Source of the DNA: Halorubrum ezzemoulense DSM 17463
Lineage (GTDB): Archaea; Halobacteriota; Halobacteria; Halobacteriales; Haloferacaceae
Direction of reading: 5' to 3'
Assembly (NCBI RefSeq): GCF_002114285.1
Contig: NZ_NEDJ01000032.1
Location: 1-35,791 of the forward strand
DNA length: 35,791 nucleotides
Below are positions 1 to 35,791 of the stretch, one piece after another. Positions within the stretch are counted from its first letter, which is position 1; each line of letters opens with the position of its first letter. Both the position numbers and the translations under genes were made by a program. The notes under the pieces were generated by a model. The model was given only the letters and a program-made list of their open reading frames with translations, made no database searches and was not told the origin of the DNA.

Positions 1-29
1 CGCTTCGCTTCGCGAACCTCACTCCCACA

Positions 30-35
30 TTTAAG
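30..35 (+). promoter_or_regulatory. TATA-like box of the ABC transporter operon
   Basis: TTTAAG lies 25-30 bases before the ATG at 60, the spacing expected for a leaderless haloarchaeal transcript. No Shine-Dalgarno-like sequence is evident. Confidence 0.55.
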
Positions 36-59
36 AGCCACAGCGGAGTTGAGGACGGT

Positions 60-1037
60 ATGCCCGCTATCGAGTGCCGCGGCCTCTCCAAGTACTACGG
101 CGACGTCCGGGGGATCGAAGACGTCTCCTTCACCGTCGAGGACGGCGAGGTGTTCGGCTTCCTCGGCCCGAACGGCGCGGGGAAGACGACCGCGATCCGC
201 ACGCTTTTGGGGTTCCTGTCGCCGACGGGCGGCGGCGCGACGCTCCTCGGGCGCGACGCCACGGACCCGGTCGCGTCGCGTCGCGCACGCGAGCGGATCG
301 GGTACCTCCCCGGGGATCCGGGGCTCGACCGCGACCGTACGGCCGGCGCGTTCTTAGACCACCAAGCGGCGCTCCGCGGGGAGTCGAGTCGCGACCGCCT
401 CGTCGAACGCTTCGGGCTCGACGAGTCGCGCCGCATCGGCGACCTCTCCCGGGGAAACCGGCAGAAGGTCGCGCTGGTGGCCGCGTTCATGTACGACCCG
501 GAACTCCTGTTGCTCGACGAGTCGACCTCCGGACTCGATCCGCTGATTCAAGAGGAGTTCGCGGGCCTCGTCCGCGAGCGCGTCGGCGACGGGGCGAGCG
601 TCCTCCTCTCGTCCCACGTGCTGGGCGAGGTGGCGGCGTTGTGCGATCGCGTCGGCGTCCTCCGAGAGGGGCACCTCGTCGCGGTCGAGTCGGTCGCGGA
701 CCTCCGCTCTCGCGGCGGCAAGCAGGTGCGGATCCGCGTCGCCGAAGACGTCGATCGCGGCGACTTCGAGCTCCGCGGGATCATGAATCTGCGCGTCGGA
801 GAGACCGTCTCGTTCACGTGGACCGGCGAGTACGACGCGCTGGTCGACCTGCTCTCGGGGTACACCGTCCTCGACCTCGACGTCGTCGATGCGCCGCTCG
901 AAGAGGCGTTCATGACGTTCTACGACGGCGACGTTCCGGGACCGATCGGCGGCGGCGAGCGTCAGGAGGCCGAGGCGTCGACCAACCGCGGAGCGCACGC
1001 GGATCCGACCGCCGAATCGGGGGGTGACGAGCGATGA
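60..1037 (+). CDS. ABC transporter ATP-binding protein
   Basis: This is the ATPase subunit of an ABC-2 type exporter, acting at the inner face of the membrane. Walker A GPNGAGKTT is at residues 36-44, the signature LSRGNRQ starts near 129, Walker B LLLLDE is at about 149-154 followed by a GLDP D-loop, and the switch histidine is in SSHVLGE near 186. It has 325 residues; the roughly 100 after the ATPase core end in an acidic, Gly/Glu-rich tail. The ATG at 60 follows a TATA box at leaderless distance. The stop overlaps the permease start as ATGA, so the two are translationally coupled. Family assignment is firm; the substrate cannot be read (drug, lipid or antibiotic exporters share this build). 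Confidence 0.95.
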   Translation: MPAIECRGLSKYYGDVRGIEDVSFTVEDGEVFGFLGPNGAGKTTAIRTLLGFLSPTGGGATLLGRDATDPVASRRARERIGYLPGDPGLDRDRTAGAFLDHQAALRGESSRDRLVERFGLDESRRIGDLSRGNRQKVALVAAFMYDPELLLLDESTSGLDPLIQEEFAGLVRERVGDGASVLLSSHVLGEVAALCDRVGVLREGHLVAVESVADLRSRGGKQVRIRVAEDVDRGDFELRGIMNLRVGETVSFTWTGEYDALVDLLSGYTVLDLDVVDAPLEEAFMTFYDGDVPGPIGGGERQEAEASTNRGAHADPTAESGGDER

Positions 1038-1849
1038 GCGACCGCGCGACCCCGTGGCTCGCGATCGCACGGTACGACGCCGCCGGCCGGGCCCGCGGAA
1101 CGGTCGTGCTGACTGGCCTGCTCTCCTCGTTCCTGTTGGTGTTCCTCGCGTTCTTCCCGTCCGTGGCGACCGCGGACGTCGACCTCGACGCGTACGTCGA
1201 GGCGTTCCCGCCCGCGGTCCGGGAGGCGTTCGGGATCATCGCCATCTCATCTATCGAGGGCTTCCTCGCGGTTGAGTTCTACCAGTTCGCCTGGCTCCTG
1301 CTGGTCGGGCTGTACCTGGCGTACCTCGCCGGCGGGACGATAGCGGGGGACATCGCCTCCGGTCGCATGGACCTGACGCTGTCGGCGCCCGTCGCGCGAC
1401 GTGACGTCGTGATCGGTCGGTTTCTCGGACTGGTTCCGCTCGTCGTCCTCCTCAATGTCGTGCTGCCGGTCGTCGCGTACGTCGGCGTCGTCGCGGTCGG
1501 CGAGACGATCGCGGTCGAACGCCTCGCGGCGGTCCACGCGCTCGCGGTGCCGTATCACGTGGCGTGCGTCGCGGCGGGTATCGCCGTCTCGACGCTGCTC
1601 TCGCGGCCGGGGGTCGCTCAGCGGGTCGCGCTCGGGGGACTGTTCGCGCTGTTCATGTTCGACTCCCTCGTCGCCAGCACCGACTACGCCGCGGCCGGGA
1701 ACGTCAGCCCGACGGCCCACTACGACCCCTCCGCGGTGTTGGTGTTGGGCGAGTACGACCTCACGGGCGCCGCAGTCCTGCTCGCCGCGACGGCCGTCCT
1801 CCTCGCGATCGCTATCGTCCGATTCCGCCGCGCGGACCTCTCGGGATGA
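1034..1849 (+). CDS. ABC-2 type transporter permease
   Basis: This 271-residue integral membrane protein is the partner of the upstream ATPase. About six hydrophobic segments are visible (near residues 22-45, 80-105, 135-160, 170-190, 195-215 and 245-263). The motif GDIASGRMDLTLSAPV lies between segments 2 and 3, which is typical of ABC-2 permeases of the ABC-type multidrug/NosY kind. The start ATG overlaps the ATPase stop by four bases. No further transport gene follows, so the complex is probably two ATPases with two permeases. The substrate is unknown. Confidence 0.92.
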   Translation: MSDRATPWLAIARYDAAGRARGTVVLTGLLSSFLLVFLAFFPSVATADVDLDAYVEAFPPAVREAFGIIAISSIEGFLAVEFYQFAWLLLVGLYLAYLAGGTIAGDIASGRMDLTLSAPVARRDVVIGRFLGLVPLVVLLNVVLPVVAYVGVVAVGETIAVERLAAVHALAVPYHVACVAAGIAVSTLLSRPGVAQRVALGGLFALFMFDSLVASTDYAAAGNVSPTAHYDPSAVLVLGEYDLTGAAVLLAATAVLLAIAIVRFRRADLSG

Positions 1850-1934
1850 CCTCCCTCGGCACACGATTTCCGTGACGCGACGCCGTGACGGCCGTCGTCG
1901 CGGGCGGTCCGCGATGACGCGGCCGCCTGTCGCC

Positions 1935-1952
1935 TTTTAGGAAGATACTTCC
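1935..1952 (+). promoter_or_regulatory. Promoter of rpl18a-pfdA-ftsY with adjoining inverted repeat
   Basis: TTTTAG (1935-1940) is the best TATA candidate before the ATG at 1976 and would give a leader of about ten bases. It runs into a perfect inverted repeat GGAAG-ATA-CTTCC (1940-1952). The repeat lies between the TATA box and the expected transcription start, where a bound protein would block initiation. A role as operator is inference. Confidence 0.4.
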
Positions 1953-1975
1953 CTGTCCCTGCCGGATCGGGGAAC

Positions 1976-2152
1976 ATGAGTACCTACACGGTGAGTGGAC
2001 GGTTCCAGAGCCGAGACGGCGACCAGCCGTTCACGAAGGACATCGAGGCGGAGAACGAGGACCTCGCCCGCGAGCGGATCTACACCACGGTCGGGAGCCA
2101 GCACAACCGGAAGCGCACCCAGATCGAGATCGAGGAGGTGTCCGAGGCATGA
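1976..2152 (+). CDS. rpl18a: 50S ribosomal protein L18Ae (LX / L20a)
   Basis: This 58-residue protein begins MSTYTVSGRFQSRDG and ends with a basic then acidic stretch (RKRTQIEIEEVSEA). Both size and sequence fit the archaeal LX protein of the large ribosomal subunit. The ATG at 1976 follows a TATA-like box. The stop overlaps the prefoldin alpha start as ATGA at 2149-2152. The order rpl18a-pfdA-ftsY is a well known archaeal arrangement, which supports the call. Confidence 0.92.
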   Translation: MSTYTVSGRFQSRDGDQPFTKDIEAENEDLARERIYTTVGSQHNRKRTQIEIEEVSEA

Positions 2153-2610
2153 TGGGCGGCGGACAACAGCAGCTCCAGCAGCTCTCACAGGAGATCCAGG
2201 CGCTCGACGAGGAGATCGAGGCCCTCGAAGGCGAAATCGCCGACTACCGCGAGGAGAAGGCCGACATCGACGACGCCGTCGAGGCCATCAAGACCCTCGA
2301 CACGGGCGCGACCGTTCAGGTCCCGCTCGGCGGCGGCGCCTACCTCCGCGCGGAGGTCCAGGACATCGACGAGGTCATCGTCTCGCTCGGCGGAAACTAC
2401 TCCGCGGAGCAGGAGCAGGGCGACGCGATCGACGTCCTCCGGCGCAAGCAGGAGGCGCTCGACGACCGGATCGAGGAGACGCAGGAGGAGGTCGACGAGC
2501 TGGAGTCCGAGAGCGACGAGCTCGAACAGCAGGCCCAGCAGATGCAACAGCAGATGCAGCAACAGCAGATGCAGCAGATGCAGCAGGCCGAGGAAGGCGA
2601 CGGGGAGTAA
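2149..2610 (+). CDS. pfdA: Prefoldin subunit alpha
   Basis: This 153-residue subunit of the hexameric chaperone prefoldin passes unfolded proteins to the thermosome in the cytoplasm. It has the class layout: an N-terminal coiled coil (residues 5-50), a beta-hairpin core (about 55-90, with VPLGGGAYLRAEV) and a C-terminal coiled coil (about 90-130). The last 25 or so residues are Gln/Met-rich (QQMQQQMQQQQMQQMQQ) and end acidic. The ATG overlaps the rpl18a stop, and ftsY follows after 15 bases, so the three are one operon. Confidence 0.94.
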   Translation: MMGGGQQQLQQLSQEIQALDEEIEALEGEIADYREEKADIDDAVEAIKTLDTGATVQVPLGGGAYLRAEVQDIDEVIVSLGGNYSAEQEQGDAIDVLRRKQEALDDRIEETQEEVDELESESDELEQQAQQMQQQMQQQQMQQMQQAEEGDGE

Positions 2611-2625
2611 GACGGAGACTATACC

Positions 2626-3705
2626 GTGTTCGACGGACTGAAAGACAAGCTCTCCGGCTTCCGCGAGGACGTCGAGGAGTCGACGGAGGCCGAGGAGGAC
2701 GAGGCCCCGCCCGAGGAAGCGACGACCGCTGAGAGCGGCGCCGACGCGACCGCGGAATCCCCTTCGGCGGTCGACAGCGACGCGGGCGGTTCGGACGAGT
2801 CGTCGAACGACGACGAGCCGAGTACCTTCCAGCGCGCGAAGGCGTTCGCGACCGGGCGCATCATCATCGAGGAGGAGGACCTCGAGGAGCCGCTGTGGAA
2901 CCTCGAGATGGCGCTGCTCGAGAGCGACGTGGAGATGAGCGTCGCCGAGCAGATCCTCGACAGCGTCCGCGAGAGCATGCTCGGCGAGTCCCGCAAGCAG
3001 GTCGAGACGACCGGCGAACTCGTCGAGTCTGCGCTCCACGACGCCCTCCTCGACGTCATCGCCGTCGGACAGTTCGACTTCGAAGAGCGGATCGCCGAGG
3101 CCGACAAACCCGTCACCATCGTCTTCACCGGCGTCAACGGCGTCGGGAAGACGACGAGCATCGCGAAGCTCTCCGAGTGGCTCGGTGACCGAGGCTACTC
3201 ATCCGTCCTCGCGAACGGCGACACGTACCGCGCGGGCGCGAACGAGCAGATCCGCGAACACGCCGACCGGCTCGGCCGCGACCTGATCAGCCACGACCAG
3301 GGCGGCGATCCGGCGGCCGTCATCTACGACGGCGTCGAGTACGCCGAGGCGAACGACGTCGACGTCGTCCTCGGCGACACGGCGGGGCGGCTCCACACGA
3401 GCGACGACCTAATGGCCCAACTGGAGAAGATCGACCGCGTCGTCGACCCGGACATGACGCTGTTCGTCGACGAGGCCGTCGCGGGGCAGGACGCGGTCAA
3501 CCGCGCGAAAGAGTTCAACGACGCCGCCGCGATCGACGGCGCAATCTTGACGAAGGCCGACGCCGACTCCTCCGGTGGTGCCGCCATTTCGGTCGCGTAC
3601 GTCACCGGGAAACCGATCCTCTTCCTCGGAACCGGGCAGGGGTACGACGACATCACGCGATTCGACCCTGAGGCTCTCGTCGAGAGCCTCCTCGACGAGG
3701 AGTGA
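2626..3705 (+). CDS. ftsY: Signal recognition particle receptor FtsY
   Basis: FtsY is the membrane-associated GTPase that docks SRP-ribosome complexes at the translocon. Residues 1-65 form a highly acidic Ser/Asp/Glu-rich A domain, then the N helical bundle (about 68-150), then the G domain. In the G domain are GVNGVGKTT at 169-177, DTAGR near 251, TKADAD, and a final GQGYDDITRFDPEALV that matches SRP GTPases. It has 359 residues, normal for haloarchaea. The start is GTG at 2626, giving MFDGLKDKLSGF, the usual N-terminus. It is the last gene of the rpl18a-pfdA-ftsY operon. Confidence 0.97.
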   Translation: MFDGLKDKLSGFREDVEESTEAEEDEAPPEEATTAESGADATAESPSAVDSDAGGSDESSNDDEPSTFQRAKAFATGRIIIEEEDLEEPLWNLEMALLESDVEMSVAEQILDSVRESMLGESRKQVETTGELVESALHDALLDVIAVGQFDFEERIAEADKPVTIVFTGVNGVGKTTSIAKLSEWLGDRGYSSVLANGDTYRAGANEQIREHADRLGRDLISHDQGGDPAAVIYDGVEYAEANDVDVVLGDTAGRLHTSDDLMAQLEKIDRVVDPDMTLFVDEAVAGQDAVNRAKEFNDAAAIDGAILTKADADSSGGAAISVAYVTGKPILFLGTGQGYDDITRFDPEALVESLLDEE

Positions 3706-3762
3706 CCGTCGGGCGGACCGCGCCCACTCTTTCCTTTCGGTCGCCTGAGCCGTTCTCCGCGC

Positions 3763-4264
3763 TCACCGCACCCGGAGCGCCAGCTCTCGAAGTGGGCGCT
3801 CGCGGGGTGGTAGTCTGGTTCGACGCCCGGCGGCTCCGGCGGTACGGGGCCGCCGCCGCTCCCCGCGGGCGAGAGCTTCTCGTACCAAGGCCCGGCCGGG
3901 CCACGGTACGTGTCGACGCAGTCGACGAACCGGTTGCGCCGCTCGCGGAATCGCTCGGCGGCTACGTCGCCGCCCCGGTCGCGGGCGCGCTCCCCGAGCG
4001 CCGCGGCCGCGCCGGTCCCTTCCGCGAGCGCCCAGCCGTACCGCTCGCCGGAGCCGGGTACCGGCTCGCGGTCCGCCGGCGCCGCCGCGAGGCACGAGGC
4101 TACGTCGCGAGAGCGGTCGCCGAAGCCGTTCGCCGCGCGGGACAGCCGTCGGGGTCCGACACAGAGGATGGCGGTGACCGCCGTCCCGGCGAGGACGGAC
4201 AGGCCGGTGAGGGCGGCACTCTCAGGAGCGCCATCGTCGTTGCCTCACCGTTTTTTTCCGACAT
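3763..4264 (-). pseudogene. Frameshifted gene for a putative membrane-anchored protein
   Basis: No intact reading frame explains this stretch, but a coding-like frame runs leftward from about 4244 with high third-position GC. It reads AALTGLSVLAGTAVTAILCV (a membrane segment), then a soluble part containing ERFRERRNRFVDCVDTYRG and PAWYEKLSPAGSG. That frame has a TGA at 4247-4245 and no ATG or GTG near its start. The ATG at 4264 opens MSEKNGEA in another frame. Adding one base near 4235-4244 joins them as MSEKNGEA-NDDGAPES followed by the membrane segment. The downstream frame also lacks a stop before running antisense into ftsY, so a second lesion near the 3' end is likely. A T7 run (4251-4257, plus strand) sits beside the break. 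It could be a pseudogene or a sequencing error; the family is not recognised. Confidence 0.55.
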
Positions 4265-4485
4265 GTGAGTGACACGGTGCTTCGCCGTCAGTCGACACGC
4301 GGACCGTTCGAGCGGCCGGCCGCGCCGTCGACTATTTTCGGAAGGGTTCAGCCCACCGTGCTCGTGTGCGACCACCCCGGTATCTTCGCGACCGGCCCCA
4401 CCGTTTGGATATAGCCACATACGATTTACGTGGCTGCGCTCGAACGAAACGAGTCGCTACTGGGACGACGAAATTGGAACCACTC

Positions 4486-5520
4486 TCACGCGAAGAGTCG
4501 GTAGACGTTCGCCTCGTAAACCTCCCGGACCTGATCCCCCCAGTTGTGCGTGTACGTGTCGATCACGTCGTCGGCGACATCGCCGCGGAGGTACTTAACC
4601 ACTCCGCGGTCGCCGGTTCTGTCGCGGAGGTGCGTCGTGAAGAAGTGGCGGAAGTAGTGGGGCGTGACGTTCTCGTCGGCGCCGCCGCCGGTCCGGTACC
4701 ACCCCTCCTCGCGGGCGTGCCGCTCGACGACGTGTCTGACCGCCTGCGGTTCCAATCGTTCCCCCCATCCCTCCGCGGTGCCGACGAACAGCGGCTCAGC
4801 CGGCGACGGCGAGTCCGGACGCACCGCGAGCCACGCCTTCAGCGCTCTGCGGAGTTCGTCGTCGACCGGGATCACCGTCCCGCGCTTCCGTTTGTTCGCG
4901 GCCGTTCGCACCTCCCCGTTCAGCTCCTCGCCGACGGTCGCCTCGGCGGTCACGAAAATCGAGTCCGGCCGTTCGGACAGCGCCGGGCGTCCCCCGAGCG
5001 AGTACGCCGCGTTGAGGAGGTCCGGGTCGCTGACCGACAGGTCTCGCAGGTCGAGGTTACACAGCTCGCCGACCCGCATGCCGGTCTTGAGGAGCGTCAC
5101 CACCAGCGCGCGGTGGAGCGGGTGCCGGATTCCGGCGACGAACGAGCGCATCGCAGAGACCGAGACGTCGCGGCGGGCCGGGTCCTTATCGACGGTCTCG
5201 TCCATTTCCTCCATCACCAGCGTCATCGGGTTACCGTCGAAGGCCTTTACCTCCGTCATGTACCCGTAAAACCGGTGGAGGTACGCCGCGTACGTCGCGA
5301 CCGTGCTGTCGGCGACGTCACCCCGCAGCGAGTGGACGAACGCCATACAGTCGCGGTGCGTCGCGGCCTCCGGATCAACGTCGTCCAAGAACGCCTCGAA
5401 CCGCCGGAGAACGCGCTCGTACGCCGCCCTGGTCCGGTCCGTCTTTCCGTGGTAGGTGAGGTCTTCGAGGAAGTAGCCGACGGGGTCGTCGGGGTCCGGA
5501 GACGCTCTCGCGCTACTCAT
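4486..5520 (-). CDS. Tyrosine recombinase / Xer-like site-specific integrase
   Basis: This 344-residue DNA strand-exchange enzyme has an N-terminal SAM-like DNA-binding domain (about 15-95, including RAAYERVLRRFEAFL). The catalytic domain follows with the first Arg in TGMRVGEL (R149), a basic beta-hairpin region NKRKRGTV (about 209-216), HYFR (H288, R291) and the nucleophile in DTYTHNW (Y323). The usual GH before the tyrosine is replaced by RGD (LRGDVADDVIDTY). It overlaps the upstream DUF5805-like gene by 8 bases. No tRNA gene, duplicated target or phage gene is nearby, so it looks like a resident chromosomal recombinase rather than the integrase of a recent element. Its natural target is unknown. 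Confidence 0.88.
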   Translation of the reverse strand: MSSARASPDPDDPVGYFLEDLTYHGKTDRTRAAYERVLRRFEAFLDDVDPEAATHRDCMAFVHSLRGDVADSTVATYAAYLHRFYGYMTEVKAFDGNPMTLVMEEMDETVDKDPARRDVSVSAMRSFVAGIRHPLHRALVVTLLKTGMRVGELCNLDLRDLSVSDPDLLNAAYSLGGRPALSERPDSIFVTAEATVGEELNGEVRTAANKRKRGTVIPVDDELRRALKAWLAVRPDSPSPAEPLFVGTAEGWGERLEPQAVRHVVERHAREEGWYRTGGGADENVTPHYFRHFFTTHLRDRTGDRGVVKYLRGDVADDVIDTYTHNWGDQVREVYEANVYRLFA

Positions 5521-5893
5521 CGGTCAACACGTACCCCCCTTCTCGGCCGCTGTACCGGATCCGATTGCGCTCCTGTAGCTCGTCGAGGGTCTCCTCCAGT
5601 TCGTCCTCCACGTCGCCGACCACCGCTTGGACGAGTTCGTCCCACGAGCGGGGCCCCGATTCGAGAGCCGCGTGGACGCGCTTTTCGAGGTCGCTACCCC
5701 CGGGGTCGGCGGGCTCGGAAGGGGGCTCCTCCCGACCTTCCGATCCGGTCGGCGCGAACCCCCTCCGCCCGGCCTGAACCATCGTCCTGACGAACTCGCT
5801 CAGCGACATGTCGAGCTCGTCGGCGTGGTCGCGCCACACGTCCTTCTGTTCCGTCGGCACGTACGTCTTCACCGACTGTCGATCGCCTCCCAT
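5513..5893 (-). CDS. DUF5805-like ribbon-helix-helix / winged-helix protein
   Basis: This 126-residue protein is encoded just before the recombinase. Residues 6-45 (SVKTYVPTEQKDVWRDHADE, then LDMSLSEFVRTMVQAG) fit a ribbon-helix-helix DNA-binding domain. An acidic Pro/Gly linker covers about 46-68. Residues 69-126 (LEKRVHAALESGPRSWDEL ending YVLTDE) look like a winged helix. I recognise this layout as the haloarchaeal DUF5805 family, from memory. It probably serves as a repressor of the operon or an accessory factor of the recombinase. The stop lies 8 bases inside the recombinase gene. Inverted repeats upstream are plausible binding sites. Confidence 0.8.
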   Translation of the reverse strand: MGGDRQSVKTYVPTEQKDVWRDHADELDMSLSEFVRTMVQAGRRGFAPTGSEGREEPPSEPADPGGSDLEKRVHAALESGPRSWDELVQAVVGDVEDELEETLDELQERNRIRYSGREGGYVLTDE

Positions 5894-5932
5894 CGTTCTC
5901 GGACGACCGTTCTCGCTGCCGTGACTTCAATC

Positions 5933-5963
5933 TATCCTAGATTTCTGGATAAGTGACCTTATC
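5933..5963. promoter_or_regulatory. Two overlapping inverted repeats, candidate operator of the DUF5805-recombinase operon
   Basis: A perfect repeat GATAAG-TGAC-CTTATC occupies 5948-5963. It overlaps TATCC-N9-GGATA at 5933-5951. A further TTATCC lies at 6002-6007. The sites are 40-114 bases before the DUF5805-like start at 5893. Ribbon-helix-helix regulators bind such short palindromes, so autoregulation is a reasonable inference, not shown. Confidence 0.45.
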
Positions 5964-6221
5964 TCAGTGAGCAGGACCACATTTTGGCCGGGTTGAGTTT
6001 ATTATCCAACTCTCTAGCACCATTAGTTCCAACCACTAGTTATACAATCCAAGATATTCGATTGGGACACGCGATTCCCAACGGGCGGCAATGTGAATCT
6101 GATCGGCCCCGGATGTCGTCCGTCGGCCCAATCGCTTTCCCCGCTCTGCGCGAGCCGTTCGGTGCGGCGACGAGAGTCGTAGTGCGAGAACGCTGGGGTA
6201 ACTGGCGATAGTACTCGGCGG

Positions 6222-6241
6222 GTGCCGGTTCGAAACGGCAC
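6222..6241. repeat. 6-bp-arm inverted repeat (possible hairpin)
   Basis: GTGCCG (6222-6227) and CGGCAC (6236-6241) flank the eight bases GTTCGAAA. It lies 67-86 bases beyond the stop of the HisG-like gene, whose transcript would carry it, so it could be a 3'-end structure. No U-run follows on the minus strand. Confidence 0.35.
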
Positions 6242-6307
6242 ACATCGGCGCCGGACGTCGTCGCGACTCGAACGCGTACATCTCATGCCGCTATACTATC
6301 TCTGGTA

Positions 6308-7213
6308 TCAGACGCGGATCTCCGAGTCGGCCGCCTCTCGTTCGAGCGCCCAGAGGACGCGGGAGACCGAATCGTCGGCCTCGGCCGCGTTACGCATCAG
6401 GACCGTCTCGCTCGGGAAGAGGTGTTCCCCGACGGCGAGTCCGTGTTCGCGCGCCGTCGAGCCGGTGACGGTGAGGTAGACGCCGAGACCGACCCTGGCT
6501 ATCGCCGCCTCCTCCTCCTCGTCGGCCTCCGGGTAGACGAACTCCACCCCGTCGAGCGCGTCGGTCCCTAACACGGCAGTGACGAGGCGCTCGTACCGCG
6601 GCGAGATACACAGCGACCCCTCGTAGTCGGCCAGATACGCGCGGTCGTACGTCTCTCCCGGTCTGCGTCGGTCCTCGCGTCCCATCAGCGTGTGGTACAC
6701 CGTGTCACCGAGACCGGTCACCACGCGCACGTCGGTGTCGACCGGGTCGATCCGGTCGTTGATGTCCGAGATGTCGCCGAGTCCGCCCCCTCGGATCCCG
6801 ACGACCTCCTCTAAGACGAGGTCGGCGGAGTCGAATCCGAGCGCGAACTCGTGGGTTCGGAGCGCACGGAACGGTTCCTCGCGGCCGACGAGCTTGACCG
6901 TCACGTCGCCGAGATCCACCGTGGCGGCGTCGAACACGATTCGCCGCGGCTTGCCGTCCCGGTCGTCGCGCAGCAGCGTGTACTCCGGTTCGGCCGCCGT
7001 CGTCGGGTCAGAGTACTCCGCGAGCCGCTCGTACGGGCCCTCGTCGGCGTCGACCGACCCCTTCGTGACGGCCTTCTCGTATCGGAGCGTGTTGCTCACG
7101 CCGTCCGCGAGCCGGTCGAGGCGGTCGTCGCTCGCGACGGTCGCGATCCGCTCTAAGACCGCTTCGAGCGGGCGCCCCTTCCGGGGCACGGCGACCGGGA
7201 CCGGGTCTGTCAT
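6308..7213 (-). CDS. HisG-like (ATP phosphoribosyltransferase-fold) protein of unknown function
   Basis: This 301-residue protein carries the signature ends of HisG: VAVPRKGRPLEAVLERI at residues 7-23 and VYLTVTGSTAREHGL at about 245-259, corresponding to the IVD-xx-STGxTLxxNGL PRPP-binding segment. The region VRVVTGLGDTVYH (162-174) fits the second HisG strand. The acidic residues expected before the TG motif are replaced by Gly and Tyr, and the usual Asn after it is His258, so normal PRPP chemistry is doubtful. Residues 52-100 hold a lineage-specific stretch. The ATG at 7213 was chosen because a TATA-like element sits 24-29 bases upstream and the longer frame is low-complexity. No histidine genes are nearby. 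Confidence 0.7.
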   Translation of the reverse strand: MTDPVPVAVPRKGRPLEAVLERIATVASDDRLDRLADGVSNTLRYEKAVTKGSVDADEGPYERLAEYSDPTTAAEPEYTLLRDDRDGKPRRIVFDAATVDLGDVTVKLVGREEPFRALRTHEFALGFDSADLVLEEVVGIRGGGLGDISDINDRIDPVDTDVRVVTGLGDTVYHTLMGREDRRRPGETYDRAYLADYEGSLCISPRYERLVTAVLGTDALDGVEFVYPEADEEEEAAIARVGLGVYLTVTGSTAREHGLAVGEHLFPSETVLMRNAAEADDSVSRVLWALEREAADSEIRV

Positions 7214-7236
7214 TGCCCCATCTGCGACCGCGCGCG

Positions 7237-7242
7237 TAAAAC
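7237..7242 (-). promoter_or_regulatory. TATA-like box of the HisG-like gene
   Basis: On the minus strand GTTTTACG lies about 25-30 bases before the ATG at 7213. This fits a leaderless transcript and supports that start over the longer upstream frame. Confidence 0.45.
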
Positions 7243-7313
7243 GGGTTGCGTTTTTCAACCGGGGTGCCGCCGACGGCGTTCGGCGTCGCCGCTCGATCGT
7301 CGAAACGGAGCGG

Positions 7314-9242
7314 CTACGGGCCGAACGCCTCGTTGAGCCGGGTACGGAACTCGTCGAGCTCGTCGAGGTGGTCGTTGATCTCATCTAGCTCGGCGGCAAC
7401 GTCGTCGAGGTCCTCTCCGAGCCGGTCCTCGATGTCGGTGAGCCGGCTGTCCACCTCCGCGAGGTCGTCCCACAGGTCGTCGAATTCCTCGTCGAAGCGG
7501 GCGAGTCCGGACTCCACGTCGTCGACGCGCTCCGCGACGCCGGCCGCGCGGTCCTCGGCGCTTTCGGCCCGCTCTTCGGCGTTCTCGGCGCGTTCGGCCG
7601 CCCTGTCGACCTCCTCGTACAGCGTCTCCACGTCGTCGCCTAGGTCGTCGACCGTCTCCGCGGCGGCGTCCGCCGTCCCCTCCACCCGGTCGACGTCGTC
7701 GGCGAGGTCTTCGACGTCGCTCTCGACGGCCGAGACGCCGTCTCGGACCGACTCGACGGTTTCCTCGACGGACGCGACCTCGTCCTCCACGCCGCGCACG
7801 TCACCTTCCACGCTGCGAACGTCGTCTTCGACCGCCTGTACGTCGTCTTCGACCGCCTGTACGTCGTCTTCCACGCCGCGCACGTCGTCTTCGACCGCCT
7901 GTACGTCGTCTTCCACGCCGCGCACGTCGTCTTCGACCGCATCGAGGTCGGTCTCGACGGTCTCCACGCGCTCGTCGACCGCATCGACCGCGTCGGAGGT
8001 CGACGCGACCGCGGAGTCGACGCGGGCGACGTCCGACTCGATCTCCTCGCGATCGTCTTCCGCGTCGTCGAGGCGATCGTCGAGGGCGTCGACCTCGGAC
8101 TCGACGGCGTCCACACGCTCGTCGATCCCGTCGAGGATCTCTCGGGCGGTCCCCTCGCCGTCGATGAACTCCGCGAGCGCGTCGGCGTACGCCTCGATGT
8201 CGGCCACGCTCGACTGGAGTCGAGCGATCCGCACGTCGACGCTGCGCGGCACGCTCGCGTCGAACGCCCTCTCGATGGTCTCGATGTCCTCCTCGTCGGC
8301 CGCCCCGGTGCGGATCTCGGCCGCTAACGCGGCCGCGAGACCGCCTTCGCCCGGAAGACTCGCCTCGTCCGTCTCGTCGGTTTCGTCGAGTTCGTCGGCT
8401 TCCGTTCCGTCTTCGTCGGCTTCCGTTCCGTCTTCGTCGGCGACTTCCGGCTCGTCTTCGACGGCCGACTCGGCGGCTGTGTCGTCTGTTTCGGGCGTTT
8501 CGTCGGGCTCATCGGCAGGGGTTGTCTCTTCGGCTCCGGCCTCGGGTTCGACCGCGGCGCCGACCGATTCCCCCTCATGTGGGGACACCGCGGCCGTCCC
8601 GTTGTCGGCGACCGTTCGCGGCTCGGGGGTGTCGGGCTCAGGATCGGCCTCGGTTTCGCGGCCGGCGGCGGCTTCCGTGGCGCTCTCTGCCTCCGGTTCC
8701 GGTTCCGCCGCGGGTTCCGGGCCGGGATCGCGGGCCGAGGCGCCCTCACCGGACTCCGCGGGGTCTCCCGCCAACAGTTCGTCCTCTTCCGCCATTCCGG
8801 GGAGCGTCGCGCGGTCGCCGGAGAGCACCTCTCGGACGGCGTCCGTGTCGCCGGCGCCGAGGACGTCTTCGATCTCCTCGCCGACCGGCACGTGTTCGAT
8901 CACCGGCGTGCCGAGGAACCCGTCGAGGTCGGGGTCGTCGTCGCGGATCCCGAACACCGTCTCGACGGTCTCGTCGGGGTCTATCACCCGTTCGAACTCC
9001 ACGCGGTGGTCCTTGTACGCGGTCCAGTTCTCGCTCTCGTACTCCGGGTGGAACCCCACTCGGTCCATCGGGAACGACTCCGGGATCCGGTCGACGATAC
9101 GCACCCGTACGGGGTCCTCACGGTGTGAGGAGAGGGTGTACATCACCGCCGGCACGGGGAACGCGTCGTCCGTGAAGGATTTCTCGACGCGGATGCCGTC
9201 CTCGTCGACGGTCGTGGCCGCCTCCGCCGTCCGTTCGCTCAT
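7314..9242 (-). CDS. Large acidic coiled-coil protein, haloarchaeal, function unknown
   Basis: This 642-residue protein has three parts. An N-terminal globular domain (about 10-115) contains GIRVEKSFTDDAFPVPAV and SENWTAYKDHRVEFERV. A long low-complexity Glu/Ala/Thr/Pro-rich region spans about 150-300. A long coiled coil (about 330-640) includes tandem heptads of the VEDDVRG / VEDDVQA type (near 432-482). There is no signal peptide or membrane segment. It resembles haloarchaeal proteins with a conserved head and a spacer-like rod; a structural or chromosome-associated role is speculation. A TATA-like ATTTAAG lies 24-30 bases before the ATG. The gene stands alone between the HisG-like and MBL-fold genes on the same strand. 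Confidence 0.85.
   Translation of the reverse strand: MSERTAEAATTVDEDGIRVEKSFTDDAFPVPAVMYTLSSHREDPVRVRIVDRIPESFPMDRVGFHPEYESENWTAYKDHRVEFERVIDPDETVETVFGIRDDDPDLDGFLGTPVIEHVPVGEEIEDVLGAGDTDAVREVLSGDRATLPGMAEEDELLAGDPAESGEGASARDPGPEPAAEPEPEAESATEAAAGRETEADPEPDTPEPRTVADNGTAAVSPHEGESVGAAVEPEAGAEETTPADEPDETPETDDTAAESAVEDEPEVADEDGTEADEDGTEADELDETDETDEASLPGEGGLAAALAAEIRTGAADEEDIETIERAFDASVPRSVDVRIARLQSSVADIEAYADALAEFIDGEGTAREILDGIDERVDAVESEVDALDDRLDDAEDDREEIESDVARVDSAVASTSDAVDAVDERVETVETDLDAVEDDVRGVEDDVQAVEDDVRGVEDDVQAVEDDVQAVEDDVRSVEGDVRGVEDEVASVEETVESVRDGVSAVESDVEDLADDVDRVEGTADAAAETVDDLGDDVETLYEEVDRAAERAENAEERAESAEDRAAGVAERVDDVESGLARFDEEFDDLWDDLAEVDSRLTDIEDRLGEDLDDVAAELDEINDHLDELDEFRTRLNEAFGP
7797..7950. 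repeat. 21-bp tandem repeats encoding heptads
   Basis: About seven imperfect 21-base units alternate two types, one coding VEDDVQA (plus-strand GTCGTCTTCGACCGCCTGTAC, here given only as type) and one coding VEDDVRG. Units are nearly identical in DNA, indicating recent expansion or correction. The repeat stays in frame, so copy-number change would only lengthen or shorten the rod by heptads. Confidence 0.8.
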
Positions 9243-9265
9243 ACTCCACGGTCCCGGAGCAGGGG

Positions 9266-9272
9266 CTTAAAT
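9266..9272 (-). promoter_or_regulatory. TATA-like box of the coiled-coil gene
   Basis: Minus-strand ATTTAAG lies 24-30 bases before the ATG at 9242, a leaderless promoter layout. Confidence 0.55.
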
Positions 9273-9335
9273 TCCACGGGCCGGGTTTCGCCGGTGATAA
9301 CCGATACGCCGCGAAAACGGCCGCTCAGCTCCCGT

Positions 9336-10169
9336 CTACAGGTCTATTCGATCGCCGATCTCCACGATCTCCAGCCGATCCGGAGACTCGTAGCTCCGCA
9401 CGTGGTCGTGGAGCGCGGTCGGGTCGGCGGTCAGCCCCTTCCACATGTCCCAATGGGTCGGGACGAGGCGGTCGAGGCCGAGGTCGTTCGCGGCCGTCGC
9501 GATCTCGTTCTCGTCGCTGTACCACTTCGTCTGAACCGGTTCGCCCGTCTCCTTGTCCGGTATCGTGCCCTCCGAGCCGAACGCCAGGATGCCGAGGTCG
9601 ATGTCGAACCGCTCCGCGAGCCCCTCGAACGTCGGCGACGGCTTGCTGTCCCCGGCGTGGAACACCGTCCCGGCGTCGTGTTCGATCACGTAACCCACCG
9701 GATGCGTGGCGTCCGCGTCGCGGGTCTCGACGACGTGAACGGTGAACTCGCCGATCCGCAGCTCGTCGCCCTCCGTCACCTCGGTGAACTGGGCGTCGTC
9801 GATCGCGTACTCGTCGGTCCACCGCTCCTCTTCGCGCGCGACCGCGAGCGAGTCGTCGGGCGCGACGAGGTCAGCGTCCGCGTTGGCGAGGATCGGCGCC
9901 TGCGAGGGCCCGTGAACGTGATCCGTGTGCTCGTGGGTGGCCAACACCGCGTCCGCGACTTCGACGTCCTCGGGGTCGAAGGGAATCGGGATCATCCGTA
10001 CCGTCCGCGGCGGGTCGCCCGTGCCCACGTACGGGTCGATCCAGAGGACGGTCCCCTCGCTCCCCTTGATCGCGAAGCCGTTACAGCCTAGGTACCACAG
10101 CGCCACCGTGTCGGGGTCGGCGTCCGCGACCGCGCGCGGCAGCCAGTCGCCCCAGTCGGAGTCTGTCAT
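9336..10169 (-). CDS. MBL-fold metal-dependent hydrolase, UlaG-like
   Basis: This 277-residue cytoplasmic metallo-beta-lactamase-fold hydrolase has the metal motif HEHTDH at residues 79-84, preceded by WIDPYVG at 43-49. Later ligands are in VFHAGDSKPS (His/Asp) and VPTHWDMWKG. The closest broad family is UlaG (L-ascorbate-6-phosphate lactonase) and its many uncharacterised relatives. No sugar-phosphate genes are nearby, so the substrate cannot be assigned. A TATA-like AATTATTA lies 27-34 bases before the ATG. Confidence 0.88.
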   Translation of the reverse strand: MTDSDWGDWLPRAVADADPDTVALWYLGCNGFAIKGSEGTVLWIDPYVGTGDPPRTVRMIPIPFDPEDVEVADAVLATHEHTDHVHGPSQAPILANADADLVAPDDSLAVAREEERWTDEYAIDDAQFTEVTEGDELRIGEFTVHVVETRDADATHPVGYVIEHDAGTVFHAGDSKPSPTFEGLAERFDIDLGILAFGSEGTIPDKETGEPVQTKWYSDENEIATAANDLGLDRLVPTHWDMWKGLTADPTALHDHVRSYESPDRLEIVEIGDRIDL

Positions 10170-10195
10170 ACCCCGTGCTGCGTGAGCGCCGGGGG

Positions 10196-10203
10196 TAATA
10201 ATT
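10196..10203 (-). promoter_or_regulatory. TATA-like box of the MBL-fold gene
   Basis: Minus-strand AATTATTA is 27-34 bases before the ATG at 10169, fitting a leaderless or near-leaderless start. Confidence 0.5.
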
Positions 10204-10229
10204 CCGGAGTGGGTCGGATTCGCTCGGGT

Positions 10230-10250
10230 GCGTCCAAATTTGTCGGACGC
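10230..10250. repeat. Inverted repeat with an AT-rich centre
   Basis: GCGTCC (10230-10235) and GGACGC (10245-10250) flank AAATTTGTC. It lies in the 220-base gap between the TrkA gene stop and the MBL-fold promoter. It could be a 3' hairpin of the TrkA transcript or an operator for the MBL gene; the sequence does not decide. An AT-rich stretch with a direct repeat TATATC-GC-TATATC lies further along at about 10292-10306. Confidence 0.35.
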
Positions 10251-10389
10251 GCGAAGCCGGAATGTCGTTTGAGACGGAACTCGTAAATCGTATATCGCTA
10301 TATCAAATCTGGGCGACGAGCGACGAGAAACACCCAGTCACGAACGGGCCCTGAGCGGTCGCGACGGCGGTCGCGGCCGTCGGGCGAGG

Positions 10390-11043
10390 TCACCCGCGAA
10401 AGAGTTTGACGACCTCGTCGACGACGTCCGACTCGACGGCGAGGATATACTGTTCTGACGGTTCCAGCAGCGTGTCGGGACCGGCGAGCGACTCTCGGTC
10501 CGACGTGGAGATGAGGAGACTCCCGGCCGGAAGGGCGATCTCGTCGAGCCGGCGTCCCGCGACGGGGGCGGACTCGGAGACGGTCACCTCGATGATGTCG
10601 AGGTCGGCGGTGGGGAACACGAGCGTTCGGATCTCTTCGCCGGTGAGCATATCGGCCGCGTGGTCGCCGCCGAGCGACTGCGGTAGCAGCGTGGCGTCGA
10701 CGACCTCGCCGTGTTCCTGTTCGGTCCGCGACTCCGACCTGGCCAGGGTCCGGATAGCCGGCGCGAGGTGGTGCGCGGTCATACAGATATCCGTGTTCGT
10801 CTCCGTCTCGTCGGTCAGCGCCGCGATAGCGTCGGCGTTTCGGAGGTCCGCCTGCCTGAGGATCGACTGCTCGGTGGCGTCGCCGTGGATCACGGGGCCG
10901 CGGTACGCGTCGGACAGCTTCTCGACGCGGTCCGCGTCCACCGCGATCAGCAGCACCTCGTGGCCCTGTTCGGTGAGGTTCTCCGCAGTCTGGAGTCCGA
11001 CTCGCCCGCCGCCGGCGATGACGAATCGCTTTGACTGGGTCAT
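10390..11043 (-). CDS. TrkA family NAD-binding regulatory protein
   Basis: This 217-residue cytoplasmic protein has an N-terminal Rossmann RCK/TrkA-N domain (residues 1-120) with the dinucleotide motif GGGRVG (11-16) and an acidic residue closing strand 2 (LLIAVDADR). A linker leads to a TrkA-C domain (about 135-217) ending YILAVESDVVDEVVKLFRG. Such proteins gate transporters or channels in response to NAD(H) or other ligands. It is divergent from the APC permease, whose downstream neighbour is a paralogue of the same length. That context suggests regulation of amino acid transport rather than the Trk potassium system, as no TrkH gene is present. The ATG is supported by a TATA box 26-32 bases upstream. 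Confidence 0.9.
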   Translation of the reverse strand: MTQSKRFVIAGGGRVGLQTAENLTEQGHEVLLIAVDADRVEKLSDAYRGPVIHGDATEQSILRQADLRNADAIAALTDETETNTDICMTAHHLAPAIRTLARSESRTEQEHGEVVDATLLPQSLGGDHAADMLTGEEIRTLVFPTADLDIIEVTVSESAPVAGRRLDEIALPAGSLLISTSDRESLAGPDTLLEPSEQYILAVESDVVDEVVKLFRG

Positions 11044-11068
11044 CGTGTCGTCCCTCGGCTTCCGACGG

Positions 11069-11094
11069 CTTTAATCCGGGCCGGATTCCGGCCC
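11069..11094 (-). promoter_or_regulatory. TrkA gene promoter with abutting 17-bp palindrome
   Basis: Minus-strand ATTAAAG (11075-11069) is a TATA box 26-32 bases before the ATG at 11043. Two bases further upstream begins a perfect palindrome GGGCCGGA-T-TCCGGCCC (11078-11094), covering the place where TFB would bind next to the TATA box. This looks like an operator. Confidence 0.5.
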
Positions 11095-11177
11095 TCTGGA
11101 ACAACTACCAGCGCGCTGCCGCCGGGCGGGCGTATCAGGCCCCGCCACGATTCCGCGACTCCCGAATTCACCCGGGG

Positions 11178-11184
11178 TATAAAG
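11178..11184 (+). promoter_or_regulatory. TATA box of the APC permease operon
   Basis: TATAAAG is the clearest TATA box in this part of the window. With usual spacing transcription would start near 11207-11212, just before the ATG at 11214 of a short upstream ORF and about 35-40 bases before the permease ATG. Confidence 0.65.
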
Positions 11185-11213
11185 TGACGAGAGTACCAGT
11201 TTCGGGGCGTACG

Positions 11214-11249
11214 ATGGACGATACGGGAATCGGCTTTCACGACCGATGA
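11214..11249 (+). CDS. Possible 11-residue upstream ORF / leader peptide
   Basis: The ATG at 11214 opens MDDTGIGFHDR and stops with the TGA at 11247-11249, which overlaps the permease ATG as ATGA. Its ATG sits where a leaderless transcript from the TATA box at 11178 would begin. The permease ATG at 11246 has no Shine-Dalgarno-like sequence. Translation of the short frame could therefore deliver ribosomes to the permease start. It may be chance; no conservation data are available here. Confidence 0.35.
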   Translation: MDDTGIGFHDR

Positions 11250-12700
11250 GCGGAAGCGAGACTCGTTCTCCGGAAGCCGAGCTCGGACTGCTCGACGCGA
11301 CGATGATCGGCATGGGGGCGATGATCGGTGCCGGCATCTTCGTACTGACCGGACTGGCCGCGGAAATCGCCGGTCCGGCGGCGATCGTCGTCTTCGCGCT
11401 CAACGGGGTCGTCACCGCGTTCACCGGCCTGTCGTACGCCGAACTCGCCAGCTCGATCCCGAAGAGCGGCGGCGGGTACGCGTTCGTCCGGGAGATATTC
11501 GACGACCTCTCGTCGTTCATCATGGGCTGGATGCTCTGGTTCGCGTACATGATCGCCGGGGCACTCTACGCGCTGGGATTCGCTCCGAACTTCCTCGAAC
11601 TGCTCCACGTCTACGGGGCCGTCGCTCCGCCGGAGGAGGTCGGTGACGTCATCCTTCCCGTCGTCGGCGCGCAGGTCAGCCCGGGCTTCCTGCTGGCGTT
11701 CGTCGCCGTCTTCGTGTTGGTGGCGCTCAACGCCGTCTCAACGGCCGCCAGCGGGAAGGCAGAGACGGTGTTCACGATAATCAAGGTGAGCATCCTCGTG
11801 GTGTTCGTCGCCTTCGGGCTGGCGTCACCGATGTTCTCGGGCGCCGAGTTCCAGCCGCTGTTCCCCGCGGGCGGCGGAGCGGGAGCGGTCCTACCGGCGA
11901 TGGGGCTCACGTTCATCGCCTTCGAGGGGTACGACCTCATCACGACCGTCACGGAGGAGGTCAAGAATCCCCGGGAGAACATTCCGAAGGCGATCTTTGT
12001 GAGCCTCGCCGTGACCGTGGTCGTCTACCTGGCCGTGGTCACCGTCGCCGTCGGAACGCTCGGGGCAGAGGGGCTCGCGGAGGCGGGGGAGGCCGGGATC
12101 GCCACGGCGGCGACCTCGTTCATGCCGACCGGGCTCCCGATCATCCGGAACGGCGGCGCGCTGGTCGTCTTCGGCGCCGTGTTCTCGACGCTGACGGCGC
12201 TAAACGCGGTCGTGATCGCCTCTTCGCGGGTCGCGTTCTCGATGGGACGCGAGGGGCAGTTGCTCCCCTCGTTCGGCCAGATCCACCACCGATACGGGAC
12301 GCCGTTCGTCGCGATCCTCGCGAGCGCCGTGGTCATGTTGGGCTCCGTCGCGCTGCCGACGCAGAGCGCGGGGAACATGTCGAGCCTCTTCTTCCTGCTC
12401 CCGTTCGTCATCGTCAACGTCGCCGCGATCAGGCTGCGACGCGAGCGACCCGACATGAACCGTCCATACGAGATGCCGTTCTATCCGGCCCCGCCGCTGA
12501 TCGGCATCGCGCTCAACCTGGTCTTGACCGGGGTGCTCGTGGAGTACCTGCTGCGGACGGACCCGTTGGCGCTAGCGCTCAGCGCGGCGTGGATCCTGCT
12601 CGGCGGCGCCGCGTATCTCGCGCTCAACAGACTGCGGGCGGAACCGGACGCGGACTCGGCGGCGGCAGACGCGACAGCCATTCCGGAGACGGAGGACTGA
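11246..12700 (+). CDS. APC superfamily amino acid permease
   Basis: This 484-residue secondary transporter has about twelve hydrophobic segments, starting with LGLLDATMIGMGAMIGAGIF (helix 1 with the broken GxxIGAGIF substrate motif). Other family marks are SYAELASSIPKSGGGYAFVRE after helix 2 and FIAFEGYDLITTVTEEVKNPRENIPKAIF (split below 20 here: FEGYDLIT, then EEVKNPRENIPKAI) after helix 6. The last 30 residues are acidic and cytoplasmic. It is probably an amino acid or polyamine proton symporter; specificity is not readable. It forms an operon with a TrkA-type gene that starts 4 bases after its stop. The start at 11246 matches the family N-terminus; no in-frame start exists just upstream. 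Confidence 0.92.
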   Translation: MSGSETRSPEAELGLLDATMIGMGAMIGAGIFVLTGLAAEIAGPAAIVVFALNGVVTAFTGLSYAELASSIPKSGGGYAFVREIFDDLSSFIMGWMLWFAYMIAGALYALGFAPNFLELLHVYGAVAPPEEVGDVILPVVGAQVSPGFLLAFVAVFVLVALNAVSTAASGKAETVFTIIKVSILVVFVAFGLASPMFSGAEFQPLFPAGGGAGAVLPAMGLTFIAFEGYDLITTVTEEVKNPRENIPKAIFVSLAVTVVVYLAVVTVAVGTLGAEGLAEAGEAGIATAATSFMPTGLPIIRNGGALVVFGAVFSTLTALNAVVIASSRVAFSMGREGQLLPSFGQIHHRYGTPFVAILASAVVMLGSVALPTQSAGNMSSLFFLLPFVIVNVAAIRLRRERPDMNRPYEMPFYPAPPLIGIALNLVLTGVLVEYLLRTDPLALALSAAWILLGGAAYLALNRLRAEPDADSAAADATAIPETED

Positions 12701-12704
12701 ATCC

Positions 12705-13358
12705 ATGACGAGTTCACTCGACATCGTGATCGCGGGCGGCGGACGTGTCGGCTTCCAAACGGCTGAGCTACTCGCAGACCACGGCCACGAGGTGACGATC
12801 GTCGAGCGGGACGAAGACGTCGTCTCCGAGATCGCAGACGAGTACGTCGCCACGGTGATCCGCGGCGACGCGACGAACCCCGACATCATCGAGCAGGCCG
12901 GCGTCGAACGGGCGGACGTCGTCGCGGCGCTCACCGGGGAGACGGGGCTCAACCTCGCGGTCTGTCTGGCCGCCAGGGAGCTCTCTCCGGGGACTCGGAC
13001 GGTGGCTCGCATCGACCGGGCCGCCGGCGAGGCGTACACGCGGTTCGTCGACGCGGTGTTGTTCCCGGAGCGAGCAGGTGCCCGCGTGGCGGCGAACGAG
13101 ATCGTCGGTGACGACGTCCAAGCGCTGACGGACGTGACGGGCGACCTCGACATCATGCTCGTCCGCATCGCGGAGGGAGCGCCGGCCGCCGGGAAGTCGC
13201 GCACGCAGGTCCGGTTTCCGGACGGTACCCTGGTCGTCTCCGCCGCGGACGCCCAACAGGTCGCCCGTCCCGACACGACGCTCACGCCGGGGAAGCGCTA
13301 CGTCGTCGCCGTCGAGCCCGGCGTGGCCGACGAGGTGATGAACCTCCTTCAGGGGTGA
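12705..13358 (+). CDS. TrkA family NAD-binding protein, paralogue of the gene at 10390-11043
   Basis: This 217-residue protein has a TrkA-N Rossmann domain with GGGRVG (residues 11-16) and the strand-2 acidic end VERDED, then a TrkA-C domain ending YVVAVEPGVADEVMNLLQG. It is the same length as the divergent paralogue and aligns with it throughout (for example VIAGGGRVGFQTAE against VIAGGGRVGLQTAE). It starts 4 bases after the permease stop, so it is co-transcribed with the permease and is most simply its cytoplasmic regulatory subunit. No potassium channel or TrkH gene lies nearby. Confidence 0.9.
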   Translation: MTSSLDIVIAGGGRVGFQTAELLADHGHEVTIVERDEDVVSEIADEYVATVIRGDATNPDIIEQAGVERADVVAALTGETGLNLAVCLAARELSPGTRTVARIDRAAGEAYTRFVDAVLFPERAGARVAANEIVGDDVQALTDVTGDLDIMLVRIAEGAPAAGKSRTQVRFPDGTLVVSAADAQQVARPDTTLTPGKRYVVAVEPGVADEVMNLLQG

Positions 13359-13509
13359 GCAGGACCGACGTGTACGCCGGCTCCCAGTGACACTCTCTCC
13401 ACGGGGACGTTCGGGCGGCGCGTGTGTCGTTGCGGCGACGGCCCTCTCGGGTCGCTGTCAGCGTGGGCGACGGGTTGAAGCGCCGTCTGACCGTTGCTAA
13501 GCTGTATGC

Positions 13510-14097
13510 GTGACGACGACCTCGGAGCAGGCGGAGCGGCCGCCGACGCCGCGACCGACCCGGCCGAACCTGCCCGTCACACGACCGTTCGGGACGCCGA
13601 GTGAGCGTCCGATGGCAGTCCGTGCGCTACGTTCTCTCGTCGCTATCCTCGTCGGACCGCACGAGCTCGCGCACGCGGCGGTGGCGCGACTGGCCGGCAT
13701 GCCCCCCGAGATCACGCTTCTCCCGGAACACGCGAGCGGGATTCCCTTGGGGCAGTTCGACGCGACGATTCCGCCGTCGACGTCGACGAGCGTCATTCGG
13801 GTCTGCGCGCTCGCGCCGCTCCCGATCAACCTCGCCGTCGCCGTCGGAGTGGGGACCGCGCTGCCGGCGGACTCCCCGCTCGCGGTCGCGTTGTTTCCGC
13901 TGATCGCGTACTGGGCCACGCTCTCGGGCGGGGACGTGGCCGTCGCGGCGAACCCGGTGGCGGCGCGGAACGCGGGTCGGTTTCGCGCGCCGGGACGGTG
14001 GTGGCAGACGGTCGCGTCGCTCCTGCTCGTGCCCCCAGTGGCGGTCGCCGTCGCGGTGTCGCTGCTCGTCGACCTCCCACCGCCGGTCCCCCCCTAG
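13510..14097 (+). CDS. Putative membrane metalloprotease-like protein with HExxH motif
   Basis: This protein has 195 residues from the GTG at 13510, or 161 from the in-frame ATG at 13612. After a Pro/Thr-rich N-terminus comes MAVRALRSLVAILVGPHELA, with HELAH at residues 51-55 inside the first hydrophobic helix. Two further hydrophobic segments follow (about 97-130 and 163-187). HExxH within a membrane helix is the zinc site of site-2-protease-like and DUF3267-like enzymes. A possible third ligand is the Asp of SGGDVAVAANPVAARNAG between the later helices, but the classical LDG motif is absent. It is not co-oriented with an obvious partner. Start choice and activity are uncertain. Confidence 0.65.
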   Translation: MTTTSEQAERPPTPRPTRPNLPVTRPFGTPSERPMAVRALRSLVAILVGPHELAHAAVARLAGMPPEITLLPEHASGIPLGQFDATIPPSTSTSVIRVCALAPLPINLAVAVGVGTALPADSPLAVALFPLIAYWATLSGGDVAVAANPVAARNAGRFRAPGRWWQTVASLLLVPPVAVAVAVSLLVDLPPPVPP

Positions 14098-14198
14098 CGG
14101 CCACTCCGCCGGACCCGCGTCGGCACCGGTCGCGTAACGAGCGGTCGGCCGGCTGCGAGGGCCTTTCGCGGTCGATACGGGCCGATCGCGACCGAGGA

Positions 14199-14204
14199 TT
14201 TAAT
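14199..14204 (+). promoter_or_regulatory. TATA-like box of the small MCHGR gene
   Basis: TTTAAT lies 30-35 bases before the ATG at 14234, a leaderless spacing. The following stretch (14209-14230) is AT-rich. Confidence 0.5.
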
Positions 14205-14233
14205 CCTCCGCAATTAGTATGTTATACTGTACC

Positions 14234-14374
14234 ATGTGTCACGGACGCACTCCGCGAGAGTGGACGCGAGACGAAGAGGCGACGACCGAGGAGACCGCCG
14301 AAGACCCGTCGCTGTCCGAACCCGACGAGGCGACGGACGTCGAGATCCTCACGGACGGCGGCGACGACGAGTAA
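14234..14374 (+). CDS. 46-residue acidic small protein
   Basis: The frame opens MCHGRTPREWTRDEEATTEE and ends VEILTDGGDDE. It is strongly acidic with one Cys-His pair directly after the start. The promoter is well placed and the composition is typical of haloarchaeal proteins. I recall small haloarchaeal proteins with a conserved Met-Cys-His start but cannot name the family. The function is unknown; a metal-binding N-terminus is only a suggestion. A T5 run at 14413-14417, about 40 bases after the stop, could end the transcript. Confidence 0.6.
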   Translation: MCHGRTPREWTRDEEATTEETAEDPSLSEPDEATDVEILTDGGDDE

Positions 14375-14412
14375 CCCGGCGGTCGACTCGCCGGTCGCCG
14401 TCGCGCCACTGC

Positions 14413-14417
14413 TTTTT
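14413..14417 (+). terminator. Possible U-run terminator after the small acidic gene
   Basis: TTTTT follows the TAA at 14374 by about 40 bases in GC-rich surroundings. Archaeal termination often needs only a U-run. Evidence is weak. Confidence 0.25.
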
Positions 14418-14496
14418 CGAGGCGATGCCGACCACCGACCGCCGCCGCCGCGATCCGTGAGGAACGCTTAGGAGCGATCCGGTACATGGATCCCGC

Positions 14497-15240
14497 ATGG
14501 AGCTACGCCCCGACCTGAGCGGACGGACCGCCCTCGTGACCGGCAGCGCGAAGCGCGTCGGCCGCGAGCTATTGCTTTCGATCGCCGACTGCGGCGCCGA
14601 CGTCGTGGTACACTACAACGAGAGCGAGGCGGCGGCGACCGCCACCGCCGAGGAGGTCCGCGAGCGAGGCGGGACCGCAGTCACCGCTCAAGCCGACATC
14701 ACCGACCCGGACGCCGTCGACGAGCTGTTCGACACGGTGGAGGCCGAGGTTGGGTCGGTCGACATCCTCGTCAACAACGTCGGCGACTTCGACGCTCGCC
14801 ACTGGAGCGACATCGAGTGGGAGTCGTGGCGGAACGTGGTCGAGACGACGTTCTACGGCACGGTGCTCTGCTCGCGTCGGGCCCTGCCCGCCATGCGCGA
14901 CCAGGGGTGGGGCCGAATCGTGAACCTCGGCTTCGCCGACAGCGACCGGATGCACGCCCACCCCGTGAACTTCCCCTACTTCGTCGCGAAGACGGGCGTG
15001 CTCATGTTCACGCGGATGCTGGCGGCGGACACCAGCGACGACGGGATCACGGTCAACGCCGTCTCGCCGTTCGCCGTCTCGAACACCGAGGCCGGCGTCG
15101 AGGACTTCCCCCGCGGCCGCCCGGCGGGCTTCGAGGACGTCGCCGCGCCGCTCCGGTTCTTCCTGAGCGACGCGGCCGCGTACGTCAGCGGCGAGAACGT
15201 CGCCGTCGACGGCGGGCGACTGCCGGAGTTCGACGCCTGA
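14497..15240 (+). CDS. SDR family oxidoreductase, pteridine-reductase-like
   Basis: This 247-residue NAD(P)-dependent short-chain dehydrogenase has a cofactor motif VTGSAKRVGREL (residues 14-25) of the TGxxxRxG type seen in pteridine reductases (PTR1, FolM). NNVG is at about 93-96 and the active-site pair is Tyr161/Lys165 in PYFVAKTG. The family serine position is not canonical (IVNLGFADSD in place of IVNISS). The C-terminus has the normal YVSGENVAVDGG. The substrate could be a pteridine or a simple carbonyl. It is monocistronic, with the universal stress protein 120 bases downstream. Confidence 0.88.
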   Translation: MELRPDLSGRTALVTGSAKRVGRELLLSIADCGADVVVHYNESEAAATATAEEVRERGGTAVTAQADITDPDAVDELFDTVEAEVGSVDILVNNVGDFDARHWSDIEWESWRNVVETTFYGTVLCSRRALPAMRDQGWGRIVNLGFADSDRMHAHPVNFPYFVAKTGVLMFTRMLAADTSDDGITVNAVSPFAVSNTEAGVEDFPRGRPAGFEDVAAPLRFFLSDAAAYVSGENVAVDGGRLPEFDA

Positions 15241-15332
15241 CTGGGAGGACTCCGGCCCGTCACGGTGGCGCCCGCGCCTCCGGCGGGCGACGAGCGGGGC
15301 GAACGGACGACCGACCTCGACCGGAGCAACGG

Positions 15333-15340
15333 TTAATATT
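15333..15340 (+). promoter_or_regulatory. TATA box of the first UspA gene
   Basis: TTAATATT is 21-28 bases before the ATG at 15361, consistent with a leaderless transcript. Confidence 0.6.
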
Positions 15341-15360
15341 ATCTGACACGTGAGAGGCGT

Positions 15361-15774
15361 ATGGCTATTCTCGCTGCCATCAGCGACGACGACCGCTACG
15401 AGGCGGTGATCGAGACCGCGGCGCGGCTGGCCCAGGCGACCGGTCAGTCGCTGACGGTCGCCCACGTCATCAGCAACGCGAGCGCGTCTGGGGCGGAGCG
15501 GAGCTTCCGCGACGAGATCGAGTCGTTCGTCGAGGATATCGGCGTGGGGACGACGGTCACGCTCGAACATCTCGACCGGAGCGGGCTTCGGTCCGGAACG
15601 GCGGTCGGGAAACAGCTCGTCGATATGTCGGACGACGTCGCCGTCGAGCACATCGTGATCGGGCACCGGTCGAAGGGCCAGTTGGCGTCGCTCCGAGAGG
15701 GGAACACCGCGTTCGCCGTCGCCGAGGGAGTATCGGTGCCGGTGACGATCGTCCCCGGCGCGACGGGCGAGTGA
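15361..15774 (+). CDS. Universal stress protein (UspA domain)
   Basis: This single-domain Usp has 137 residues. Strand 1 is AILAAISDD, strand 2 SLTVAHVIS, and the nucleotide-site region is HIVIGHRSKGQLASLREGNT followed by VPVTIVPG. The usual G-2x-G-9x-G-S/T loop is changed here (GHRSKG then GN), so ATP binding is uncertain. Such proteins modulate stress survival or transporter partners in the cytoplasm. It has its own TATA box and no co-oriented partner downstream. Confidence 0.88.
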   Translation: MAILAAISDDDRYEAVIETAARLAQATGQSLTVAHVISNASASGAERSFRDEIESFVEDIGVGTTVTLEHLDRSGLRSGTAVGKQLVDMSDDVAVEHIVIGHRSKGQLASLREGNTAFAVAEGVSVPVTIVPGATGE

Positions 15775-15871
15775 GCGACTGGCACGGGTCGGCTGCCCGC
15801 CCCTCGCGGTCCGCGCAGTCACGGGCCGACCGACTGGCGGCGATCGGACCGACGGGGTATCGGCGCCGTCG

Positions 15872-17236
15872 CTATCGCGTCGACAGCGAGCCCGGCGTCC
15901 ACTCGGCACCGTCGAGCTCGCGGTGCGTGAACGGGACCGCGTCCTCGCCGCTGTAGCTCGCGACGAGGTGGCCGTCGCCCTCGAGGTAGTACTTGTACGT
16001 GGTGAGCCCCGCCAGTCCGACCGGCCCGCGGGCGTGGATCTTGCCGGTCGAGATGCCGACCTCGGCGCCGAGCCCGTAGCGGTAGCCGTCCGCGAACCGC
16101 GTCGACGCGTTGTGGAACACGCTCGCGGCGTCGACGCCGGTCATGAACGTCTCGGCCGTCTCGGCGTCCTCGGTGAGGACCGACTCGGTGTGTTTCGATC
16201 CGTGGTCGTTGGCGTGTTCGACCGCGGCGTACACGTCGTCGACGACGGCGATCGACAGTTCGAGGTCGCCGTACTCGGTGTCCCAGTCGTCGTCGGTCGC
16301 GGGCTCGATGTCGACGACCTCGCGGGTCCGCCGGTCGCCGCGCAGCTCGACGCCGGCCGCCTCGTACCGCTCGACGAGACCGGGGAGGAACGCGTCGGCG
16401 ACGGACTCGTGGACGAGCAGCGTCTCGACGGCGTTACACACCGCCGGGTACTGGACCTTCGCGTCGAAGGCGACGGCTTCGGCCATCTCCAAGTCGGCCG
16501 CCTCGTCGACGTAGACGTGGCAGATCCCCTCGGTGTGTCCCAACACGGGGATCTGGGTGTTCTCCTGAATGTAGGAGACGAACTCCGAGGAGCCGCGCGG
16601 CATGACAAGGTCGACGCGGTCGTCGAGTTCGAGCAGGCGGTCGACCTCCTCGTGCGCCTCGATGAGCGCGGCCCAGCCGTCGGGCAGGTCGGCGGTCGCC
16701 TCAACGATCGCCTCGTACAGCACGCGGTTCGACTCGCTGGCCTCGCTGCCTCCTTTGAGGACGACGGCGTTGCCAGACTTCAACGCGAGCGCCGCGATCT
16801 GGACCAGGGCGTCGGGCCGCGACTCGAACACGGTCGCGACGACGCCGATCGGCACGGCGACCCGGTACAGCTCCAAGTCCTCGTCGAGCTCGCGCGCCGC
16901 GAGCGTCTCCCCGAGCGGGTCGTCCTGTGCGGCGACCGACTCGACCATCGAGGCGATCTCCTCGATCTTCGTCTCGTCGAGCTTCAGGCGGTCGACTAAG
17001 GCCTGCGTGTACTCCCCCTCGGCGAGCATCCGCTCCGCCTCCTCGACGTCGACCGCGTTCGCGTCGAGTATCTCGGACTCGCGCTCGCGGATCGCGTCGG
17101 CGATCGACCGGAGCGCCTCGTTCCGCGTCGCCTCGTCGGCGTTCGCGAGCTGGAGCGCGGCGCGTTCGGCCCGCCGGGCCAGCTCGTCGGTGTCGGCCTC
17201 CACGTCGGTGTCCGGTTCCGTGTCGGTGTCACTCAT
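15872..17236 (-). CDS. proA: Glutamate-5-semialdehyde dehydrogenase (gamma-glutamyl phosphate reductase)
   Basis: ProA reduces glutamyl-5-phosphate with NADPH, the second step of proline synthesis. It has 454 residues from the ATG at 17236. Family marks are [33 protein letters not shown] and the catalytic cysteine in [17 protein letters not shown]. The end region [18 protein letters not shown] is also typical. About 20 acidic residues precede the fold. The start overlaps the proB stop by 8 bases; a GTG at 17245 in frame is an alternative. It is the third gene of proC-proB-proA, and both preceding junctions overlap, so translation is coupled. Confidence 0.97.
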
Positions 17237-18104
17237 CGTCGTCACCAGTCTCTGGCACGAATAGCGTGCCCGTCGGCTTACCCGCTACGATCCGCGCTAA
17301 CACGTCGCGCTCGGCGGAGCCCGCGATGATCGCTGGGATCCCGTTGCGGCTCACGTCGTGGGCGCCCTCCACTTTCGTCCGGATCCCGCCGAAGTCGGTC
17401 GCGGTGCCGTCGCCGACGATCTCGCGGAGCCGCTCGTAGCCGTCGTCGACCGCCTCGATCAGCTCGGCGTCCGCGTCGCGCTTCGGGTTCCCGGTGTAGA
17501 CGCCGTCGACGTCGGTGAGCGTCACGAGGAGGTCGGCGTCGAGACCGATCGCGATCGACGCCGACAGCATGTCGTTGTCGCCGATCCGGAGCTCGTCGGT
17601 CGCCACCGCGTCGTTCTCGTTGACCACGGGGACGACGCCCCACGACAGCAGCTTCTCGACGGTGTTGGTGAAGTTGTCGAACCGCTCCGGCGCGTCGAGG
17701 TCCGTGCCCGTCACGAGGATCTGCGCCACGTCCTGGTCGAACCGCTCGAAGCTCTGCGTGTAGTGGCGCATCAACAGCCCCTGTCCGACCGTCGAGAGCG
17801 CCTGGCTCTCGGCGATCGAGTCGACCCCGTCGCGCGACTCCGGTCCCACGTCGAGCCGTCCGGTGCCGGCGCCGACCGCCCCCGAGGAGACCAACACGAC
17901 CTCGGTGCCGCGCTCGCGGAGGTCCATCACGTCGGCGACGAGCTTGTCGAGCTTCACGCGGTCGAGCCGGGAGTCCGCGTCGGTCAGGGAGTTCGTTCCG
18001 GCCTTGACGATCACCCGGTCCGCGCCGGCCGCCTCCCGCCGAGCGGCCTCAACGTGCTCGGGGTCTGCCGTGCCGACTCGCTCGACGCTCGCGTCCTCAG
18101 GCAT
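17229..18104 (-). CDS. proB: Glutamate 5-kinase
   Basis: ProB phosphorylates glutamate with ATP, the first step of proline synthesis. It has 291 residues and an amino-acid-kinase fold with [12 protein letters not shown] near residue 31, [16 protein letters not shown] near 69, [16 protein letters not shown] and [18 protein letters not shown]. There is no C-terminal PUA domain, unlike the 367-residue E. coli enzyme, as is common in archaea. It overlaps proC by 8 bases upstream and proA by 8 bases downstream. Confidence 0.96.
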
Positions 18105-18873
18105 CGTCGAAGGCCTCGGCGAGCTCTCGAGAGCGACGCTCCGCGGCCGCGACGGCGTCCTCGACCGCCTCGTCGGCGTCGCTGTCCCAGAGCACGTCCA
18201 TCCCCTCGATCGTCGTCCCGTTGGGCGAGCAGACCGCGTCGATCAGCTCGTCGACGCTGCGGTCGTCGCGCAACACCGTCTCCGCGGCGCCCTTGAACGT
18301 CTGGGCGGCCAGCGTTTCCGCCTGCTCGGGGTCGAGTCCGCTGTCGATCCCGCCCTGCTTCATCGCGTCGATCAGGTAGAAAGCGAACGCGGGGCCGCTG
18401 CCGTTGACGGCGGTCGAGACGTGCATCAGCGACTCGTCGACCTCGACGAACTCCCCGACCGCGTCGAGCATCTCGCGGACCTCGTCGGTGAGGCCCGCGT
18501 TCGTCGCCGCCGCGGCCATGTCGCCCGTCTCGGCGGCGAGGTTGGGCATGATCCTGACGACCGGCGCGTCCGTGCGCTCGGCGACGAACTCGCGTGGGAG
18601 CCCCGCCGCCAGCGTCACGAGCTGCTGGTCCGCCCGGAGGTCGAGGTCGTCGAGAACCGCCGGCGCCACGTCGGGCTTCACCGCGAGGACGACGATGTCG
18701 GCGTCGCGCGCCGCCGCCACGTCCTCGGTCGTCTCGTCGACGGCGTCTTCGATCGCGGCGAGCGCCTCGGGGTCGAGGTCGATCGCCGTGAGGTGGTACC
18801 CCTCCGCGCGGGCAAGCCCCCTGAGCAGGGCGCCGCCCATGTTCCCGCAGCCGATAACGCTCACACGAGTCAT
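18097..18873 (-). CDS. proC: Pyrroline-5-carboxylate reductase
   Basis: ProC makes proline from pyrroline-5-carboxylate with NAD(P)H, the last step of the pathway. It has 258 residues. The Rossmann motif is [17 protein letters not shown] at residues 4-20. [12 protein letters not shown] and the C-terminal signature [20 protein letters not shown] with [13 protein letters not shown] match the family. It is the first gene of the operon, so the order is reversed relative to the pathway. No strong TATA element was seen in the 88-base gap upstream. Confidence 0.96.
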
Positions 18874-18961
18874 TTGGCTCTACGGAGTCGACCGGAGGAC
18901 ATACCAACTGCGGTTTTCGCAAGTTTCCGCGAACGGCCGCCGATCGGCCGCTCCGGACCGC

Positions 18962-20005
18962 TCAAACGAGATCCGCGTACAGCGAGCGGTACCGGTCGGC
19001 GATCGCGTCGAGCGAGAACTCCTCGCTTCGCGCCGCGGCGTTGGCACCGAGTCCCGCCCGGCGGTCGGCGTCGCGGAGCTCGTCTAGCGCGTTGACGAAG
19101 CCCTCGACGTTGTCTCCGGGGGCGTCGGTGACGTCCGCGCTCGCGGCGCCGTCTCCACCGCCCTCGCTGCCCACCTTCAGACATTCCTCGCCGTCTTCCA
19201 GCCACGAGAACGTCTCGATGTCGCGCACGACGAGGGGTTTCCCGGCCGCCATCGCCTCCAGCAGCGCGATCCCCTCGTTCTCCTCGTGGGTCGGGAAACA
19301 GAACACGTCGCCCGCGGCGTACGCGCCTCGGATGTCGTCGACGAACCCCGTGAACGTACAGTTCGACGGCGCCTCGTCGATGAGCCGCTTCGTCTCGCGG
19401 CCCTTCAGCGATCGGTCGACGTGGCCGAACCACGCGAAGTCGACGTCCGGCATCCGATGGGCCGTCTCGACGAACGTCTCTAACCCCTTCCGCTTGATCA
19501 CGTGGCCGACCATGAACACCGTCGGCGGGTCGAGGTCGTAGCGCTCGCGGTACTCCGCTTCCAGCGACTCGAAGCCGTCGAGCTTCTCGCGGTCGACCCC
19601 GTTCGAGACGACCGTCGTCGGCACGTCCGCGTACCCGCGGATCACGTCGCGGTTGTACTCGGAGGGACAGACGAGCCGGTCTGCGAGCCCGTACGCGCGC
19701 CGGAGGTACGGCTTCAGCGGTCGCGCGAGCGCGTTCGTGAACCGGAAGCTGTCGCCGAAGTCCTCGGCGGTGACGTGGGTGTGCGCGACGACGGGCACGC
19801 CCGCCTTCCGGGCGCGCCGCGCGTACCAGACCGAGCGCGGGCCCATCAGATTGAGGTGGAGTACGTCGGCGTCCAGCGTCGGCTCCGTGGTGTACTCGAT
19901 CCCGACCCGGTCGAACATCTTGCGCTGGTGGTCGACGGACGCGGCCATCCCGCCGGTGACGTGCTCCTCGAACTCGAAGTAGTGGCTGACCTTCATCGGA
20001 GACAC
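18962..20005 (-). CDS. GT4 family glycosyltransferase
   Basis: This 347-residue cytoplasmic or membrane-peripheral enzyme transfers a sugar from a nucleotide donor to a glycan or lipid carrier. The N-terminal domain contains VLHLNLMGPRSVWYARRA and the C-terminal domain contains VFMVGHVIKRKGLETFVE. The donor-site EX7E is ENEGIALLE in HEENEGIALLEAMAAGKPLV. There is no membrane segment. It starts at 20005 (MSPMKVSHYF) or at the second Met, 19996. The sulfatase-fold gene ends 25 bases upstream, so both are one operon. Acceptor and donor are unknown; context suggests surface glycan synthesis. Confidence 0.9.
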   Translation of the reverse strand: MSPMKVSHYFEFEEHVTGGMAASVDHQRKMFDRVGIEYTTEPTLDADVLHLNLMGPRSVWYARRARKAGVPVVAHTHVTAEDFGDSFRFTNALARPLKPYLRRAYGLADRLVCPSEYNRDVIRGYADVPTTVVSNGVDREKLDGFESLEAEYRERYDLDPPTVFMVGHVIKRKGLETFVETAHRMPDVDFAWFGHVDRSLKGRETKRLIDEAPSNCTFTGFVDDIRGAYAAGDVFCFPTHEENEGIALLEAMAAGKPLVVRDIETFSWLEDGEECLKVGSEGGGDGAASADVTDAPGDNVEGFVNALDELRDADRRAGLGANAAARSEEFSLDAIADRYRSLYADLV

Positions 20006-20030
20006 CGGCGGTGGACCCGGTTGGAGCCGA

Positions 20031-20897
20031 TCACTCGACTTCCAGCCACGGGACCTCCATCAGCGCGGGGATGTACGTCTCGATGTGGTGTTCCCAGACG
20101 CCCTCCTCGCCGAACGCCTCGCCGTGGTCGGCGGTGACGACGACGTCGCCGTCGAGTTCCTCGACGAGCTCCGAGACGCTCTCCAAGGCGATCCGGAGGT
20201 TCTCCTCGTACATCGACAGCGCGGTCACGCGCGTGCCGTCCGTCACGAGGTCCTTCGGGTCGAGTTCGAGCCACAGCCCCGCCTTCTGGGCGAACTCGCT
20301 GTCGTCCAGCCGGCTCTCGATCTTCGGCCGGACTGTGTCGCTGAGCGAGGAGAGCAGTCCGCCGTCGTCGTCGCCGCCGTCGCTCGCCTCCTCTTCCCCC
20401 TGCTCTCTGATCCCCTTCTGGATCTGCTTGAGCTTCTGCCCCTTCCCGCGGGAGAGGTAGGGAGCGTGCGGCTGCATGTAGTGGAGGACGGTGCGGTCGG
20501 CGCGCTCGACCGCGTCGAGGTTGTTCCGGTACGCCCGGGTGAGCCCCTCCGGCGGGACGGTGCCGAGATCGTCGTCCCACTGGGTCTTCCAGACGTCGTG
20601 GATGTCGCTGATGTGCTCGGAGGCGGTCCACTCGTAGTCGCAGCTGGCGCCCCACTTGAGCTCGTTCAGCGGGATCCCGAGGTCGTTGATGAACGGGTTC
20701 CCGGAGAAGTACGCGATGTCGTGTTCGCCCGTGAACGTGCGGTAGGCCCACTCCGGCGTCGACGACCCGACGCTCTCGCGCTTTTCGAGCGTCCCGTCGA
20801 GGTACTCGTCGTACACGTCGGCGAACACGTCGTACCGGCACGCGTCGAGCACCAGACAGTAGTCCCAGTCCGACTCGAGGAACCGCTGATCTTCCAT
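20031..20897 (-). CDS. Sulfatase / alkaline-phosphatase-superfamily protein
   Basis: This 288-residue protein has the metal-ligand beginning DYCLVLDACRYDVF (Asp and Arg of the sulfatase DxxR region) near residues 12-25. HYMQPHAPYL is in the middle and VVVTADHGEAFGEEGVWEHH near the end carries Asp-His ligands. A charged insertion (about 155-200, rich in Gly, Asp and Glu) separates the halves. It has no signal peptide, so it is cytoplasmic unless anchored by partners. Relatives occur in haloarchaeal surface-glycan loci as putative sulfatases or phosphotransferases. It leads the operon with the GT4 gene and is divergent from the flippase-like gene. Confidence 0.85.
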   Translation of the reverse strand: MEDQRFLESDWDYCLVLDACRYDVFADVYDEYLDGTLEKRESVGSSTPEWAYRTFTGEHDIAYFSGNPFINDLGIPLNELKWGASCDYEWTASEHISDIHDVWKTQWDDDLGTVPPEGLTRAYRNNLDAVERADRTVLHYMQPHAPYLSRGKGQKLKQIQKGIREQGEEEASDGGDDDGGLLSSLSDTVRPKIESRLDDSEFAQKAGLWLELDPKDLVTDGTRVTALSMYEENLRIALESVSELVEELDGDVVVTADHGEAFGEEGVWEHHIETYIPALMEVPWLEVE

Positions 20898-21016
20898 TGG
20901 GTGAGTCGTCGGCCCGCCGGTACGTATGTATTCCCATTCGGTGCCTCCGGGGTCGAGAGGGCCGCGCGGCGGCCGCGAAGCAGACGTTTCAAGTTCGCTA
21001 CCGACCCACCCCGTCT

Positions 21017-22030
21017 ATGGAAGGCCCACAACGGCGCGCGCTAATCTTGGGGGCTGGCGGCGCGGTCCTCCTCCTCGCGGTGCTTTTCGTCGTCGTCGGG
21101 GTCGATCGCGTCGTCGACGCGCTCGTCCGCGCCGACCCGGCGCTCGTCGCCGCGGCCGCCGGACTGGGGCTCTGCTGGCTCGCCGCGTGGAGCCCCATGC
21201 TGCGCGCGGTGTTGGGTGCGCTCGACGTCGAGATGTCCGTCCCGACCGCGTTCCTCGTGTACAGCGGCGCCGCGTTCGCCAACAACGTCACCCCGTTCGG
21301 GCAGGCCGGGGGCGGGCCGGTCGCCGCCGCGCTCATCTCGAAGGTGGGTGAGGCGCGCTACGAGACGGGGCTCGTCGGCATCGCGAGCGTCGACGTGCTC
21401 AACGTCGTCCCCTCCGTCTCGCTCGTGTTCCTCGGCGTCGGGTCGTACGCGGCCACCACCGCGGTCGGCGACCGCGTCGGGTTCGCCGTCGCGAGCGCGG
21501 TCGGCCTGATCACCGCGATCGTCACGGCGATCGCCTTCATCTGGCGCTACCGCACCGCCGTCGTCGACCGCGTCCCCGGCGCCGTCGGGCCGTTCCTCGG
21601 GCGGTTCGAGCGCTTCGACGCCGAGACGATCGAGGCGGGGCTCGCCGACCGGCTGGGGAACTTCTTCGCCGACATCGAGCGCGTCGGCACGGACCGGCGG
21701 CGGCTCCTCGGCATCGTCGCCCTCTCGCTCGTCGGGTGGCTGTTTCAGGCGGCCGCGCTCACCGTCGCGTTCGCCGCGGTCGGGCACCCGGTCTCGCCGT
21801 TGATCCCCGTCTTCGTCGTCCCGCTGTCGTACGTCGCGGGCGCGACGCCGCTCCCGGGCGGACTCGGCGGCATCGAGGCCGCGCTCGTCGGCCTCCTCGT
21901 GCCCACGACCGGGGTCGCCGCGTCCGCGATCACCGCCGCGGTCCTGGTCTTCCGCGGCGCGGTCTACTGGCTCCCGATGGTGATCGGCGGCGCGTCGGCC
22001 TCCGCCCTCGGGGTCAAGGCGTTCGAGTAG
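21017..22030 (+). CDS. Flippase-like / lysylphosphatidylglycerol-synthase-TM domain protein (UPF0104)
   Basis: This 337-residue membrane protein has about eight hydrophobic segments. Family marks are SGAAFANNVTPFGQAGGGPV (residues near 80-99) and SYVAGATPLPGGLGGIEA near 270-287. The same domain forms the C-terminus of the haloarchaeal glycosyltransferase AglD, but here there is no glycosyltransferase domain attached. It may flip or hold a lipid-linked sugar together with the neighbouring GT4 enzymes. The ATG at 21017 was chosen because the family begins with the first helix; the longer frame upstream is non-coding-like. Confidence 0.88.
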   Translation: MEGPQRRALILGAGGAVLLLAVLFVVVGVDRVVDALVRADPALVAAAAGLGLCWLAAWSPMLRAVLGALDVEMSVPTAFLVYSGAAFANNVTPFGQAGGGPVAAALISKVGEARYETGLVGIASVDVLNVVPSVSLVFLGVGSYAATTAVGDRVGFAVASAVGLITAIVTAIAFIWRYRTAVVDRVPGAVGPFLGRFERFDAETIEAGLADRLGNFFADIERVGTDRRRLLGIVALSLVGWLFQAAALTVAFAAVGHPVSPLIPVFVVPLSYVAGATPLPGGLGGIEAALVGLLVPTTGVAASAITAAVLVFRGAVYWLPMVIGGASASALGVKAFE

Positions 22031-22039
22031 CGCGGGTCG

Positions 22040-22507
22040 TCACGGCCGATCCGTCCGTCTGCGCACCGCCGCGCCGGCGACGAATGCCGCGCTCCCGAGC
22101 GTGAGAGCGACCACGAGAGCGACGACCGGGCCGATCCGGAGCCCGGTCAGCAGTTCGGCGCGGGGACGCAGAGCGACGACGGACGGACGCGGGACCGCGT
22201 ACCCGCCGTCGCCGAGCGTATCGCCGCGGGCGAGCGCAGCGAGCGGCGGGACGACGAAGACCCAGACGGTCGCGAGGAAGACGGCTCCCCAGCCCACGAG
22301 GAGGCCGCCGCGACGTCGTCCGGCGTCCCCAGCTGCGCCGACCGCGACGGCGATGAGGGCCGCCCAGAGGGGATAGCGTCCGGCGGCTCCCGTCGGCTCC
22401 CACGGGAGGACGACGAGGAGCGAGGCGGCGACGAACGCGGCCGCGACGACGCCGAGGGCGCGTTTCGGCGTCCGATCGGTGCTGAGGAGGAGGGCCCGGG
22501 AGACCAT
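22040..22507 (-). CDS. Small membrane protein, function unknown
   Basis: This 155-residue protein (from ATG at 22507, MVSRALLLSTDRTPKRALGV) has four hydrophobic segments (near 18-35, 45-60, 68-88 and 122-145). A loop of about 25 residues between segments 3 and 4 is likely on one face. It is convergent with the flippase-like gene, whose stop lies 9 bases away. It is followed by the DUF2070 gene on the same strand after 63 bases. I do not recognise the family. Confidence 0.6.
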   Translation of the reverse strand: MVSRALLLSTDRTPKRALGVVAAAFVAASLLVVLPWEPTGAAGRYPLWAALIAVAVGAAGDAGRRRGGLLVGWGAVFLATVWVFVVPPLAALARGDTLGDGGYAVPRPSVVALRPRAELLTGLRIGPVVALVVALTLGSAAFVAGAAVRRRTDRP

Positions 22508-22570
22508 ATCGAGGTCTCGGAGCGAGCGCACAAAAACGGCGGGTGCGGCTTCGCCCGGAGTACCCCAGTC

Positions 22571-24307
22571 TCAGAAGAAGAGCCACAGCACGAGCAGCAC
22601 GTACAGCGTCACCAGGGCGATGATCGTCAGGCGGATGAGGATGTTGACGCTGAACACGAGCCCGTTATAGTCATTTTTCAGCAGCTTCACCGGCTCCGTC
22701 CGTCGGCTCGCGAACCCCACGGTCGCGGGTGCGACGTCGTCGACGGCGCGGTCGACCGCGCGCTCGATGGCGTCGAGGTCGGACTCGCGCATGTTGGCCA
22801 GCTCGTGGATCGACGCGTGGGTGTCCGTCGAGAAGGGGATCACGGCGTCGAACTCGTCGCGGTACGCGTCGGCGGTCGCCCGCACGTCCGGGGTGAGGCC
22901 GTTCGTGTCGACGCCGATCCAGAGCACCTCCTGTCCGTCGACGGACTCGACCATCGCCAGCGCGTTCTGTGCGGTCCGCGTCACCGCGAAACCGGCGGCG
23001 TAGCCGTCGGCGAGGTCGGCCGTCGCGAGCCGGTCGCGGAAGTCGTCGAACGCGCGCTTCAGCCGGTCGGCCTCGGCGGAGCCGTACTGTATCTCCACCT
23101 CGGGGCCGTTCTGGATGTCGTGTCTGTGCTGGTCGATCAGCAGCACCTCGTCGTGGTCCACGTCGCGCATGAACACGCCGGTGTCGTAGTCGTCGATCCC
23201 CTCGCCGTGGAGGACGATCACCTGCCGGTCGCCGATCCGTCGGCCGTGGAACCTGACGTCCGCGTACCCCTCCCGCTCGCCGTACGACTCGGTGACGAGC
23301 CGCGAGACTTGCTCCGTCCGGTCCGGGTCCGCGACGGCGTCGAGGATCCGCTCCGCGTCCGCCGGGTCCGAGAGGTCCTCCTTGTGGGTACACGGGACGT
23401 GGAAGAAGAAGCCGGCGTCGCCGTCCGCGGCGGCTCCGCCGTCGGCCGCGACCGCGGCGCGGTCGGTCGCGCCGTCCTCGCCCTCCCGAGCGCCGTTCAG
23501 CGCGTCGATCAGGTTCCCGCTCAGCTGGCCGCCGCCGAACCCGCCGAGCGGACCGGGGTGGACCCACGGCGCCGCGACGGTGAGCCGGTCCCCGTTGTCG
23601 ACCGCGAACGTCTCGACCGCGGGGCGGGCCTCGACGCCCAAGTCGAGCGACTCGCGGTCGTTCCGGAGCAGCCCGGAGGTGAGCGCGAACGCGGAGACGT
23701 CGGTGTTGCTCCGGATCAGGTAGTCGACGACGAGGAGCACCAACACGAGGAACCCGGCCGCGATGAGCAGCGACGCGAACGCGAACACGTGGCGGTACGT
23801 CGAGAAGCCGAGCTCGCTCCCGCCCAGCGCGTAGAAGGCGGCGATGAGCAGGGCCGGCTCGGCGAGCGACGCGAGGAGGATCCGGTCGGAGCGGTCGATC
23901 CCCGTCGAGACGACGAGCACCAGGATGTTGAGCAGGTACAGCGTGATGAAGCTCAGCCAGATGATGCTCCACGCGTTCCCGACGTTGTCCGCGCCGGAGA
24001 GCACGAGCGCGTACACGAACAGGACGAACTGCGAGGTGAGCGCGAGGAAGTAGCTCCACGGCCGCGGGTAGCCGTCGAGGACGCGGGGGAACAGCTCCGC
24101 GGCGACGACGAACGGGACGAGGAAGATGAGGACCGCCACCGGCACGATCCGCGACGGGTCCAGAGCGAACGGCGTGAAGACCGTTATCGCCGCGACCGTG
24201 GCGACGCCGTACACCCCGCTCAGAAGGACGAGCGCGGCGGCCTGAACCCGGAGCCGCGGCACCGAGAACACGAGCCGCTGGAAGGCGTCGACGTTGTCCG
24301 CGCCCAT
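22571..24307 (-). CDS. DUF2070 family membrane protein
   Basis: This archaeal protein of 578 residues has six to seven hydrophobic segments over the first 200 residues. A large soluble domain follows with PWVHPGPLGGFGGGQLS, VPCTHKEDLSDP and DQHRHDIQNGPEVEIQYGSA. The last segment is a C-terminal helix pair ending VTLYVLLVLWLFF. The conserved His/Asp motifs look like a metal or hydrolase site, but no activity is established for the family to my knowledge. The ATG is immediately adjacent to the stop of the upstream GT4 gene (0 bases apart), implying co-expression. Confidence 0.88.
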   Translation of the reverse strand: MGADNVDAFQRLVFSVPRLRVQAAALVLLSGVYGVATVAAITVFTPFALDPSRIVPVAVLIFLVPFVVAAELFPRVLDGYPRPWSYFLALTSQFVLFVYALVLSGADNVGNAWSIIWLSFITLYLLNILVLVVSTGIDRSDRILLASLAEPALLIAAFYALGGSELGFSTYRHVFAFASLLIAAGFLVLVLLVVDYLIRSNTDVSAFALTSGLLRNDRESLDLGVEARPAVETFAVDNGDRLTVAAPWVHPGPLGGFGGGQLSGNLIDALNGAREGEDGATDRAAVAADGGAAADGDAGFFFHVPCTHKEDLSDPADAERILDAVADPDRTEQVSRLVTESYGEREGYADVRFHGRRIGDRQVIVLHGEGIDDYDTGVFMRDVDHDEVLLIDQHRHDIQNGPEVEIQYGSAEADRLKRAFDDFRDRLATADLADGYAAGFAVTRTAQNALAMVESVDGQEVLWIGVDTNGLTPDVRATADAYRDEFDAVIPFSTDTHASIHELANMRESDLDAIERAVDRAVDDVAPATVGFASRRTEPVKLLKNDYNGLVFSVNILIRLTIIALVTLYVLLVLWLFF

Positions 24308-25372
24308 CTAGCCGGTCACCCCGTAGATCGATTCGAGCTCGTCGACGGTCTGCTCCACCGAGAACCGCTCGACCGCCGCGCGGGTGTCCCTGTCGCCGTC
24401 GAGGCAGTCGCGGACCGCGCGCTCCATGTCGTCGAGGTCGTCCAGCGTGAACCGCGCGCCGTTCTCCGGACCGATCGTCTCGTCGAACGGCGCCACGTCG
24501 GCGGCCGCGACCGGGGTGCCGCAAGCGTTCGCCTCCAGCGTCGAGAGCCCGAGCGTGTCGCAGGTCGAGGCCGTGACGAAGACGTCGAGCGCGGCGTAGA
24601 AGTCGGGGAGTTCCTCCCGCGGGAGGAAGTCGTGGAACCGGACGTTCGCCGGGGCGTCCGCCTCCAGCTCCGCCCGGACCGGCCCTTCGCCGACGAGTTC
24701 GAACCGCGCCTCGGGGAGCCGCGCCGCGAGCCGGAGAATCTCGTCGACGTTCTTCTTGCGGGTCATCCGACCGCTGTACCCGACGACGGGCCGGTCGTCT
24801 CCGTTCGGTCCCCCGTCGGCCGCCAGCGAGTCCGCGCCGGCGTTCTCGCGGGGGCGGAACCGGTCCATCTCGATGCCGACCGGGAGCCGGTACGGCTTCA
24901 CGTCGCGGCGGATCCGCGAGGTCGAGGCGGTGACGCAGTCGAACGCGTTCAAAAAGCGGTTCTCGTAGGCGACGTACGCCCGTCCCGCGAGCGCGGCGAG
25001 CCGTTCGGACTTGAGCCCTTGGACGAAGTAGTCCTCCACGGGGGTGTGATGGGTGTACACCGAGGTGGCGCCGTACCGCTTCGCGTACCGGAGCCCCATC
25101 AACCCAGTCGACGCCGGGCCGTGACAGTGGACGACGTCGAGGTCGGGGAGCGTCGAGAGGCGGCGGTAGGTGGGGAAGCGGTACTGCCGGTAGAACGGGT
25201 TCGGCAGCGAGCGGACCGGGATCTCGCCGTCGTCGGGCTCGTGGCTGCTCGCGGGGTAGACGACGTACACGTCGTGGCCCCGCGCTTCGAGGCGCTCGCG
25301 CCACGCCTGTATGGTGTAGGTGACGCCGTCGATCCCGGGGAAGTAGCTGTCTGTGAAGAAGCCGATGTTCAT
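24308..25372 (-). CDS. GT4 family glycosyltransferase (second)
   Basis: This 354-residue enzyme begins MNIGFFTDSYFPGIDGVTYT, typical of archaeal and bacterial GT4 mannosyl/glucosyl-diacylglycerol synthases. HTPVEDYFVQGLKSE follows, then a C-terminal domain with VVGYSGRMTRKKNVDEILRL. In the donor motif the first acidic residue is Asp (DTLGLSTLEANACG, D-x7-E). Lipid glycosylation is a reasonable inference from similarity to diglucosyl-diacylglycerol-type enzymes but not certain. The start at 25372 matches the family N-terminus; the frame is open further upstream to 25531 but is low-complexity Arg/Pro there. Confidence 0.9.
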   Translation of the reverse strand: MNIGFFTDSYFPGIDGVTYTIQAWRERLEARGHDVYVVYPASSHEPDDGEIPVRSLPNPFYRQYRFPTYRRLSTLPDLDVVHCHGPASTGLMGLRYAKRYGATSVYTHHTPVEDYFVQGLKSERLAALAGRAYVAYENRFLNAFDCVTASTSRIRRDVKPYRLPVGIEMDRFRPRENAGADSLAADGGPNGDDRPVVGYSGRMTRKKNVDEILRLAARLPEARFELVGEGPVRAELEADAPANVRFHDFLPREELPDFYAALDVFVTASTCDTLGLSTLEANACGTPVAAADVAPFDETIGPENGARFTLDDLDDMERAVRDCLDGDRDTRAAVERFSVEQTVDELESIYGVTG

Positions 25373-25604
25373 GGTGGCGTCTGTCGGTCGTGCGGTCGCG
25401 GTCGGCCGCGGCCGCCGGGGCGGACTCGGCGCGGAGGGGACGAGCCGGGTACGTCGGCCGCGGAGGGGGTTGCCGGGGCGGCCGGGCCGACGAGGGGTAC
25501 CGATGCCACAGTTATTCGCCGAGTTCTCCACCTGACCGCTTCAACATTTTCATTTCCGAAGCGCGGCGGGCGCAGCGCTGTCGAGGTGGCTTTGACCCCG
25601 ACCG

Positions 25605-25610
25605 CTTAAT
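25605..25610 (+). promoter_or_regulatory. TATA-like box of nnr-moaC
   Basis: CTTAAT lies 25-30 bases before the ATG at 25635, a leaderless layout. Confidence 0.5.
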
Positions 25611-25634
25611 CCCCGGGCGCTCGAACCGCCGAGC

Positions 25635-27104
25635 ATGATCACGACCGACCGCATGGCGGCCGTCGACGCCAACGCGGCCGCGCTCGGCGTCCCGCGCAAA
25701 CAGCTGATGGAGTCGTCCGGCAACGCCGTCGCCCGCGAAGTGCGGGCCGTCGCGGACCCGGGTGCCGCCGTCGCGCTCGTCTGCGGCCGCGGGAACAACG
25801 GCGGCGACGCCCTCGTCGCGGCGCGGTTCCTGAAGCGGTACGACGTGACGGTCCACCTGCTCGGACGCCCCGCGACGATCCGGACCGACATCGCGCGGGA
25901 GAACTGGGCGGCTCTTGAAGCGACGGAGATCACGACCGAGACGGTCACCGACTCCCGCGACTTCTCCCTCGCCGCTCCCGACGGCGACGGCCCGGACGTC
26001 GTCGTCGACGCGATGCTCGGCTCCGGGGTCTCCGGCGGCCTCCGCGAGCCGGAACGAACCGCCGCCGCGGCGATCAACGCGACCGACGCGACGGTGATCG
26101 CGGTCGACGTGCCCTCCGGGATCGACGCCGACACCGGCGAACCGACCGGCGAGGCGGCGACCGACGGTCCGGCCGACCCAGTCGCCGTCGACGCCGACCG
26201 CGTGGTGACGTTCCACGACGAGAAGCCCGGACTCGACGCCGCCGCCGTCACGGTCGCGGACATCGGGATCCCGGCCGCCGCGGAGCGGTTCACCGGCCCC
26301 GGCGATCTCCTCGGGCTCGACCGCGATCCGGACTCGCACAAGGGGGACAACGGCGAGGTGCTGGTAGTCGGGGGCGGACCGTACACCGGGGCGCCGACGC
26401 TGTCCGCGCTGGCCGCGCTCCGCGCGGGCGCCGACCTCGTCCGCGTGGCGTGCCCCAAGTCGGTCGCCAGCGCGGTCCAGGGGTTCTCGCCGAACCTCAT
26501 CGTCCGCGCGCTGCCCGGCGACCGCGTCGAGCCCGCCCACGTCGACCGGGTCGCGTCGCTCGCGGCCGAAAGCGATGTCACTGTCCTCGGCCCGGGCCTT
26601 GGCGGCGGCGACGGGGCTCGGGAGTTCGTCCGCGAGTTCCTGACGGGCTACGACGGACGCGGCGTCGTCGACGCCGACGCGCTCCGGGTCGTCCCCGAGG
26701 TCGACACCGACGCCGACCTGATCTGTACGCCGCACCAGGGCGAACTCGTCGACATGGGCGGCGAGAGGGCGTCAGACCCGGACGAGCGCGCGGAACTGGT
26801 CGACGAGTTCGCGGGCGGGCTGGGCCACACGCTGCTCGTGAAGGGCGCTGTCGACGTGGTCGCCGACGGCGACGAGACACGGCTCAACCGCACCGGGAAC
26901 CCCGGCATGACGGTCGGCGGGACGGGCGACGTGCTCGCGGGGACGGTCGGCGCGCTGGCGGCCGTGACGGAGCCGTTCCGGGCGGCCGCGGTCGGCGCGT
27001 ACGCCGTCGGCCGGGCCGGCGACGCGGCCGCGGAGGCGAACGGCGCGGGGTTGGTGGCGACGGACTTACCCGATCGGCTGCCGGAGGCGATGCGTGATGA
27101 GTGA
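25635..27104 (+). CDS. nnr: Bifunctional NAD(P)H-hydrate repair enzyme Nnr
   Basis: This 489-residue fusion repairs damaged NAD(P)H hydrates. The N-terminal epimerase domain (YjeF-N, about 1-215) has VCGRGNNGGDALVAARFL near residue 52. The C-terminal dehydratase domain (ribokinase-like, about 220-489) has SHKGDNGEVLVVGGGPYTGA, VLGPGLGG and NPGMTVGGTGDVLAG near 425-440. Both activities look intact. Its stop overlaps moaC by 8 bases, so the two genes are co-translated. The full-length bifunctional form is normal for archaea. Confidence 0.95.
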   Translation: MITTDRMAAVDANAAALGVPRKQLMESSGNAVAREVRAVADPGAAVALVCGRGNNGGDALVAARFLKRYDVTVHLLGRPATIRTDIARENWAALEATEITTETVTDSRDFSLAAPDGDGPDVVVDAMLGSGVSGGLREPERTAAAAINATDATVIAVDVPSGIDADTGEPTGEAATDGPADPVAVDADRVVTFHDEKPGLDAAAVTVADIGIPAAAERFTGPGDLLGLDRDPDSHKGDNGEVLVVGGGPYTGAPTLSALAALRAGADLVRVACPKSVASAVQGFSPNLIVRALPGDRVEPAHVDRVASLAAESDVTVLGPGLGGGDGAREFVREFLTGYDGRGVVDADALRVVPEVDTDADLICTPHQGELVDMGGERASDPDERAELVDEFAGGLGHTLLVKGAVDVVADGDETRLNRTGNPGMTVGGTGDVLAGTVGALAAVTEPFRAAAVGAYAVGRAGDAAAEANGAGLVATDLPDRLPEAMRDE

Positions 27105-27633
27105 GGAGGACGCGGTCCGGTCCGGCGACGGAAGCAACGGAGGCGACGGCAGCCCGGACGACCTGACACACACCGACGACGCCGGCGACGTCCAGATGGT
27201 CGACGTGGGCGCGAAGCCCGACAGCAGCCGGCGAGCGGTCGCCCGCGGGGAGATCCGGCTGACGCCGGGGACGATCGCGGCGGTCGAGGCCGACGCGGTC
27301 GAGAAGGGCGACGTGCTCGCGACCGCCCGGATCGGCGCCGTTCAGGCGGTGAAACACACCTGGGAGACGATCCCGATGTGCCACCAGATCCCGATCACGA
27401 ACGTCGACGCCGAGTTCGCGGTCGGCGACGACCGGATCGAGCTGACGGTCGCGGTCGAGACCACCGGCAAGACGGGCTGTGAGATGGAGGCGCTGGAGGG
27501 CGTCACGACCGGGCTCAACACCGTCTGGGACATGGTGAAGGCCGCGGAGAAGGACGGCGACGGCCAGTACCCCGACACGCGGATCGCGGACGTGAAATTG
27601 GTCGACAAACGGAAGGAGACGGTCGAAGCGTAG
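27097..27633 (+). CDS. moaC: Cyclic pyranopterin monophosphate synthase
   Basis: MoaC converts the GTP-derived intermediate made by MoaA into cyclic pyranopterin monophosphate for molybdenum cofactor synthesis. It has 178 residues from ATG 27097, or 179 from a GTG just before. A disordered acidic N-terminus of about 25 residues precedes MVDVGAKPDSSRRAVARGEI. Catalytic elements are MCHQIPIT and TTGKTGCEMEALEGVTTGL. It follows nnr with an 8-base overlap. Other moa genes are not in the window. Confidence 0.96.
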   Translation: MSEEDAVRSGDGSNGGDGSPDDLTHTDDAGDVQMVDVGAKPDSSRRAVARGEIRLTPGTIAAVEADAVEKGDVLATARIGAVQAVKHTWETIPMCHQIPITNVDAEFAVGDDRIELTVAVETTGKTGCEMEALEGVTTGLNTVWDMVKAAEKDGDGQYPDTRIADVKLVDKRKETVEA

Positions 27634-27663
27634 CCGCGGCCCGGGAGGCCGCCGCGGATCACC

Positions 27664-28848
27664 TCAGCGGTCGAGGAACGGCGGGACCACGACTTCGGCG
27701 CGCTTCTCGTCGCCGCGCACGACGACGCTCACCTCGGTGCCGGCGTCGGCGTACGACTCGTGGAGGTACCCCAGCCCGATCGGCTCGTCGAGCGTCGGGC
27801 TCATCGTCCCGGAGGTGAGCTTCCCGACTCTGGTGAGGTCGCCGTCGGTGACCGCGTACCCGCCGCGGGGCACGCCGCGCTCCGAGAGCCTGACGCCGAC
27901 GAACTTCTCGTCGACGCCCTGCTCCTTCTGGACCTCCAGCGCGTCGCGGCCGACGAACTCCGTGTCGAGCTTCACGACGAAGCCGATCCGCGCCTCGTAC
28001 GGGGTCCGGGGCTCACCCTCGGGATCGAAGTCCTGTCCGGACAGCAGGAACCCCATCTCGGTGCGGAGCGTGTCGCGCGCGCCGAGGCCGCACGGCTGCG
28101 CCTCGCGGGGCGCATCGACGAACGCCTCCCAGACGGCGCCGGCGTCGGCGGCCGGGCACATCACCTCGAAGCCGTCCTCGCCGGTGTAACCGGTGCGCGC
28201 GACCCAGCTCTCGACCCCCGCCACCGCCGCCACCGCCGCCTCGAACTTCGAGAGGTCGACGACGCGGTCGCGGGGCGTGGCCTGGTCGAGGGCGTCGGCC
28301 GCGTCGGGGCCCTGGACCGCGAGCATCGCCCAGTCCCCCGTGGCGTTCGCGACGGTCGCGTCGAGCCCCCACTCGTCGCGGTGCGCGGTCCAGCGGTCGG
28401 ACATCTGTCCGTCGTGGCCCGCGTTCGGTACGAAGAGGTACGCCGGGTCGCCGCTCGGCGCGTCGAGGTCGCCGCCGTGGTCGCTCTCCAACGCCGCGAG
28501 CGACGCCGCCCCTTCCCCGGCCGGAGTCCCGTCGGGGAGCCGGTAGACGACCGTGTCGTCGAGCATCACGCCCTCCCCGTTCGTGATCGCGGCGTACTGG
28601 GAGTCCCCGGGGTCGAGCGCGCGCACGTCGTTGGTCGTGAGTCGGTTCATCAGTTCGGTCGCGTCCGGGCCGGCCACCTCGATCTCGCCCATGTGGGAGA
28701 CATCGAAGACGCCGACCGACTCGCGGACCGCCGCGTGTTCGGTCCGGATCGAGTCGAACTCGACGGGCATCTGCCAGCCGCCGAAGTCGGTGAACTTCGC
28801 ACCGCGCGCGTCGTGGGCGTCGTGGAGCGGAGGGAGACGGTCGGTCAT
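27664..28848 (-). CDS. gcvT: Aminomethyltransferase (glycine cleavage system T protein)
   Basis: GcvT transfers the methylene group from the lipoyl H-protein to tetrahydrofolate and releases ammonia. It has 394 residues, longer than the usual ~365. Signatures are FTDFGGWQMPVEFDSI, VGVFDVSHMGEI, LMNRLTTNDV and the late LGARDTLRTEMGF. Between VVYRLPDGTP and YLFVPNAGHD is an insertion of about 28 residues rich in Gly, Ala and Asp (near residues 106-134). The gene is convergent with moaC, 30 bases apart. The rest of the system is not in the window. A CTTAGG box lies 24-29 bases before the ATG. Confidence 0.95.
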   Translation of the reverse strand: MTDRLPPLHDAHDARGAKFTDFGGWQMPVEFDSIRTEHAAVRESVGVFDVSHMGEIEVAGPDATELMNRLTTNDVRALDPGDSQYAAITNGEGVMLDDTVVYRLPDGTPAGEGAASLAALESDHGGDLDAPSGDPAYLFVPNAGHDGQMSDRWTAHRDEWGLDATVANATGDWAMLAVQGPDAADALDQATPRDRVVDLSKFEAAVAAVAGVESWVARTGYTGEDGFEVMCPAADAGAVWEAFVDAPREAQPCGLGARDTLRTEMGFLLSGQDFDPEGEPRTPYEARIGFVVKLDTEFVGRDALEVQKEQGVDEKFVGVRLSERGVPRGGYAVTDGDLTRVGKLTSGTMSPTLDEPIGLGYLHESYADAGTEVSVVVRGDEKRAEVVVPPFLDR

Positions 28849-28871
28849 ACGCGCACCCTCTCCCGGGCGAG

Positions 28872-28877
28872 CCTAAG
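28872..28877 (-). promoter_or_regulatory. TATA-like box of gcvT
   Basis: Minus-strand CTTAGG is 24-29 bases before the ATG at 28848. It is a weak match in otherwise GC-rich sequence. Confidence 0.35.
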
Positions 28878-28980
28878 GTGTTGTGACAGCGGCGGTCCGC
28901 GCGTCCGCGGCGGGCCCGGCCGCGTGGCCCCGACCACCTCGAGCGACAGCCTCAAGCGGTCGCCGTGCCGTCTCCCGACC

Positions 28981-29643
28981 GTGAGCAGTTCCCGTCCCGA
29001 CACCGCCGCCGCGGTGGCGCCCGCGGTCGCCGTCCTCCTCGTCGCGGTCCTGCTCGGCGCCGTCGTGGGCACGTGGCCGCCGTTCGTCGCGGTCGAGAGC
29101 GGCAGCATGACTCCCGGCGTCGAGCGCGGCGACCTCGTCGTCGTCACGGCCGCCGACCGAACGCCGTGGGGCGACCTCTCGAGCGCCGCCGACGCGGACG
29201 CGCCGACGCGGCTCGGCGGACCGGGAGACGTGGTCGTTTACGCCGTTCCGGGCGCCGGGGGTCGCCCGGTGTTCCACCGCTTGGCGTTCCCCGTGGAGGC
29301 GGGCGAGGACTGGACGGAGCGGGCCGACCCGGACCTGCTCTCAGGCGACTGCGGGGAGCTCTCAACCTGTCCGGCGCCGTACGACGGGTACGTCACGCGC
29401 GGGGACGCGAACGGGCTGTACGACCAGAGCGCGGGCATCGCCCCGGTCGTCCCCGAGGAGTGGATCGCCGGCAAGGCGCTGTTCGCGGTGCCGAACCTCG
29501 GCTGGACACGGGTGGCGATCGACGCGGCGGCCGCGCGGTACGGCGGGGTCGCGACCGGAGTGGTCCTCGTCGGTCTCGCGGGACTGGCCGGCGGACTCGG
29601 CGCGCTGCTCTTGGGACGGCTCGGTCGGGGACGGCGGCGGTGA
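28981..29643 (+). CDS. Signal peptidase I, archaeal (S26B-like)
   Basis: This 220-residue membrane serine protease removes signal peptides on the outer face. An N-terminal membrane segment (residues 10-30) precedes VAVESGSMTPGVERGD with catalytic Ser42. The archaeal His replaces bacterial Lys in PVFHRLAF (His99), and TRGDANGLYDQ (140-149) carries the catalytic Asp. A second membrane helix is C-terminal (about 190-213). The start is GTG at 28981 (SSSRPDTAAAVAP follows). It is probably one of several signal peptidases in the cell; its substrate set is unknown. Confidence 0.9.
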   Translation: MSSSRPDTAAAVAPAVAVLLVAVLLGAVVGTWPPFVAVESGSMTPGVERGDLVVVTAADRTPWGDLSSAADADAPTRLGGPGDVVVYAVPGAGGRPVFHRLAFPVEAGEDWTERADPDLLSGDCGELSTCPAPYDGYVTRGDANGLYDQSAGIAPVVPEEWIAGKALFAVPNLGWTRVAIDAAAARYGGVATGVVLVGLAGLAGGLGALLLGRLGRGRRR

Positions 29644-29832
29644 GTTGTCTCGGCGGGAGCGATTCTCTCATGAAAGCTCGCGACCGCCGGTAGCCGTCTT
29701 TTATACAATTCGGTGCGGCCGGCGCGAGGAGCGCGTGGGAGGTAGCGGTGAGAGAGGGGCGACCGCGGGGAGCCCCGAGCGAACCGCGAGGTCGGCGTTC
29801 AGCTATACGCGGCCGCCGGCGTCGCCCGACCG

Positions 29833-30405
29833 CTATCGCGTCGAGGGCGATCCGGCGTCCGTCTCGTCGTCGTCGCTCCCGGCGGCGTCGCTCTCGTCGC
29901 CGTCGAGCGTCACGGAGCCGTTGGCGGCGTTGCGGAGCGCGTCCGAGCGCCCGAACTCCCCGGGCGCGATGGCGAGCGTCCGGATCCCGTAGCCGTTGGC
30001 GGTCTCGACGACCGGCTTGAAGTCCGTGTCGCGCGAGGCGATCGCGAGGGTGTCCATTCGGTTCTCGGCCGCGAACCGCGCGGCGTCGACCGCGAGCTTC
30101 ACGTCCACGTCGCCGCTCGTGATCACGACCTCGAAACCACGGGCCTCCGCGGCCTGAATCAGCCCCGGCGTCGCGTGCTCGTCGAGGTAGAGCCGGGTCG
30201 TCACCAGCGGGCCCTCGGCCTCGGCGGCCAGCCGCACGTCGTCGAGGTCCACGTCGAACTCCTCGCGCAACACGTTCGGGCCGTCGACGAACAGCGCCAC
30301 GCCGTCGGTGTTCGCGTCCGTCGCGCGCTCGCCGGTCGTGCCATCGCTGCGGCCCGCCTCGCCGTCAGCGGTCGTCTCGCCTTCGGGCCCGTCGCCTCGG
30401 TCCAT
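29833..30405 (-). CDS. NYN-domain (DUF88-like) protein
   Basis: This 190-residue protein has the PIN-like NYN fold of putative ribonucleases. The acidic metal-site motifs are VALFVDGPNVL (about 36-46), ITSGDVDVKLAVDAARFA (about 95-112) and IASRDTDFKPVVETA (about 122-136). The 35-residue N-terminus and the C-terminus (after about 170) are acidic and disordered. It would act in the cytoplasm on RNA, but no substrate is known to me. It is monocistronic, flanked by the signal peptidase gene and the small gene at 30626. Confidence 0.88.
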   Translation of the reverse strand: MDRGDGPEGETTADGEAGRSDGTTGERATDANTDGVALFVDGPNVLREEFDVDLDDVRLAAEAEGPLVTTRLYLDEHATPGLIQAAEARGFEVVITSGDVDVKLAVDAARFAAENRMDTLAIASRDTDFKPVVETANGYGIRTLAIAPGEFGRSDALRNAANGSVTLDGDESDAAGSDDDETDAGSPSTR

Positions 30406-30542
30406 GAGCGGGCTTCGCCGCGGCCGGAAATAGGTATGCTGATTCGCGAGCGCTCCCGACGAACGCCTCCCGCCCGGTCTCGGTGTGTCGTCTGCCCAGT
30501 TATCCCCGGCAATTCGCCCGACCGACTTGGCGCTTCAACACC

Positions 30543-30589
30543 TTATATCCGTATTACGACCTGCCTCACGTCCGTAGTGAATATACGGA
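30543..30589 (+). promoter_or_regulatory. Promoter with repeated TCCGTA motif
   Basis: TTATATC (30543-30549) is a clear TATA box. It overlaps TCCGTA (30548-30553). The same motif recurs at 30571-30576 as one arm of an inverted repeat TCCGTA-N7-TACGGA (30571-30589), around the expected transcription start. The leader before the ATG at 30626 would be about 50 bases, longer than usual here. Repression at this repeat is inference. Confidence 0.45.
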
Positions 30590-30625
30590 GACTTGAAATA
30601 GGATGTCCAAGAATAACGAGATAAG

Positions 30626-30877
30626 ATGTCTCAATCAAACGCGTACACCGTCATTTCCGCACAGAACGATCACGATTGTACCACTGTACGTGCCCATCCA
30701 CGCAACGAGACGTTCCACGTCGTCGACTACGCCGACGAGGACGCCCGCGAGCGCGTCGCCGACCTGCCGGTAGGGTCGGTCGTGAAGATGGAACTCTCCC
30801 GCGCCGGGCGTCGGAGCAACGTCTGGCGCGCCGAGTCGGTCAAGACCGCGCAGACCGACGGCGGCGAGTCCCGCTGA
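30626..30877 (+). CDS. Small conserved haloarchaeal protein, function unknown
   Basis: The protein has 83 residues and begins MSQSNAYTVISAQNDHDCTT. The core (to about residue 72) reads as alternating strands with RAHPRNETFHVVDYADEDAR and VGSVVKMELSRAGRRSNVW, and a disordered tail ends GGESR. It contains one Cys. The compact beta-rich pattern could be an OB- or SH3-like fold, which is a guess. It has its own promoter and is followed after 109 bases by the phosphate transporter on the same strand. I do not know its role. Confidence 0.75.
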   Translation: MSQSNAYTVISAQNDHDCTTVRAHPRNETFHVVDYADEDARERVADLPVGSVVKMELSRAGRRSNVWRAESVKTAQTDGGESR

Positions 30878-30954
30878 CGCCGGACCGGCGGCCGCACCGG
30901 AACCGCGGCCGCAACGCCGCAGTTTCGAGCCCGAATCGTGACCGATTACGACAC

Positions 30955-30960
30955 TTATAT
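30955..30960 (+). promoter_or_regulatory. TATA box of the PiT transporter
   Basis: TTATAT lies 27-32 bases before the ATG at 30987, a textbook leaderless spacing. Confidence 0.65.
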
Positions 30961-30986
30961 GCCTCGTATGGCGGTACCACGATTCG

Positions 30987-32165
30987 ATGGTGGAAACGCT
31001 CCTGGCGGTCGGGGTCGTCGCGTCGGCGTTCGTCGGCTTCAACATCGGCGGCTCCTCGACCGGCATCGCGTGGGGACCTCCCGTCGGGGCCGGCATCCTG
31101 AAGAAGACGACCGCCGCGGGACTCATGACGGCGTTCGTCTTCCTCGGCGGCTGGACCGTGGGGCGAAACGTGATGGACACGCTGAGCGGCGGGATCATCA
31201 CGACGGAGCTCTCGCTCTCGGCGGGTGTCGCCGTGTTGTTCTTCATCGGACTCGGGATCCTCATCGCGAACATCTTCGGGGTCCCCGTGCCGACCTCGAT
31301 GACGACCGTCGGAGCGATCGCCGGCCTCGGACTGGCGACCGACACGCTCGACTACGCGACGGTCTCGCGGATCATCTCGTGGTGGATCGTGACCCCGATC
31401 ATCGGGTTCTGGGTCGGCGTCGTGATCGGTCGGTACGTCTACCCGGCGGTGAACCGGCGGGTCCACATCGAGAAGTCCCCCGGCCCGCTGCTGCGACTCG
31501 ACCGCGAGGGCGGGGTACCGAAGCCGGAACTCGGCCCGAACACGACGGTGACGGAGCTCATCAGCACGGTCGTCGTCCTCCTCATCGGCTGTTACATGTC
31601 GTTCAGCGCCGGCGCGAGCAACGTACCGAACGCCGCCGCGCCGCTGGTCAGCGGCGTCGGAGGGCTTCCGGAAAACACCGCTATCGGGATCGCCACGCTC
31701 GCGATCGGACTCGGCGGCTTCACGATCGCCCGCCGCACGATGGAGTCGGTCGGCGGCGAACTGAGCGACATCCCCCTGCTCGCGGCCCTCTTCGTGATGA
31801 CGACGGCCTCGACGATCACGACGGTCCTCTCGTACCTCGGGATCCCGATCAGCCTCGTCATGGGCACGGTGATGACGATCGTCGGCATCGGGTGGGGACG
31901 CGCGACGCGGCCGGTCACCGTTCAGGAGGCGGTCACCCGGAACACCGGGGACAACGAGATCGTCCCCGGCGCGATAACCGTCTCGGAGGACGAAGAGGAG
32001 CGGTCGGCGCCGATCGGCGAGGCGGAACCGGAGGCGGTGTTGGAGGCCGGCGACCTGTTCAACCCCCGAGCAGTGCTGAAGTACATCTCGATGTGGATCA
32101 TCGGCCCGTCCGTGTCGACCCTGCTGGCCTACGGGTTCTTCGTCCTCGTTCCGGGTGTCGCCTGA
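30987..32165 (+). CDS. Inorganic phosphate transporter, PiT family
   Basis: This 392-residue low-affinity phosphate symporter has about ten hydrophobic segments. The two signature repeats are present in altered form: FVGFNIGGSSTGIAWGPPVG near residues 12-31 (in place of GANDxANA) and SFSAGASNVPNAAAPLVSG near 206-224. A hydrophilic loop of about 50 residues, acidic, lies near 315-365 and may be regulatory. A TATA box is well placed. No PhoU gene is attached. The next gene, ilvD, is convergent with a 19-base gap. Confidence 0.92.
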   Translation: MVETLLAVGVVASAFVGFNIGGSSTGIAWGPPVGAGILKKTTAAGLMTAFVFLGGWTVGRNVMDTLSGGIITTELSLSAGVAVLFFIGLGILIANIFGVPVPTSMTTVGAIAGLGLATDTLDYATVSRIISWWIVTPIIGFWVGVVIGRYVYPAVNRRVHIEKSPGPLLRLDREGGVPKPELGPNTTVTELISTVVVLLIGCYMSFSAGASNVPNAAAPLVSGVGGLPENTAIGIATLAIGLGGFTIARRTMESVGGELSDIPLLAALFVMTTASTITTVLSYLGIPISLVMGTVMTIVGIGWGRATRPVTVQEAVTRNTGDNEIVPGAITVSEDEEERSAPIGEAEPEAVLEAGDLFNPRAVLKYISMWIIGPSVSTLLAYGFFVLVPGVA

Positions 32166-32184
32166 CGGCGCGCGAACCGCCCGT

Positions 32185-33972
32185 TCAGTCCCGCGTGAGC
32201 CGCGGGTTCGTCACCGCGCCCTCCGCGGCCGAGGCGAAGTCGCGGCCGTACTTCGCGAGGATGCCGCCCTCGTAGGGCGGTTCGGGCGCGTCCCACGCCT
32301 GGCGGCGCTCGTCGAGCTCCTCGTCGGAGAGGTCCACGGTCAGGTCGCGCTCGGGGATGTCGACCGTGACGTGGTCGCCGTCCTCGATGAGCCCGATCGG
32401 ACCGCCGACGGCGGCCTCGGGCGCGACGTGGCCGATCATCGGACCGCGGGTGCCGCCCGAGAAGCGGCCGTCGGTGAGCAGCGCCACGTCGTCCTCGTGG
32501 CCCGCGCCGACGACGGCGGCGGTGACGCCGAGCATCTCGCGCATGCCGGGGCCGCCGCGGGGCCCCTCGTTGCGGATGACGATCACGTCGCCGGACTCGA
32601 TCGCCCCCGACTGGACGTACTCCATCGCGTCCTCCTCGTTCTCGAACACGCGGGCGGGGCCCTCGTGGTAGAACTCGTCGTCGCCGGTCACCTTCAGCAC
32701 CGAGCCGTCCGGCGCGAGGTTGCCGTCGAGGATCTTGATGGCGCCCTCCTCCTCCTTCGGGTCCTCGACGGGGTAGAGGAAGTCGGCCTCGATATCGTCG
32801 TCGGCCGGGAGTTCGCCGCGCTCCTCCAGGGCCGCGATCTCCTCGGCGAGCGTCCGGCCCGTCACGGTCATCGCGTCGCCGTGGAGCAGGTCGGCCTCAA
32901 GTAGGCGGCGGAGCACGACCGGCACGCCGCCGACCTCGTGGAGGTCGTTCATGACGCGGCTCCCGCCGGGCTGGAGGTTCGCGATCTTCGGCGTGCGCCG
33001 GGAGATCTCGTCGAAGTCCTCGATAGAGAGGTCGACGTCGGCCTCGCCCGCGAGCGCGAGCAGGTGAAGGACCGCGTTCGTCGAGCCGCCCATCGCGGTC
33101 TGGGCCGCGATCGCGTTTTCGAACGACTCGCGCGAGAGGATGTCGGAGGGGCGGCGGTCGTTCTCGATACAGTCCATCGCCAGCTCGCCGGCGCGCTCGG
33201 CGACCGCGTAGCGCGCCTCGTCCTCCGCCGGCGGCGAGGCCGATCCGAGCGGCGCCAGCCCGAGCGCCTCCGACAGCGACGCCATCGTGTTCGCGGTGAA
33301 CATCCCGCCACAGGAGCCCGCGCCGGGGCAGGCGTGCCGCTCTAACTCGTCGAGTTCGTCGGCGTCCATGTCGCCCTGCGCGTACGTGCCGACGCCCTCG
33401 AACACCTGGACGATCGTCACGTCGCGGCCGTCGTGTTGCCCGGGCATGATCGAGCCGCCGTAGAGGAAGACGCTGGGGAGGTCCGTCCGGATCGCGGCCA
33501 TCATCATCCCGGGGAGGTTCTTGTCGCAGCCCGCGACCGTCACGAGGGCGTCCATGCGCTCGCCGAAGGAGACGAGCTCGACGGAGTCGGCGATCACCTC
33601 CCGCGAGATCAGGCTCGCCTTCATCCCCTCCGTCCCCATCGAGATGGCGTCGGAGATGGTGATCGTGCCGAACTCGATCGGCATCCCCCCCGCCGCGTCG
33701 ATGCCGTCGAGCGCGGCGTCCGCCACGTCGTCGAGGTGGACGTTACACGGCGTGATGTCGGCGGCCGGGTTCGGCACGCCGACGATCGGCGACGAGAGGT
33801 CCTCGTCGTCGAACCCCATCGCGCGGAACATGGCGCGGTGCGGCGCCTTGTCCGGCCCCTCTGTCACCTCGCGGCTCGGCAGGTCCTCGTCTTTCGTCCC
33901 GGCGAATCGGTCTGCGTCCTCCCGGCGACGACGCCGCTCGCCGTCGTCCGATCTCGACTGCTGTTCGCTCAT
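32185..33972 (-). CDS. ilvD: Dihydroxy-acid dehydratase
   Basis: IlvD removes water from 2,3-dihydroxy-isovalerate and its methylvalerate homologue in branched-chain amino acid synthesis. It is a cytoplasmic iron-sulfur enzyme. The Fe-S cysteines are in [26 protein letters not shown] and [17 protein letters not shown]. It has 595 residues, of which the first 40 are acidic and Arg-rich and precede the conserved [19 protein letters not shown]-like GTTTAAGA lies 23-30 bases before the ATG at 33972, which supports this start. Confidence 0.97.
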
Positions 33973-33994
33973 ACCCGACCCTGTCGCTCGGGGG

Positions 33995-34002
33995 TCTTAA
34001 AC
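33995..34002 (-). promoter_or_regulatory. TATA box of ilvD
   Basis: Minus-strand GTTTAAGA lies 23-30 bases before the ATG at 33972. Confidence 0.55.
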
Positions 34003-34144
34003 CGCCGCGTCGGGGCGAGGGTTGCTCGGCGGGGATCGCGGTTCCCCCCGCACGGAGTCGGCTTCCGGAAGCGGGGCTCGACACCCGTTATTCGACAGAC
34101 GATAACGTATTGAACTCGCCCCTCGTCGTCGGTCGCGTATCAGC

Positions 34145-34555
34145 ATGTCCGTCGCAAGCGCGGCCCGTCGCGTCGACGAGGATGACAGCCAGTTCCCCCC
34201 GCACGGGCCGGTTGAGGCATGTCTCGGCTACCTCCTGTTCTACATCCTCGTCATTCGCGTGACCCCGGCGGTCGTCGCGACGTCGGGCGACGCGGCCCTA
34301 AGTCTGCCGTCCTCGTTCGTCCGGTTCGGGCTCGCGGCCGCGCTGTGGTTCGTGCTCGTCGTGACGGCGGTCGACCAGGCGCGGCGGCTCGCGGCGCTCG
34401 GGGTCGGCACGAACGACGACCCCGGACTGCGCGTGCGGTCGCGCGTCGTACCGTCGTCACCACGAACCACGGGGTATCTGCTCGCGCTGATCGCGGACAC
34501 CGCCGTCGCCATGGTAACGTTCGACGGAGCCGCTCTGGTCACCGAACGATCGTGA
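34145..34555 (+). CDS. Small membrane protein, function unknown
   Basis: This 136-residue protein has three hydrophobic segments (near 29-46, 58-78 and 109-127). The first carries CLGYLLFYILVIRVTPAVVA and the second RFGLAAALWFVLVVTAVDQA. The N-terminus is acidic and Pro-containing. Its last 17 bases overlap the 3' end of the convergent UspA gene. The family is not recognised. GC3 is high and the membrane topology is regular, which supports a real gene. Confidence 0.6.
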   Translation: MSVASAARRVDEDDSQFPPHGPVEACLGYLLFYILVIRVTPAVVATSGDAALSLPSSFVRFGLAAALWFVLVVTAVDQARRLAALGVGTNDDPGLRVRSRVVPSSPRTTGYLLALIADTAVAMVTFDGAALVTERS

Positions 34556-34967
34556 CCGGGACCGGCGACCGCCTGGCGACCGTTTCGGCCACGTTCCCCA
34601 CGAGGAACCGGCGCGTCATGCGGCGGCGGTCCGCCCCGTGAGCGCCGATCACGACCGTGTCGTAGTCGCCCGCCCGATTGATGATGTTCCGGGCCGGGTG
34701 GCCGATACCCACGACCGTGTCTATCTCTCGCCCCCGCTCGGCGGCCGCCGCGCGCGCCCGCTCGAAGGCGGGCTCGGCGCGTTCGGCGGCGGCCTCGTCG
34801 ATGTCGTCCGCAAGGGCGAGGTCCGTCGCTTCGCCGAACATCGAGGAAGGGACACCGACGACGTGTAACACGGTGACGTCGGCCTCCGGAAAGCTGTCGA
34901 GCGCGTACGCGAGGGCCTCCACCGAGTGGTCGGAGTCGTCCATCGGGACGAGGATGCGTGAGACCAT
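34539..34967 (-). CDS. Universal stress protein (UspA domain), second
   Basis: This 142-residue single Usp domain starts MVSRILVPMDDSDHSVEALAY. The ATP-site loop is VIGAHGADRRRMTRRFLVGN, which has G-2x-G but 12 rather than 9 residues before the next Gly and Asn instead of Ser/Thr. VPVTIV closes the fold. It is more canonical than the Usp at 15361. A TATA-like GACTTAGG lies 25-32 bases before the ATG. It converges on, and overlaps by 17 bases, the small membrane protein gene. Confidence 0.92.
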   Translation of the reverse strand: MVSRILVPMDDSDHSVEALAYALDSFPEADVTVLHVVGVPSSMFGEATDLALADDIDEAAAERAEPAFERARAAAAERGREIDTVVGIGHPARNIINRAGDYDTVVIGAHGADRRRMTRRFLVGNVAETVARRSPVPVTIVR

Positions 34968-34991
34968 ACCGTAGGTCAGACCGCCTACCCA

Positions 34992-34999
34992 CCTAAGTC
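34992..34999 (-). promoter_or_regulatory. TATA-like box of the second UspA gene
   Basis: Minus-strand GACTTAGG lies 25-32 bases before the ATG at 34967. Confidence 0.45.
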
Positions 35000-35072
35000 T
35001 CTTCCTCAGACGACGCCCGGGACGAGCCGATGGGATCCGTGGCGCCGCCCCGTCAACTCCCCGACACGTCGG

Positions 35073-35256
35073 TCACGGACCTGCTTCCGCCGCGACGGCG
35101 TCGGAGTCGAACGACCAGACCGTCGACACCGCGGCCGCGCCGGCCGCGCCGGCCGCGTTGCCCGTCGCCACCAATTCCCCGAGATCCGAGACGCCCCGGC
35201 CCCTCGCGGCGATGACCGCACCGGCGAACGCGTCGCCGGGCTCCGGCGGCTCACAC
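35073..35256 (-). pseudogene. Probable C-terminal remnant of a PfkB-family sugar kinase
   Basis: A minus-strand frame with no start codon reads EPPEPGDAFAGAVIAARGRG, then VSDLGELVATGNAAGAAGAA and a stop at 35075-35073. GDAFAGAVIAA matches the GAGDAFxxG active-site motif near the C-terminus of PfkB/ribokinase enzymes, where the Asp is the catalytic base, and GNAAGAA fits the following helix. Everything N-terminal is missing: upstream in this frame a TGA lies inside the VOC gene. Third positions are GC-rich as in real genes. It could be chance, since the piece is only about 60 residues. Confidence 0.45.
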
Positions 35257-35643
35257 CCGCGCTTTCAGCTCCACTCGGTAGCCGAACGGGTCCCTGACGT
35301 ACACCGCGCCGGCCTCGCCGGTCGCGCCGAGCGGGGAGTCGAGCCGCTTTTCGACCTCGACGCCGGCGTCGGCCAGCTCCGCTTCGATCTCCTCGACCGA
35401 CTCCTCGACGACGACCGCGACGTGGTCGTAGTTCGTCCTCGCCGGCCGCTCGAACTCGGCGGTCGGCCACAGGTGGATCACCGCGGTCGCGGAGAGCCGC
35501 ACGTCGAAGAAGGGCTTCTCTCCGGCCGCGTACAGCGCGTCCTCGATGCCGAAGCCGAGCGCCTCGCCGTAGAACTCGCGGGCCGCGTCGGCACCGCCTT
35601 CCGGGATGCGGAGGTTGACGTGGTCGATATGGCGTGCCTTCAC
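35251..35643 (-). CDS. VOC (glyoxalase/bleomycin-resistance fold) family protein
   Basis: This 130-residue protein from GTG 35643 begins KARHIDHVNLRIPEGGADAA after the initiator. FYGEALGF is near 26-33 and the final strand is AVYVRDPFGYRVELKARV, typical VOC repeats. Candidate metal ligands are His in HIDHVNL and IHLWP and the Glu of RVELKA. The reaction is unknown (isomerase, dioxygenase or resistance-type binding all use this fold). The frame is open further upstream but that part has no protein character. A TATA-like TGTATAAG lies far upstream at about 35770-35777, which would imply a long leader. Confidence 0.85.
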   Translation of the reverse strand: MKARHIDHVNLRIPEGGADAAREFYGEALGFGIEDALYAAGEKPFFDVRLSATAVIHLWPTAEFERPARTNYDHVAVVVEESVEEIEAELADAGVEVEKRLDSPLGATGEAGAVYVRDPFGYRVELKARV

Positions 35644-35791
35644 GGGGGAGTGTTCGGCGTCCGGGCGCAAAAGTCGTCGGGCCGGGTACTGCCGGTCCGC
35701 GTCCGGCCGGAGACGTGGCGGTCGGCGACGGCGGGGCGGTCCTGCGAACTGCGAACGTCCGCGGCACACTTATACACAGTCATGTAAACAT

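Follow-up and report, generated by a model that had tools for sequence, protein, structure and literature searches.

Sites of the dif type have a known geometry of 28 bp, with two 11-bp arms around a 6-bp spacer (PMC2958812, PMC8371274). In bacteria, they are served by two recombinases, XerC and XerD, and by FtsK. The XerS/dif-SL system of Lactococcus and Streptococcus has a single recombinase with its site at or close to its gene, and XerS remains FtsK-dependent (PMC2958812). In archaea, XerA/dif has been described in Pyrococcus abyssi and Thermoplasma acidophilum (Cortez 2010, PMC2958812). The dif of Thermococcales does not adjoin xerA and has inverted-repeat flanks, suggested to be partner binding sites, P. 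abyssi XerA recombined dif in vitro free of any partner, and the dif of Sulfolobales lies near xerA (PMC2958812). Archaea are devoid of FtsK, and no equivalent system has been identified (PMC8371274). Haloferax volcanii possesses 12 XerC/D-like genes, four of which proved dispensable for viability; no dif is known, and the role of these enzymes in termination remains to be determined (2020 review, PMC7776575). A haloarchaeal pleolipovirus encodes another tyrosine recombinase, IntSNJ2, a viral integrase with a tRNA site, in an operon with the small accessory proteins Orf2 and Orf3, which stimulate it; of the two, one is a coiled-coil protein and the other MarR-like, and many relatives do without them (PMC8371274). 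In the literature searched, we came across no description of DUF5805 or of a dif in haloarchaea.

We analysed a stretch of 35,791 nucleotides from Halorubrum ezzemoulense DSM 17463 (contig NZ_NEDJ01000032.1; hereafter the window), in which a DUF5805 gene precedes the gene of an Xer-type tyrosine recombinase, with a dif-like palindrome in front of both. Like the archaeal XerA/dif systems, this locus combines a XerA-like fold with a 28-bp 11-6-11 site, and the site is flanked by inverted repeats as in Thermococcales. In contrast to XerA, the haloarchaeal recombinase forms a separate subfamily with RGD at the H/W position; unlike the dif of Thermococcales, its site lies in its own promoter, and unlike the P. 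abyssi enzyme it has a dedicated gene for a predicted RHH protein. A single recombinase with a site at its gene is shared with XerS/dif-SL and Sulfolobales, but no RHH partner gene has been described there (PMC2958812). With IntSNJ2, the locus shares a haloarchaeal tyrosine recombinase in an operon with a small accessory protein, and differs by being neither viral nor bound to a tRNA. Finally, it shares with bacterial XerC/D-dif-FtsK the site geometry and the presumed role, with one recombinase instead of two and a predicted RHH protein instead of FtsK.

The two genes and their products

The overlapping pair of a predicted RHH/winged-helix protein and a tyrosine recombinase, which the earlier note had read from the letters of the window, is real. 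Both ORFs lie on the reverse strand, at 5513-5893 for the DUF5805 gene, the upstream member, and at 4486-5520 for xer, with an overlap of 8 bp in the ORF check of the window. The DUF5805 protein (126 aa) matches PF19121 in its C-terminal half with 102.8 bits, for a Pfam gathering score of 28.5. In its AlphaFold2 model (mean pLDDT 81), an RHH-like N-terminal half with helices at 14-26 and 31-44 is joined through a disordered stretch (46-65) to a winged helix at the C-terminus; K9 and Y11 are the predicted reading residues of the RHH. An RHH consists of a beta strand and two helices, with residues of the strand contacting the DNA; of these elements, the model has the two helices. The matches of the RHH half in Foldseek were weak, with CdbA (probability 0.91) and Arc (0.84) among them and all E-values at least 0.001.

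The recombinase (344 aa) matches Phage_integrase (PF00589) with 62.2 bits, for a gathering score of 27.1, and also has a SAM-like N-domain. Foldseek placed 4a8e (P. abyssi Xer; E=1.9e-9) and then 5hxy (T. acidophilum XerA) at the top, and by sequence as well as by fold its closest solved relatives are XerA proteins. Against the NCBIfam model recomb_XerA_Arch (NF040815), it scored 108.6 bits, below the curated cut-off of 220, and none of 39 haloarchaeal genomes held a XerA above this cut-off. The remaining recombinases of these 39 haloarchaea were numerous and patchy. The catalytic residues R149, K210, H288, R291, and Y323 were invariant across 55 orthologues, and so was the RGD motif (312-314; 55/55). 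This puts Asp314, in all 55, at the position of the sixth catalytic residue, which is H or W in XerA/Xer, leaving the set R-K-H-R-[H/W]-Y incomplete in haloarchaeal Xer. While the R, HxxR, and Tyr residues pointed out earlier hold throughout, the RGD proposed as a peculiarity does not stand: since 17/17 other archaeal integrases checked also have it, the motif is no sign of special chemistry, and we rejected it as a functional oddity.

Distribution and context of the pair

Xer orthologues were found in all 145 sampled high-quality haloarchaeal genomes and DUF5805 in 144 of them, and the only DUF5805-negative genome (L057) still has a weak DUF5805-like ORF upstream of xer. As a control in the profile search, DUF5805 was found in Haloferax volcanii. 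The DUF5805 gene stood directly 5' of xer on the same strand in 141/141 loci read, mostly with an overlap of a few bases, and the pair was chromosomal except in two plasmid records. Inside the class, the best Xer matches reached 440-612 bits, versus about 75-90 bits in the other classes of the phylum. By this distribution, the DUF5805-xer pair is core to the class Halobacteria, a resident two-gene system and not part of an island, as had been proposed. The window contains no tRNA, no phage-borne relatives of Xer were found among the phage and viral records searched, and neither an inserted element nor a complete att duplication was seen at typical loci, in agreement with the earlier description of surroundings free of tRNA and phage genes. 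In the synteny comparison across Halobacteria, the genes around the adjacent pair changed from lineage to lineage. The statement that it sits among core genes is consequently limited to some Halorubrum, where ftsY is nearby, because the neighbours differ elsewhere; ftsY synteny, confined to Halorubrum, was rejected as a functional clue.

Two neighbours in the window may be described here. The protein encoded at 6308-7294 (reverse strand) belongs to no Pfam or NCBIfam family above cut-off; in most Halorubrum, and likewise in L043-L047, it is a neighbour of the pair, and it lies a few kb away in L064, L068, L069, and L073. The gene at 7314-9242 (reverse strand), upstream of the pair in Halorubrum, encodes an acidic protein of 642 aa with a long heptad-like coiled coil and weak matches to SMC and archaea-specific SMC-related profiles.

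A dif-like site in the promoter region

A search for conserved palindromes near the pair, one of the checks proposed at the outset, revealed a dif-like 11-6-11 site at 5942-5969. This putative Xer site reads TTTCTGGATAA-GTGACC-TTATCTCAGTG on the forward strand, with the spacer at 5953-5958 (GGTCAC on the gene strand). It lies just outside the segment covered by the earlier note, roughly 70 bp 5' of the DUF5805 start codon in almost all lineages (-66 to -76 in most). Its geometry is that of dif, 28 bp with 11-bp arms, a 6-bp spacer, and inner arms ATAA/TTAT; E. coli dif is likewise ATAA-N6-TTAT. Changes in the arms were compensated on both sides, giving GATAA/TTATC, AATAA/TTATT, GATTA/TAATC, TCTTA/TAAGA, and GATCA/TGATC, and in Haloferax relatives ACTCAGGATAACTTCTCTTATTCTGGAC is located some 70 bp 5' of the DUF5805-linked xer unit. 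Palindrome scores of single loci were mostly non-significant against shuffles, and the case for the palindrome comes from its fixed position, its conservation, and the compensated arm changes.

The site occurs across the class and is essentially single-copy per Halorubrum genome; class-wide, a strict sequence pattern was used, and one site per genome was found. It thereby has what defines an Xer/dif site, namely 28 bp, two 11-bp inverted arms, a 6-bp spacer, and uniqueness on the chromosome. A 37-bp query detected no copy on plasmids, and none was detected on secondary replicons, which would also need resolution. No clear site was present at the standard place in the deep-branching L057-L059, nor in L055, L091, and L111. 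In L057, L058, and L059, a TCTAAYGTTAGA-like sequence beside the start codon replaces the usual palindrome, and Xer has Glu33.

Two other kinds of matches were rejected. The sequence AATAAGCCTTCTTATC, which recurred as a further match in Halorubrum and elsewhere, is not a second dif but the region just 5' of secF; in L074-L080, from Halorubrum and other families, a conserved AATAAGNNNNCTTATC palindrome just 5' of secF is probably a promoter. Exact-pattern matches in IMG/VR were rejected as virus-borne dif copies and attributed to chance, because they lie in low-GC or phage coding repeats. In the viral contigs L302, L314, L275, and L296, ATAAGTGACCTTATCC is repeated many times, often with a spacing of about 141 bp; these are coding repeats, each of some 47 residues, and have no relation to dif.

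Between the palindrome and the genes, a conserved TTGAAG element (5925-5930, reverse strand) marks the likely position of the core promoter. In nearly all loci it follows the palindrome by 9-12 bp, and its usual distance to the start codon is 23-31 bp. The palindrome is bordered by two predicted DUF5805 half-sites on the reverse strand, the right one on the promoter side at 5935-5941 (gene strand TCTAGGA; base +5 is the G at 5937) and the left one, an inverted copy, at 5970-5976 (TCCTGCT; base -5 is the C at 5974). The composite site would therefore run in the order DUF5805 half-site, Xer arm, spacer, Xer arm, DUF5805 half-site, TTGAAG.

Covariation of both proteins with the site

We scanned for couplings between the 317 variable residue columns of both proteins and 68 bases centred on the site (21,556 pairs), using 131 loci with genus weighting and APC correction. 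The top coupling linked DUF5805 K9 to flank base +5 (z=11.7): residue 9 was K or R with G at +5 in 97/100 loci, and other residues went with non-G in 30/31. The second linked Xer R262 to arm base R5 (z=11.1; mirror base L5, z=7.4), and the fourth Xer A33 to arm base L2 (z=7.6). In a control scan of 30 bp upstream, the maximum was z 6.1, itself between K9 and flank -5, the mirror of +5. The flanks from +/-3 to +/-5 formed inverted repeats above expectation (54% versus 37% expected at +/-5), and an acidic Xer residue 33 went with xTTA arms in 13/13 resident loci. Phylogeny-aware pairs, few in number, all agreed with the direction predicted, hardly any running counter to it; independent-pair tests gave p ~0.03 for K9 and were under-powered for 262, with too few pairs. 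An initial covariation test, which sorted sites simply into ATAA and non-ATAA, gave a result bordering on its permutation null; the full residue-by-base scan was decisive.

These couplings suggest that Xer reads the palindrome arms via positions 262 and 33, of which we take the former to be at the place of Cre E262 and of the XerD dif-binding motif and the latter to be near Cre M44. They also put DUF5805 on the flanks of the Xer palindrome, in keeping with the earlier suggestion that the small partner marks the site of the recombinase. Paralogous RHH-Xer pairs were seen in L339-L342 (Xer about 46-53% identical), with their own xTTA-N6-TAAx sites, located at -73/-74 of the RHH gene in L339-L341. 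Their Xer has Asp33, which together with the xTTA sites matches the acidic-33 rule of the resident loci.

Inversion of the spacer

In 35 Halorubrum species, the spacer matched either GGTCAC or GTGACC, which are exact reverse complements, with at most 1-2 bases differing, and no intermediates between the two orientations were found among them. On the tree of the pair, at least 10 orientation changes occurred in Halorubrum. For example, the arms of Hrr. salsamenti (L026) are identical to those of G030 (L027), with the spacer inverted between the two. Similar pairs exist in other genera (GGACTC/GAGTCC, GGGCAC/GTGCCC). The flips are the footprint that would be expected of strand exchange.

As a control, hairpins were compared in four Halorubrum species over about 200 kb each, most of them coding. 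This site was the sole noncoding hairpin found inverted, in 3/6 species pairs versus 0/97 comparisons of other noncoding hairpins. One further perfect hairpin, with a GAAG/CTTC loop, was also inverted, in DNA called coding by a crude map. The loops of perfect hairpins can invert through template switching, and because of this other hairpin such a process, uninformative on recombination, remains a rival for the flip evidence taken alone. We consider it rather unlikely, about the flips only, given the control counts and the arms at the Xer site, which are short, AT-rich, and imperfect.

Discussion

The dif site, the accessory gene, and the recombinase gene are best read as one cassette, a variant of Xer/dif. 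This locus probably encodes a haloarchaeal system for the resolution of chromosome multimers, with a composite site in its own promoter and a dedicated accessory protein, and chromosome-dimer resolution, one of the roles put forward in the earlier note, is kept as the most likely one. The pair is near-universal among the haloarchaea examined and adjoins a palindrome apparently read by both proteins, and so probably represents the long-missing chromosome-separating machinery of these cells. Xer monomers would occupy the two 11-bp arms and catalyse strand exchange at the edges of the 6-bp spacer. DUF5805 would bind via its RHH half to the short inverted repeats flanking the arms, and we propose that the synapse is framed in this way; DUF5805 may load Xer or determine the direction of recombination, like bacterial FtsK. 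Since the chromosome carries one site, a productive reaction would need the two copies present in a chromosome dimer or multimer, which would be converted into monomers. As the composite site is just 5' of the operon promoter, Xer and DUF5805, once bound, should also control their own expression; the site would then serve as an operator too, and DUF5805 would be both an accessory and a regulatory protein. A further proposal, plausible but tentative, is that DUF5805 dimers on both dif flanks build an accessory-dependent synapse licensing Xer in polyploid cells, which would solve the absence of FtsK with a cassette that regulates itself and can be exchanged as a unit between species. Some points speak against the Xer/dif reading: the high ploidy of haloarchaea makes a need for dimer resolution less than obvious, secondary replicons yielded no copy of the site, and the deep-branching L057-L059 have no recognisable site at its usual position.

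The palindrome could be solely an autoregulatory operator for Xer and DUF5805, the real recombination site, if any, lying elsewhere. Its fixed distance to the start codon, and to TTGAAG, is that of an operator and counts against the Xer/dif reading, and autorepression is frequent among RHH and winged-helix proteins. We nevertheless find this improbable, as covariation ties the arm bases to residues in each of the DNA-reading domains of Xer, the dif-type 6-bp spacer and its ATAA/TTAT edges are kept while the spacer sequence drifts, and recurrent spacer inversion is unexpected for an operator. Moreover, the dif and operator roles are compatible in one site.

Two loci bear on another possibility. 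In G106 (L068:7600-8620) and G130 (L343:2250-3300), a truncated resident pair lies head-to-head with a foreign DUF5805-Xer pair that has an AATAA-type palindrome of its own, which suggests that the site and the genes move together. Half-site remnants (e.g., TTCACAAATAAGGGCTC) near these foreign pairs hint at cassette replacement at the site. Such arrangements, the tyrosine recombinase fold, and the many related integrases of haloarchaea might be taken as signs of a domesticated or fossil integrase, whose old attachment site now takes in mobile elements. This is very unlikely: Xer is universal with its catalytic residues intact, it was absent from the phage records searched, typical loci show no inserted element or full att duplication, and the site is single-copy. 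Finally, a DNA inversion or phase switch, also raised in the earlier note, is hardly credible despite the spacer being inverted between species and the site lying within the promoter region, because a switch requires two inverted sites and only one was found per genome, of which only the 6-bp spacer inverts over evolution.

Under the Xer/dif reading, the present analysis names a recombinase found across the class, the partner protein that accompanies it, and a 28-bp site for which protein-base contacts are predicted, all of them testable in Haloferax or Halorubrum. This bears on which recombinase would resolve haloarchaeal chromosomes, and where. Because archaea have no FtsK and no equivalent has been identified (PMC8371274), DUF5805 is a candidate for the factor, missing so far, that controls Xer recombination in archaea.

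Follow-up and report, generated by a model that had tools for sequence, protein, structure and literature searches.

We find that an APC permease and the RCK gene directly downstream of it, here called RCK2, are the core unit of a haloarchaeal gene trio, and that the third gene, the divergent RCK1, is an accessory. The pair recurs across haloarchaeal families, and the observation is more general than the view from a single stretch of DNA. RCK domains are the gates of potassium channels and carriers. Judging from the sequences, we give a probability of roughly 0.6 to the explanation that the permease and RCK2 would form a two-component transporter, in which RCK2, as the regulatory subunit, would sense nucleotides and the permease would be an amino-acid carrier, probably coupled to protons.

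Results

The gene trio and its intergenic region

The window, meaning the whole stretch of 35,791 nucleotides that was analysed, is one contig (G000:C81) of a haloarchaeal draft genome of 3.6 Mb in 155 contigs. The features of the trio are as follows.

10390..11043, minus strand: RCK1, 217 aa, TrkA_N and TrkA_C; accessory RCK, divergent from the permease
11044..11245, no strand: intergenic region separating the divergently oriented RCK1 and permease genes, sequence aligned with 14 relatives
11070-11075: TTTAAT, TATA-like, for RCK1; read from the sequence, putative promoter role
11086-11101: inverted repeat TTCC (11086-11089), 8 nt, GGAA (11098-11101); read from the sequence
11178-11184: TATAAAG, TATA-like, for the permease; read from the sequence, putative promoter role
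11208-11218: conserved GCGTACGATGG, from the alignment with 14 relatives
11246..12700, plus strand: APC permease, 484 aa, AA_permease_2
12705..13358, plus strand: RCK2, 217 aa, TrkA_N and TrkA_C; core partner of the permease

The original prediction of two RCK proteins bracketing an APC permease, with no potassium transporter nearby, agrees with what we find. The open reading frames of 217, 484 and 217 aa lie at 10390-13358, RCK1 is divergent, RCK2 starts 4 nt 3′ of the permease stop as a separate ORF, and the window contig gave no TrkH match. Both RCK proteins score above the Pfam cut-offs for TrkA_N and TrkA_C, the TrkA_C domain of RCK2 only barely (28.7 vs 27 bits), and 94 of their 217 residues are identical (43%). 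The middle ORF matches AA_permease_2 at 3e-51. In the NCBI annotation, RCK2 is named TrkA family potassium uptake protein.

The two TATA-like boxes of the intergenic region are candidate promoters of RCK1 and the permease. We also considered a conserved short ORF 5′ of the permease. It was seen in most RCK1-bearing loci, yet in L075 and L082 its frame is broken or shifted, and many RCK1-less loci among the 41 sequences examined lack it. A DNA element is therefore likelier than a short upstream ORF.

The permease carries the marks of an amino-acid carrier

Comparing the permease with PDB chains, we obtained the best match to 5oqt (5.5e-50) and a further one to MJ0609 (2.4e-33), which we take to be GkApcT and MjApcT, respectively. 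All chains matched at E <= 0.001 were amino-acid, polyamine or uncharacterised APC carriers. No KimA or KUP name appeared among the matches to E 10, in a library whose content for such entries is unconfirmed. Lys180 of the permease aligns with Lys158 of MJ0609, presumably the proton-coupling TM5 lysine of the amino-acid carrier ApcT. The permease further shows GAG at residues 28-30 (Gly28-Ala29-Gly30, TM1) and FIAFEGYD at residues 223-230. Lys180, Gly28-Ala29-Gly30 and FIAF(E/Q)GYD, leaving aside its E/Q position, were invariant in 19 of 19 aligned sequences. The window permease thus combines AA_permease_2 with the TM1 G-A-G and the TM5 lysine, the latter two being, as we assume, marks of CAT/ApcT-type amino-acid carriers. 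Behind its membrane part, a USP domain is absent. The structure model of the permease was of low confidence (mean pLDDT 55.4) and was kept out of the fold search. We conclude from these residues and matches that the permease is probably a CAT/ApcT-like, proton-coupled amino-acid carrier.

An RCK gene adjoins the permease across haloarchaea

Using the permease alone as the query, we surveyed 194 haloarchaeal genomes, an even sample from a larger set of the class, and took at least 57% identity as the orthologue tier. At least 68 permease orthologues, the window included, were found in 63 of the 194 genomes, the survey counts being lower bounds because first-look candidates were incompletely scored in some genomes. 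All 67 orthologue loci outside the window were fetched, and the coverage of each was confirmed by script. Of these 67 loci, 64 have an RCK gene directly downstream and in the same orientation (65 of 68 with the window), in each of the 64 scored as a separate gene. The gap between the two, measured from alignment ends in the 64 fetched loci, had a median of 16 nt and was 255 nt at the largest. The loci without a downstream RCK (L122, L134 and L146) have a divergent RCK upstream of the permease, and an RCK gene adjoins the permease orthologue in 68/68. The contig of L146 stops soon after the permease, and a second contig from that genome opens with an RCK2-like gene (L096). For five RCK matches (L048-L052), surrounding open frames of 587-769 codons had suggested a permease-RCK fusion; this candidate was rejected, the alignment intervals lying in different frames.

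A divergent RCK was present within 600 nt upstream of the permease in 27 of the 67 fetched loci. These comprised 18 RCK1 orthologues (17 assigned by tree and L069, with its interrupted RCK1, by identity), 3 third-clade RCKs, 1 unassigned (L101) and 5 KtrA-type RCKs that stand beside trkH and belong to this neighbour. The upstream and the downstream positions were both occupied in 24/67 loci. As a control, we took the next-tier permeases (identity 43% or lower; 11 places whose open frames span 801-893 codons). An RCK directly downstream was found in 0 of these 11 control loci of the class, and Trk genes occurred elsewhere in the fetched stretch in 3 of them. The permease-RCK link is real, beyond chance. 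Outside the class, long permease ORFs end in USP-like sequence (up to seven inspected, in part).

A second, independent and named sample was obtained by scanning contigs with an RCK2 alignment and taking the best 80 of 87 relatives. The concern that RCK2 relatives might be widespread without the permease found little ground here: a permease of at least 45% identity adjoins the RCK2 relative in 74 of the best 80 of 87 named loci, and five of the best 80 (L237 and L245-L248) are without such a permease, their RCKs being 42-46% identical. L241, one of the 74 and cut by a contig end, has the permease downstream of the RCK, and L231 is cut by a contig start. Beyond numerous haloarchaeal genera, the pair also occurs in Salinibacter altiplanensis and in an uncultured Bacteroidetes MAG (L221 and L222; permease 61-62%, RCK 52-53%). 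On pNRC200 of Halobacterium NRC-1 the order is RCK1 (VNG_RS11330), TnpB, permease (VNG_RS11315) and RCK2 (VNG_RS11310), and the permease and RCK2 genes overlap by 11 nt.

The permease-linked RCKs stand apart from Trk/Ktr RCKs

We built an RCK tree of 116 rows, leaving out the partial RCK1 of L069. RCK1, RCK2 and all permease-linked RCKs, with the exception of the 5 KtrA-type proteins beside trkH, fall outside the group that contains the genome's own Trk/Ktr RCKs (100/98), in a tree whose long branches, those of the Trk group included, may attract each other according to a program warning. The clade of RCK2 has 43 members, all downstream RCKs (100/93), and that of RCK1 has 19 (100/100). A third clade supplies the divergent RCK of three loci and the downstream RCK of five, and at one locus (L132) its member lacks the permease. 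Same-superclade RCKs without a permease account for 18 of the 20 rows classed as "other" (all but L088 and L096). The permease-adjacent RCK is drawn from more than one RCK clade, yet it is always present. Read from the tree, the partner type changed during the evolution of the permease-linked RCKs. The earlier proposal that the RCK partner here is an amino-acid carrier instead of a TrkH-type gene gains from both observations, namely the recurrence of the pair across haloarchaeal families and in a bacterium, and the position of its RCKs outside the Trk/Ktr group.

Inspecting the nucleotide-binding motif, we noticed GGGRVG at residues 11-16 in both RCK1 and RCK2. GxGxxG and Glu34 are kept in 43/43 rows of the RCK2 clade, and the RCK2 of the window has Glu34. 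Glutamate is found at position 34 in 17 of the 18 RCK1-clade rows having a residue there, and the exception is the RCK1 of the window (Ala34). RCK2 therefore has both the GxGxxG and the acidic end of strand 2, and the window RCK1 lacks the acidic part. The structure model of RCK2 (pLDDT 74.5, pTM 0.61) matched best a 3l4b chain from the two-subunit octameric RCK ring TM1088A:TM1088B (2.4e-14), followed by TrkA and MthK. The rmsd was 10.7-14.2 Å over the matches listed, which makes the domain placement in this model unreliable.

RCK1 is an accessory of the pair

Searching with RCK1 across the class (E <= 1e-45), we found 20 orthologues of at least 70% identity, every one of them at a permease locus. 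They occupy 20 of the 68 permease loci, and the other 48 have none at this identity. RCK1 is interrupted in 2 of the 20 loci, and in one a TnpB insertion separates it from the permease. The RCK1 of G023 holds a stop. G084:C1 and pHH126 of Haloarcula hispanica, between which three neighbouring proteins are 100% identical, both have the gene in split form. RCK1 lies 2 kb from the permease in G018, and a TnpB gene stands between the two in the named Halobacterium loci. In the sister group of RCK1 (53-55% identity), a permease of at least 50% identity was absent from all 4 fetched loci.

The trio as predicted therefore stands in part: the permease-RCK2 pair is conserved, and RCK1 is confined to a minority of loci. 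The circumstances held to speak against the prediction gave a mixed outcome; close RCK1 orthologues do not stray from the permease, and the more distant relatives do. The idea that both RCKs are a necessary pair is not borne out, and a hetero-oligomer would be an option at most. RCK1 being an accessory that is missing from most loci, interrupted in two and split off by TnpB in one, a hetero-ring is not required, and 48 of the 68 permease-RCK pairs work, if at all, without an RCK1 orthologue.

Potassium and c-di-AMP genes near the pair

The genome of the window has 17 TrkA_N matches (14 over the cut-off) and 5 TrkH matches, the latter confined to contigs C133 and C75. On C133 the TrkH genes have a two-RCK TrkA and a single RCK nearby, and on C75 a single RCK; the host Trk/Ktr systems thus already have RCK neighbours. 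Pairing of the paralogues with Trk/Ktr genes, the other circumstance held to speak against the original prediction, was seen in some lineages and absent from most loci. A trkH gene occurs in the fetched stretch of 8/67 permease loci and near 11 of the best 80 of 87 named loci, these 11 all from Haloferax, Halogeometricum or Halogranum. At such loci, the pair may contribute to K+ uptake.

Plasmid pHH126 of H. hispanica carries the cassette with TrkH, a TrkA fragment, a two-RCK protein and an Na_H_Exchanger fragment about 14 kb away at most. The same span encodes a DAC-domain protein annotated as diadenylate cyclase (a partial match, profile 53-118, 32.6 bits), USP proteins and another amino-acid permease. 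We considered this short diadenylate-cyclase paralogue as a standing partner and rejected it: beside it, the potassium and permease genes of the query set were absent in 7 other loci, the window genome included. The pHH126 DAC neighbourhood, common to G084:C1, therefore stands alone. A DAC domain was present in the genome of the window and in 25/25 other genomes tested; together with the pHH126 context, this makes c-di-AMP a reasonable, though unproved, ligand of RCK2. By a term search, the H. volcanii c-di-AMP paper names neither RCK nor TrkA (PMC6741144). The trk neighbours in Haloferax and its relatives, and the DAC-like gene on pHH126, hint at a link to potassium or c-di-AMP homeostasis. 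An AsnC-type regulator with TrkA-C lies beside trkH in the window's genome and near the permease-RCK pair in L103. A response to K+/NAD+ has been suggested for Halobacterium regulators in which a TrkA-C domain is fused (PMC4236453).

Discussion

RCK2 resembles the KtrA/TrkA RCKs in having TrkA_N and TrkA_C, a KtrA-like single-RCK size, the GxGxxG with an acidic end of strand 2, and a fold matching TrkA and the TM1088A:B ring. Unlike in those systems, the gene partner is an amino-acid permease and not TrkH/KtrB, and the window RCKs form a clade apart from the genome's own Trk/Ktr RCKs. The permease belongs to the same family as the CAT/ApcT carriers 5oqt and MJ0609, with which it shares the aligned TM5 lysine, and we know of no RCK partner for either. 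Its nearest relatives below the orthologue tier (identity 43% or lower in the class, 36-49% elsewhere in the phylum) are APC permeases, most of them with a soluble USP-type part at the C-terminus. In these a USP pair is fused, whereas the chain of the window permease stops where its membrane part does, and an RCK gene adjoins it. The constant presence of an adjoining RCK, whatever its clade, and the fused USP that out-of-class relatives carry where the permease ends, argue that the RCK would be the regulatory part of the carrier. The closest studied precedent for an RCK on a carrier is the K+/H+ antiporter KefC, whose RCK binds AMP, docks on the carrier and is proposed to keep it inactive (PMC11150392). 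There, as would hold here by analogy, the RCK acts on a secondary carrier and not on a channel; however, KefC is of another carrier family and its RCK is fused, whereas here a separate RCK protein accompanies an APC permease. In the literature that we searched by title and abstract opening, with subscription papers largely outside the scope, no paper describes the action of an RCK on an amino-acid carrier of the APC type.

Other explanations place the RCK proteins or the permease differently. RCK1 and RCK2 might serve a Trk/Ktr system encoded elsewhere, the permease being a mere fellow member of an osmotic-stress regulon. The annotated name of RCK2 would suit such a service, as would trkH near 8/67 fetched and 11 of the best 80 named loci and on pHH126. 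However, the genome's TrkH genes already have RCKs of their own, the window RCKs group outside those, and linkage to the permease holds at 68/68 loci, trkH being present in a minority; we consider this explanation quite unlikely. KimA and KUP are K+ transporters of the APC superfamily, and the permease itself could be of such a type, its K+ uptake gated by RCK2, as RCK partners are typical for K+ transport and trk genes are near in some lineages. This appears very unlikely to us: the matches at E <= 0.001 are all amino-acid, polyamine or uncharacterised APC carriers, no KimA/KUP name came up to E 10 (with the reservation on the library given above), and Lys180, aligned with MJ0609 Lys158, is invariant in 19/19 sequences.

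A mixed ring of RCK1 and RCK2 that sits on the permease, with both RCKs needed, is also an unlikely functional unit, although a little less so. The confinement of 20/20 RCK1 orthologues of at least 70% to permease loci speaks for such a ring, as does the fold search with RCK2, whose top match is a chain from TM1088A:TM1088B (3l4b), an octameric ring with two kinds of subunit. Yet 48/68 permease loci have no RCK1 orthologue of that identity, the gene is interrupted by a stop in G023 and occurs split in both G084:C1 and pHH126, and its transcription points away from the permease.

We favor the two-component transporter of permease and RCK2. Starting from the gene linkage, the conservation and spread of the pair, its domain content, the intact nucleotide motif of RCK2 and the amino-acid-type residues of the carrier, we infer a contact between RCK2 and the permease, a ligand, a direction of control and a substrate. 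RCK2 would be a soluble subunit that forms an RCK ring or dimer and acts in the manner of KtrA/TrkA or of the RCK of KefC, though as a separate protein and on a different carrier. Its Rossmann domain would bind an adenine nucleotide or NAD(H), and its RCK_C domain would perhaps take a second ligand, e.g., c-di-AMP. Docking on the cytosolic face of the permease, RCK2 would switch transport, and amino-acid flux would be coupled to the energy, osmotic or potassium state. In some lineages RCK1, as a further, optional RCK, would tune the assembly or become part of it. A more far-reaching proposal, to which we give somewhat less than even odds, is that a KtrA-like ring gating no potassium pathway would be an obligate regulatory subunit, encoded by its own gene, of one family of amino-acid carriers. 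Such a ring would read nucleotides, and perhaps c-di-AMP as well, and link the flux of amino acids to the osmotic balance that salt-in halophiles keep with potassium; in some lineages a second RCK would make it a mixed ring.

A conserved pairing of RCK and amino-acid carrier would widen the known roles of RCK sensors. It offers a small testable system of two genes, with the cassette present in the laboratory haloarchaea Halobacterium NRC-1 and Haloarcula hispanica and a plain uptake assay at hand. It also cautions that haloarchaeal genes with the annotation TrkA potassium uptake protein may be part of another system. In summary, the pair suggests that the nucleotide or ion state of the cell may directly control amino-acid transport in salt-loving archaea.

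A shared sequence between RCK1 and the permease gene

The region between the divergent genes for RCK1 (a TrkA_N + TrkA_C protein) and the APC permease carries the following elements.

11044-11245, within: inverted repeat with arms TTCC and GGAA spaced 8 nt apart; a predicted TATA-like site of RCK1 lies downstream of it
11044-11245, within: GCGTACGATGG, preceding the permease gene

Performing an alignment, we find sequence like the inverted repeat and GCGTACGATGG in most of the 14 RCK1-bearing relatives included.

Variants and neighbourhoods of the cassette

A TnpB gene separates RCK1 from the permease on Halobacterium NRC-1 pNRC200 (L249) and in L192. In L186 and L188, an additional same-strand RCK gene lies upstream of the permease, giving the order RCK, permease, RCK in one direction. 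RCK1 is split on Haloarcula hispanica N601 pHH126 (L250/L251), where an island at about 9-23 kb holds the RCK1-permease-RCK2 cassette together with the following genes.

TrkH, a TrkA fragment, an antiporter fragment and a two-RCK protein
A diadenylate-cyclase-like protein, USP proteins and a second amino-acid permease

An AsnC-type regulator with a TrkA_C domain adjoins TrkH/RCK genes in the window's own genome (L109, 4831-5700), and another is found close to a permease-RCK pair (L103, 5227-6015).

A related RCK clade without the permease is divergent from genes whose sequences resemble sodium:neurotransmitter-type symporters (L127, 5490-6929; L128, 6139-7578). In L102 (6163-9380), two genes come after a solitary RCK1 relative; by sequence, they resemble cytochrome bd oxidase subunits.

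In five related loci (L068, L070-L073), a proA-like gene is convergent behind RCK2. In the window, three other genes stand between RCK2 and the proA-like gene (15872-17245). The window also holds the following gene, whose product is probably a coiled-coil protein.

7314-9242, minus strand: acidic protein of 642 aa with degenerate VEDDV-type repeats

Residue 34 of RCK1

The window's RCK1 (10390-11043) has Ala34 at a position occupied by Glu in 17 of 18 relatives; this residue may perhaps alter nucleotide binding.
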